A DNA stretch of 64,000 nucleotides. It comes from Congeria kusceri (lineage: Eukaryota > Mollusca > Bivalvia > Myida > Dreissenidae). Shown piece after piece: positions 1 through 64,000 of this stretch (its first letter is position 1; each line of letters opens with the position of its first letter). The notes beneath the pieces were generated by a model. It was not told where the DNA came from and ran no database searches. It was given only the letters and a program-made list of their open reading frames with translations. Both the position numbers and the translations under genes were made by a program. The stretch covers positions 40,371,926 through 40,435,925 of the forward strand of contig CM051036.1 in assembly GCA_027627225.1 (NCBI GenBank), written 5' to 3'.

Positions 1-108
1 ATTCGATATGCGACTGTTTTAAATATATTTTCTTTTAAACAAACTAGTTTATTTACTTTCATTAATTGTATCAAGCATCAAATTCAAACGTTGTACATAC
101 AAGCTTAC

Positions 109-3100
109 CAATTAGAATATAATAGTGCTTTAATCTTCCTTGATATCCTAACATGCCTGCGTCGACATTATCATCAAACCCATGCCAGGTAACAAGAATA
201 TGGCGAGGGTTTGTGATGTAACCATTGTGATTGTTAATTTCAATGTCTCCTTGTGACGGCGGTATATCATCAAGTATAAATCCATTGCTACAAGAGGATA
301 TTTCCGACAAAACGTCTTCGGAAATTTCTCTCTGGATTGTTGTTTGATTGGACTGTGCACATATGTAGTATAATGTATTCATATGCACATCATTATGCTT
401 GAATTCTACAAAGCCAGTGTCGGTTGTGTAGGAAGCTTGGCACTGTCTGTCTGTACCACACTCGTTTGGAACATTCCGTGTTGTCATAAGGTACCAGGTA
501 ACATTGCGATCAGATGCATAAAGCATAGCTCCAGCGACAGATGAATTAGATGATCCAATGTCAAGTTCCGTGTTGTGAAGAAAACTGTAGTGGTCTCCGA
601 TATCAAAACTGTCCAGAAGCTGTAATTGAATCGGAATCCAAATATACGTTAAGACGTTAAATGTATCTTATTAATTAAAAATGGCAAAAACTTTTAAAAA
701 AAAAAACAACAACAACACGGAAGCCGATAGAACTTTCTTTATTTAAAAACAGTTCATATTCTTTCAATGTTGTTTTTTTCTATTGTTATGGTTAGCCTTA
801 ACAAACTTAACCCAGTTGTAATCTTTTTGCATATTGTGACCGTTTTCGTGTGTTAAACTTTGATCTATAGTCAATCGCTGACTTGCCTTAAATTAAGAGC
901 ATTTAATTGTAAATTTACTTCTGCTGCGGTATCTGGAGTATCATTGCCTATTATATTCAACGAAACGACCTTTATTCATTAAACGAAGTTTCTCTACTCT
1001 TGATGCAGCCGGAGTTTAATATCAGCTTTCGTTTGCTAAAACGAGATACTAACCTTTGTTGTAAGGTTCCAGCTGAATCTTGAAGTGTCAAAATCATAGA
1101 CAGTGTATGTCGAATACGATCCTTGATCCTGATTGATGGTCTTAACGCATGCTGTGCTTGAATTTCCAGTCGATGAAAACATGCGCACACAGAAGAATGA
1201 TGTAGCATGTCCATGAACTGGCAGATGAACGCAACGATTCACCTACGCAGTGAAAGAAAACATATAATGTGGCATTGTAAGTTTGATATAATAATAACAA
1301 AAAGAAAGTGTTGCGACTGCTAAAAACAACACATAAACAAAACAACAAATTCATTGACGCTCTCTAAAATTATTCTACATACCAAGATCTTGGATGCATT
1401 ACCGAGGGAAACACTTTCCCAATTCATTAATTGTTCATTTCCATCTTCGTCACGGCTTAATATCCATTGATAAAATTCTGCCTGAAATTCATCTTGCAAA
1501 CAGTCCCAGGATGCCGTCAGTTCTATGCAACCAGAAAACTGATTCATTTTCAACGCAGCACTGAGGCCTATCGTGTAAGGCACAGACCGTTCAACAGTAA
1601 AAGGATTCGACAGAACGGAGTCAAGACATCTGGCGGTTGAGCACACTTTTACACATGCAACATATTCCTTCTGTTCTTCAAATCCAACATTATATAGTGT
1701 AATGTTCCTTGTTCCAATGAGCGCTTGAAATGGCATTATGGGATTCCGTACGTAAAAGTTTGACTTCGTCACCTCCGACAAAGCCACTGAATATTGCAGC
1801 TGTGAGTCGCTTTTATAGTTGTCTATTTGCCAACTTAAATCAATTTTATTCGTCATCATAATGACATCGTCACGTAGACAATGGGTGATTCTCAAACGTT
1901 GTGTTGATGTTGTAATTGTTAAATATGTTATATTAAGATTCGGTTTCTCAATAAACGGTGTAAAAAAATAACAATGTTCTCCAGGTTTAAGCAAGCCGTC
2001 AATTGTTTCAATGTTCAATACATTTCTGATATCTTGGTCAACCAAATACAAACTATATCGCTGCCCAGTTATCAATGAAGATGTGACCTCTATGTTAGTT
2101 TGTTTATTAGCAATGCTAATGATTGCCACCGGTTTTAAATGAAAACAATCCAGGCCAACTCGTACTTTCATTGAGTTTTTTAACAACTCTTCGTTATATA
2201 TTCTTAAACCGTTTGACACTACGACCGTAGAACCTCCTGTACTGTTAGCCCTAATCAAAAAAACATAGTGATTGTTTGGTATTATTGAAGTCGAATTACG
2301 GCAATATATGTTTGTGCCATTTGGTACTTTACCGAATGGTACAATATTATCAGTAGCCCCAATGATGCCTACGCCTGCTTCGAACGAAACATTCTGGGAA
2401 TGTGAAAAGCCAGTCCAACTCGCGCACATAACATGTTGGGTGAAGTGAAAATTAACGTCATCTGACAGTACATCCAAATCCTCTGGATCAAGATCTACGA
2501 TTAATCCATACCCAGGGGGATATTGAGAAGGCACAACAAATTCCTCTGTCTTTGCAGTTGCAAAATGACCAGCATCATTGTAGATATGCATCATCAGATA
2601 GAATGGAAATTCATCGCCTGTTTCTTTGTAATTTAGACTTTTAATTAGATATTTGATACATCCACCAGAGAATGGAGGGCAAGGTTCAGAAGACTCCAAA
2701 CGCCATTCGAGAAGTGGACTAACAACGTTTTCTCCTTGGCCTATTTATTTAAACAGAAAGAACGTACTTAATATGGTTAAATATTTTGCATTTATACTTA
2801 TTATGGTTTTATTTTGTAAGTTAGAAAATATTTAATCGTGCCAATTACTGTTACAAAGTATGGCTTGCATTCGTGTTTCGATACTATCCTGGATATGAAA
2901 CACATAATACAGAAACACAAATAACAGGTACAAAAAAACAATCAGTCCCGCAAACTCAATAAATATAAATATATTTGTAACCCTATTTTCTAAATGTTAG
3001 ATTTTTTAAATGTTTTCAGATTAAAAACTTTCTGTTGCTTGATTCTTGCAGTCATGATTGCTACTGCTGAAAAAAGGAATTCTTTAAACTTGCCTTGACA

Positions 3101-6100
3101 CTTGGAATGCAGTCAGTGTCATTATCTCAATACACCAGTATAACATTTAGCAAAGACGGCAAAAATACAACATAAAAATGAACGTAGACTTACCAAACTG
3201 AAATAATATTTGATTTATCGGTTCCGTCTGTTCATCATCATAGAATGTGTCAGCGTCCCAAGCAAACACGACATTCTCCCCATGGATTGATACGTTCGGA
3301 ATGTTTCTCCATAACGGCGGTGTCATATCGATAAGAATGGGTCCAAGAGTTGCTACACTGGAAATGCCGGCTTTATTCACAGCTTTAATGAATATGTAAA
3401 ATATTTCATTTGAACCAATAGCCTCATGTTTATGTCTGAAATTCAGTTTCCTGTCAGTGGACTTGTAATCTAGTATATTCGGAAATTCTGTTTCAGTTGA
3501 ATCGCCGCCAAATCCAACAAAAAAGTCTTCTATCTGGCTGTTGCCATTCTCAACAGCCCATTCAAGAAAGATGTAATCATTCGGAAGAAATATCACAGTT
3601 TGATTTGTGTACACCGGAAGTGTTTTACAAAGATATTCTGAAATGTCTCCATCTCTGCTTTCGCCTATATTTGTACGAAGATACTGTGCAACTGGTGTTA
3701 ATGTTGCATGCTGTTCGCAGATACTCGAACAAACTGGTTTATTTATCAATGGCAGTTTATCCATGTTTGCCATAAGTAAATAGGGTAAATCTTTGTAGCA
3801 TATTATTGTTTCAGACCACGTTGCATGTTGCAATGTCACGTTTCTTATCTGTGGTGGAATTAAATCTCTCGTAATTCCATCGGAACAAGCAGGCTCAGAG
3901 GCTTCGATAGCATTGTTGATTGCTATCACGGATACAAATCTTTTACCTGTGAAATTTGCTACCAATCGAACGGATGTTTCAGTATTTGGGAATTCGAAAT
4001 ATATGGTAATATGCTTCACGTTAGAAGTGTTAAACAAATCATCTCTTGATAAGCAATGCCCTGCAAGTCCAATTCTGTAAAATTTAATTCCACTTTCATG
4101 GTCAATAAATCCGTGCCAGTGTACGAGGAAGGAGTCTTCGCTAGTATAGTCTATATCAACGTAATCATCTGGACCTGCAATCCAAAATATGAAGTGAACA
4201 GATATGCAATAAAATCATTTCCACATATCAAATTATATTCCCCAGATAATTAATACTCATCGTGCTTATCCCTGCTGGATATATGTACTTTTACAAACAA
4301 CAATCACATCTATCAAACAAACAGTTCACATACCTTCGTATACAACACCCTTTTCTGGCGGTGAATCATCAACGAGCACATCAACGTGTTCCGTTGTTGA
4401 TAGCATAGCTTGGTTAGTAACGATTAAGGTAAAATAATAATTCCTGTTGTGATCCCCTTTGTGTCTATTAAGTCCAACAAGTGTATTTAGTACTACTGTA
4501 TAGTTGTTCATTTCGCAGTCGCCAATGGCTGGACAATAACAATTAATCGAATCTTGTGGACAGCTCTCCTATAAAACAATAATACGCGCCTTGTAGTACG
4601 GCAACAGTGCAATTATTCAACAATTATGTGTTAGCTCTCAGCAATCTACTTATAATCATATTTAAATAGAACAAATAGCACTTTACAGATGGTAATATAA
4701 CAATTATCCGACTATATGAGGTGATAGTGGCATCTATATTAAACTTACGTTCTTGATTTGGCCAACAGATAGGTGTCCTTTTGTAAGTTCTGTTGATGTA
4801 TCGGCGATCCCAAACATCCACTCTATCGTGTGTAGTCCACTATGGGGATCTAATGCTTCAAATGATAATTCCATTGTTGATAAATCTGTATCACTATGCA
4901 CGTACAACATTTTATACCCGTCCTTTGTTAACCATATATTGTTGATATGGGGATAAGTACTGTCAATATGCACGGTTCTAGATTCTTTGAACGTGTTGTT
5001 GACAATATCGACTGGTCTTAAATTAAATGTGTACGTCTGGCCATCAGATATTGTAAGTTTTGTACAATAACTTTGGTTTTGAAAATTAGTCACAGGATGT
5101 TCTATAGCGAATTCATTATTAGTGTTTTTCCAAGAGATGTAATATGCAATTATTCCATGTACATTCGGCGTGCCGTTTATTGGCAGCTCCCCTGTATTTT
5201 GTTCATATATTCCACTAATATGTCCATGTGGATCATGCTCGATTTCCTTTAAGGGGTTATTATTAAGATAAAACATATTGACAAAGTGGTCTTTCCACGT
5301 TAGACATATTTCGTTGTGGTTTGTCTGCCATGTGAAATTTGTTGCCGGTGAGGCAGTGGTAAATCTAAACGGTTTTTCGTTCCATGTTTCTATAAAGCTC
5401 GTACTGTCAAACAGCATAAAACGTCTAGCCTCTTTCACATTATCAGCCACATCTTTGACTTCCAGTGTTATACAGTATAGGCGTGGTGTGGTGGCAGTAA
5501 GATTTAAATCAATATGCTGGATAGAATGATCAACCTTTTTGGAAAATACATTTTTGCTATAGTCGACTTTCAACGGTACATTTGATGGAGGTACTTCATT
5601 CACTGTGATTTGATAACTTTCCACTGACGAAGCATGTGTGTTATCTCCTCCGTATGGAACTGGATCAATCCAACCAACAAACTCTACTCTTGTTGATGAC
5701 ACTCTGGTTATTCGATGTTGCAGCCTCAAGGGTTCTGATGTGCAAGATCCTGAGAATGAGCAGTGCTCGGGTGAAGCATTATCGTACCTATAACACAGCA
5801 TGCGTTTGTTTGTTACTTTTGTGTAAGGGACAGGGTGTGATATAATATGGTTTTCGCCTCTTGTATCAATGCTCTTGAGGTATCCTCCAGCCGTCGCTTT
5901 GAACTCTACGCATAGTCTGAAAAGTATTATTGTAAACGAATCGTTGAACACGTTCTATGAATACAACGCTATTAACTACAAATATATATATAATGCTACA
6001 CCTTTAATCCTTAAAACATGTATACTAGAACCAATTAAGCATGTATTCACTTACGCTTCGCCATTCTGAAGATTATACTTTGGTTCAGAAACCGTTATAT

Positions 6101-6758
6101 TTGTTCGGTCATGATGGGTCTGTGTGACGTAAAAGCTGCTGGTCGTGTCAGTTAACAGGCTGTGGACTGAAAGTTCTGAATATATCCCTGAATTGTAAAA
6201 AAAAAAAAATGTACATGTAAACTAGTCACACAAAACAAGGTATAAAATGTAATTCTTCAACATGAGAAATACTTCCATTGAGCATGAGGAGTATTAAATT
6301 ACAATGCCATCTGTACTCAGAACACTCAACATTACCTGACATCGTTTTAAGCTTTATTGTGACCACAGTATCGCTGACGCCAAAGTTTTCCTCTTCGATA
6401 AAGGATGGTCGTCTGCTTGCGTATGACGAAATTTCGACATTAAATTCTGTGGTAAATTCCAACTCCAGTTTCACTGGCAGGAAGTTACCGTACATGTCCG
6501 CTAAAAAGGTACACGCTGTTGAAGTCCCTGTACTAAGAGCGCGTTTCTTTTCTCCGTTTACTCCTACTGCCACTGTGTCACATGTCAACAAATCAGGTAA
6601 AGATAACCCATCCAGTTGACACGATGTTTCACCTGCATCGATCGCACTGACGTCTTCCACCCACCTCTTCGTGAAACCAGGAGCACATTCGCAGTTCTGA
6701 GTTAATCCGTTGTTGCAAATTCCAGGCCAGCAAAAATGGTTGTTCCATGCGCACATTC
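109..6758 (-). CDS. Large extracellular EGF / FN3-like repeat protein, partial (3' end outside window)
   Basis: Eight exons read on the minus strand: 6758-6336, 6187-6055, 5916-4749, 4568-4334, 4174-3194, 2740-1383, 1242-1054 and 619-109. Every junction has AG/GT borders and keeps phase; the last donor (GTAAGC at 108) shows the gene continues left. The first exon carries an EGF-like module (CxxxxxxCxxxxC then CECAPGF), followed by a domain I do not recognise. The rest is a string of fibronectin-III-like modules with two recurring signatures: an inter-domain D-x-(T/S/I)-P-P stretch (for example DDSPPEKG, IDMTPP, DDIPPSQG) and WHGFxDxExG...Y in a beta strand (WHGFIDHESGIKFY and WHGFDDNVDAG). 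Many Asn-x-Ser/Thr sites and paired cysteines fit a secreted or cell-surface protein. No transmembrane segment or signal peptide lies in the visible part. The family is common in molluscs; function is unknown and binding or adhesion is only inferred. Confidence 0.85.
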
Positions 6759-7310
6759 CTGATAGTCGTATAAATAAATATGTTCGTAACAACATACAAT
6801 GTCATATTTTATCAGGAATATGTTGTTTTTGCTAACCAGAATGTTGGTTTAAACATATTTATTCACAAAATTCACGTGATATATCATAACAAATACATAA
6901 TGCTTGGATTGGGTTGGAAGTAACGATAACTTATTAAAGCCATCTCCATAAATATCAGCGACAACTGAATATATATCTTCATGACATTTCGTCTATATTT
7001 TGTTAACAAAATAACAATTGCCATTACGTTAGATTGAAATGGTTTCATCAGAAGCATGTTATACCAATCAAAATTGTAAGTCTACAAGTTACAAAATCAA
7101 CCGTTTTAAATAATAAAGAAAGGCAAAATGTTAACCATTGATTCGTATGTTGAAACAGATTTCATAAAATGCAATAAGTTCAGGGTTTGTTAACCGATTG
7201 AATTGTTTTATGCAATAAAAAATACAACAGCCTATTGATCGCCGCTACGAGTTTAATAATCATCGATATAATAAAACGTATGTCTTATAATTTGCAAATG
7301 CCAAATAAAT
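6759..7310. other. Intron or intergenic, nothing recognised
   Basis: AT-rich sequence between the EGF exon and a MITE. I found no cysteine-rich exon on the minus strand that would link the Sushi and EGF exons, but a short one could be missed by eye. Confidence 0.5.
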
Positions 7311-7498
7311 GAGGTGTGTCATGGGAAAACCGGGCTTAATGCATGCACGTAAAGTGTCCGCTTAGGCTTATCCAGGACGGCACTTTCCGCTTTTATGGTA
7401 TTTTCTGTTTCAAGGAAGTCTCTTCTAAACTGTGCGGAATGCACAGGCTAATCCGGGACGACACATGCATTAAGCCCGGTTTTCCCACGACATGCCTC
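7311..7498. mobile_element. MITE with ~35-bp terminal inverted repeats (copy 1)
   Basis: The left end GAGGTGTGTCATGGGAAAAC and the right end are inverted copies, both running into CCGGGCTTAATGCATG. The match extends outwards into AATAAAT on each side. The interior carries the paired motifs GGACGGCACTTTCCGC and GGCTAATCCGGGACGACAC. There is no coding capacity. Relatives of the same family lie at 38668-38810, 45241-45487 and 62936-63142. Confidence 0.85.
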
Positions 7499-7504
7499 AA
7501 ATTT

Positions 7505-7508
7505 ATTA

Positions 7509-7552
<44 letters not shown>
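7505..7552. repeat. (TTA)n microsatellite
   Basis: Uninterrupted ATT/TTA triplets directly after the MITE's right end. Confidence 0.9.
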
Positions 7553-7858
7553 AGGAAACTCAATTTCAAAGCCTTACGTAAGCATTGTGTATCGCTATTC
7601 TGCCGCTTGAAGATGGCGTTGTCCTCGTGGCATGTCTTGCAGTAGGTATCCTGTGTATTGGTACAGCTTCTATGCAGACACTGTGTTATGTCTGGGCATA
7701 CTAAATATCAAAGAATTGTGTTTGACATTAATGGTGAAGCTGTAACCATAATTTTTCAGACAATTTACAGTTATTCCATACGAATATCAGTAATCATTAC
7801 ATAACAACGATCATTAACAAAATATGTTTTGCAACCATTAAAACATCAATAAACATAC

Positions 7859-8032
7859 AATAACAAGCCGATGTTTCGCCGCTCCATTGGCTGTTAGATT
7901 GGCAGGTTAAAGTCATAGAACCGACACTGTACATGTAGTCATAGAAGCAAGTGTACGTCGCTATGCCGCCCTGTAGGGTTGACGTAACGCTAGCTGTTGC
8001 ATCCACAATATTCGGAGGCTGACCACAATTAG
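7859..8032 (-). CDS. Sushi (CCP) domain exon, probably of the same extracellular gene
   Basis: A 174-nt exon with acceptor TTGCAG before 8032 and a GTATGT donor after 7859. It encodes one complete complement-control module with four cysteines in the usual order (NCGQPP, TYTCFYD, LTCQS, then W before SACY). It is phase 1 at both ends, as CCP exons usually are, and lies just upstream of the EGF exon on the same strand, a common domain order. Joined directly to the EGF exon at 6758 the split codon would be T+GA, a stop. So either an unseen exon lies in 6759-7858 or the join is broken. The acceptor's upstream tract is a (TTA)n microsatellite. No signal-peptide exon was found further upstream, where repeats begin at 8091. 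Confidence 0.75.
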
Positions 8033-8040
8033 CTGCAATA

Positions 8041-8090
8041 GTGACAATAATAATAATAATAATAACAATAATAATTATAATAATAATAAT
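8041..8090. repeat. (TAA)n microsatellite at the Sushi-exon acceptor
   Basis: TAA/ATA triplets with a few interruptions. On the minus strand this is the TTA-rich tract directly upstream of the Sushi exon acceptor, and it abuts a dispersed repeat starting at 8091. Confidence 0.85.
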
Positions 8091-8758
8091 AACAAGAGCA
8101 CCGCCTACGGGTGCTGGACGCTCGAATTTCAAGTAAATGCCTCTCATAGATATTGAGAAATTTGACCTAAAGCTAAAATTATAAGTTGAACAAGAGGCAA
8201 TTAATCCACCAAAATCCTTGATATAATTACCTCATCTTGTCTACAGAACGGCTTCATAACTGTGATCAAGTATTTTGAGTTTCAAGTCAATAACTCTAAT
8301 AGTTAAATTTGACCTAAAGCGAAAATTCTAAGTTCAAAAAAGGGCAATTACTCAAAAGAAATCCTTGATAGTTACCTCCTCTTATCTACAGAATAAATTC
8401 ATCACTGTGATCACAAGTACTTTTAGTTTCAAGTCAATACCTCATACAGGTACTGAGAAAGTTGACCTAAAGCGAAAAGTGTGTTGTAAAAAAGGGTAAT
8501 AACCCCAACAAAATGCTTGAAAGAGTTACCTTCTCATGTCTGCAGAATGTGGTCAGCACTATAAACAAGTATATTGAGTTTCAATTTAATATCTTTGACA
8601 GTTCTTGAAAAATGTTATATTTAACAGAAATGTCAAAATATTCTAAGTAAGTCCAAACAAGGGCAGATAACTCTGCAAATACAAACTACAGGGTTACCTG
8701 CTTTGTTATAATGAATTACCCTTTTGATAGTGAACAAGTATTCAAAGTTTCAAATGCA
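8091..8758. repeat. Dispersed repeat, left part (split by the LTR element)
   Basis: Begins AACAAGAGCACCGC, then CGGGTGCTGGACGCTCG, followed by degenerate internal units of about 125 bp containing GAGTTTCAAGTCAATACC and TTTGACCTAAAGC. The same sequence, uninterrupted, occurs at 48661-49545. Here it stops at TTTCAAATGCA and resumes at 16771 after the LTR retrotransposon. Confidence 0.85.
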
Positions 8759-8906
8759 TGTAACCGGTCACATATTATAGGTTTTAGAATTGTCTCCCTT
8801 GTTTTCATACAGTTATTTTTAACCTACGTCGGTCAATTGTCTTTTCTTTCATTTGTGTGCCTTTGGGCTAAGTCCTTCCCGCCTATGCAGTGGGATTTCA
8901 TGGATC
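8759..8906 (+). repeat. 5' LTR, only the first ~148 bp alignable
   Basis: Matches the start of the 3' LTR from TGTAACCGGTCAC to ATGGATC with scattered substitutions. After 8906 I see no convincing similarity to the rest of the 3' LTR, so this LTR appears truncated, rearranged or replaced. Confidence 0.8.
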
Positions 8907-9717
8907 AGTACAAATATTTAACACACTATTTGAAGGAAATAGTTTTATTTATTGGAGTTAATTCAAATCTGAAGTGATTTGAATTTGATTTTAAATAATT
9001 GCAATTTACTTTGGTAATTATTTAAATAGTTTGTACTTTAACATTTTGAAGTGATGTGTTTATTTATGTTGGAGTTGAAATTGCATGATGAAGGGACATA
9101 GTTATTTTGTGTTTGAGTTGAACTCGTATGCTTGTATCTGAAGCTGCTTAGTAAATTTGGACTTATGTACACAAAATTGGAGTTGAGTTGTTTGACCGTT
9201 TGAGTGACTTGTATGTGTGTGTAATTTTTATTACACATTCTCAAGTGAAATGAACTTCGGTGCCAAGCGTGTAAACAAGCGATGTGCTGATGTGCCTTTG
9301 GATATATGTGAACATTTAACGTGTTGAACAAACAATGTGTGTCATTCGTGTATGAACAATAATTGACAATACGTGACATTTGGGTTCGAACAATTTGAAC
9401 TGAACATTAAACAGTGAAAGTGATTATTTAATTTCAGTGTGTTTATTGTTACAATTATAATTAAAGTGACATTGGATTATAGTGTTGATTGTGTTTTAAA
9501 GTGACATTAACATAGTGTTGACTTTGATTTAAAGTGACAATGCAAGTGTTGAATTTAAACATTCAAGTGACAATAGTAAATAGTGGTCATTGAGACATTG
9601 AAGAAAGAGAAAGTGGCATATAAGTATTAGCATTTTAAAATTGAAACTTGGTTTTAACATTGATCTATGTTGAATATGTGTATAGTTATTTTGTGCATTG
9701 GATATTCATCATCAACA

Positions 9718-10800
9718 TGGAGGATTTGAAGTCAAATGAAGCATCTGGTGGTGCTGAAGTAACAGAATCACAATTAAAATTGTTGAAAGCCTTTGAAGAG
9801 CTTTATGTTTAAGCAGACATTCAATCGGCAGCTGACCTTGTTCAGTTTATGCACCAGTTTAGTACTGTTAAGCCAAAAACAAATGCTAAGATGGCAATAA
9901 AACAAGAACATGTGCACAATGAACATGAATTATTAAACCCAAGTAATGTATATGCTGCACCTTTGCAATCATTTCATTACTCTTAAATACAGAATTTTAG
10001 TGGTGATCAGACAGAAGGAGAAATATGTTGGCAATGTTTCAAATTTGAAATAGAATCGTTACTGGCTGAAGGCTTGTTCAGTCCAGAACAAATTTTACAT
10101 GGTGCCAGAAAAGCTGCGAAAGGTAATGCAGCAGAGTGCATTAGAGGTTAGGTGTTGGTGTCAACATACAGCAAGTCGTAACAAAACTTGACAGTATATA
10201 TGGAAACATTCAATCCAAGGAAATAATTTTGAGAAGTTTGTACAACTGTACACAAAAACCCAATGAATCAGTGTCAACTTTTGCAGCTCGAATTGAAGAT
10301 CTTTTTGACCAAGCGGTCACTGTAGGAGGTGTCAAGAAAAATGATACTGAGATTTTGAAAGGTATTTTATACCAGGGCTTGCAAAAAGAACTAAAACATA
10401 TGGCTGCATATAAACATGAAACAGTAAATAATTATGACGCTTTTACAATTGAATTAAGAAAACTTGAAATGGATTTGAAGAATGAAAAAGATGGTGAACC
10501 AAAACCTTGTAAACCAGTTGTTACACTAGGAACATTCGAAATGAGTGAAATTAAGAGTCTTTTGCAAAAGTTAAATGAAAAAATAGATAAACTTGAGAAT
10601 GATAAACAAACAGGTAAGCATGATAATTTTCAATATCAGCCGTACACTAGTAGAGGTGACAGGCGGGGACATTTTTTTCCAAACCGGTGACAAAAGCGTG
10701 GGTTCCGAGGCCAGGTAGGTAGAAATTCTAGACCCTCTAGGCCAGTGTAAAGTTTTACCTTTGTCAGAACCTGTCACAAACTGGACAGACTGGACATTTT
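9718..10800 (+). pseudogene. gag-like region of the LTR element
   Basis: The likely start is ATG at 9718. The reading frame is cut by in-frame stops near 9810 and 9985, a frame change near 10149 and a stop at 10688. The longest open stretch, 10229-10690, encodes a helical capsid-like segment followed by a lysine-rich region. Near 10760-10815 a remnant of a CCHC knuckle (TGHF and ECP spacing) can be seen, but a cysteine is lost and a stop intervenes. Assignment to gag rests on position before the protease and on this remnant. Confidence 0.7.
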
Positions 10801-10808
10801 TAAGCTGA

Positions 10809-13800
10809 GTGCCCAAACTAGATTGTGCTCCAGTTAGGGGATCGAGCCTGAGCACTAAATCTGTTAAAGATCTCAATCTAGTGGGTGCTGTCAACGAGGT
10901 AAGTATAGAATTAAATAACATCAATACCAAAGCATTATTAGACACCGGATCCTGCGTAAGTATAATTTCTGAAAGTTTTTACAATAATAATTTTAAAGAC
11001 ATCAACTTGGAACCATTAACTGATTTATTGAACATTGAATGTGCAAATGGTAAACACTTACCATATCTGGGTTTTATTGAACTCGAGGTGAAGATTAGTG
11101 AAGTTCGAAACCAAGCCTTTGTTTGTTTTTAGTGTCACCTGACACCAAATATTCTACAAAAGTATCAGTTATTCTGGGAACAAATATTTTAAACAATGGC
11201 TGAAAGAGTGTAATGAGAAATTTGGTGAACAGTTTTTACAGAACGCAAAACTACATACACCGTGGTACTTGAGCTTTAGAGCTATTTCATTAAGAGAAAA
11301 ATCTGTGAAAAGAAATAAAGGCAGAGTTGCTATTGTCAGAAGTTTAAATAAAGACACTATATTGTTAAAAATCAAATGAAGTGATACATTTTAAATGTTA
11401 TACAGATAAACAGATTGCTTATCTTGCTTCAAATGTCATGACTGTACCTTGTGCTGATGCACATGTTCCAGATTTCATTGATGTTACACCTGCTGTCAGT
11501 ACTTATGAATTTGGGAAGTTGAATGAAATATTTTTTACATTATCCAATTTGACAACAAACACAGTTGCTATTCAACCTAAAGCAGTATTATGTGAACTGC
11601 AACCAGTTACCATAGCAACAAAAATAATGAATGAGAAAGCAAGTGAATTAGACCAGAAGAGAAAAGAAATAGTTGACAATATTTTAATTGAAAATAATGA
11701 ATTACTTACATCAGAACAAATTGTTGAAATTAAAGCTCTATTGTTAAAACATAGAGACATTTTTTCTACAAGTGGCACAGACATTTGTCAGTGTTCAGGA
11801 ATAAAACACCGAATTGATTTGACAAATGAACACCTTTTAAATTGCGTCATAGGCGTATATCGCCTGGCATGGTGGATGAAGTGCATGAGCACTTAGAACA
11901 GTTACACTCTTGTGGAGTGATCAGACCTTCAAAGTCACCATTTGCCTCTCCAATTGTTTTAGTGAGACAACGCACAGGAAAATTGAGAATTTATGTCGAT
12001 TGTAGAACTTTAAATGAAAGAACAATAAAAGATTCTTATGCTTTGCCAAGATTTGAAGAAGTATTTGATTGCTTAAATGGAGCTCAATATTTTACTACTC
12101 TGGACATGAAATCAGGTTATCATCAAATTGAAATAGAAGAATCACATAAACAAAGAACAGCATTTACTTTAGGACCTTTTGGACTGTGGGAATTTAACAA
12201 AATGTCCTTTGGATTAACAAATTCACCTGCTACATACCAAAGAGCAATGACTGAATGTCTTAGTGATCTAAACATGGAGATATGTGTTGTTTTTATCGAC
12301 GACATTATTATTTTTAGCAAGAGTTACCAGGAGCATCTTGATAACATTGAAACTGTTTTTGAACGTCTTAAGTCATGGAATTTTAAACTTGCACCAGAGA
12401 AGTGTAAATTGTTTAGAAAAAAAAAGTTTCATTTTTAGGCCATGTTGTTGGCAGTGATGGTGTAAAAACAGCCCCAGACAAAATTGATAAAGTAAAAGAT
12501 TGGCCTATACCATCTAATCCTGATGAACTTAGAAGCCTTCTTGCATTTGCTGGCTATTACCGTCGTTTTGTAAAAGATTTCAGCAAGTTAACTCGTTGCT
12601 GGGCAGATTGATTGCCACCAAACAACAGCAAGAAAGGTAATTGGAAGTCTCCTACTGAATGGAAATTGGGCGATGAACAGCAGAAGTGTTTTGAACAATT
12701 GAAATAGATTTTAACTTCACCTCCTGTTCTTGCTTATCCAAATTTTAAAATTCCCTTTGAGTTGCATGCTGATGCCTCTACAAAAGGTTTGGGTGCTGTG
12801 TTTTACCAGCAACAGGACGGTTTTAAACGCGTAATTTCTTACGCCAGTCGATCACTTTCAAAGTCTGAGAAGAATTATTCTGCTTTTAAATTAGAGTTTT
12901 TAGCTCTTTATGGTCAGTAACAGAAAGTTTTCTGATTACTTGATAAATAGTCATTTTCAAGTTTTAACAGATAACAACCCATTGACATACATTCTTTCAT
13001 CGGCAAAATTAGATACCACAGGTCATCGTTGGGTCTCAGCGCTTAGTCCTTATTCTTTTGACATTAAGTACAGAAGTTGTGTCAACAACAAGGATGCCGA
13101 TGGGATGAGTAGATATCCCCATGAAAAAGTCAATGATGACTATGTGAACATTGACAGTGACACTCTCAGAGCCATTTGGACATGTATCACACCATCATTT
13201 GCCATCTTTTAATTTGAATATCATTGATGTTACTGAGGACATTGGAAAGCCTATGGCACAAATTGAATTGAGAGAAATCAGGAAACAACAAAGATTGGAT
13301 ATTTTATTTGATAAATGGAGGATTGCCACTATAGATAAAGTTGTTCCCCAATCTATTTGTTATCAAAAGAGGAATTATATTTCGACAAATCAAGGAAAAT
13401 GATGAAACTATTGAACAGCTAGTATTGCCCAAAGTGTATCGAAAGCAAGTTATCGAGGGTTTAAATAATGCTGTTGGTCATCCTGGCCGTGACAGAACAA
13501 TGCGTTTGTTACATGAAAGGTTTTATTGGCCTGGAATATCAAAAGATGTTGACAGTTGGATTGCTAGCTGTGAAAGTTGTTTACACAGAAAAAGTTCTAC
13601 AACTTCTAGAGCACCTTTGGTGAGTGTCAACACTACATACCCATTGGAACTAGTGTGTTTTGACTTTCTGAGTTTAGAACCATGTAAAGGTGATTATTCA
13701 AACATATAAGTCATCACTGATCATTTTTCCAAATTTGCGATGGTTATACCAACAAAGAATCAAACTGTTAAAACCACAGCAGAAGTTTTTTACAATAATT

Positions 13801-15232
13801 TCATCTTGCATTATGGCATTCCTACAAGATTTCACAGCGACCAAGCAGCCAATTTTGAGTCAAAAATAATAAAAGAATTGTGTAATCTTACAAACATGAA
13901 AAAGTCTCACACTTCAGTATATCATCCTCAAGGAAATGCAGGACCAGAACGTTTTAATAGAACTTTATTGGACATATTGGGAACTCTGGAAATTTCACAG
14001 AAATAAGATTGGAAAAAGTATGTTACACCACATGAGTCCACTAAATTTGCACCATTTGAACTTATGTTTGGTCGGAAACCGAAACTTTTTATTGTTTCTG
14101 TCTTTGAAAAAGCTAATCCAGACTCTGTGAACAGTACTTTACCAGATTACATTGAAGATTTGAAAGAGAGAATGATTAAGACAAAAGAAATAGTATCTAA
14201 ACATTTAGAGAAAGCCAAAACTTAACGGAAACATTTTTATGACATTAAAGCTAAAGCTTCAAAGATTGACATTGGAAACAAAGTCTTAGTAAGAATTCTG
14301 GCATTTAAAGGAAAACATAAAATTTCTGACAAGTTTGAAGAAGAAACATACACGGTTGTTGCTCAAGTGAATGAGAATGTACCTGTATATAGGGTTAGAG
14401 GCGATCAGTCAGATTGTGTAAAGACTCTGCACAGAAATCACTTATTCTTGGTTAGACGCCCAGATAATGTAAGTGAAGAAGTTGAAAAAGTGATTGAACC
14501 GGTACCGACTACAGAGAGTAGTAGAGATACAGAGCCTGTTGTAATTGTAAATTAAAGTAAATTGCCTGTTGGTGAAGTAGAGAGTGACGTCACTGAATCT
14601 GATGATGAGACAGATGAAGTTGTAATTTTTGGGAACGCTCAAAAGAAACCCGTAGTAGTTACGGAGGAAAGAGTTGATGGAGCGGATATTGGACATTCAG
14701 TGACTAGTCCAAGTGTAGTTACTGTAGAACAGAGTAATAGTGCAGATGTTGAAGAGACTGGTGAGTAAGGTTCTGCCATTCAGAATGACAGATTGGATAG
14801 TCAAATAGTTGAGCATGAACAAACAGAAAGCAGAGGAAGTGTACGTGATAATGTAGTTGAACATCAAGTGTCAGAAAGTAGGGGGACTGATGATTAAAAT
14901 AATGTCGGAGAAGGAAGTAGTTCAAATGTTGAACAAAATCAAGATGTGGACGCAGATAATCAGGAAGTAGTTGTTGAATCAGGTAATGAGTTAAGGGAGA
15001 GAGTTGAAGAACAAGATGTTAGAGAGATTCTTAAACCTGCACCTAGAAAGTCAGATAGAGTAAGAAAGTTTCCTGAAAGATACAAAGATTTTCAAATGAA
15101 TGCTTGTGTAAAGTTGCCAAATGTACCGTGTGATTCCAGATTCATTGTTCTTAATGAATTTATTAATAGTGGAGTGTTAAACACAATGAGTCCAGATATG
15201 GCAAAGAGAGTCATTGATAGTATTTTACAGTA
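10809..15232 (+). pseudogene. pol region: protease, RT, RNase H, integrase
   Basis: The aspartic protease shows LLDTGS near 10938. The reverse transcriptase (about 11842-12460) shows TLDMKSGYHQI, FGLTNSPATYQ and the catalytic FIDD variant of YxDD. RNase H follows (ELHADAS near 12763 and TDNNPLTY near 12970). The integrase has an HHCC zinc-binding region (H near 13480, FYWPG, CxxC near 13572) and a DDE core with D in CFDF, D in HSD and E in PERFNRT. An acidic tail (14360-15232) ends in a basic RKSDR region. Frameshifts near 11140, 11870, 12435, 12910 and 13170-13400, and stops near 12705, 13708, 13990, 14223, 14553, 14766 and 14895, disable it. No chromodomain was seen. Confidence 0.9.
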
Positions 15233-15844
15233 GATATTGTTTGCAACGTTAATATTATACTGTTATCATAAATGCTAACAGTATAATTATGAAATTTACT
15301 TGTACATCAGTATTTTTGAAATGTAGTATGTACAGTATTGTATGTGAAATTTCATTGTACAGTGTTGTGTTTCACAGTTGCATCGGAAATGCCATTTAGG
15401 ATGGTGACTTGCTAATTTAATACAACAGCTCATTTTATATTGAGATATTTTATGAATAATTGTTTAAATTGTGATTTATGATTTGTCTTTTTGATTTGGG
15501 AGGACACAAATTCAGTTCAGGGGAGAGCCAAATGTGCAGTTAAAAGGTAAGTTATTGATGTAAAAGTGTAGTCAGTTGGGTAGTTCTTTAATACTTTGAT
15601 GTATTGAGGTAGAGTAGAGGTCTGTGTCATTTATATAGAGTCGCATATAGATGAGAGTTGTAGTTGCAGATTGTATAGTTACTGTACAGTTTTGTACTGT
15701 ATAATAGTAAGCATGTAATTGATTGTATATCATTGGACATACTGTTTGATGAGACGAAGACCAGTTTTGTTGTGACGTTGGACATGGATATTCAAGACAT
15801 GAGACATTTATGATGAGGACATCATTTCTGAGCTGGGGGAAGTG
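15233..15844 (+). other. 3' untranslated region and polypurine tract of the LTR element
   Basis: Non-coding stretch between the pol remnant and the 3' LTR. It ends in GAGCTGGGGGAAGTG directly before TGTAACCGG, which has the place and composition of a polypurine tract. Confidence 0.65.
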
Positions 15845-16770
15845 TGTAACCGGTCACAAATTATAGGTTTCAGAATTGTCTCCCTTGTTTTCATGTAGTT
15901 TTTTAACCTATGTTGGTCAATTGTCTTTTCTTTAATTTGTGTGTCTTTGGACTAAGTCCTTCCCGCCTATGCAGTGGGATTCCATGGATCTGCAGTGAGC
16001 GGTCGTGTTTTTTTTAATCTAAGTCATGTTTATGGGTTCTTTATAAGGTTAGTGTTGGTCTATTGGTTGAAATCGTCTCTATAATGATTGTCAATAGTTG
16101 CTTTACTTTTATTTTGGTATTTATTGAGTAAATGGTGCATTTATATTAATTTGTAATATGATTCCGCGAGTTAGTAAAATGGCAGCACTTCTCAAAATTG
16201 CTCTTTTCTATCTTAAAGTCACTATTTCTATATTTTATTACGTCACATACATTTAACTTGCAGCGGTTATTAACATCACGGAAAAAGAGGGCTGTACGAG
16301 TGAGTTTAAGGCGACCACTCCATAAATGGTAAGATAAATTGAATGAAATGTGATATGTATTTTTGTTGAAGTCATTAATGTTTTATGCAATTATCATTTA
16401 TATTATTTTTACCACTTTACCTATCATAGTATGTTAAAGCCACTAGATGACCGACATATGCTTTTAAATAATATCCATCAATATAATGATATAAATAGGA
16501 TTTCTATGTACCTATTATATTATTTATATTATTATCATTGTGCTGATTGAATTGTATGTTCTTGTATAAAATCATGTTTATTGTTCATTTCAGGTTATTA
16601 GGCTCGGAGTATTGCCCTGAATAACATTGAATATATTTACAGCACTGAATAAAACGTATTAAGTGTCATATGACTTACAGTTGTTAAAACTCCAGTAGTT
16701 TAAGAAGAACCCACAGCACTTATGGAACATTGAAGTATACATATATATTTTTAAAACCCACAGTGTTACA
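15845..16770 (+). repeat. 3' LTR of the gypsy-type element
   Basis: Starts TGTAACCGGTCAC right after the polypurine tract and, by my reading, ends at GTTACA just before the flanking repeat resumes, giving 926 bp. Only the first ~146 bp match the left LTR. An AATAAA at about 16649 could serve as a polyadenylation signal. Confidence 0.7.
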
Positions 16771-16920
16771 TGGATATCTTTGATAGTTTTTTAGAAATGG
16801 ACTGTGACAAAAAAACTTAACCAGACAATTAAACCAAAAAACTTAACCAAAAAACTTAACTAACGCAGACGACAGAGCGACGACAATAACTCGACTTTTT
16901 TTCTTCGAAAAGTCGAGCTA
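16771..16920. repeat. Dispersed repeat, right part
   Basis: Contains GATAGTTTTTTAGAAATGGACTG, then repeated AAAAAACTTAACC and GACAGAGCGACGACAATAACTCGACTT, and ends in a short hairpin (CGACTTTTTTTCTTCGAAAAGTCG). It corresponds to the 3' part of the intact copy at 48661-49545. Confidence 0.85.
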
Positions 16921-17185
16921 ATAATAATAATACAACTGTAATAATAATAATAATAATTATTATTATTATTATCATTATTATTATTATTATTATAAAAAGA
17001 AGAACAAAAAGAAGAAGTAGAAAAAGTTGATGATGATGATGGTAATGATGATGATGATGATGTTATGATGATGATGATGACGACGACGACGACGATGATG
17101 ATGATGATGAACAACAACAATGGCTATGTAAGGATACGCATTACCAGGAGGCGGAGGAGGAGGAGGGGGAGCCGGAGGAGGTGAT
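16921..17185. repeat. Compound microsatellite (TAA, GAT, GAC, GGA)
   Basis: Successive blocks of TAA/TTA, GAAGAA, GATGAT, CGACGA, again GATGAT, then a GGAGGA purine block near 17148-17182. The long low-complexity open frames here (poly-Ser, poly-His, poly-Pro) are products of the triplet repeats and not genes. Confidence 0.9.
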
Positions 17186-17489
17186 GACCTTCTTCCCCCC
17201 CAGATAAATCTTTTCTTGCGCCGCGCTAGTTTCACGTCGATTGCTTTGTCTTGACCTGGAAATCAGCACATAATTTTGAAGTAGGAGGACGCAAGTACAA
17301 TATATTATGTGTCTAAAAATAGAGGTAAAAATCTTCGCTTGAAAATCAAAAAGAATTTCAGCAGTGCCTTTAATGAAAAACGAGAAAAAAAGACGGTAAT
17401 GTTTAATTGTTTTAAATTACATTAAACGAGACCGAGATAATTATCTAAACGACTGTTACGTTTTTCTCACACATGCTGATTGATGAATT

Positions 17490-17735
17490 TAAATCTTAGC
17501 TATTTTTAACAATTTTTAAGTGACAAAATTACCGACGATCCTTGCGTTTTATTTAAAACAAACAAGAAACGAACCAAATCTATATATACATATAAGAACA
17601 TATTACCAAATGTAAAACATGTAAATTGGGAAATTGACATAATCTTAGTTATTTATAACAATTTCAAAGTGACAAATTTACCGACGATCCTTGCGTTTTA
17701 TGGGAAACATGTAAATTGGGAAATTGACATGGCTT
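17490..17735. repeat. Local direct duplication
   Basis: ATCTTAG followed by ATTTTTAACAATTT and GACAAAATTACCGACGATCC occurs near 17493-17550 and again near 17641-17700. AACATGTAAATTGGGAAATTGACAT occurs near 17617 and again near 17706. Confidence 0.75.
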
Positions 17736-18260
17736 ATTTTCCTAACAAAATAACATATTTGGGCGTTTGGGATCTAATTTGTAGATAATTTCGATAAGAA
17801 ATTAATTGTGGTGATGCCTATTGTAAACCATATAACTAACGCACTATATTTAATTAATACGTACACAGTTGGGAAAATGAAACAGAGACACCTGTGACAG
17901 TTAAGGACCATGTCAAATGTTTTATATCGATGTTTGAAAGAAAAATGTAAAGTATCAGTATCATGTTGTGCAAAACAAATCCAAATGATCCAGTTCTCTG
18001 TCGGAATTAGTACATAATATGGGCCGCGTCGCGAAAAAAACGGCCTTAATGACATTGATAAAGTTTGTAGAAAAACTCGTCCAAAATGGTGTCATTGTTT
18101 TGATTCAGGAAGTATTCAAGTTTGTCTGGTGAAAATTAGTTAAATATACTTTATTTTGAATTTTTACGTGGCAATATCGATGAAGAAATGGAGTCAAACA
18201 TTCGTTTGTTCAATTTATTAATGATAAGAACGTTTTCGTTTGAATGTTATGGTGGCATAG
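17736..18260. other. Intergenic, nothing recognised
   Basis: AT-rich sequence with no coding similarity or repeat structure that I could see. Confidence 0.5.
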
Positions 18261-18872
18261 AACTGCCTTACGATAACTACTTAAGGTTCGCGAAAATGTT
18301 CGTGTTACCACTTAAGTTTCGTGTTATTTATCTTATATCTTGATAGCGTTTGCGATTTTTTCTTTCGTAAGATATTTATCTGCTTAATGAAAAACAGACC
18401 TGAAAGTGCCCAAAACTGACACCCGGAATATTACAGGAATATTAACGTGTTAAGATTTGTGTTGTCAGATAATTATCGTGATAATGTTCGCGTTAGATAA
18501 CATGAATTGGTTTGCGAATACATTTGTGATCATTAAGTGGTGTCAGGAATATTAACGTGTTAACATTTGCGTTGTCAAATAATTATCGTGATAAAATTCG
18601 CGTTAGTAAGATACTGCGGACGACCTCGCAAACCCAAGAAAATGTATCCTATGTCGGTTCTGGGCACTTTTAGGCCATTTAGTATAATAATAAAATATCT
18701 CACAGAAATATATTCGCAAATGCTAACTATGTATCTATATAAATATCGTAATAAATAAGTGGTAACACGAATATTTTCGCGAACGCTAAGTAGTTAACAC
18801 GAAAGTTTTGCGAACCTTCAGTAGTTAACACGAAAGTTTTCGCGAACCTTAAGTAGTTATCGTAGGGCAGTT
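18261..18872. mobile_element. Foldback-type element with CpG-rich inverted arms
   Basis: The left arm begins AACTGCCTTACGATAACTAC then TTAAGGTTCGCGAAAA. The right arm ends with its inverse (TTCGCGAACCTTAAGTAG, then TTATCGTAGGGCAGTT). The right arm holds about three ~34-bp units of TTAACACGAAAGTTTTCGCG. Inside, two direct repeats (TTAACGTGTTAAGATTTG near 18443 and TTAACGTGTTAACATTTG near 18551) and an inverted pair around GTGCCCAAAACTGA / TTCTGGGCAC are nested. No transposase and no clear target duplication. Confidence 0.75.
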
Positions 18873-20159
18873 GTTATATTTGGGACGATGCATAAAATGA
18901 ACAGTATGAAACTGAAAGTAAGTAGTCACTGCATTACTGATTTTTAGTTTTAGTGTTTTACTATTCAAAGTGTCCAAATCTCAAGTATTAATCGAATATT
19001 TAGTTATATGTTTGCTTATGTACATATACAATTTAATTCACGTTATTTTCTTTAAAAAAAAGAGTAAATTTGTAGAGTGCATTTAAAAATACCATGATAA
19101 TTTCAGAAATCGTGCAGCTTTCTACACGAGTTGTCATTTCATACCGTATTTTATGTAGCGAGTTCAGAAATTTTGTTAGTAAAATATGATATGAAATGAC
19201 GAGTGTCAGATCTTTTGTATCACATGCTTTTAAACGAAAAGATACTTTGCTTCATGATTAGTCACATGATTATTGTTAAAATGGTTGGTATGGAACATTC
19301 AATTATGTATTTTTAAAATAATCACCGGAGCACAACTCCATGTCTGCCACGATACCCTGTGTATGGTGTTTCACCTAAATGACCTCCGTACCCTGGGTAT
19401 GGAACCCTGTACTCGTCTTGATGTCTGGTACAATTCTAAACACTGTTGTTTTGTGTGTGTTTTTTTTTTCAAAACCATAGGCGACATTATACACTGACCC
19501 AGCAATCATGTTTCGAGCAGCAATCATGTGGGACAGTCAGTGTTCGAACCTTATAAGAATGAAAAGATGCATTAAAATCTCCACCATTATTTGAAAAGAA
19601 ATGTTTTATACATTGAAACTTTGCTGGGAAAAAAAAAAACATAACGAAAAAAAATATACACATGTATCATATTCAAAGTTCCATATGTCCCAAAGCACGG
19701 TGACACATACGTTTATGTCTGTTTTAGTTTCAGTAGACAATGGCGTATGTGCAAATTTGTACAAAAAATAATGGAACAAAATATATCCGATACTCATTCA
19801 ATTATATATATTGATGTTTTCTCATGCATATTCAGTAAATCATTGACCTCCTTAAATATCCATTCATATCAGCTTTAGTAAATGTATTTTAGGTGTGTTT
19901 AATCATCAACATATACTTGTATGTTGCCAAACAAAACATCCAAGGGTTCATTGAAAAAATCTCAATCCTTCCTAAAAAGTAGTGCATTATATACTCAACC
20001 AATAACCATTGCTATAACCATTGCTAAAAGCCCAATGTGCAAAAGGTGTCCAACATGTATCATATTTGAAATCCAATATTTTCCAAGCATTGTTACCATT
20101 CAGTATCCATTGACGTATGTATATGAAAATTTCTAAGAAAATCTGTCGTTGGTAACAAG
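18873..20159. other. Intergenic, no gene recognised
   Basis: AT-rich. The motif ACCCTGTGTATGG / ACCCTGGGTATGG repeats near 19355 and 19391. Otherwise I see nothing that I can assign. Confidence 0.5.
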
Positions 20160-21620
20160 ACAAGACGAGACAAAACAAATATTTATTAAGACTTGTACAG
20201 TGTACATCGTCTAAACACTAAAATGTTTTACATACATACATTTGGTCACGTTATAATGAATACAATAATAACAAATACAATCAAATTAACAATCATGTAC
20301 ATATATATTTTTTGGTAAAAGCTTAATATAAATAAGTATAATGTACATTCGTAATTTCTATGGGAGATAACTACTTATAGTTATGTCACAACATTAAGAC
20401 AATTATTTCTTATAATTAGTGCTTCTTTTACAAATTTTGCTAACTTAATAAGTTCGCATGTATTAGTTGTATTTAACAATTGGTGGAATTTGTAAACAGA
20501 AGGTCTATTGTAATAACATTGCTTTAAACAGTTTCGCCTAAGAACAGAGTATGAAGAACATTTACAGACAAAGTGAAACTCATCTTCCACATCTAATTCA
20601 TTGCAACAAAGACAATAGCGTTCGTTTCTTGGGATATTCTGACCAGCATATCTTCCAGTTTGAATTCTCAGTGGCAGAGCCGAAGTTCTAAGCTTTGTGA
20701 CATAATGTCTTAGTTTTTTAGGTAGCAAATCTAAATAGTATTCATAATTGAAAATAGGCTTAAATACACGATACATATCTAAAACAGAACTATTAACAAC
20801 AGATCTAAACCACTCTTGTTTATATGTATCAATTACAACATTTTTAAAGTGCGTTATAAATGTATTAACATCAACAGAGCTTGGATTATTAAACACGTAA
20901 GACAAACCGTAATTGTCTAACAGCTTTTTAAGATTTAAAACCCAGTTTGAACGTCCGTTGTGGCAATCGTGTAAAGCTTGCAAATATATGGATTTTATAA
21001 TAATATTTTCAGTTTGGGTAATTTTAAACTAGTATTTAACAATCCTTACGTATCGATGAACAAAAAGTGGGTATCTACCTAATTCGCCATAGACTGTAGC
21101 ATTACAAACATTGTGTTTAACGTTTAATAGTCGTTTACAGAACTTTAAGTGCACCCTTTCCAATTCTTTTGACTTTGTATTACCCCATACCTCACATGCG
21201 TAATTCAGAGTAGACCCAACAAAAGCATCGAACAGTTGGCATTGTGTTTTGGGCTTAAGGTCAAACTCTTTACATTTGTTAAATATGATATTCATTGCTT
21301 TTAGTGCTTTACCACATAAATGTTCTTGGTTCAAATTAAAATTTCCAGTATAATTAAAAACAGTTCCCAAATAGTTAAAATCGTTTACTACTTCAATTTG
21401 CTGACCGTCATATGTCCATTTTTCAGATGGCAATAGTCTTCCTCGTTTGCGGAACACCATTATTTTAGTTTTATTAGTATTTACCTTTAATCCCCAACAA
21501 TTACAATAATTAGATAAAAGATTTAAATGGTTTTGCACTTCTTCTGGAGATTTACCTATGATTGCCATATCGTCGGCAAATAGTAACAATATCAGTACAA
21601 TATCATCAATACTTAAGGCT
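20160..21620 (-). mobile_element. 5'-truncated non-LTR retrotransposon (LINE), RT C-terminal half
   Basis: On the minus strand the sequence from about 21600 to 20381 encodes the second half of a LINE polyprotein: the reverse transcriptase catalytic LLFADD motif, the thumb region (WGLKVNTNKTK, FNYLG), a conserved NYACEVWG segment, then a cysteine/histidine-rich C-terminal motif (CLCCNEL...HFVCKC). The frame is continuous except for one stop (TAG at about 21027) splitting it into two open stretches. An AATAAA and a TTGTTTTGTCTCGTCTTGTC tail follow on the 3' side. The endonuclease and RT fingers are missing, typical of aborted target-primed insertion. Its C-terminus resembles that of the LINE at 31521-34930, so they may be related clades. 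Confidence 0.85.
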
Positions 21621-21639
21621 GTGATTGACGAACAGTTAA

Positions 21640-21740
21640 ACGGGTGTTTCTTGGTGTAACGGTTAGAGGGGTGATGTTTGTAACCAGTACGCTCGGCCTG
21701 TTGGCCCCGTGTATCAGTTCGAGAATAATTCCTATCACAC
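21640..21740 (+). repeat. tRNA-like fragment (possible SINE head)
   Basis: TGGTGTAACGGTTAGAGG resembles an A box / D arm, and about 60 bp later CAGTTCGAGAAT resembles a B box / T arm, with a longer arm between, as in class II tRNAs. It adjoins the truncated 5' end of the LINE. I could not fold a complete cloverleaf. Confidence 0.3.
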
Positions 21741-22146
21741 CGGAACACAGGACAAACGGTTTTTAAAACGCGTATCAAATAAATATATGCTAATACCAAA
21801 TTTTATAAGTTTTAGCCACAGGATGTCTAGTTACACATTATATAATCAAAATCCCTCGAAAACAATCGATACATATACAGTATAGTCTATATCTACATTC
21901 AGTATATGAGTGATTAGGCCATGTGACGTTAAAATATACATGTAGTATCTAGTGTACCCAATTAGCGTAGGTCATTATTATATGCAGCAAGTGTATATAT
22001 TTTAATAAAGATTATTTGTATGTTGTATGATGCAATGATTAAGTGATTTTTCAGTGACTTTGGATTGGATATATAATTTATATAATAGCTGTATGCTTGA
22101 AAATACTTTAATTGTATACACGCGTCCATAGCGAACAATTTAACAT
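21741..22146. other. Intergenic, nothing recognised
   Basis: AT-rich sequence downstream of the small secreted-protein gene, with no further exon that I could place. Confidence 0.45.
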
Positions 22147-25100
22147 TTACTCACAGTTCTCATTATCGTTGGATACTTCTGTGTTTCCATCTAATTCCAC
22201 CCAGTTTCCATCCCTGCACTCGATATGGCGAAGGATCTCACATCGCCGATATGTGCATATCGTCATATGCTTAGCCTGTCGAACTGAAATCTGTGTCAGA
22301 GTTTGTCCATCGTTGTCAATACAGATGTCTAACCTGGTTGTATTTAGCAGTTCAAAAAAACAGCCTCTGGTACAGTTTGATACCTGCAATCAGAAGTATT
22401 CAAAATGCATTTTTATTAAATAGTATATACATGTATGTATACTATTTGAGTTGAACTAAAATGTATATTTACAAAACATAAATGCGACGTCAATAATTAC
22501 TTTGGAACTAAGTTTACTGTTTTTAATTAATCATCCTCTAAAAACGAAAAAAAGGTAATGATTTGGAACAGGCATTAGCACTAAATACGAACGCAAAGTT
22601 TTAAGCACCCGAATCCGCACTGAGTATAAATTACTAAACCATGACCAATCCCATAGTAGTACTTTTCTTTGCACAAATCTAAATATTAAAAAAATAGTTA
22701 TTAAGAGGGTTTGAAAGTGGAAACCGTCCAGATATTCTCGTTGTAAAACCTCGGAGAGCAAACAATTGATATCTCCGACAAACTATGTAGTCCTAAAGTT
22801 TTTAATGGCTAAACGCATAGTCAAACAAACATCGTTTACCAATAGTAATAACAAGCAATGCCTTGTTGGTGTGTACACCTGTACCTCGAAAGATATAACA
22901 GTTAATATTAATTGTATACTAAATGTTGATTCAAAGTCTTTAGACGCATGGCGGCATAGCGGCTACTTTGAACTGTGAACGTTTCACGAGCACTAAAAGT
23001 AATAAGCAATAATCGCAGTTACTTTACAAATGTACATATTGTATCATATATGCTCTTGGATAATATTATGTTTCTGTTTAGCGGTATCAGATTTGTATAG
23101 TTCTATGGTACATACATGTACGTACATACACACATGCGTACAAACGTACGTACGTATGCACACACACACGCGCGTACATAAATACATACACACATCTTCG
23201 ACAACAGTCAATGTACCCTACCGGTCACTTAATGATACCACACGAAAACCAAGAATGCAAAACATCAAAAGGGCGCCTTAGTATAGAAGAAAGCAAATGA
23301 TTTATGGATCGATTTTGGACCTGTAGGTCGGTGTGACAAGCGTCATACCACTAAGCTGTTTGCCCTGTGTTTAGGTAGAAATTACAGTTGTATTCATTTA
23401 AGTTTAATAAATTACATGGTGTATTTCTACCTGATACCCGAAGCACGCTACCGGTATATCACGAATACTGGCCGAGGATATAAATAACACATTCAGCCAC
23501 CGTGAAATTATTCAAGTATTCAAATTTGGACAGAACAAAAGCAGAAAATAACGATCACTTGAACCACACCGTAGAACCGGCTCCTGGTCAGCAAATGCAC
23601 AACTGTTTAGCGAAAGAGATAAAATAAAGACAGTGGGTTGATATACATTGATTGCATTTTGTCATTGTTTTGTTTTCTTAATACTTCGTATGAAATATTG
23701 ATGTCAGGGGCAAACAAGAGTATGCACAGAACATTTCAGGCTAAAGAAAGTCACGTATATACTTTTCGCATCCATGTTATATGACCCTGTCAAATCAACG
23801 ACTAATTTCGAGTTGAAACTTAATTTTCTCAATGAATAGGAAATAGCATAGTGTTTTTTTAATCTATTTCGGCAGACGTTTTGCCCATGGGTTCATTTTC
23901 ATAATATTTCATTGTCCAATAATGTTACATCAGAAAACTCTTCATCTGTGTCAGTATGCAGGTGAGCTCTTTGGGCCATCATGTCATCTTGTTTCAATTC
24001 GTTAATAGTGCTTCAGAAACTGAAGATTACATGTTTGTATTTTATTGTTTCAGAAACAACAACGTAACATTACATTATATCTTAGTGTGCGAGGTGGGAG
24101 TAAAAACAAATTGATCAGGGCAGTAATGTCCAATCCGACTCATCTACTGTACGCAAAAGTTTGTTAGAAGTAAATATAATCAATGCTCATTGCATATGCG
24201 TCTAATATGTTTTACGATCACATGATGCGCCAGTTTACATGATTAGCATAAATCATTCTGGTATTTAAACAACATGAACTTTCAAAATCTCAAAATCTCA
24301 AATCGAAATGCTTAGGGCAAACTTGTTAATAGCTTAAACCCCTGTCACTATACGCATTAAGTATATCTAGTTTGGAATGCTAATTGAATTTAATTACCAA
24401 GTATTTAAAGTTGTATTTAAAGGCCGACAAGTATGTTACTTTTTTTTAGTAAATGATAACGAGCCAATCCGTCGCATTTATGACAACATATGTGTAAAAC
24501 ATTTCCAATTTAGTATACAGTTCATACTTCTCCAAACGTATCATTGTGGATGTTGCTGTTACTTTCCGTAAATAATTTTTTTTTAAATACCCTGACCGTT
24601 ATTTCGTCGACTAATTCTATTAAACGTTACAAACATTGCAACAAAAGAAACACATAACAGAAAACAATACATCAACTGTAAAAGTTACAAAGATTGTTTG
24701 ACGGTTAAAAATCTGACTAATAAGTTTAAAACGTTATTGGAATTGGAATATTAAAATATCCAAGATAAGTAAGTCGCTAATGTACTGGCACTGGCTTTTT
24801 AAATGATATATAGAGTATAATACAGTTTAAATATATCCTGCCCCCAGTAAAATTCAACTTGTCTTAACTTCAACTTGTTAAACCTCATAACAGCTTAGTC
24901 ATTCTCCTCAATGTAGAATAATATCTTATTAGAATTATGGCCCTGTTTCGGTATATAAAAGTTCAAGAATGTTATACATGAAAAAAAGAAATATATCAAC
25001 ATACCCTCTATCATTTTTAAAGAAAACAATATATATCAATGTATCTCAATGGAGCCAGAGAGGAATATACCACTCATGCGAATATATCGGTCGTTTCTAC

Positions 25101-25555
25101 ACCTTTTTCAAACTTTTACATATATTCATATCCTGTACTGCGCAAACCACAGTTCTGCAATATCAATTATTTTAAAATATTCTCATGAGAATCGTCCAAT
25201 TATATACATGCCAATTGTTTTAATTTCGCCTGTATATTCAGACCAGGAAGAATTATGAAACTCGCAACTGAAGCACGACGATGACAACTACAGACAATAA
25301 ATGACCGGATTGTCTAACTATTGAGCAGTAAGAGCACAAACGAGCGCAAATACAAAATTACTTTAGAGTTCCTATCTTGGGTGATAAAATCCATTTTTGC
25401 ATTCGTAAAAAAGCCCCAAATCAACAAAATCGAGCGTAAATCGACCCTTTATATTTTAACGCGCAAATAAATACTGTATAAAAAGTACATATAAAAGTAC
25501 CCACCTTGACAATTACTATGAAATACATACAACAGAAAAACGCCAACCGCTTCAT
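22147..25555 (-). CDS. Small secreted cysteine-rich protein, two exons
   Basis: Exon 1 (25555-25505) encodes Met-Lys-Arg then a hydrophobic run (LAFFCCMYFIVIV), a good signal peptide, with donor AAG|GTGGGT in phase 0. Exon 2 (22383-22147) begins after GATTGCAG, also phase 0, and encodes about 78 residues with eight cysteines (NCTRGCFF, LDICID, TICTYRRCE, IECRDGNW, NENCE), ending at a TAA. The total is about 95 residues. The fold is not recognised; the spacing does not match any small toxin, defensin or lectin pattern I know. The GTGAGT overlapping the last codons could instead act as a splice donor, in which case the protein continues into an exon I did not find. The intron is about 3.1 kb. 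Confidence 0.55.
23105..23195. repeat. (GTAC/CACA) microsatellite-like tract
   Basis: Imperfect ACATACATGTACGTAC, CGTACGTACGTATGCACACACACAC and related tetra- and dinucleotide repeats within the intron of the cysteine-rich gene. Confidence 0.8.
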
Positions 25556-25792
25556 GACTCTCACTTGATGGAAAGTAATCACTGCATTTCAGTCCAAAGT
25601 CTTAAACTTATTGTATAAACAGGAAGCTTTCGAGTTCTGACGTAGTCGTGTGGAAAACCAATCAAATATCAGATATAATACAACATAAACCTTTGCGAGA
25701 TTCGATTTCGTAAACCGGTAGTGATATATTATTGATCTGGTGTTATTGAGTTGTGTAGTTACCCTGTGGCTTTAAACTGTTTTTCGTAGAAG

Positions 25793-25962
25793 ACCTATCG
25801 AAAGTGCTTTTCGTAGAAGAGCTATTGATTGCCAGGCGGCATGTTAATATTTGCTATACTCGGTTGATCATGAACACACCTATCGAAATTGCTTTTCGTA
25901 GAAGAGCTATTGATTGACAGGCGGCATTTTTATATTTTCTATACTCGGTTGATTATGAACAC
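25793..25962. repeat. Two-copy 85-bp tandem duplication
   Basis: ACCTATCGAAAGTGCTTTTC at 25793 and ACCTATCGAAATTGCTTTTC at 25878 start two adjacent units that both run through GAAGAGCTATTGATTG, GGCGGCAT and ATACTCGGTTGAT. The copies differ at a few positions. Confidence 0.85.
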
Positions 25963-27008
25963 AACAACATTATACGAATAAATAATTTAGTTTTAGGCTT
26001 TTACACGGCTTGTAATCACTGGCGTCACCTCTTATTGGAGGTGCGTTGAAGAAAGGGCCATTTATACTTCTAATGAAAGAAAGTATTCACATACCTACTA
26101 ATTGCTGCATTATATATACATTAAATTGGTTTGTGGTCGACCAAACATATCGTTTTGCATTTTCACGTTTCTACAACAACAGAAAAACAGACAGACGGAT
26201 TTGCGGATCGACTGCTCTATAACACCGAAATCAAACAGAATGGGTGGATCTAAAATATTGATAAGCTAAATGTACGCACGTTAATTAAGTATTATTTAAA
26301 TATTAACAGATACTAGAACTTTGTAAAATGATAAGACACTTCGTAGGAGAGTTTTTCAAGTTCAAGTTCGTTAGATTTCTTATCATTGACAAAGCCTATA
26401 AGAGTCATTCATCTTACTTGAATTTGAGTACTACTTGTTAAAACTGAACTGTTTTCTAAAAAAGAAACTGCTGTGAAAGTGAAAGATTTGACAATTTAAA
26501 TGGTTAATATCCAGGGATGCGCCTATCTTCATATTTCTTAATTTTGAAGGAAGATATAATAGTTTCTGAATCGCACTACATTGTCCGATTTGTTAAAACG
26601 GTATAATATTGTCAAACAACATAGGAAACCAACTTACATTGTATCAGTGTTTACTTTTGTAACTTACTTCCTGTCATAAGCGCCACCTCGGAAGCATTAT
26701 TGACTCTTTTTCAATCCAACTCTAAAAAGAGGAGTCGCAAGTGATTAGTACTGATTACAGGTCGTGTTTTATGAAATTACGGCTTGCCATTCCCCTAGTA
26801 TTCTGATATTGTTTCTTATCTGATATTAACGTCTTAATTCCAATGGACCAATTCAATTAGGAACGGGTAGCCATTTTGATGAAAAGGACGTTTAAAGCCT
26901 CATATTATTGGCTCTACAATAATGAACAAGCTCAAGCACGTTGCAAACTATAATATCATCGATTGAATATGCAAAGCAATGAAAAATCCGTTTAATTATT
27001 TTCGTAAA
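25963..27008. other. Intergenic, nothing recognised
   Basis: No coding similarity or repeat boundary identified. Confidence 0.45.
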
Positions 27009-27110
27009 ACATCATCATCATCAACATCATCATCATCATCATCTGCTTCTTCTCCGACGTTGTCGTCATATCATTATTAATCATCATCACAATCATAATC
27101 ACCATGATTG
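27009..27110. repeat. (ATC)n microsatellite
   Basis: Imperfect ATCATCATC tract interrupted by TGCTTCTTCTCC and GACGTTGTCGTC. Confidence 0.85.
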
Positions 27111-27238
27111 TTGCTTTTGACAATTATTATTTATAACATCTAAATATCTTTTACACTGAGATTCAAACTTTATAATACTCTTATGTTGGTTGATAATGAT
27201 TGTAACTCGCAAATGTTGGCTATACTGATTTTTAACAT

Positions 27239-27486
27239 CAGGGCCCAGTTGCTCAAAGCATTAGCAGTCATTCGAGCTAACAGCCCGTAAACTGTGAATG
27301 TGAATAAAATTGATATAACAAGAAACTTATTTATGAAACATTTTAAAATTACTTCAGCATAACCATATATATAGAATAAACTCACATTTTAAAATTGTAG
27401 TGTTTTAGTTTACATAAATAAATCCATCCAAATGTTAACGGCTGTTAGCTTAATTGGCCGTTAAAGTTTTGAGCAACTGGGCCCTG
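27239..27486. mobile_element. Short TIR element (MITE), ends CAGGGCCCAGTTGCTCAAA
   Basis: The left end CAGGGCCCAGTTGCTCAAA and the right end TTTTGAGCAACTGGGCCCTG are inverted repeats of about 19 bp. An inner inverted pair (GAGCTAACAGCC / GGCTGTTAGCTTAA) follows. It is 248 bp with no coding capacity and no clear target duplication. Confidence 0.8.
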
Positions 27487-28675
27487 GTCGATAAGAAAAG
27501 TTTCGGCTTTGCTACAAACACGTTCACGTCTGGCGTAGATGTCGTGACGCGATTCTTAAAAAAATATTGTTCAATAGAGAGAGCATCATTCAAACAGAAT
27601 GCAATGGTGTAAAGACAACTGAAATACGTAACAATATTTCTGATCTGCGTGTGTTATGGATGCCAATAGTGTCAGCACACTGTAACTACTTTATCCAGGG
27701 CGTTTTGTCTACACTTGCGCAGTTCAATGACATATTTAAGGACTGATTAAAAAAATGAGAAAATATGTATTTCCAACATAATTCCATTTCCGTACCGGAA
27801 ACCCTGGGTTGTTGGTATTCGCTGCAAACAGTTTGGAATGGGGATTGAAGAGGCTTGGGCAGAGAACAGAAATACGGTAAATCGTGGAATGGCAATTAAT
27901 CCAAGTTAATAATGTGATACCTTTTGTACTTATTGATATGCAGTTGTATTCAATAATGAATTGCAGATTATGCTAGTTAATGACCTCGGTAAACCTGCAT
28001 CACAGTTAGCTGGCTATTATTGCACATGATGTTGTCGGCAGTATGTAGATAAGGTACCATTCATATTTATTAAGAAAACACTTAAATATGGAATAAAATT
28101 GTTTTAATATATTGATTAAGGCTAATAACGTTTATATCTTCAGAAGTCATAACGGCGCTCGAAAGTTATGTTCGTTGGTTCACTCGAAACAATCCGAGAT
28201 AAACACTGGCAGTTCGATGACTGCATAAAGCAATTCTTATCCATATCGGCATGTACAATGACTTTCGAAAAATACACACAATCTGATCATCACTGTTAAA
28301 TTCTTGAATGATATATTGGGAGGTGGGGGGGGGGGAGTGGGCTTTATGTCTTTACTCTGTTTTCATGTGTACTTTCGTAATTTAATAAGTAGGAATCGAA
28401 TAAAAATTGCGGCAATCTACAAAGAAAAACAGCATCGAAACTGCTACACATGTGCAGAACGATTAAATAACGTAAGCACAACACCAAAATCAAACTCATC
28501 GGGTTGCCACAAGAAAACATTTAATTTTGTTTTAGATGTGCATCTAACGTCGTTATGTAACAATAGCAAAACAAAACACATCCAAGTAACATTCAATACG
28601 ACTGATGACGTATTTCTTTGAAAATAATAAACGACAATTGTCAATTATTGTTTTTGGTTCTATGTTGTATTCCAG
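27487..28675. other. Region upstream of the C1q relic, no earlier exons found
   Basis: I searched the plus strand for the other C1q-domain exons (motifs like AFTAYLDH or YLFSWAV) and saw none. A G-tract (GGGAGGTGGGGGGGGGGG) lies near 28318-28335. Confidence 0.5.
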
Positions 28676-28879
28676 ATTGGAGCAGTGGTGGAAAGACGCA
28701 GTGATACTGATGACGATCAGGGAAGCAATCTGGCAATTGTAAAACTAAACACATGGGACGAGGAGTGAGCTTCATACTACAGCCAGCATCCTGATATCTT
28801 CGGCGACAACTCTAAAAGAACCACTTCGTTTTCTGGTTTTCTGTTACATGAAGTGCAAACACCAATAGTGGTTGAATAA
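28676..28879 (+). pseudogene. Isolated terminal exon of a C1q-domain gene, with a nonsense codon
   Basis: After an acceptor (TATTCCAG at 28668-28675) the frame encodes IGAVVERRSD...DDQGSNLAIVKLN, then a stop (TGA, 28766-28768), then YYSQHPDIFGDNSKRTTSFSGF...LLHEV and a final TAA. It aligns along its whole length with exon 4 of the intact C1q gene (38410-38616), including the phase-0 acceptor and the SFSxFLL beta strand that closes the C1q jelly roll. A TGG-to-TGA change would explain the stop. No companion exons were found, so it looks like a duplicated fragment or the remains of a lost gene. Confidence 0.85.
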
Positions 28880-30024
28880 CGTTGTCCATTAGTATATTAC
28901 TGACCGGTTTTTTGCTAGATGCTTATTTTCATAATAAGTTTACGAGAATAAGAATTACAAACTATCTTCTGAGATTTCGACTTTTGGAGATGAAAGAAAC
29001 CAAAAGCAAGTTAATTATGCGTGCCTTGCTTTTATTAGCAAGGAACCATTTATTTGAATGAATTTGAATGAATGATATGTGATTTTTACACACACACGCA
29101 AATAAACACATGACTAAACGTCCTACTTTCGATATATTAGTATTTGCTGGTATTTGACCTCAGCCTGGTGACCTAGTTTAATAAATTCGAATTTCTCTCA
29201 TAGTATTCTTCACAAAACAAAACCATGGACGCATACCTATACGCCCTACTTTCGATATCTTATTTGCTGAATGTGACTTCGTTGATGATTGGGATTCAGT
29301 CAACTGTTTTGTACAGCTCTCGAGATAACGTAAACATTATTTTTTGCAACTTTATAACAATGTTTCGCGTGGTAAATTGCTGCTGCTTCTTATATTATAG
29401 TATTATAAGTCAATCGCATCATGATTAAACTTTTCATTTCTAAGTAACGAACATATGGGTTTTTGCAAACTGTTTAATGAAAACCAAATGCTATGTATAA
29501 CAGTAACAGGTCAATCCGCAACAGGTCAAAGTAACCGATATTGGGCGAAATAGGTCGAGTACGTTTCTTTGCACTTTGTAGCCCTCTGAATTAGGTCGAG
29601 TACTTTTCTTTGCACTTTGTAGCCCTCTGCGTCAAATGTAGGTCTTCCGATACATCGTTGTTGTATATATATGAAATGCAGTTTGATAATTTTAAGTTGC
29701 ATTATTGAATGTTGATTATTTCAATATAAAATAGGTATAAACAGACACATGATTGTATTACGAAACAATGTCGAAATGGATGTCAGATCTCTTGTCATAT
29801 ATGTAGTAGTACTATTATGTGCATTCAACGAAAGAGTTTCATATGTAACAAATATCATTCTTTGCGGCGACAGCAATGTTTCCTCGGTCATTTTCGACAA
29901 AATAATAATTTGGAAAAATATCCGACATAAACTTTTTAATCAGAAAACAATGTTTACTAGCAGTTCAGAAACAGAAAGTGTCGAATACGTAATTTTGTAA
30001 AGCTGTTTTATTCTATAGTAAATA
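28880..30024. other. Intergenic, with one small duplication
   Basis: TAGGTCGAGTAC..TTTCTTTGCACTTTGTAGCCCTCTG occurs twice in tandem near 29551-29628. Nothing else was recognised. Confidence 0.5.
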
Positions 30025-30630
30025 CACTACTCAAAATTGTATGAGACCATTTTTCCTCTTGTGATGTATTTGATAACTAGCACATAATATTAGGCCTTAT
30101 AAAAATTCATGAAAAGTACTCGCTTTATGTACCGAATTTATTCGTTTGCACGCGACAGCACTGGAAACATGATTATGAAACTCTCGAACATCCACAAGTT
30201 TGCTAACATATATACATACTATATATATGTCTAGGTTCTTCTATAAACGTTGATAACGTGACATGTCAGTGTTGTGTCAGCCTTCAACGTAATGAATCGA
30301 AACATTAGATGACGTGACGTGACGCCTAAAGATTTTAATAAAGGGGAGTAGGCAGGTTGCAGGTAGGCATGCCCCAGGGACCTGTTGCGCATACCTTTAA
30401 CGTGTCCCACTGCGTTGTTCGGCTCACAAAACGAAAACATGGTACGAAAACAGTCGCAATAGCCCGCCAGGTACCCGGACCTCAGTCGAATAAAACATGT
30501 CTGGGGCATGCTTCATGCGAGACCGAGACTGTCCTGTCTAGTCAACAACATAGAACTTCGTGACCGCTTCAAACGGATTGAAACAGAAATTCACAATTCA
30601 ACATTCACTGCATATCATTGTGCGGTCAGG
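30025..30630 (+). mobile_element. Tc1/mariner transposon relic
   Basis: The left end TACACTACTCAAAATTGTATGAGACC (about 30025-30050) looks like a Tc1/mariner inverted terminus with its TA. Near 30363-30500 the plus strand encodes a helix-turn-helix-like stretch (QGPVAHTFNVSHCVV) followed by degenerate sequence, as in the paired-like DNA-binding region of Tc1 transposases. Further residues appear frameshifted to about 30570. The catalytic core is not visible; the next 4.6 kb is another element inserted at 30635. Confidence 0.5.
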
Positions 30631-30685
30631 ATGTTATGGAAGCGTTCTAGTGCCACGGTCTATATTATTTTTGTATTCCATTATC

Positions 30686-31386
30686 TCATAATTAGGAGAT
30701 AATAAGTCCTAATTAGGAGTTACTATGTTCTTATTATGAGATAGTAAGTCCTACTTATGCGATTGTAAGTCCTAATTAGGAGATAGGAAGTCCTAATTAG
30801 GAGATACTAAGTCCTAATTAGGATATATTAAGTCCTAATTAGGAGATACTCAGTCCTAATTAGGAGATAGTATCTCCTAATTTAGAGATAGTAAGTCCTA
30901 ATTAGGAGATACTAAGTCCTAATTAGGAGATACTATCCCATAATTTGGTGATAGTAAGTCCTAATTATGACATACTGACTCCTAATTAGGAGATACCAAG
31001 TCCTAATTAGGAGATACTTAGTCCTAATTACGAGATAATAAGTCTTAAATATGACTTAGTATCTCCTAATTAGGACTAACTATCTCCTAATGAAGATATA
31101 CTATATCCTAATTAGGACTAACTATCTCCTAATTAAGAGATACTATATCCTAATGAGGACTTTTTATCTCCTAATTAGGCGTTAATATGTCTTAATTAGA
31201 ACTTACTATCTCCTAATTAGGAGATAATATCTCCTATTTAGGACTTAGTATTTCCTAATAAGGACTTAATATCTCCTGATTAGGACTTAATATCCCCTAA
31301 TTAGGACTTAGTATCTTCTAATTAGGATTTAGTATCTCCTAATTAAGACTTAGTATCTCCTAATTAGGACTTAGTATCTCCTACAT
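30686..31386. repeat. ~33-unit array of a 21-bp palindrome-cored repeat, flipping orientation at ~31055
   Basis: Left of about 31055 units read CCTAATTAGGAGATACTAAGT; right of it they read as the reverse complement (ACTTAGTATCTCCTAATTAGG). CCTAATTAGG is itself a palindrome, so single units and the whole array can form hairpins. A short stretch of the same unit lies at the far end (35098-35150). Confidence 0.9.
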
Positions 31387-31520
31387 ATAGTATATAGTTA
31401 GCTCTCCTTAGTGATAGGACATGGATTATCGTGCTCAGTAATTTACATGGATCTAAGTGTTAAATAACGTGAAACAATGAATTCTTTTTGGATATAGTGG
31501 ATCGGAAAGTACTTAGCTCC

Positions 31521-34500
31521 ATGTCTCAGAACCAAAAAGGACCAAACAAAGCCACCAATAAGAAGATAAAGCGAAAATAAATTTCACCATTGGTCACTGA
31601 TACATGTACACAGAACACGGGCACGAGTGACCACGCTGACCAGTCGAAATCCGGTTTTGGCCATCGAGTAACGAGCACAGAGGTAAACATTGACCCAAAA
31701 CATAAACGAACAAAAAACTATAGCCAACAGCAAACTTCGCCAGAATATTTCGTATTTAATACACCTACGCCCTGGGACATGAGCAATATAAATTATCCTA
31801 ACTTTGGCGGACAGTATATGCAACCCGTACCAAATGCATACCTCACCTATTTCACCTCTTTCAACCCATCCGTCCAGGGCAATACCCAGTCGGGAGCACA
31901 AAGCCCGCCACCATGGGCGATAGGAATTATAGAGGACGTCAAACCTATCAAAGCCAGCGTTTCCAGGCTAGAAAACGTTGAAAAAATGGTATCATCCATG
32001 AACTTAAAACTAAACGATTTGGAAATCAAAGTTGATAAAATAGATAAATGGGTAGAAGAGCTAGGAAATGCGACATCTTTTATTAATGAAAAGTTAGAAC
32101 AGAACAGTAGCGACATTAAGAGCGCAAAAGAAGATATCAAACAGCTCCAGGCGTCATGTAAATCATTCAGTTAAACAATCCATTCACTAGAGAGGAGTCA
32201 CGAACATGCCAATGACAAACTACTGGAAGCTGAATTCCGAACTATGCGAGATAACCTCATATTCTACGGAATATCGGAAACAGCAACCCCTCTAGTAGAA
32301 GAGCATACAGCAGATCAGAGACCGGAAGAGGCGACATCCCGGCAAACTCTTGACAAAGAGACACAAGTATGTAGCGCACTTGTTAAAGACATAATACATG
32401 GCATAGACACCAGTGATATGATACTTGACCGGGCGCATCGATTGGGCAACAACAAAAATCTGCAGAAACACCCACCGGTTATAGTCAAATTTCACTATCA
32501 TGGTGATCGCGAACGTGTCCGACAAACCGTCGTCAGTGCAAAGGATGAGCTGAAGAAACGCAACATCGGGGTCGGCATTCAGCTACCCAGAAACTCTATC
32601 CTGTGTTTCAAGCAGAGAAACAGAAAGGAAACAAAGTGCGATTTACCGGAAACAAACTATACGTCAACGACAGAGTGTACATCCCACCCCATACCCTATA
32701 GAGCCGTCAAGAAGAGCCTCTAGACATTGTATCATGGAACTCTAATGGTCTTTATAGAAAGCTTGCTGATCCAGATTTTGTGGAATTGTTAACAATCATG
32801 ATATTATAATTCTTAATGAAACTTGGATTTCTCCCAAACACAAACTAAACCTAGAAATAAATAATTATTGTTCATATCATCTATTGGGAAATAAGTCACC
32901 AAACACCAAAAAAGGTCGATATTCTGGTGGAATTACAATATATTACAAATCAGTGTTAAATGGTAAAATTACTATTGTTGAAAAACAGCAATGTGGAATT
33001 ATTTGGATCAAACTTTGTAAGTCTCTTTTTCATTTTAATAATGACGTCTACATTTGTTGTACATATATCCCGCCACAAGGCTCGAAAGTTATCAACAATA
33101 ATGATATTGATATTTTGAAGAAATCGAAATTGGTTTAGAAAAATATATTTCCAAAGGTAAATTTTTTATAACTGGAGACTTTCATAGTCGAACTTCAAAC
33201 GATATTGATTACCTAGTTTTTGACCAGTTCATAGATAATGACATAGATCTGCAATCTAATGTTTTTACTACCAATAGAGTAAACAAAGATTACGTGTTAG
33301 ACACTAACGGTAAACGACTTTTGCAATTATGTGAATCTACCAACCTATTGATAGGTAACGGCCGCTTACATAATGATAGCAATGTTGGCGAATTTACATT
33401 TATAAATGCAAATGGTTCGAGTGTGGTAGACTACTTATTGTTAAAACATTCGGATTTTGATATTATTCAGATGTTTGAAATAATGCCCCCGAATTCTCTT
33501 TCTGACCGTTCCCCCGTTCATTTTCGTATTTCAAGAATACCGTCCATCATTTTAATTGACAACCCAATAAATGAAAATCCTGAAATGACAATAACATGGG
33601 ATAATTCACGTGCAGAAATATTCCGAAATAAATTATTGGTCAAACAAGGGTACGCAGCGAGTAGCATACTCTGTCGGTTTTTCCTAAATTATATGCTTGA
33701 AAATATAGATAGTAATTTAAATGGTATTTTTGACATTGATGGTTTAAAAATTTTCATGTTGCTGTTTGCCGACGATGCAGTAGTATTTGCAATCGACCCG
33801 AAATCTCTACAGTTGATACTGAACGATATCGAAATATACTGTAACACGTGGGGACTGCGTTTAGATGTTAAAAAATCTAAAGTAATGATCTTTGAAAATG
33901 GGCGACATACTAAATATAATTTCTTTTTATACAATGCGAAAATCGAAAACGTAACTTCCTTTAAATATCTGGGTGTACACCTATTTAAAAATGGCAACTG
34001 GCACCGTACACAACAAAGAGTAGCTCAGCATGCGATATATTCACTCCACAACCTTTTTAATGTTTATAATAACTTAGAATTACAAGTTACAAACAAAATT
34101 GAATATTATTTAATGCACTTGTTCGTCCAGTTCTCAATTACGCTGCTTAAATTTGGGGTTACAACAAAGGGCAAAATGTCGAAACAGTACTCTTAAAGTT
34201 TTGTCGTACGATTTTGGGTGTTAGACGTTCTACTAATCGCGAAGCACTTTACGGCGAACTTGGGCAAATACCCATGTACATACACAGAAGCATCCTTATG
34301 ATGAAGTACTGGGCTAAATTATTGACACTTGACGAGAATTCTTACACTTAAAATTGACGCAGACAGAGATATTAATTATAGCGGATATAACTGGGCTTCG
34401 AAAATAAAGCAGATTTTACATGAGCATGGTTTATGATATCTTTGGACGTACCAGTCTAACGAATTGATTAATTTTCACGCTATACGGCAACGTGTCCTTG

Positions 34501-34930
34501 ATAATTACTATCAAAGTTGGTATTCTTCTATCAACAACTCCAGTCGACTGCAATCGTATTGCTTATTTAAACATACTTTGGCAGTTAAAAAATATCTTGT
34601 CGTTTTAAGTGATAACAAATATAAAAACGCTCTATCTAAATTCAGAACGTCATCGCACGACCTACTTATCGAACGAGGCCGCTATTCCAACATCCAGAGT
34701 CAAGAAAGACTGTGCACAAATGTAACCAAATATGATCGAAAATGAATATCATTTTCTCCTAACCTGTCCAAAATACGCAGAACTAAGAGCGAAATATATA
34801 AAAAGATTTTATTATACCTGGCCATCGTTACAAAAAATTCGCCAATCTGTTATCCGTCACATCAAATAAGTCTCTTATTAATTTAGCGAAATGTATATAT
34901 TACGCAAATAAACTTAGAAACAACTAATAC
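31521..34930 (+). mobile_element. Decayed LINE with ORF1, APE endonuclease and internally deleted RT
   Basis: ORF1 starts at ATG 31521, hits a stop at 31578, then is open 31581-32174 (coiled-coil forming) and 32244-32600 (RDNLIFYGI, DRAHRLG, VIVKFHYHGDR: the RNA-binding ORF1 pattern of L1/CR1-like LINEs), with a frameshift at its end. ORF2 begins near 32722 (LDIVSWNSNGLYRKL), continues with the endonuclease (NETWIS, GDFHSRTS, SVVDYLL near 33420) and then jumps near 33620 straight to VKQGYAASSILC and LLFADDA. The finger and early palm parts of the RT, a few hundred residues, are therefore missing. The C-terminal part (34464-34860) is broken. Confidence 0.85.
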
Positions 34931-35519
34931 TTTTTTTAATAGTTGCTATTTACAAATATGTAAAAGCTTTTTCTGTAAACTCATAAAATCTCTTATCTTG
35001 TTAGTATTTCCATGTCTTACCATCACTATGTATTGTTTATTGTTGCTATAAGCATATTGATATGTTTTATGCATTAATATATTGAATTGAAAATAGGACT
35101 TACTATATCCTATTTAGGACTTAGTATGTCCTAATTACGAGACAATGGAATACAAAAATGACATAGACTGTGGCACTAGGACGCTTCCATAGGATGTCGC
35201 TAGTTTGTTGTTTTTTTATTATGTAAAGTTAAAAAATGTTCAAACTGCCATCTGTGTGTGACTTTAAATAGATTTCAGCTAAACTAATTGTTCACCCACG
35301 TTCCAGTTCACTGATTCAAAACATCCAATATCAATTTTCAACAATCAAATGGAAAGAACTATACATTTATCAACCGACCCCGTAATATCCCATTACGCTA
35401 TTGTTAATATGAGTGTAAATAAATTTAAAGTGGCAAATGTGCTTGTTTTGTCTTTCAATATATTACTACGTTACCCATGTTACTTGCTTTAGAAACCGAA
35501 ACTAAATATATTGCACCAC

Positions 35520-36445
35520 GTGTCGCCAGAAGTAAGTTTTTATGCCCCCAGTGGGGCCAAATAGATTTGCCCTTGTCCATCAGACCGTCCCTCCGTCCCG
35601 TCCCGTCCCGTCCGTCTGTCGGATTTTTGTGTTGTGCATATTTCAAAAAGTATAACTGCTAGAGTAATGGAACTTTAATAGCATTTTCATCGGCATCGGG
35701 GCTTGTGCACCTCGGTATTTTGGTGCAGTTTTTTCGGACATCAGCTGAGTTATGGTCCTTTTTTAGTAAAAAATGACATTTTTGGACTTGTGTCGCGCGT
35801 AACTCAAAAAGTATTGCTGTTAGAGTGATGAAACGTTATATACATATTCATCAGAATTTGAACTTGAGCACCTGGGTATTTTGGTGCAGTTTTTATCCGA
35901 CATTAGCGGAGTTGTGGCCCTTTTTTAGCAACAAATGACATTTTTGGGCTTGTGTCGCGTGTAACTTAAAACCAAACCGACATATTATAATATACATATG
36001 AATCAGCGTGTGAACTTGTGCACCTGGGTATTTTGGTGCAGTTTTTCAGACATCCGAGCGGAGTTTTTATGGCTCATTTTTAGCAAAAAATAACATTCTT
36101 GGTCTTGTGTCGCGCGTAACTCAAAACGTATTACTGCTAGAGTGATGAAACTTTAAATACATATTAATCGGCATGTGAAATTGTGCATCTGGTATTTTGG
36201 TGCAGTTTTTTTCCGCAATCAGTGAAGTTATGGCCCTGTTTTAGCAAAACATGTCATTTTTGGATTTGTGTCGCGTGAAACTCAAAACGTATAAGTGCTA
36301 GACTGATGAAATTGTATAAACATATTCATCCGAAGGTGAACTTGTGCACCTGGGTATTTTGGTGCATTTTTCCGACATCAGCAGAGTTTTTTGACAACCA
36401 GCGGAATGTGGCGGCATCCGAGTCTTACGGATACATGTCTAGTTT
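35520..36445 (+). repeat. Dispersed repeat with ~160-bp internal tandem units
   Basis: Begins near ATGCCCCCAGTGGGGCCAAA with a CCGTC-rich stretch. It then has about five units of 150-165 bp, each with GACATTTTTGG, TTGTGTCGCG, GTAACTCAAAA, GAGTGATGAAAC and GTATTTTGGTGCAGTTTTT. It ends with GGCGGCATCCGAGTCTTACGGATACAT. The start and end resemble a repeat I have seen widely in bivalve and snail genomes. It stops about 200 bp before the C1q start codon. Confidence 0.75.
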
Positions 36446-36646
36446 CTATTGTTTTCGTCCCACTTTGTTTATTATCGTTTTCCAAATGTAGTGTCACGTT
36501 TCGTATACTATTTCACCACATGTGGTGGATGCCGTGACTTCTACGCTGCAAAGTTCTAGAAGTAGGTTATCTTATCACAATATGGAAAGACTGTCATATC
36601 AAAAGCACTTGCATAAGAACTGCGACATTAAACATTCGTATTAAAC

Positions 36647-38616
36647 ATGAGCAATTACAAACTGTATAGTTTATTAATTATATGCTGGACAGTCTTGCTG
36701 AGTAATACACTGAGTTCAGTCAATTGCCAGACATCCATTGCGCTGAATTCAGGAGATGATCTTTTACTGGAAATTCTGGACAAGATGCAGTCAATGCAAC
36801 AGAAGATCGAGCGCTTAGAAGAGAACGAGAGAAAGCTAAAGGAATCAATTAGTGTACTGATCGGGACCAATGCGCAGTTCAGACTCAAAATCGAGGATCT
36901 CACGAAGAGACTCGATATTTCCGAGTCCAATATCCACAGTGGTAACTCGATAAAAGATGAACACGAACACGATGATGATCAAGACACTACATCCGAGATG
37001 GACGGTCGAGTAGTGTCGAGACAGGACGACGAGGATAATCATCAGCAACGCACCAGTAAGACTTTCTGTGTGTTAAGTGGACCGTTAAACAAGTATTGAT
37101 GTTTCTTAAACATAACATGTTTATACTTTTAATTGCGTCAATAATATGCTAAATTATTGTAGTTCAATGCTTTACTGATTGGTTACATTGCTGTGCATTG
37201 CTTAACATTATATGCTTTGTTTATGTTGGTCTAGAGGCCTTTAATTACCAATAAATACTGCTGACGTGACTAGACCTGACTTGACTTATTGCATTGCAGG
37301 CAAACGACAGTATCCCACAGGTGCAATCGCATTTACCGCCTACCTTGACCATGTTCTACAGCTGGGTAAAGAACAGCCAGTCATATACAACAGAGTGCTC
37401 TTGAACGAAGGCAACGCTTACAAAAATACTACAGGTATATGACAATACATTGACTTTTAGTTCGACTTGCAAGGCAATGTCTCTGATTAATAAAAACTAA
37501 TAAATACGAATATATCAATGTGAAACAAACGAAACCATGCTGTTCGAATGCAGATGACAATGGTTCTGTTATAACTTCTATCTCAGATAGTTTTCCGAAA
37601 ACATTTAAAATTGATGCCAATATAATCGCAAAGATTTATATATTGCACAGATTATTAATGTTCATGCTGACGGTTAAAAGTATTATAACAATAATCAAAA
37701 TCACTCCAAAAGCACAAAAAAAAACAGGCAAAGATGCGTGATTTATAAGCACAGCTGTTTGTAGTTGTTGTACTTTGTCCAATTCAAGGCATCTTCCGGG
37801 CACCAGTTCCAGGCATCTATTTGTTTTCATGGGCTGTTACGGCTAGGAAACTGCATGGGCAGCATGCATACGACGTGTGGGTAAAGCTTGTTGTCAATGG
37901 AAACCATCAGGTGAGGAAGCGCCTTTAAAACGGTTTTACCCTTCACCTCATTGCGTTGACCATTCCACGGGAAAACGTTCAGATAACAGCTGATATCCCT
38001 TTATAAAGATTAAAATGCCACATGGCTTGAAATATATTCTCCAAATAGTTGATTATCGTATAAATTATTTTATTAACATTTATTCGAAACGTTTTTATAA
38101 TCTGTTATATATTTTGTATTTATACCACCGCGAATGTGGATAATCTTCTTCTTAGATGAAATTGTATATGCCTTAGAAATAAGGTATGTGTCTGTGACGT
38201 TATTAATTTAATAACATTGATACTTGTCTTCTTTTTTTTGCAAAGGCATACGTAAGAAAGATGTGTAATGAGACATGTTCCGGACAACCAGACAATACTT
38301 ATTGTGTGAAAATTATTTATTATACTTAATCTGAGACACCATGATATTGACATATTTCAATATAATAAAAGCGAGTCAGATATAATTACGGTAATATTCT
38401 ATGTTGCAGATCGGGGCAGTTGCGGAAAGCCAAAGCGATGCAGATGACAACCAGGGAACTAATCTTGCCATCATGCGACTAAACGCTGGCGACGACGTAT
38501 GGACCTCACACTACAGCAGCTCTCCAGACATTTTCGGCGACGACTCCGAGAGGACTACATCGTTTTCTAGTTTCCTGTTGTATGAATTGGAAGCACCACC
38601 ATCAGTTGTTGGTTGA
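36647..38616 (+). CDS. C1q-domain secreted protein, four exons, complete
   Basis: Exons 36647-37055, 37300-37434, 37789-37910 and 38410-38616 join in phase to 290 residues. Residues 1-27 are a signal peptide (hydrophobic LLIICWTVLL). About 38-90 is a heptad-rich coiled coil (LLLEILDKMQSMQQKIERLEE and onward). About 100-135 is an unusual His/Asp/Glu-rich linker (DEHEHDDDQD, DDEDNHQQ). About 140-284 is a C1q domain (GAIAFTAYLDH, YKNTTGIFRAPVPGIYLF, AVTARK, ERTTSFSSFLLYEL). There is no collagen region, so it is the globular-head-plus-coiled-coil type frequent in bivalves, expected to trimerise. Such proteins act as pattern-recognition lectins in bivalve haemolymph; that role here is inferred. 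Exon borders inside the domain match the relic exon at 28676. Confidence 0.93.
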
Positions 38617-38667
38617 TTTTGTCCATAAAGATGCTGTAACTGACAATGGTAAATCGGTATTAAATAT

Positions 38668-38810
38668 CGGCACTTTCCGTCTTCGGTGGATTTATGTTTA
38701 GAAGAGATTATTTTGAAATAGAAAATATCATAAAAGCGGACTGCGCAGGCTGATCCGGGACGACACTTTACGTACATGCATTAAACCCGGTTATCCCATG
38801 ACATGCCTCA
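38668..38810. mobile_element. MITE fragment (copy 2, left end missing)
   Basis: The right terminus CATGCATTAAACCCGGTTATCCC then ATGACATGCCTCA, and the inner GGCACTTTCCG and GGCTGATCCGGGACGACAC, match the family at 7311. The left terminus is absent. It lies 50 bp downstream of the C1q stop codon and could be in its 3' UTR. Confidence 0.8.
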
Positions 38811-39753
38811 TATGTAGTAATTGTGAGGAACGAGGAAAAACGAGCTTCTGTTTGGAATGTAAATTTTAAACAATATGAAAAGTAGACGCATCAGTAGTAA
38901 AGTACAGCTATTACATGTCGATGCATGTGAATTATTGCGCAGAAAACTAATCACACGTGATCATGTAATAACTCCGTAAAAACATGGTTATGGCGACATA
39001 CAAAACAAGTTTTCTTCATAACGTAAAAATTGATTTTATTGAACATTTTCTTAATTGCAAGATCAGTGTATTTATAACATGTACTTAGCGAAATATTTCC
39101 ATTATTTGCAATCATTGGCGAGTTATTACATGTGTTAAGGTTTTTTGTGCACCTTAGAATCAATTTAAATAGCGTGCAAGCATTTATGCACATTCAGATA
39201 CATTCACCAACCATGAACAGTGATTTAATCATTACTGTGTCAAGACGCTAGATTAAAAGCCCACTGATTTGATGTTCTTGCCGAGTGAAGGACTTTCAAC
39301 ACAGTCACTTGATATTTTAAAAATGTGCACACAAATTGATGCGAGTACATCCAAACACTTGCATCGCGTATTTCTATTAATTATAAACAGATGTGTACAC
39401 TGCAACGAAGATTCAACTCATGTTGTTGACGGTTGATCTTGTGTGCCTCACTGGGGCGTTTTGTAATAATTGTTTAAATGATGTTATTTTTGTGGAACAA
39501 GCAAAATTGAAAAACCATATAACTTACGAACATGTCATCTGAAATTTTACTTCAGTTAGTGCGACGATAGAGTGCGGAAAATCGTGTTTATACGTCGATG
39601 GTTGCGTGTATTTTTTCGTTCACCGCGGTACAAGCGAGTGTCGCCTGGTATCTACAGTGTTCGATATAAACTCTGCTGGTCTGTCTAAAATGCAATGATG
39701 GAGTTATAAATGTATAATATTCGATGGTTTTTGGCATGATCGGTTGGTTCTTT
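38811..39753. other. Intergenic, nothing recognised
   Basis: I looked here for a signal-peptide exon for the lectin at 40319 and did not find one. Confidence 0.45.
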
Positions 39754-39761
39754 ATCTTCTT

Positions 39762-40056
39762 AGCCGGGCCGGCTAGCTCAGTTGGTAGAGCGCTGGACTA
39801 CAAATCCGAGGATCGCGGGTTCGATACCCAGCCCGGCCACATAACTTGTGTGGGGATTGGTCATGAAATTATTTCTACGGCCATTCTCCCCCCTACCTCT
39901 GATTCAAGTAGGGCAGTTGTCAGTTACTGGCACAGTACTGGTAAACCAGCTTACCCAGAAAAAGTGTGAGTAGGTTAACTGACCGCCGTTATATGACTGA
40001 AATACTGTTGAATACGGCGAAAAATCCAAACAAACAAACAAAACAAAACAAACTTG
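39762..40056 (+). mobile_element. tRNA-derived SINE with 8-bp target duplication (copy 1)
   Basis: The head resembles a tRNA: TAGCTCAGTTGG (A box), an anticodon-like loop CTACAAA and GGTTCGATACCC (B box), with 6 bp of acceptor pairing. A body follows with CAGTTACTGGCACAG, GTGTGAGTAGGTTAACTGACC and ACTGTTGAATACGGCG, then an A-rich CAAACAAACAAAA tail. ATCTTCTT flanks it at 39754-39761 and 40057-40064. The body's 3' part resembles mollusc V-type/RUDI SINEs from memory. Compared with copy 2 it lacks about 17 bp near 39930. Confidence 0.85.
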
Positions 40057-40318
40057 ATCTTCTTCAATACCTGTTATGTTTAAGCAGCGTATTTTCCGTA
40101 AATGACTTTTAATATATATTTTCGTATTAAAATTTTCTTCTGAGACATTTTTTTGCAATTTGACTGCATATTTGGCTGCCATAAACACATTTCACCCGTG
40201 CCATTTTAACATAGCACTCTTTCTGTAGCGCTTTTATATATGTTTAATCAATTGTCTATTTTATTACAGAATAACGTATTTACATGGGTGGTCAAATCTG
40301 TGTTCTATGATTTTGCAG

Positions 40319-41064
40319 CAATACCGTGCCCGTTAAGCAGTGGATTTGTAATGACGCTGACAATAAATGGTGTTACAAGCTCTATGAAGACAATGTGACA
40401 ACTATCCCCGCTGCTAAGGAAATGTTGGGGCATTAATTAGAATAGAATCAGAAGACGAGCAGAACTCCGTTCGAAAATATCTTCGTAAGTAAACACCATC
40501 TTTAATTTATATAACCTACATTACAGTTCTAGCGAACCAAGCATATTTAGCGATCCTGGAAGAAAACTCAGAGTAGTCCGTCAAATCATGCTAGTGAATA
40601 ACTTGGTATCACTTGGCATCAGTCATCCGAGCAAAATCATTCTGAGTTATACCGCGTATTTTAGTGGTGGGTATCTTCTTGTAGATACGCATAGTAATAT
40701 CACAAATCGAACATTCTGGCTTTGAGAAGGCGATTGAAATATGTCTTCGCGTGAGCTGTACTGTACGTCAACTTGAGATTTAACAACGGCTTACAAAACC
40801 CGGTAACTAAGTCAGAAACACATTTCAGGTGCAAATAATGCATCCCAAGATGTGTCCATAATGGGTTGGCGTGCGTATGTTGGTAGTCCGTGGCTCTTTA
40901 CCGATTATACAGACATGACCTACTTTATCTGGGACAGTATCAGTGGAGTAAATGAGCCAACATATCATACATGTATTAAAATGAAACACGACTCTGCCTG
41001 GAAGTGGGGAACCGGTGTGTGTAATTACCCTCGCCAGTTTATATGCGAAATTATTATCCGATAA
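40319..41064 (+). pseudogene. C-type lectin domain, two exons, frameshifted
   Basis: Exon 40319-40484 encodes WICNDADNKWCYKLYEDNVTTIPAAKEM, then loses frame at about 40428. The rest (GALIRIESEDEQNSVRKYL, to the donor CTTC|GTAAGT) is in another frame. Exon 40829-41064 encodes the remainder of a C-type lectin domain: GWRAYVGSPW, FIWDSISGVNEP, CIKMKHD, WKWGTGVCNYPRQFICE, then TAA. The WxC and FICE motifs and the cysteine order are canonical. The sugar-binding triplet position reads NEP, an imperfect EPN/QPD-type loop, so calcium-dependent sugar binding is uncertain. AATAAA at 41457 could be its polyadenylation signal. No signal-peptide exon was found. It may be a pseudogene or carry an assembly error at the frameshift. 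Confidence 0.8.
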
Positions 41065-41685
41065 TGTTGCGATATGGATGTTGCATATAAATTAAAAGTC
41101 AATGACATCATTTGTTTGCTGATAATGCTGCTTCGTGCTTCGTACTTTGAACTGCGCCAACATTCAATTTATTACTTATATGTGTGCTAACATATATACG
41201 TTAATGTAGCCTCTTACATTTATGAGACAGTTCTATATTTTATCATTGCATTGTGTCTTGAAGATCATTTATTACTTTTTACGTGGTTTACTGTTTCACT
41301 GTGTGAGTTAAATCACATGTGTCATGCAGTTTTCAAGGGTATTTGTAAACCAAATAACCATTTATATTGAAGAACGCTTTACTGAAATACTGTGTAGAAC
41401 TGAAAAATATATACTGCAAAATTTATAGAAGCATGGAGCCGTTATATTGTTAACAAAATAAAGATTGTAAATTTATTAGACTGTAAATAAAAATGAGTCT
41501 GAATTGTATGTATTTAAACATATTATCTCAGTGTACAATAATTTTGTGAGAAAAGAAATTGTTTCAATTCTTCCTGTAAATATTTGTTGTTTTTCTGTGG
41601 CCATATACATTTAAGCAGAGTAAAAAACCAAAGTTATTTTCTTTTAGTGTATTAATGAATTGTCAGTTCAATTTCATATTTGAGT
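41065..41685. other. 3' flank of the lectin
   Basis: AT-rich, with AATAAA at 41457-41462 and another near 41487. Nothing else was recognised. Confidence 0.5.
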
Positions 41686-41845
41686 CACGTGTCCGCAGTG
41701 CAATCGTGAGATCGTGAGTTCGATTTCCTACTCGGTGAGCGTTGAAATTATCTTTCCATTACATATACCATGTACTGGTTCTCCCAGGAAACGGACTCGA
41801 AAGTGTCTCCATAAGCCTCGGCATTTCGAAACCATCGATTTAAAA
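41686..41845 (+). repeat. SINE-like fragment with a B-box
   Basis: GATCGTGAGTTCGATTTCC resembles a tRNA T arm. It is followed by TACTGGTTCTCCCAGGAAAC and GGACTCGAAAGTGTCTCCATAAGCC, a body I associate with another mollusc tRNA-derived SINE. The A-box side is degraded. Confidence 0.5.
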
Positions 41846-41966
41846 GAAATAGGTTTTAATTATTTTTATTTTAGACGTAATAATACAAACTTGTGAAGAA
41901 ACAAAAAGGCATGTATAAATAGATCTTTACAAGCACGTATATAATACAACTTGACTAAAACAATAC

Positions 41967-44900
41967 TCATTTCCGATGTTTTATTTCTAAAGTTATCACA
42001 GATACATTCGAAACCACGACGACTGCTATAAGAATATAAAGCTTGACGGTTGTACAGAGCCAGGCGCTGTACCCGAAGGAGACCGTCCAGCCAAGAGAGG
42101 AAAGCATCCTGTAACTGGAGAGCGCTGTGTCCCGTTTGGTCTTGAAGTGCACCATGTAGAGCGCTGTGCAAGATAGATAATAGTGTTGTAAATGATGTTA
42201 AATATACTATTGAAGTGTACCATGTAGAGCGCTGTACAATATAGTTAATGGTGTTTTAAATTATGTTAAACATTCAGTTAAAGTGAATAACAATAACGTG
42301 AATAGTGGTGTAAATGATGTAAAACATACCATTAAATTGCACCATGTAGAGCGATCTACAAGACTACTTACAGTTTTGATGTCGCGAAAAAAAAAAATAT
42401 ACATCATTATTAACATATTTTTAATGTGCATGCACAATTTCAGACCGATCAACTAAGTAGAAATGCTTGAATACGCATTTGAGAATGACGCATGACAAGC
42501 AATCTGGCTGGCATTTTCAGTGTTTTGATTATATGGGGGTGCCTGAGCCAAAATGTTAACTTAATTCATAGAAATCAGTCAAAACACTAGAATATTTTAC
42601 ATACTTTAAACATACGATTGAAGTGCACCATGTAGAGCGCTGTACAATATTTTAAGAGTAGTAAATGATATTAAACATGCAACTGACGTACACCATGTCG
42701 AGCGCTGTACACTATTGTTAATAGAGGTGTAAATGATGCTAAGCGTACAATTGAAGTACACCAAACAGAGCGATGTACAATATCATTAATATTGTTGTAA
42801 ATGATGTTAAAGATACGGTAGATGAAAAATATAATCGTAATGCGTAAATGACGCTTATAGGAGTAGTTGGTCTTCAAGTGCACCACGTAGTACCCTATAC
42901 AACATCGTAGTCATAAGTTTAAAGATGTCAAAGATATAGTTTGTGTTGGAATACATCGAAGTGCAACATATAGATCGTTGTACATTATTGTAATCATAAG
43001 TGTATATGATGTTTAAGATAGAAGTGCGGTATGTTTAATACAAATATTAAGGAAAGCATTTAAACTTATTAACTAAGTTAACTTCGTATGACTTCTTTTT
43101 CATTACTTCAGTATCAAAATATTAATGAAAAAGCTAAATTAACTTACACAGTCCAATAGTGGCATTAATAGCATCTGCAACACCCCACATGGCAGACAAT
43201 ATGTAGACCACATATAGGTCACCAGGTATCGGTCTCCATAGCAACATACATAGTAACCCAGCAATATTACATACTGCACCTGAAACAACAGTGCATCATT
43301 AATGGTGACATAAACGAATGTGCCTGTAATATCAATTCAGGAGCATTTAGCTTTATTTGATTTTCTAACATACTAGTACATGTTGCTTTTTTTTTCAAGC
43401 GATAAATTGTTAATACTAGAACATCATTAAATACTAGCACGATGACTATTAAAATGATCGTACAAACGACAGTATTTGACGTGTGGTTCAATATTATTTA
43501 TGCCATTTATTACATCCAATCTAATAGTTCTCATTATCATTATTTCATTAACCCTACACAGTTAATTTGCTGACTTATTCGGAGCAATGCAATGACAATG
43601 TTGTACCGACCTACGGAGAACACTGGAATGTTTCCTACGTGGGGTGACACCTTTCCTGCCATCACTGCTGATACTGACATACTTATTCCGTACGTAATCA
43701 TAACCAGTCCAACGTTTTCAATGCCGTACGGACAACTTATGAACGCCTGAAAGAAAAACTTGATTGTATGACTAGTAGAACAACACTTTTTGAGAAACTA
43801 TTTTCTAACTTATAACTTATCTCTAAGTGAACAAATTTGTTGCAGTTCACGTTATCAATACGCTGCTAAGCGGGAATCAATTTATTAAAAATAGTTTTAT
43901 GTATAACAATTTATAACAATCAGTACTTAATGTAAATACATTTGTTTGTAGAGACATGCAGAAAAGCGTACCACAGTAAAATCACCAGATATAAATGCCT
44001 GTGTCATGCCAGGCAAAACTGTTGAAGCAATCAAAAGGTGTTGTTTGTGCGATCTTAGAAGCAGAGAAGTCACTTGTCTGATTTTACTCAGAAGTCCTTT
44101 CTCTGAGATTCTCTGTGTTGACCGAATGTTTTTCAGGAAAATGGCCAACAAAATGACCGAAAGCAATCCCGATCCGAAACAAAATGTGGTGAAATAATAT
44201 ACCTGCAATGTAAGAAGTGGATTGCTATGTGACTTAACTATTTTCTTCCACTCAAATTATACTTTGAGCAGATTGTTTCACTATGATAAATACATACAAC
44301 CCTTGCTATATATTGTAAAAATATATTGTATATATATTGTAAATTATAAATATGATATTCAGACCCAACAGACACAAAACAACGAGGCATGCTAATTCAT
44401 AACTATATACACGTACATGTATTTCTTTTCCATTTCTTTTCCATAATTCTAAACTTAATAACTTCCTTTGAATTATCTTCATATACAGTATATGGACAAA
44501 GCAAATATTCGCGAAAAATAAAACAAGAGTTACTGCTGTTTAAGCAATCGGTAGAGCGAAAATGTGAAGGAAGCTGTGGTACCTGCAGCATGTTTGGTTG
44601 TTTGACATGACTAGCATTTTGCCCCTTGGATGCACAAAACTCTGACCCACAGAGGACCGGGTCACTTTCCTTTACAGTAACTGTCGTGGTGTTGTACAAC
44701 ATTGAAGTGTTGTTGGTTTGAATTCCAGACACCGTGTTGTCGTTGAAAACAACAAAAGAGCACAAGTTGCCCCATACTTGTGCTGCAAAATACGTATAAT
44801 TTAATAATTTACTTACGACAGTTTTATTGGAATTGAAGTTGTGTTGTTGTTTTTTCAAAACGTATATGTGATGGTAATCTGTGTATATTTTATTCGTAGT

Positions 44901-46744
44901 TCGTTGCTATTTCAGTTGTGTTTGTTTTAGTAATTCTGTCGTTATGTTCTTGTTGCTTTTATTGATGCCGTTGTTGCCTGTGTTGTTAGTTTGAACAACC
45001 TATGAAATGATGATTGTTACAACTTTATTTATTCAAATATCAAATCCAATTAAATGCCGTGGCTTATTTTCTCCTGAGTTGAACTTACACGTGTAAACTA
45101 TACCAAAGAATACGCCGTTGAAAAGGACCAAAGCCCTGGTTTCATCCGTCCGAGTGTGAATGGCATACGCCTTTGACAAATCGGAAACGTACGATTGTTG
45201 GGTCGGCCAAAGGTGGGCTGCCCCTGAAATTAAAGACAATTGAGGCGTTTCGTGGGAAACCCGGGCTAAAAGCTTGAACGAAAGTATCGTCCCGGATTAG
45301 CCCGTGCAGTCCGCATAGGCTAGTCCAGGATGACACTGTCCGCTTTTATGGGACTCTCTGCTTCAAAGTGGACACTTTCTTTTTTGTCTTGACTATGTCT
45401 CTTCTAATCATAAATCCACTATGGGCGGAAAGTGCCGTCCTGAATTAGCATGTGCGCACTTGACGCACATGCATTAAGCCCGGTTTCAAAATTAGGAACA
45501 AATTATTCTGACTGTTTGTATTAAAACTTTAGCAATTTCATACATATTTATGACTAAAAGACACAATGTGTCGTGACGTTCGACAACAAATTTAACAAAT
45601 TATTAAAATTGCAGTGTCATTTCTCAGCATTCACCAACAGAAAACGCATCACATTGTGGAAATAATATATTGAAAACCGTGAGGAAATAATAAAGATTTA
45701 TTAGATTTATCAGTTTTATTTCACAAGCCTTATCACAAGCTATTGTAATCTCGGTTATTCGCTCTGCGCATTTCCCGTTAAGATAAACATATCTACGGTG
45801 TTTTTAAATTTACATAACCGTTCGTTATCAATAACCTCTTTGTGCAAAATACATCACACATACATATAAAATAATTACAATATGACAACAATCAGAATTC
45901 CAAATGATGTAATGAACATACGATTTTACCAAATGCGTTTCTATTTTTTTTCTTTCCTATCAAATAAAATATAATGCTTTACTACTACGTTTTAAGTTAG
46001 ATTGTTTTTTAAGATTACCGAAATAAATGAAATAAAAACAATGACGACGGTTATAGATACGTTGTTGTATTATATTCAACATATGTATTTATATGGCATG
46101 TAACCTTTTTACTTAATTCCTTCACTATGTGTTTCAATAAAGGGATAACATACCAGCATATCCCATATGAATAAAATTCAGTATTCCGTTAGTCTCCCTT
46201 TGTCCATTTTTAAGTATGTATATATTTTTTTATCGAAGCACTGTGACATACCGAATCCAATAATGATAGATCCCGGTATGATGGTGTACCAACTGGAATA
46301 GTACCCAGTGGCCATATAGCACACATATCCTAGCATGGATATCATCAACATATGCTTGAAGCGAAGTTTCGGCAAGGTGATAACGGTTACAAACAGGTTT
46401 GTTACCACCATTGTTGCATATATGGTGGCCAGACCGGTTGTTCCAAGACCCTCGGAGATATTTATGGTGCTCTGCACGTTGGCAAACGAGCTGAAGGCCG
46501 TGAACAGTAGAGTGAAGCACACACTCAACACGATCAAGTTCCATTTTGCCTTAGATTTGGAAATATATGGAACACCGTTTACGGTTGCTTCTTTTGTGCA
46601 AGTGCCATCGATGTCCGCTATTTCATTAATATCTACATTTATGGCTTTGTGCTTATCATCTTCTACAAGTTCACTTGTCACTGTTTGGTCGTCGATTTTA
46701 TCCAAATTTTCTGCATTACATCCGATTAGTGTGTCAGCCTCCAT
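41967..46744 (-). CDS. UNC93-like multi-pass membrane protein, seven exons, complete
   Basis: Exons 46744-46252, 45223-45089, 44782-44583, 44202-43972, 43746-43611, 43279-43148 and 42163-41967 keep phase throughout and give 507 residues. The first ~67 residues are polar and probably cytosolic. Then come hydrophobic helices of the UNC93/MFS fold (LIVLSVCFTLLFTAFSSFAN; LGYVCYMATGYYSSWYTIIPGSIIIGFG; GVFFGIVY; SQVWGNL). A luminal loop rich in Asn-x-Thr/Ser sites and cysteines is followed by more helices (SGLLSVILLAIFL, GLVMITYGISMSVSAVMAGK, AGLLCMLLW, YVVYILSAMWGVADAINATIGL) and a last helix in LYILIAVVVVSNVSV. UNC93 family members regulate potassium channels or traffic Toll-like receptors; which applies here is unknown, and UNC93A-like is my best guess. 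AATAAA just past the stop (about 41866) is a plausible polyadenylation signal. Confidence 0.93.
42141..42990 (-). repeat. Tandem copies of the last UNC93 exon's acceptor and start
   Basis: Eight units start near 42141 (the real exon edge), 42211, 42331, 42618, 42680, 42751, 42871 and 42956. On the minus strand each approximates TTGTACAG|CGCTCTACATGG then TGCACTTCA, that is, the acceptor AG and the codons for Leu-Tyr-Met-Val-His-Phe. Units are joined by TATTGTTAATAGTGGTGTAAATGATGTTAAACATAC-like spacers. Spacing is 60-120 bp except for a ~290-bp gap holding unrelated sequence. The copies diverge (several lose the Met codon or the AG). Confidence 0.85.
45241..45487. mobile_element. MITE (copy 3) in UNC93 intron 1, 16 bp from the exon-2 acceptor
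   Basis: The left end TGAGGCGTTTCGTGGGAAAC then CCGGGC, inner ATCGTCCCGGATTAGCCCGTGCAGTCCGCATAGGC, and right end ACGCACATGCATTAAGCCCGG match the family at 7311. Exon 2 starts at 45223, so the branch point of this intron should lie in or at the edge of the MITE. Confidence 0.85.
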
Positions 46745-47600
46745 TTTTTATAATTATAATGATTTCACTACAATCACATTATTAGTAAGGTTAAGGATTT
46801 TTTCGACTTTATCCAAAACAGCATATCACTCATTTAAAATGTCTTTCAATGTGTGTATCATGTTTGTTCTAACAGGTTTACAAAACATGTAGTGAGTAGT
46901 TTACATTGAAATCCAAGTGCATATCTCCTTATCAATTGAAGAATGTGGATAAAGTTTAAAGATTAACTTACTTAAAGGCCTTGTTGCAGAATTAAATGTT
47001 TACATTTTCATGACAGCAATTTCAAAGAAAAATTTAGAAGTGTATATTTCTTTACGTTGTCTTTTTATTGTAAACATATAGTACGTGGTGATGCCTGTCA
47101 TGAAAAAGACATTGCCGAACACAGGACGGGTTCTTATTTTAAAAAGTATATGTAACACCTGCACCAGAGTTCTCTAAAATATAGACATAGTTGTTAGGTT
47201 CCGATATAACTGTGACTGTGAAAGACAAATGACAGGAACCTGCGTTTGTTACCTACCACCGATTATACTGTACCTATGTTTATACCACTAGACCAAGATA
47301 TCAAATTTCACAAATGCTACTTGTTGTAAATTAAATGCTGCTCGTTATTATGCATTCATACACATATTTCCCCTATGCAAATGATTACGAAAACTATAGA
47401 GACACCTCTGTCTAAAACGCCCTAGTCCTTTGTTTAAGACAAGTTACCTGTTGCATATTGTCGTGCACTGCTCAAAATAAATGCAAAAGAGCTTACATTT
47501 GTTAGTTGTACTCTTTAAAATGTAAGATAACTAAATATTTCATCAAATAGACTCCACAATTTATATACTTATTTACTTATATGTACATTACACTCTTCTG
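46745..47600. other. Upstream region of the UNC93-like gene
   Basis: Presumed 5' UTR or promoter side of the minus-strand gene. I see no clear TATA or initiator element that I would defend. Confidence 0.4.
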
Positions 47601-48095
47601 CTTGCTTACTTACTTACCTACCGGTCACCTCCCTACCTCCCTACATAACTACCTACCTACCTACTTACTTACTTACCTACCGGTCACCTCCCTACCTCCC
47701 TACATAACTACCTACCTACCTACTTACTGACTTACCTACCGGTCACCTCCCTACCTCCCTACATAACTACCTACCTACCTACTTACTGACTTACCTACCG
47801 GTCACCTCCCTACCTCCCTACATAACTACCTACCTACCTACTTACTGACTTACCTACCGGTCACCTCCCTACCTCCCTACATAACTACCTACCTACCTAC
47901 TTACTGACTTACCTACCGGTCACCTCCCTACCTCCCTACATAACTACCTACCTACCTACTTACTGACTTACCTACCGGTCACCTCCCTACCTCCCTACAT
48001 AACTACCTACCTACCTACTTACTTACTTACCTACCGGTCACCTCCCTACCTCCCTACATAACTACCTACCTACCTACTTACTGACTTACTGATTA
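47601..48095. repeat. 59-bp satellite, about eight near-identical units
   Basis: The unit is CTTACCTACCGGTCACCTCC then CTACCTCCCTACATAACTAC, CTACCTACCTACTTACTGA. The 59-bp period is exact through most of the block; the main variant is TTACTTACTTA versus TTACTGACTTA. It is built from CTAC/TTAC tetramers. On the minus strand each unit carries GTAGGTAAGT. Confidence 0.95.
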
Positions 48096-48109
48096 CTCAT
48101 AGGTTGAAC

Positions 48110-48640
48110 ACATGTAAAAACGTTTTCACACAAAACATAATGTTGCGGATAGAAAAACGTGTATATTGATATGTAAATCATGAAACAATACATTTACACT
48201 AAAATAAAACTTTTATCCCGGTTCATATATGAATAAGCAATGCCAACAGCTTTAGAATGACTTGAGAATATAGACATTAAACATATCACATTCAATCTAC
48301 CAAAAACGTGCTATCAAACTATCAATCATCAATCAATCACTATCTATCAAACGTGCGCGTGATATATTTATAAACATGTAATCTACATTGCTCGTGGTTT
48401 GATTCGATATATGAGTTAAACATATGCAAGAAAGCTTGTATGTCTGTGATATTTATTACGAATGGTTCATTTTTGCAAAAATAAGAAATACCGGCGAGAC
48501 GTTTCACACCTTTAGGATAATAGGATTATAGGAGTTAAGTTTTATAAATGTTTAACACAACATGTCAACATCTGACTTCTAAAGTTAATCAGCATATTTG
48601 TAATAAATTTTGGTAATAGAATATTGATTTGTGGTTTTAC
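48110..48640. repeat. Duplicated block, partly shared with 49815-50180 and 59865-60010
   Basis: The left 370 bp (CGTTTTCACACAAAAC, GAATAAGCAATG, AGACATTAAACATATCA, GCGCGTGATA, TCTACATTGCTCGTGGTTTGA, AAGAAAGCTTGTATGTC) recur in order at 49815-50180. The right 150 bp (CGGCGAGACG, CATGTCAACATCTGACTTC, AAAGTTAATC) recur at 59865-60010. Confidence 0.75.
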
Positions 48641-48660
48641 AACCTTAAAGCAAGTTTAAC

Positions 48661-49545
48661 AAGAGCACCGCTTACGGGTACTGGACGCTCGACTTTCTCG
48701 TATTTGATAGTATTCTGGCCTTTTGTTAATATAATGGGTTCATCACTGTGATTAAGTGTGTTGAATTTCAAAACAATACCTCTTATAGATATTGAGACAT
48801 TTGACCTAAAGCTAAAATTATAAGTTGAAAAAAGAACATTAATTCAACCAAAATTCTTGATATAGTTACCTCATGTTGTCTGCTGAATGGGTTCATGGCT
48901 GTATTCAAGCATTTTGAGTTTCAAGTCAATACCTCTTATAGTTACTGTAAAATTTGAACTAAAGCGAAAATTCTAAGTTGAAAAAATGGCAAGTACTCTA
49001 TAAACATCCTTGATTGAGTTACTGCGCTTGTCTCTACAAAAAAAATTCATCACATACTTTGATTTTCAAATCAATACCTCATAAGGGTACTGAGAAATTT
49101 GACATAAAGCGAAACTTGTAAGTTGAAAAAAAAAGGTAATAACTCCAACAAAATCCTTGAAAGAGTTACCTCCTCATGTCTGCAGAATGGTGTCAGCACC
49201 ATAAACAAGTATGTTGAGTTTCAATTGAATGTCTTTGATAGTTATTGAGAAATTTTATATTTAGCCAAAAACATGTCAAAATATTCAAAACAAGTCCAAA
49301 CAAGGGCAGATAACTGACTTGTTTTAACGAATTACCATTTTGATAGTGAACAAGTATTAAAAGTTTCAAATGAATACCTCTGATAGTTTTGAGATATGGA
49401 CTCTAACAAAAAACTTAACCAAAAAATTTAACCAAAAAACTTAACCAAAAACCTCAACCAAAAAGCTTAACTAACACAGACGCTGACGCTGACGACAGAG
49501 CGACCACAATAACTCGACTTGTTATCTTCGAACAGTCGAGCTAAA
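48661..49545. repeat. Complete copy of the AAGAGCACCG dispersed repeat
   Basis: Runs from AAGAGCACCGCTTACGGGTA to the terminal hairpin CGACTTGTTATCTTCGAACAGTCG. It is the uninterrupted counterpart of 8091-8758 plus 16771-16920 and is what defines the LTR insertion point there. Confidence 0.85.
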
Positions 49546-49814
49546 AATCTAAAAATGTTTTGAAATAATGAAGTTACATGTATAAGTATGTATGTATTTT
49601 TTTGGTATATTAGAATATAATGCCGCTATACAATATACAATGTATTGTGTTAGTACAGAAACTTCTCATCGTCCTTTGTTTGAGGCATGATGTCTATTGC
49701 CGTAAACTACGCGAAACAAACCTACAAAAATATTTCAAAATTGGTTCAGTTTTTTCAGTCTGGGAACGCTCAATGCATCTTGAACACATTGACTGTTTAA
49801 TCGTTTTTCAAAGC

Positions 49815-50180
49815 GCTCCACATGTTTAAAACGCTTTCAAACAAAACGTCAGTTTGCTGCAAGCAAAAAAATAATTAATCAAACAACACATTATGTCTAA
49901 AAAGAAAACTTTTATTTCCGGTTCAAAAAAGGACATGAATAAGCAATGACAATAGCTTTATAATTACTTGATAACATAGACATTAAACATATCAAATTCA
50001 ATCTACCACCTAAAGGTAGGCATAAAAAGGTGTACATGGACGGATATCTGTTTTGATTTGTTCATATCAAACATGCGCGTGATACAAGTAGCCTACATTG
50101 CTTGTGGTTTGATCTATGAGTTTAATACAAGAAAGCTTCTATGTCGGTGATATTTAATACGTATTGTTCTTTTTTGCAAA
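49815..50180. repeat. Second copy of the 48110 block
   Basis: Shares the ordered motifs listed for 48110-48480 with many substitutions and small indels; the two flank the dispersed repeat at 48661. Confidence 0.75.
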
Positions 50181-52574
50181 ATTACGTCAGACCAACGTGC
50201 CACCGACCTATTATTTATATTATTTACCACTGAAATATAAACCCATTTGGTCAACTCTGTCCTTTATTGGCAAGTATCTACTAGTCAATTGGATGTCTTT
50301 GGTAACCTAAACGTACCTTTGGAAAACACGAGACACGTGTTCTGTTACAAAATAATGTTGATTGTACGGGTTGGGAGGGCGATTTGAGCTGGGTAAATGT
50401 TATATATTTAGGTGATAAAGATATGTGCATTTGACTTAACTGGATAAACTTGTATCAACAACAATTACAAATAAATAACACTGAAATGATTACACTTCAC
50501 AAAATGGTTGCAACTTGGCAGTGATTTGTTTGAAACAAAAACAAACAAAACAAGATTACAAATGCAATAAGGTACTCTTCTCACATCATGACAATAAAAG
50601 TATTACACAGTCCAACTCACACAAAAATAACGTTAACGTACAAAATCTCGTTATTTGCGTCTCAAGACAGAAACCCTACATAATGTTAATATACAAACCA
50701 AACTTCCCCTAAAATGTATTATAATTACAAATATAGTTTTAATAATTACTAAGCAAAAAAATAAAATAACATATACAAATGAAAAACAAGAAATAACGAA
50801 GGACATTAGCGAATTCACTTAACAAAAAACGATAAATGCATAAATGAATGTCGCGATGCCCCCATTTATAAAAAGTATAGCTTCTAAAGTACGAATAACG
50901 CTTTTTTACAAATTCAAATGTCATATTCTTAAAGTGTGTATGTACCATCTAACAGTTATAGGGACATAAATACAATTAACAAAATAAAATAAATTAACAG
51001 ATATTTCTATATAAAATGGAATTAAAGTTAAGAACATGTGTTGGTTATAAACGCACAATAAGCTAGTTTTTAATCACCAAATAGCTTTCGTCTGTACAAG
51101 CAGAAACTCAAATGCATGTATACAGGGTGACTTGACAGTTGGTTTAGGGTACACAGCACTAATAAACGATGCAAAAGTCGACACTAGTACTTGTTGATTT
51201 TTTTATTTCATATTGACGTGTTTCATTCGTCATTTTTATGTTTTCATGTTTGCTTTCAAGTTTTATTGTCACTTTCATCTGCTTATTTTGAAAATAATTG
51301 ATATGGAAGATCGTACATACTTGAATATCTTGTGTTTTTTTCCAAATAATGATGCAAAGCAAAGTAACATCTACTATCAATAAGCTTGTGTTTATGAACA
51401 TAACTAAGCACCCACTGATATATATTCAATGGCAATAAGAAAGAGTGTAATAATCAAAACGCTGACAGCGTACATAGACTGTTGGCGAGAAAAGAAACTA
51501 AAAGCAAGTGAAATATTATAGTATTCTTTTATCATAAGGAACATTTATTGAAGTTAGTCATCTGTCTGTTATATCATTTCTACAAAACAAATCTCGAAAC
51601 TCATAACTACACACTCTACTTATATAAATTGGTATAAGCTGGTATTTAACATAATTGGAAATGGAGGCCACTGTCTTTTGCAAATTAAAACTTATATAGC
51701 GCGCGTCTAATTCAATGCTATGTATCTACGACATTCCCATTATTATTTTTTGTAATTCGTGGGAGGCTAAAAACAATTGTGCAAACTATTTAAAAAGCAA
51801 ACAGAGTTATATGCATACAAGTCAACCTACAACGGGTAAAAATAGTCGATGAGCCGTACATAAGTTCGAATCAATGTTTTTTAACACAAGCGCTATGCTC
51901 GGTAAATACCAATTTAATTAAAAATAAGTTAAATTATTAAAATACATTCAAAACTCTCTTTCGAAGCACAATGCTTTTCCATATTTCTTATGCATACTCC
52001 AAAAACAATAGCAATTGTCAATCGAGTAGTAACGATTGCTCCGCTATGCTATTGTGTACTCAGTCAATACACTGTTGATAAATTTACGCAATATGAAATA
52101 ATACGTACGCAATTAACCAGTAAACAGCACAAACAGATACGCTATCATACTTATGTGAGTAGACATAACATGAAAAATGCATGTGTAGATGTGAACGAAT
52201 TGTATTATTATTATTGTTTATTAGTGTATAAGTCGGATCTATTTCTTCTGATCTATTCATAGAAATTAGCAAGCGCAGTAATTTATCGATTTACTGACTC
52301 GTAGCCTGCAGAGTAAAGAAGTAGTTCTCTGAAGACCGACTTTTGGAATACAACTACTAAATCATGTTGGCTTGCGCCAACAGTCTAAAAATTATATAAC
52401 AGTATAAGTAGCAATAGATCCTTTCTTAAGAAAAGAGAATGTATATTGACTCCTTGGTGAATATCTACATAATGAGGCTAAATACACGTCGTTCTACTAT
52501 GGATCAGAGTGTAAACTATACAAAAATATCACAATTTGTTTCCTGGAAAGTGGCGTTCCTGCTGCGGTCGACTT
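50181..52574. other. Intergenic, nothing recognised
   Basis: About 2.4 kb of AT-rich sequence with no convincing exon, repeat boundary or RNA gene. Confidence 0.45.
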
Positions 52575-55500
52575 CTAGGAGATGTATCCCAGTTGCGAAG
52601 GGTCGTTCTGTAGGGATTTCCCAGCCTCGTTCAGGGGCAGCAACGTGAAGAAACAAGTGTCTGTCTCGGCAACCAATCGCTGACGTTTATTCTTGTACTG
52701 CTGATATTCGTCTGGAAATGATGATTTATGATACAGAACTTTCTTTGATGAAGTAAGAACATGCGCTTGAAAATAATGATCTATGATGCGTAACAGTCTT
52801 TGACGAAATAAGAACATGCATCTTTACGATAACACGACTGCAGTTAGACATGTCCTGTAGTGCCTAGCATTGTTTGAATTCAGTTCTTAACTTTCTTTTG
52901 TGTAATGCATCAGTAACCTCGATCAATGTCACCAGTGTTATAGGTTTTAGAATTTGCTTTGATCAGATGTCTTTAAAATATATAACTATCAACAGAAAAC
53001 TATATTGTGTTAGATATACACGTGTGTATCATAATATTATAATAATAATATATGCAGGCGCGTAAGCTGTTTCCACCACCATCTAAAGCCGCCGGGTAAG
53101 CCATACATAATTATGTACTAAGCTGTCCAAAACATTAGTTTCACATCAAACATAATATATACCTGATTCATAGAAGTCGTTGAGTAATTTCCTTTCCGAT
53201 TCTGCGCAGTTGACGAGAATGTATGTTTCCGGTCTAATCATGCAGTTGCGAATCCTGTTCACTTTTTGTGAGGCCACGATGCCGTGGTAAATGTGTTTGC
53301 TGTTCATGATCTTCGCCACAGGGTCTACATATTCTCTCTGAAAGAGGCCGGGGTCCGTCATCAGTCCGTACATCTCAGTAAGCTGGAACGCTCGTAGATC
53401 TGGAAAAATGTTGCACACCGGTATGACATGAAAGCCAACACATATAAGGAAGAAACGTAAACATGTACAACAATTTGACAAAGAGCTCTTCGTGTGTGAG
53501 TGTGTATGACATCATGTAAATTTAACATGTAGTTAGTGTACCCATGTATAAATATATATTTTATATGTAGAGTATGCCATCATTACACGCTAATTTTGCT
53601 TGATGAAAATAAAACATTGCACCATGTACGATACATCCGGTTGGAACATATTTATATCAACGGTACGCAATCATACACACCCTCCGTCGACACGTGCAGT
53701 TTCCTATTTCAGCAGAGTACAATCATACACACCCTCCGCCGAAACGCACAGTTTCTTATTTCAGCAGTTAACAATCATACACACTTCTTATTTCAGCACA
53801 ATCATAAGCAACCTCCTCCACAATGTGCAGCCTCTTCCGTAATGTGCAGTTAATTATGTAAAACAGTTCGCAATCTTAACACGCCCTTCTTCGGGGTGCA
53901 CATTTTCTATAACAACATCATGCAATATTACAGCCCCTTTTCCGCAACGTACAGTTTCATCAACATTTTGCAATCACACACCCTCCTCCGGGGTGGACAG
54001 TTACTTAAAACAACGGTAAGCAATCATACGCACACTCCACTTAAGTTATCAACGGTATGCAATCATACACACACTCCACTTAAGGTAAGTTAACAACGGT
54101 AGGCAATCATACGCACACTCCACTTACGTTATCAACGGTAGGCAATCATACGCACACTCCACTTAAGGTAAGTTATCAACGGTAGGCAATCATACGCACA
54201 CTCCACTTAACGTAAGTTATCAACGGTAGGCAATCATACGCACACTCCACTTAACGTAAGTTATCAACGGTAGGCAATCATGCGCACACTCCACTTCAGG
54301 TAAGTTATCAACGGTAGACAATCATACACACACTCCACTTAAGTTATCAACGGTAGGCAATCATATACACACACTCCACTTAAGGTAAGTTATCAACGGT
54401 AGGCAATCGTACACACACTCCACTTAAGGTAAGTTATCAACGGTAGGCAATCATACGCACACTCCACTGAAATTATCATCGGTAGGCAATCGTACGCACC
54501 CTTCACTTAAGGTAAGTTATCAACGGTAGGCAATCATACACACACTCCACTTAAGTTATCAACGGTAGGCAATCATACACACACTACTCTTAAGTTATCA
54601 ACGGTAGGCAATCATACACACACTCCACTTAAGGTAAGTTATCAACGGTAGGCAATAATACGCACACTCCACTGAAATTATAAACCGTAGGCAATCATAC
54701 GCACCCTTCACTTAAGGTAAGTAATCAACGGTATGCAATCATACACACACTCCACTTAAGGTAAGTTATCAACGGAAGGCAATCATACGCTTACTCCACT
54801 TAAGGTAAGTTATCAACGGTAGGCAGTCATGCGCACACTCCACTTAAGGTAAGTTATCAACGGTAGGCAATCATGCGCACACTCCACTTAAGTTATCAAC
54901 GGTAGGCAATCATACGAACCATTCACTTAAGGTAAGCTATTAACGGTAGGCAATCATACGCACCCTTCACGTAAGTTATTAACGGTATATGTGTAATCAT
55001 ACACACACTTCTCTTAAGGTAAGTTATCAACGGTAGGCAATCATACGCACACTCCACTGAAGTTATCAACAGTATGCACTCATACGCAACCTTCACTTAA
55101 GTTATCAACGGTAGGCAATCATACGCACACTCCACTTAAGTTATCAACAGTACGCAATCATACGCACCCTTCACTTGAGGTAAGATATCAACGGTAGGCA
55201 ATCATACGCACCCTTCACTTATGTTATTAGCGGTATATGTGCAATCATACGCACCCTCCACTTAAGGTAAGCTATCAACGGTATGCAACCATGCGCACCC
55301 TCCACTTACGTTATTAACGGTATATGTGCAATCATACGCACCCTCCACTTAAGGTAAGTTATCAACGGTATGCAACCATGCGCACCCTCCACTTAAGTTA
55401 TTAACGGTATATGTGCAATCATACGCAACCTCCACTTTAAGGTAAGCTATCAACGGTATGCAATCATGCGCACACTACACTTAAGTTATTAACGGTATAT

Positions 55501-58500
55501 GTGCCATCATACGCACCCTTCACTTAAGGTAAGTTATCAACGGTTAGCAATCATACGCACTCTACACTTAAGTTATCAACGGTATGCAATCATACGAGCC
55601 CTTCACTTAAGGTAAGCTATCAACGGTAGGCAATCATACGCACCCTTCACTTAAGTTAACGGTATATCGAGAGCCGGGCCGGCTAGCTCAGTTGGTAGAG
55701 CGCTGGACTACAAATCCGAGGATCGCAGGTTCGATTCCCAGCCCGGCCACATAACTTGTGTGGGGATTTCTCATGAAATTATTCTAAGGCCATTATCCCC
55801 CTACCTCTGATTCAAGAAGGGCAGTTGTCAGTTACTGGCACAATTATGTGCACTTAGTACTGGTAATCCAGCTGACCCAGGAAAAGTGTGAGTAGGTTAA
55901 CTGACCGCCGTTATATGACTGAAATACTGTTGAAAACGGCGAAAAACCCAAACAAACAAATATGTGCAACCATACACACACTTCACTTACGGTAAGTTAT
56001 CAACAGTATGCAGTTATACACACATTCCACTTAAGGTAAGTTATCAACAGAATGCAATCATACGCACCCTTCACTTAAGGTAAGTTATCAACGGTAGGCA
56101 ACGTTAAGTTATTAACGGTATATGTGCAATCATTCACTTAAGGTAAGTTATCAACAGTAGGCAATCATACGCACCCTCCACTTAAGGTAAGTTATCAACG
56201 GTATACAATCATGCGCACACTACACTTAAGTTATTAGCGGTATATGTGCAATCATACGCACCCTCCAATTAAGGTAAGCTATCAACGGTATGCAATCATT
56301 CGCACCCTCCAATTAGGTAAGCTATCAACGGTATGCAATCATACGCACCCTCCAATTAAGGTAAGCTATCAACGGTATGCAATCATACGCACCCTTCACT
56401 TATGTTATTAGCTGTAAATGTGCAATCATACGCACCCTTCACTTAAGGTAAGCTATCAACGGTATGCAATCATGCGCACACTACACTTAAGTTATTAACG
56501 GTATATGTGCAATCATACGCACCCTCCAATTAAGGTAAGCTATCAACGGTATGCAATTATGCGCACACAACACTTAAGTTATTAACGGTATATGTGCAAT
56601 CATACGCACCCTTCACTTAATGTAAGTTATCAACGGTATACAATCATGCGCACACTACACTTAAGTTACTAACGGTATATGTGCAATCTTAAGCAACCTC
56701 CACTTAAGGTAAGTTATCAACGGCATCAATCATACACACGCTCCTCCGAAATGAAAAGCTACTTATAACAATCCTACGCACCCTCCTCTGGGATGTACTT
56801 GAGCGGCACGGTGAAGATCTCGCTGTCGTCGAGATCTTTCTGCTTGAAGACGCTGGTAGACCTACACCACCGCTCGGCGCAGTCCTGGTCCCGGAACATC
56901 ATCACGATGAAACACTGTTCCGGATGTCCTCGGTACAGGTCGCCTTCACAGCGAGAAATCTGTAAGCGGGCACACATATAACATTACTTACAGTTTTTTA
57001 ATCAGCATGCTTCATGCCGCATGAACACGTATTGGTCATAAGTGACTTTAAAAAGTGGCTGTCTTCCACTTGTTTGGGTTATCTCCCATTCATAAACAAA
57101 ACAATAGTTAACGGTTTATAGTAAAATTTTGCAAGTGCCGTCATTTTTGCATCTAAAATCAAAGTGAATATAGACTGAAGTCAGGCATTTGGGAATCAGT
57201 TTAGTCACTCGACTGTATACACGGCCGGATTGAATGATAACGCTGAGTATTCGTAATCGAAGACTGAACGGGAAGTAGCGAACCTAGCTTACACTTAATG
57301 CGCATGCAGCTGTGTTAGTATTTCTCTACAGATAGTATTGATGGTTCAACACGGGAATAAAATCATATTATTTAGTTAAATACTTATTTAAACTAACCGA
57401 ATGCAATAGTTCACGGTACATTTTGTTGTGTCGCAAAGTTACCTGTTCTGCCAGTCCCAGAAGAGTCCCGTGGAAGTTTTCACGCACTTTTTTGTCCTTG
57501 ACGAAGGCGTTGATCAGCCTCCGAACCCATTCCTTCTTGGCGCGTACAAACAAGTACACCTCCTTCGTGGCGGAACAAATCTGGTGAAAAGTAACGAAGA
57601 AACTATCATAGCATCGCATCAACCGGGAAAAATACTTCGTTTCATAAAGTTAATAAACCTATTCTGCATAGGCACACACAGATATAGTTCAAACGTTTAA
57701 ACTAGTTCTTGTACTGTTTTATGTCATTTGATTGACGTTGGTGGGGCATCCACGCAAGAAATATTAATCGTCAGGCCTGTGCCTGAGGTTGGACCTGTGA
57801 TACGCACTGATGCTGGTGATCGTGGGTACTGGGACACGCCCCCTGATTTTGTTTTGTAGTTAAAATGGCGATGGTGCAATTTGCACGATCCTACATGTGA
57901 TAACAAAACGGGCTCCATTTCTTAGGTCGAATATACGTTAAACACTTACCATGTTGTTCTTCTAATGAAATATCCCATTTCCAAAACGACATTTAAATCA
58001 TGTATAGGGTTTTACACAAAGTGACATATATTCGAGTTTTTTATTAAACGCCCCTCAATGTAGTTCAATAAAAGAGCAAACACGATATCATGATAAATTT
58101 AATTACATAAATTACATAAATTTACATAATAAATCTACACAAACACCGTAATATTAATTATCAGTTTTGTGAAAAACCAGCTATAAATATATAAATAAAT
58201 AAATAAATAAATATATATATATATATTACCAAAACCCCGCTTTACGACCACCCCGCTAAAGCGGACACTTTTTAAAAGACCCGATTGTTTTCTTATATAT
58301 TTCAATGGTTGCAAACCCCGATTTTACGGGCACCCCGCTATTCCGTATTACGACCACTAATCCCAGACCGAAAGTACCAAATACTTCTCAAAATAACCCC
58401 GTTATTGCGACCAGTGTCATTTGGTCGTTGACACTTAACATCATCAATTAACAACATATGATCTCTGTGATCTGCCGTACCTCGATAATACGACCACCCC

Positions 58501-58563
58501 GCTATAAAGACCGCTTGTATTATTTTATTAAGACCCCCAAGTGGTCGTATTAGCGGGGTTTTA

Positions 58564-58597
<34 letters not shown>

Positions 58598-59391
58598 CAA
58601 GAATGGAATCGAAATTGGTTGAATAAGTATCGACAATCGAATCGGACCATTAACAATCGATTTATCGATTCTTCGAACGAATCCTTGCAGCTTTAATTAA
58701 CATCTTCTGTGATTTTGTGCCAACCACCGTGGTCATAGTGGGAGAGTGGCTAAAGGAAGTATTTTTCAAGTACCAAACACGTGGGAATGAAAATTACACG
58801 TGGCCGTTGTATATTTATCACTTTTAAACTGTTTTTCGGGGTATATTCAGATACTGTCTGAAATGTTGGGCTATAATATAACAGCAAATTCGATGTACGC
58901 TAAAAGCTAAACTACCTTCGGAAACATGCTCCGTTTCTGTCGGGCGATTGTAATAGACGCTTTCTGCGTGGTATCCGGAAACACGGGGTACGTGTCCACT
59001 TGGATGCCTTTCTCTCGTGCAGAGGGAGGCCGCCGGGCGCTCGTTGTCTGGATGCCGATAGTCTTACTCTTCCTTCCGATGCTCGTCCCTGACATGCCTT
59101 GGACACTGTTTGCACTGAAATAATTGAGGAAATATTAGCTTTAAGGCTTCACATCATTACATAATAATGAGCGGTCCGTGCTTGAGAAACACCTGATATA
59201 CAGTGTACTCTGTACTGCATCATTGTACTCTTCTGTACTTTTGACTAGTGGATGGTTCAACACATGTGTGCAGATATGTCTAGAGAACATTTAAAGCAAA
59301 ACAAAAGAAATACCTAAGTGTTAAAGTTGTTTTTCGTCTACACGATAACTTACCCATTTAACGTAATTGCCTTTGGTTTAAATACAGACAT
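52575..59391 (-). CDS. Protein with two tandem alpha/beta (DUF1330-like?) domains, six exons, complete
   Basis: Exons 59391-59354, 59114-58916, 57580-57443, 56959-56782, 53399-53163 and 52711-52575 join in phase to 308 residues, from ATG (MSVFKPKAITL) to TAG. Residues 1-79 are low-complexity, Ser/Arg/Lys-rich and likely disordered. Residues ~80-184 and ~185-308 are two halves with the same plan: a helix (EWVRRLINAFVKD / FQREYVDPVAKIM), a variable loop, a strand after a His/Arg-Pro-Glu (HPEQCFIVMMF / RPETYILVNCA), a helix (DCAERWCRS / ERKLLNDFYES) and a closing strand (EIFTVPLKY / CFFTLLPLN). This is the layout of dimeric alpha-beta barrel domains such as DUF1330, and the second half ends with the FYES-x-EYQxYK turn typical of that group. 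No signal peptide or membrane helix is present, so a cytosolic protein is expected. The function is unknown and the family assignment is inference. Confidence 0.85.
53650..56755. repeat. Intronic minisatellite derived from the exon-4 splice donor
   Basis: Several dozen units of about 38-45 bp, canonical from about 53995, more degenerate from 53650. Plus-strand consensus: CACTTAAGGTAAGTTATC, AACGGTAGGCAATCATACGC, ACACTCC. A second subtype has GTTATTAACGGTATATGTGC before AATCATACGC and dominates on the right. Read on the minus strand, units contain GGAGGGTGCGTATGATTG, close to the true donor junction GGAGG|GTGCGTAGGATTG at 56782. Units near 53985 (CGGAGGAGGGTGTGTGATTG) also keep more of the exon end. 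The array fills most of the 3.4-kb fourth intron. Confidence 0.9.
55672..55960 (+). mobile_element. tRNA-derived SINE (copy 2) inserted in the minisatellite
   Basis: Nearly identical to copy 1 at 39762: the same tRNA-like head (CTACAAA loop, B box GGTTCGATTCCC), the same body and a CAAACAAACAAA tail. It retains the GGCACAATTATGTGCACTTA segment missing in copy 1. It interrupts a unit between GGTATAT and TATGTGCAACC. Confidence 0.88.
58229..58562. mobile_element. Short TIR element in a (TA)n tract, pogo/Tigger-like ends
   Basis: The left end CCAAAACCCCGCTTTACGAC then CACC, and the right end GGTCGTATTAGCGGGGTTTT, are inverted repeats. ACCCCGCTA..CGACCACC recurs inside. Long TATATA runs flank both sides, consistent with TA target use. 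Ends of this kind occur in pogo-type Tc1/mariner elements. No coding sequence. Confidence 0.75.
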
Positions 59392-60481
59392 AATCGACCG
59401 TGCTAAATATACAATTCATTGAAAATCTGAAGCAACAAAAATACATTGAAATAAATATAGGCAGGACATGCTAGACCACGGATGACTGGGAAACCCCACT
59501 ACACAAACCACCTCACCCACCTCCACCACCACCTCCTCAAACGAAATGCCAACTTATTAATGTATTACTGAATTGTGTAATTAAGATGTCTTTCTACGCA
59601 GCAGCCGCATTATATGTGTATGTGCTCTCATTCCTAATTTACTTATTCAGACACACCACAATTCTGGATTAATAAAAGCTGCAGTTTGTAGTTATTTATG
59701 ACTGACAGAACTGTATTTTTTTATAATTCTGCTTATTTTTTTTTAGAATTCTGCTTTGGACTTGAGCGGTGGGAAAAACATGGGCACCCGAAAAAAAACC
59801 TTGGTGACCACTAACCAACCTTACTTATACGTTTGTAGTCATCGACTAGACTTTAAATTAAAAAAATCCCGGCGAGACGAATCGCAGCTTAAGCTTTAAA
59901 GAATTATGTGGAAGTTAAGTAATGTTAGGGTTTAACACCACATGTCAAAATCTGACTTCAAAGTTAATCTGTACATAGTTGTAAGTATCGGTAATCCAGT
60001 ATTGATTGTCCATTATTATATCCATAAACAAGCTAGGACGATCTGGACATCTGAAAAGTTTCAAGTTTGAAGAACAAAGTAATGTCCGTTCCGTGGCGCC
60101 ATCAATCATTGAAAAGGGGCACTGCAAAAAAGATACGCCGTTCACGATGGCAGACGACATGAAAATTAATCGAGATTAAATATAATTCGTATTTGGCAAT
60201 TGAATATCGGTGCATTTGGGGGATCTGTGATAAAATGTCATAATTTTGATTGCTGTTCTTTCATTGTCTTTTTTTCTGAAATATTGATGCACACGACTAC
60301 ATGCTGAGTTGCGATGAGTGTATCTTGATTTGTTTAAATTTTATAAGTTAAATATTAATAAAATGTCATGTAGAGCTATATTAATGTAACTATGGATATC
60401 CAGTGTGACTGAATTTGGTAAGTCCAGTTGTTGTTTTTTAATATTTTATCTACATCTACATTCATTTTTGTGTTACGAATT
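59392..60481. other. Upstream of the two-domain gene, with a duplicated block
   Basis: Contains the 59865-60010 block related to 48485-48640. A 71-codon minus-strand open frame (60160-59945) covers it and contains TTTTTTGCAG, a possible acceptor. I do not recognise its product and would not call it a gene. Confidence 0.5.
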
Positions 60482-60760
60482 ATTGTTGTTTGTACCTACT
60501 GATAAACGTGTACTCAGTAAGTATGACTTAGTATCGATTGTTGTTTGTACCTACTGATAAACGTGTACTCAGTAAGTATGACTTAGTATCGATTGTTGTT
60601 TGTACCTACTGATAAACGTGTACTCAGTAAGTATGACTTAGTATCGATTGTTGTTTGTACCTACTGATAAACGTGTACTCAGTAAGTACGACTTAGTATC
60701 GATTGTTGTTTGTACCTACTGATAAACGTGTACTCAGTAAGTACGACTTAGTATCGATTA
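60482..60760. repeat. 56-bp tandem repeat, five near-identical copies
   Basis: The unit is ATTGTTGTTTGTACCTACTG then ATAAACGTGTACTCAGTAAG, TATGACTTAGTATCG. The copies differ only by T/C in AAGTATGAC versus AAGTACGAC in the last two. Confidence 0.95.
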
Positions 60761-61440
60761 AAAAAGGATATCAATGCTTTAAAACTTAACTCATTTTTGT
60801 AAAATATGGTACTGACTGAATTTAATTAAAGCTGGAGTTACTTAACCACATTTATCTTAATTTATGACTCTCAGAAATGGCGTAAAACTATCTTCAAATT
60901 CTCAATACATACAAAATGAATTGATAGTACAAAACTAATCGCTGATAAGAACAGTTAGATATCAATGGAGTTCATACAAAATGGTGACATAATTTATGAA
61001 GCATAAACACACTATAATTTGGTTTCAAAAATATCTATAAACCATCGAAGATTTATCATATTTACATTGCACACTTGTCGGCTTTAAAGTAGATAAAGGC
61101 GTAGATAATATCGATAGCAAGTAAGTTACTTTTGCGAAAATTGAAAAGCGTGCTTTCAAAAATATCATAACTAACATTGAAATTGTTTTTGGTAAGCGAG
61201 ACTACTTGACAAGTATACAATAAAGACACAATAACGGGTGCTGCTTTATGAATGTTTCGGGTAAGGTTTTAAATCATATTTGTTTTGAAAGTGATTTATG
61301 TTGGAACACTTAATATATTTTAAAAGCTTCTTCCATAACTGTAGTAAAATAAAGTTATACGTGCTACAAATAAAGTAGTAGCAGAAGTAATAGCCGTGGT
61401 GGTGACGGTGGTGGTTCTTGTAGAAGTAGCTATTACTTTT
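60761..61440. other. Intergenic, nothing recognised
   Basis: AT-rich, no coding similarity seen. Confidence 0.45.
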
Positions 61441-61628
61441 TGTTGATATTGTTGACGTGTTTGTTGTTGGTGGTGGTGGTGATGATGATGGTGGTGGAGG
61501 TGTTGGTACTGATAATGATGATAATTATGATGATAATAATAATGATGATGATAATAAAGATGTTGCTGCTGCTGCTGATGATGATGATACTGATGTTGAT
61601 GTTGATGATGATGATGATAATGATGATA

Positions 61629-61702
<74 letters not shown>

Positions 61703-61740
61703 AATAATAATAAGGACGATACTGATGATACTGATGATGA
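61441..61740. repeat. (GAT)n / (GGT)n microsatellite
   Basis: GTTGTTGGTGGTGGT followed by a long run of GATGAT with GATAAT interruptions, longest uninterrupted part about 61627-61700. The poly-Asp and poly-Met frames across it are products of the repeat. Confidence 0.95.
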
Positions 61741-62935
61741 TTACTAATATTATTTCAAAATCACGAACATCGATTCCGTCGAATTAAATATGAACTACTT
61801 GTTTTTGGAAGTTTCAAGCGATTATCTGACAGAGATTGTTACACATGTACGAATTAAATCGACGAGATTTCAATTGAAATGTTCAAGCAGACCCGTGCAA
61901 GATGATAATATATTCAACATGAGTTCAATTTTTCTAGCATCACGTGAGATGAAGGGACAAATAAATCACTGCCATATTACGTCTAGGACAACAATGTTGC
62001 TTTTAAATTATTAATTTTACAATAATGCGGGTTCCGTTTTTCAGAATCAAATCTGCAGAATATGCATGTTTTACGCGTTATATCCAATTTACTGCATAAT
62101 TGGGGGCGACTGCCATGTGGGAGAGTATCCCGGTGCACTCGACAAACAATAGCAAAAACACTGCGCAAGTGAGAATGAAAGTAAACAATCTTTGTATAGA
62201 AAGCACCTTGCGCTTTGATTTTGAAGTTTATTCTTTGAAAATTGTCAGTAAAGTTGTCTTTTAAATGTTTAACCAAATGATTATTGTCAATATTAGTTAG
62301 TATTATACTTGTGTGTTACTAGCAAATAAGCAAACAGAGGCAACAGTCATACTGACACCAACCAAGTGTGAACTAATCGGATATGTCAAAAATTTCCAGG
62401 AAGTCTCGATAAAACAAACACGATTAAACGTCTGACAAAAAAGATCTACATTTCTAATATACAGATATTTTCAGTAAAATGTATTACAAAAAGGTCAACA
62501 GTGCGCTATTTTTATTTAGTTGAATTTTTCACACTGAGTTCTTATATTTGGGAATTATACACTATTATTTGTTTAAACTAATTATAAAAGATAAAAATGA
62601 TATCATTGATGGCCATTGAAACAAATATAGGAAACGAACGATTATAATCAAGATTTTGATGGAATCTGAAAACCACTGATGATTTTGATGATATACTACA
62701 AATTTATATCAATGACTATTGTATTGTCGGAGTCTATTAACAGATTAAATTTTGAATTAAACATGTAAGATTTAAACTAGTATAAATAATCATTTTAAAA
62801 TCGCTTAACTGATGGCGAAGTTTAATGCTTGTGCAGTGTATCAACGATATAAGAATTTAGATGTTCCACCGATATACTGTTAAAAATTAATACAGCACTG
62901 ACATCGGTTTGCAATCGTCGACCTCACGAATATTG
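61741..62935. other. Intergenic, nothing recognised
   Basis: Two unrelated short open frames (61790-62014 plus, 61983-62276 minus) show no domain or splice context that I can support. Confidence 0.4.
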
Positions 62936-63142
62936 GAGACGTGTCATGGTAAATCCGGGCTTAATGCATGTGCGTTACGTGTCGTTCCGGATTAGCCTGT
63001 GCGGACGCTAATCCAGGACGGCACTTTCCGCTTTAATGGTATGTTCTCTTTAAATGTTGTCTTTTGTAAACATAAAGCCACTGTATGCGGAAAATGCCGT
63101 CCTAATCCGATACGATACTTTACGCACTTGCATTAAGCTCAA
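62936..63142. mobile_element. MITE (copy 4)
   Basis: The left end GAGACGTGTCATGGTAAATC then CGGGCTTAATGCATG, inner GTTCCGGATTAGCCTGTGCG and GCTAATCCAGGACGGCAC, and right end CTTGCATTAAGCTCAATT match the family at 7311, with the right terminus partly decayed. Confidence 0.85.
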
Positions 63143-64000
63143 TTACTGATTGTATCGTCTGTATTTCTACTTTCGGGATTAACGTATCTAAGTCCAGTTG
63201 CTTTCTGTAAAATATCTTTGGCTTTCATTTCATTTTTTACTGCTTTAGAGTATCGACATTCAATGTATATGACATTAGTAAGGATTATTAAAGCTAGCTT
63301 TCTTTAATATCCTGCATTCTCGTTTTCTTAGCAGTTTTGATAAAAAAATTAACGGGGTTCGTGGTGTATGTATTTGCAAATTGTTATATTTTCGCTCTAA
63401 AAGTCGTTTAAAAACAATGAGAATAAGAACGTGTGAAAGATAGGAACTGAATATAATTTTAATATAACTTTTATTTGACAAGTGGATGCAATATGCGTTA
63501 AATGACTTTCATAAAATGCACCATATACTCCCACTTACAAGTCTTTCAGTATACCAGAAATGTTGCATACACTATCTTTTAAATGGAGAGAAATTTATCT
63601 TGAAATCTATAAATTCGAAAGTTTGTCTTTATATCTCTTATAGTACCATTTGACCAATAACTTTGTTTTCACAACATGTTTCACACTTGATTTTGCCTGT
63701 GCAGTACAAATAACAGAAAACACAGTAAAACAGTCTTATTAAATGCAAGTTATGATCGAATGAAACCACAATCAAATCACTCCTGCATAGAAGTTTTGAC
63801 GAGCGGCCTCCGATATATTGAAGTATCGGTAAAATACAGATTGCGATCGCGTGACACATTGTACCATTATCTGCTACAGGGGGTTAATTTGTTCTTAAGT
63901 GTCATCGATCACCGAACAACTTTCCAAATCCTATAAAATATTTGTTAGTTTTCTTGGTAACCGTGGAACTGTGACACGCAAACACATTTAACCTTGCTCT
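63143..64000. other. Intergenic, nothing recognised
   Basis: AT-rich to the right edge; no supported gene or repeat. Confidence 0.4.

Follow-up and report, generated by a model that had tools for sequence, protein, structure and literature searches.

A putative mirage-type minisatellite across the last intron/exon border of a UNC93A-like gene in the bivalve Congeria kusceri

Border-spanning arrays in lancelets and in a bivalve

Minisatellites that span an intron/exon border, termed mirages, have been described in amphioxus. Those of the globin genes BflGb6 and BflGb9 and of Adh3 are reported to leave splicing undisturbed and to differ in length from one haplotype to another, and it has been suggested that they give rise to new introns (PMC3087553). 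The lancelet PGBD5 gene carries 60- and 108-bp repeats, and these, with the mirages of Adh and troponin C, are held to be harmless to splicing in the accessible portion of that account (PMC3902484). Among the matches listed from the open-licence literature, border-spanning arrays called mirages come from lancelets only, and a mollusc case may exist. Intron gain in Drosophila has been traced to proto-splice sites duplicated in tandem (PMC2891723), and for human paralogs a route through internal tandem repeats is described (PMC2812944); in abalone a minisatellite with a 27-bp unit in intron 3 of a TSSK1-like gene is described, in the part of its report at hand, as variable between individuals (PMC6905558).

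We describe here an array in the bivalve Congeria kusceri for which the best reading of its sequence is a minisatellite of the mirage kind known from lancelets. As in the parts available of the amphioxus account, it is a tandem repeat across an intron/exon border (here eight copies with the true border), its unit joins the 3' end of an intron to the 5' part of an exon as in BflGb6, and splice signals are present in many but not all units, the AG being kept in four of seven decoys here (PMC3087553). The unit is 68 bp, as against 150–160 bp in BflGb6 and 10–72 bp in Adh3, and whereas the BflGb6 units are 81–100% identical, the present array is more decayed, is split by an insert, and lies in a bivalve UNC93 gene (PMC3087553, as far as available). 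The PGBD5 and troponin C arrays are likewise tandem repeats over splice sites, imperfect in PGBD5, but they concern different genes and a different phylum, and the 108-bp PGBD5 repeat is given in the accessible text as a triplication, compared with eight border copies here (PMC3902484). As at this locus, splice signals in the Drosophila and human cases are multiplied or activated by a local duplication in tandem, but those duplications yield new introns (PMC2891723, PMC2812944), whereas here a pre-existing intron has grown longer and none is shown to be new. The abalone array is also an intronic minisatellite of a mollusc gene, although in the available part of its description it is not said to cross a splice site (PMC6905558).

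The host gene and its repeated border

The array lies in a window of 64,000 nucleotides, the whole stretch of DNA that was analysed, and its host is a predicted transporter-like, UNC93A-like gene with an intact gene model. The splice model has seven exons on the minus strand (46744–41967), with an open frame of 507 aa and GT-AG borders: exon 1 with the ATG (46252–46744), exon 2 (45089–45223; tblastn match to Mya P0003, 49% over 45 aa), exon 3 (44583–44782), exon 4 (43972–44202), exon 5 (43611–43746), exon 6 (43148–43279), which ends at the phase 1 donor TGT/GTAAGT, and the last exon, exon 7 (41967–42163), with its acceptor AG at 42165–42164. The whole 507-aa protein matches Pfam UNC-93 (PF05978) with 47.1 bits against a gathering score of 22.9, and also matches MFS_1; in the Pfam search the last exon alone gave no family match, and for exon 1 alone MFS_1 was the sole match, below its cut-off. 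A protein search with a query lacking exon 2 found eight proteins past E 1e-20, the nearest of those found, from Mercenaria (44% and 40%) and Mya (33–36%), being unc-93 homolog A-like. The annotated isoform pairs of these species (Mercenaria P0001/P0002, Mya P0003/P0004 and P0006/P0007) are distinguished by internal stretches that correspond to exon 2 or exon 4 of the present gene. A search of 22 stretches, covering 210 kb on the right side of the window and 10 kb on its left, found no relatives of the gene. The protein alignment with Mercenaria runs without gaps across the exon 6/7 junction, and the acceptor at 42163 is therefore, as far as comparison goes, the correct one, as the sequence-only reading had it.

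Intron 6 holds seven decoy copies of this acceptor together with the first ~22 bases of exon 7, or eight copies with the true site. The array is a degenerate minisatellite across the intron 6/exon 7 border (42142–43026, minus strand), and alignment of its units finds similarity on both sides of that border, on which the sequence-only reading depended: the 68-bp unit consists of 22 exon-like bases and 46 intron-side bases through the next AG, the AG included. Copies were compared on the coding (minus) strand with a 25-nt motif, CAG plus 22 exon bases, as it stands at the true site (42163; 0/25 mismatches), and all eight lie within six mismatches of it. Two decoys, U2 (42210–42231; one mismatch) and U4 (42618–42639; identical at 25/25 and followed by ATC/GTATGT), keep both the AG and the reading LYMVHF, while U5 (42683–42704; four mismatches) keeps the AG and reads LDMVYV, and U7 (42866–42894; six mismatches) keeps it as TAG. 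In the others the CAG has become GAT (U3, 42332–42353; four mismatches, reading LYMVQF), CAT (U6, 42751–42772; five mismatches) or CAA (U8, 42956–42977; five mismatches), and the AG is thus kept at 42231, 42639, 42704 and 42894 and lost at 42353, 42772 and 42977. Two further minus-strand units, U2' (about 42232–42299) and U6' (42773–42827, ends approximate), are without the core, and a non-repeat insert of about 230 nt (42366–42605, ends approximate, unstranded) divides the array. Likeness to the exon ends at base 22 in six of the seven decoys and extends six bases further in U7, through GACCAA, suggesting that duplication occurred more than once.

The eight copies of the acceptor with the opening codons of the last UNC93 exon were noticed in the sequence-only reading at these same places, and both the motif matches and the shuffles bear them out; its statement that several copies retain the AG together with the LYMVH reading applies to two (42231 and 42639) only. 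Chance similarity is ruled out by 500 dinucleotide shuffles of the intron, in which the best match had seven mismatches (one shuffle) and six was never reached, and a slip in the assembly is ruled out by pairs of copies that differ at up to 18 of 42 bases. When 60 nt around each of the gene's 12 splice borders were queried against the window, only the exon 7 acceptor border was found to recur nearby, its query finding all seven copies; three of the other eleven had one short distant match each, none of them close to the border.

One more border-like stretch, CACAGCGCTCTCCA, lies within the last exon at 42116–42129 (minus strand), in frame and 39 nt past the true border, which it resembles at 13 of 14 bases. 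This site, CACAG/CGCTCTCCA, was considered as a further copy and rejected on its acceptor score of -0.6 in an approximate matrix and on the Ala-Leu that Mercenaria has at both places; on these comparisons chance together with coding constraint appears the likelier explanation.

Other repeats occur in the window. Between 54011 and 56733 (plus strand) there are minisatellites of 44, 83 and 87 bp with a consensus containing CTTAAG/GTAAG, a strong-looking 5' splice donor, and CACTTAAGGTAAGTTA occurs 16 times within this interval and nowhere else on the plus strand of the window; these minisatellites could form a putative donor-side border array. A 59-bp tandem array at 47605–48089 (8.2 copies, 99% matches) lies about 0.9 kb upstream of the ATG of the UNC93A-like gene. 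ARAGORN calls two tRNA-Cys (anticodon aca) on the plus strand, at 39767–39840 and 55677–55750, the second just past the end of the 44-bp array (55659), and this one may be a tRNA-derived repeat.

Age of the border and origin of the array

A tandem array that includes an exon border could have arisen from the border, or a repeat of mobile or satellite origin could have come first and the exon start been recruited from it. We regard the second order as extremely improbable. The unit can indeed be read as a free minisatellite, but 122 nt of the array, used as a query on the 1.549-Gb genome, hit no locus other than their own, in a search that scores just its best candidates and so gives a rarity that is not absolute; no second locus being found with this one query, a dispersed repeat was rejected. 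The last-exon peptide, in contrast, has at least seven other genomic matches at 29–41% identity (13 candidates scored), one of which, L032, contains a stop. All seven have a CAG at the same codon and in phase 1, which also supports 42163 as the true acceptor, and in five of them an in-frame stop lies within 25 codons before the CAG, as expected of an intron. Within about 3.2 kb at each of these seven places the repeated border is absent, save for a 17-nt match on the opposite strand in L032. Because the relatives share the CAG and its phase without the repeated border, the array grew from the exon border and not the reverse, and the gapless alignment of the exon start with Mercenaria likewise speaks against recruitment from a repeat. 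These comparisons indicate that the exon border is old, and that the array is of later origin and, as far as the searches reach, confined to this locus.

Decoy acceptors and their likely fate

We think it highly likely, judging from the sequence, that the array is a neutral minisatellite of the mirage type, more probably a harmless remnant than a switch of splicing. A segment running from the last part of intron 6 into the start of exon 7 would have been duplicated in tandem, and the copies would have spread, possibly through slippage or unequal exchange. The 3'-most copy alone would be joined to the remainder of the exon and so stay the acceptor in use, while the upstream copies, being intronic, would decay without clear constraint, and the spliceosome presumably ignores them. 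The seven decoys differ from the true exon at 10, 4 and 6 sites at codon positions 1, 2 and 3 respectively, and we therefore see no coding constraint on them and reject it as an explanation. Two observations count in the other direction. The U4 core is perfect (25/25), and differences from the consensus are fewer on the exon side (20/154) than on the intron side (22/102; Fisher p 0.085, the copies not being independent), a comparison that excludes U3, where the insert replaces the intron side, and that gives a hint against pure neutrality.

Acceptor strength was assessed with an approximate matrix, on which the true acceptor scores 7.1 and the decoys with an AG score 2.8 (U2), 2.6 (U7), 0.4 (U4) and -0.6 (U5). 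On the same approximate matrix the scores are 7.2, 2.3, 9.7, 7.6 and 7.0 for the gene's other five acceptors and 5.4–10.7 for those of the seven other last-exon matches, giving a range of 2.3–10.7 for these 12 with 11 at or above 5.4, and an AG of the intron outside the repeats scores 3.9, higher than all of the decoys. Ranked by this approximate score among the 3044 minus-strand AGs of the window, the true site falls in the top 3% and the four decoys in the top 20–47%.

It is conceivable that splicing draws on the decoys rarely or in a regulated way, giving truncated C-termini without the last helices or useless mRNA that lowers output, but we consider this unlikely. An AG is present in four of the seven decoys, two of them with the full exon start, and U2 and U7 are not dead by score, because the exon 3 acceptor (2.3 on the approximate matrix) scores lower than both; moreover, according to reports on human TERT (PMC11830802) and C. 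elegans (PMC4039745), an intronic tandem repeat can be linked to splicing. Nevertheless, the approximate scores of the decoys lie within the range of ordinary AGs, three of the seven have lost the AG, coding constraint is absent, and the three annotated isoform pairs of Mercenaria and Mya vary in inner exons and never in the last. In the splice model, use of any of the four AG decoys shifts the frame and loses the proper C-terminus, with 74 (U7), 17 (U5), 17 (U4) or 68 (U2) residues following exon 6, compared with 65 from the true site. The sequence-only reading had foreseen alternative C-termini without the final helix, and the loss of the C-terminus stands, although the hydrophobic stretches suggest that decoy use would probably remove the last two helices and not one. 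Between the capture of splicing and a non-functional expansion, both of which it had left in play, the second is better supported by the scores, the pattern of decay and the frameshift.

The perfect core of U4 invites another reading, in which a 24-nt mini-exon, CAG/CGCTCTACATGGTGCACTTCAATC/GTATGT, forms an incipient exon and intron and inserts eight in-frame residues ahead of the true exon. Its GTATGT stands 24 nt past the AG of U4, the frame remains open to 515 aa, and a corresponding route to intron gain has been proposed for the amphioxus mirages in the accessible part of that report (PMC3087553), but both its acceptor (0.4 on the approximate matrix) and its donor (2.1) are weak, and we hold this reading to be very unlikely. 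A broader proposal is that the array is an intermediate of intron gain in which U4 is already spliced in as this in-frame mini-exon, or that the decoys tune the UNC93 C-terminus, with individuals differing in array length and hence in their mix of isoforms; we judge it decidedly improbable from the sequence.

Read instead as a neutral minisatellite, the locus would be an array of the mirage type in a mollusc, and one whose direction of change can be read from relatives within its own genome. Arrays of this kind may serve as natural tests of how the spliceosome chooses one acceptor among near-identical neighbours, and they have also been proposed as an origin of new introns.
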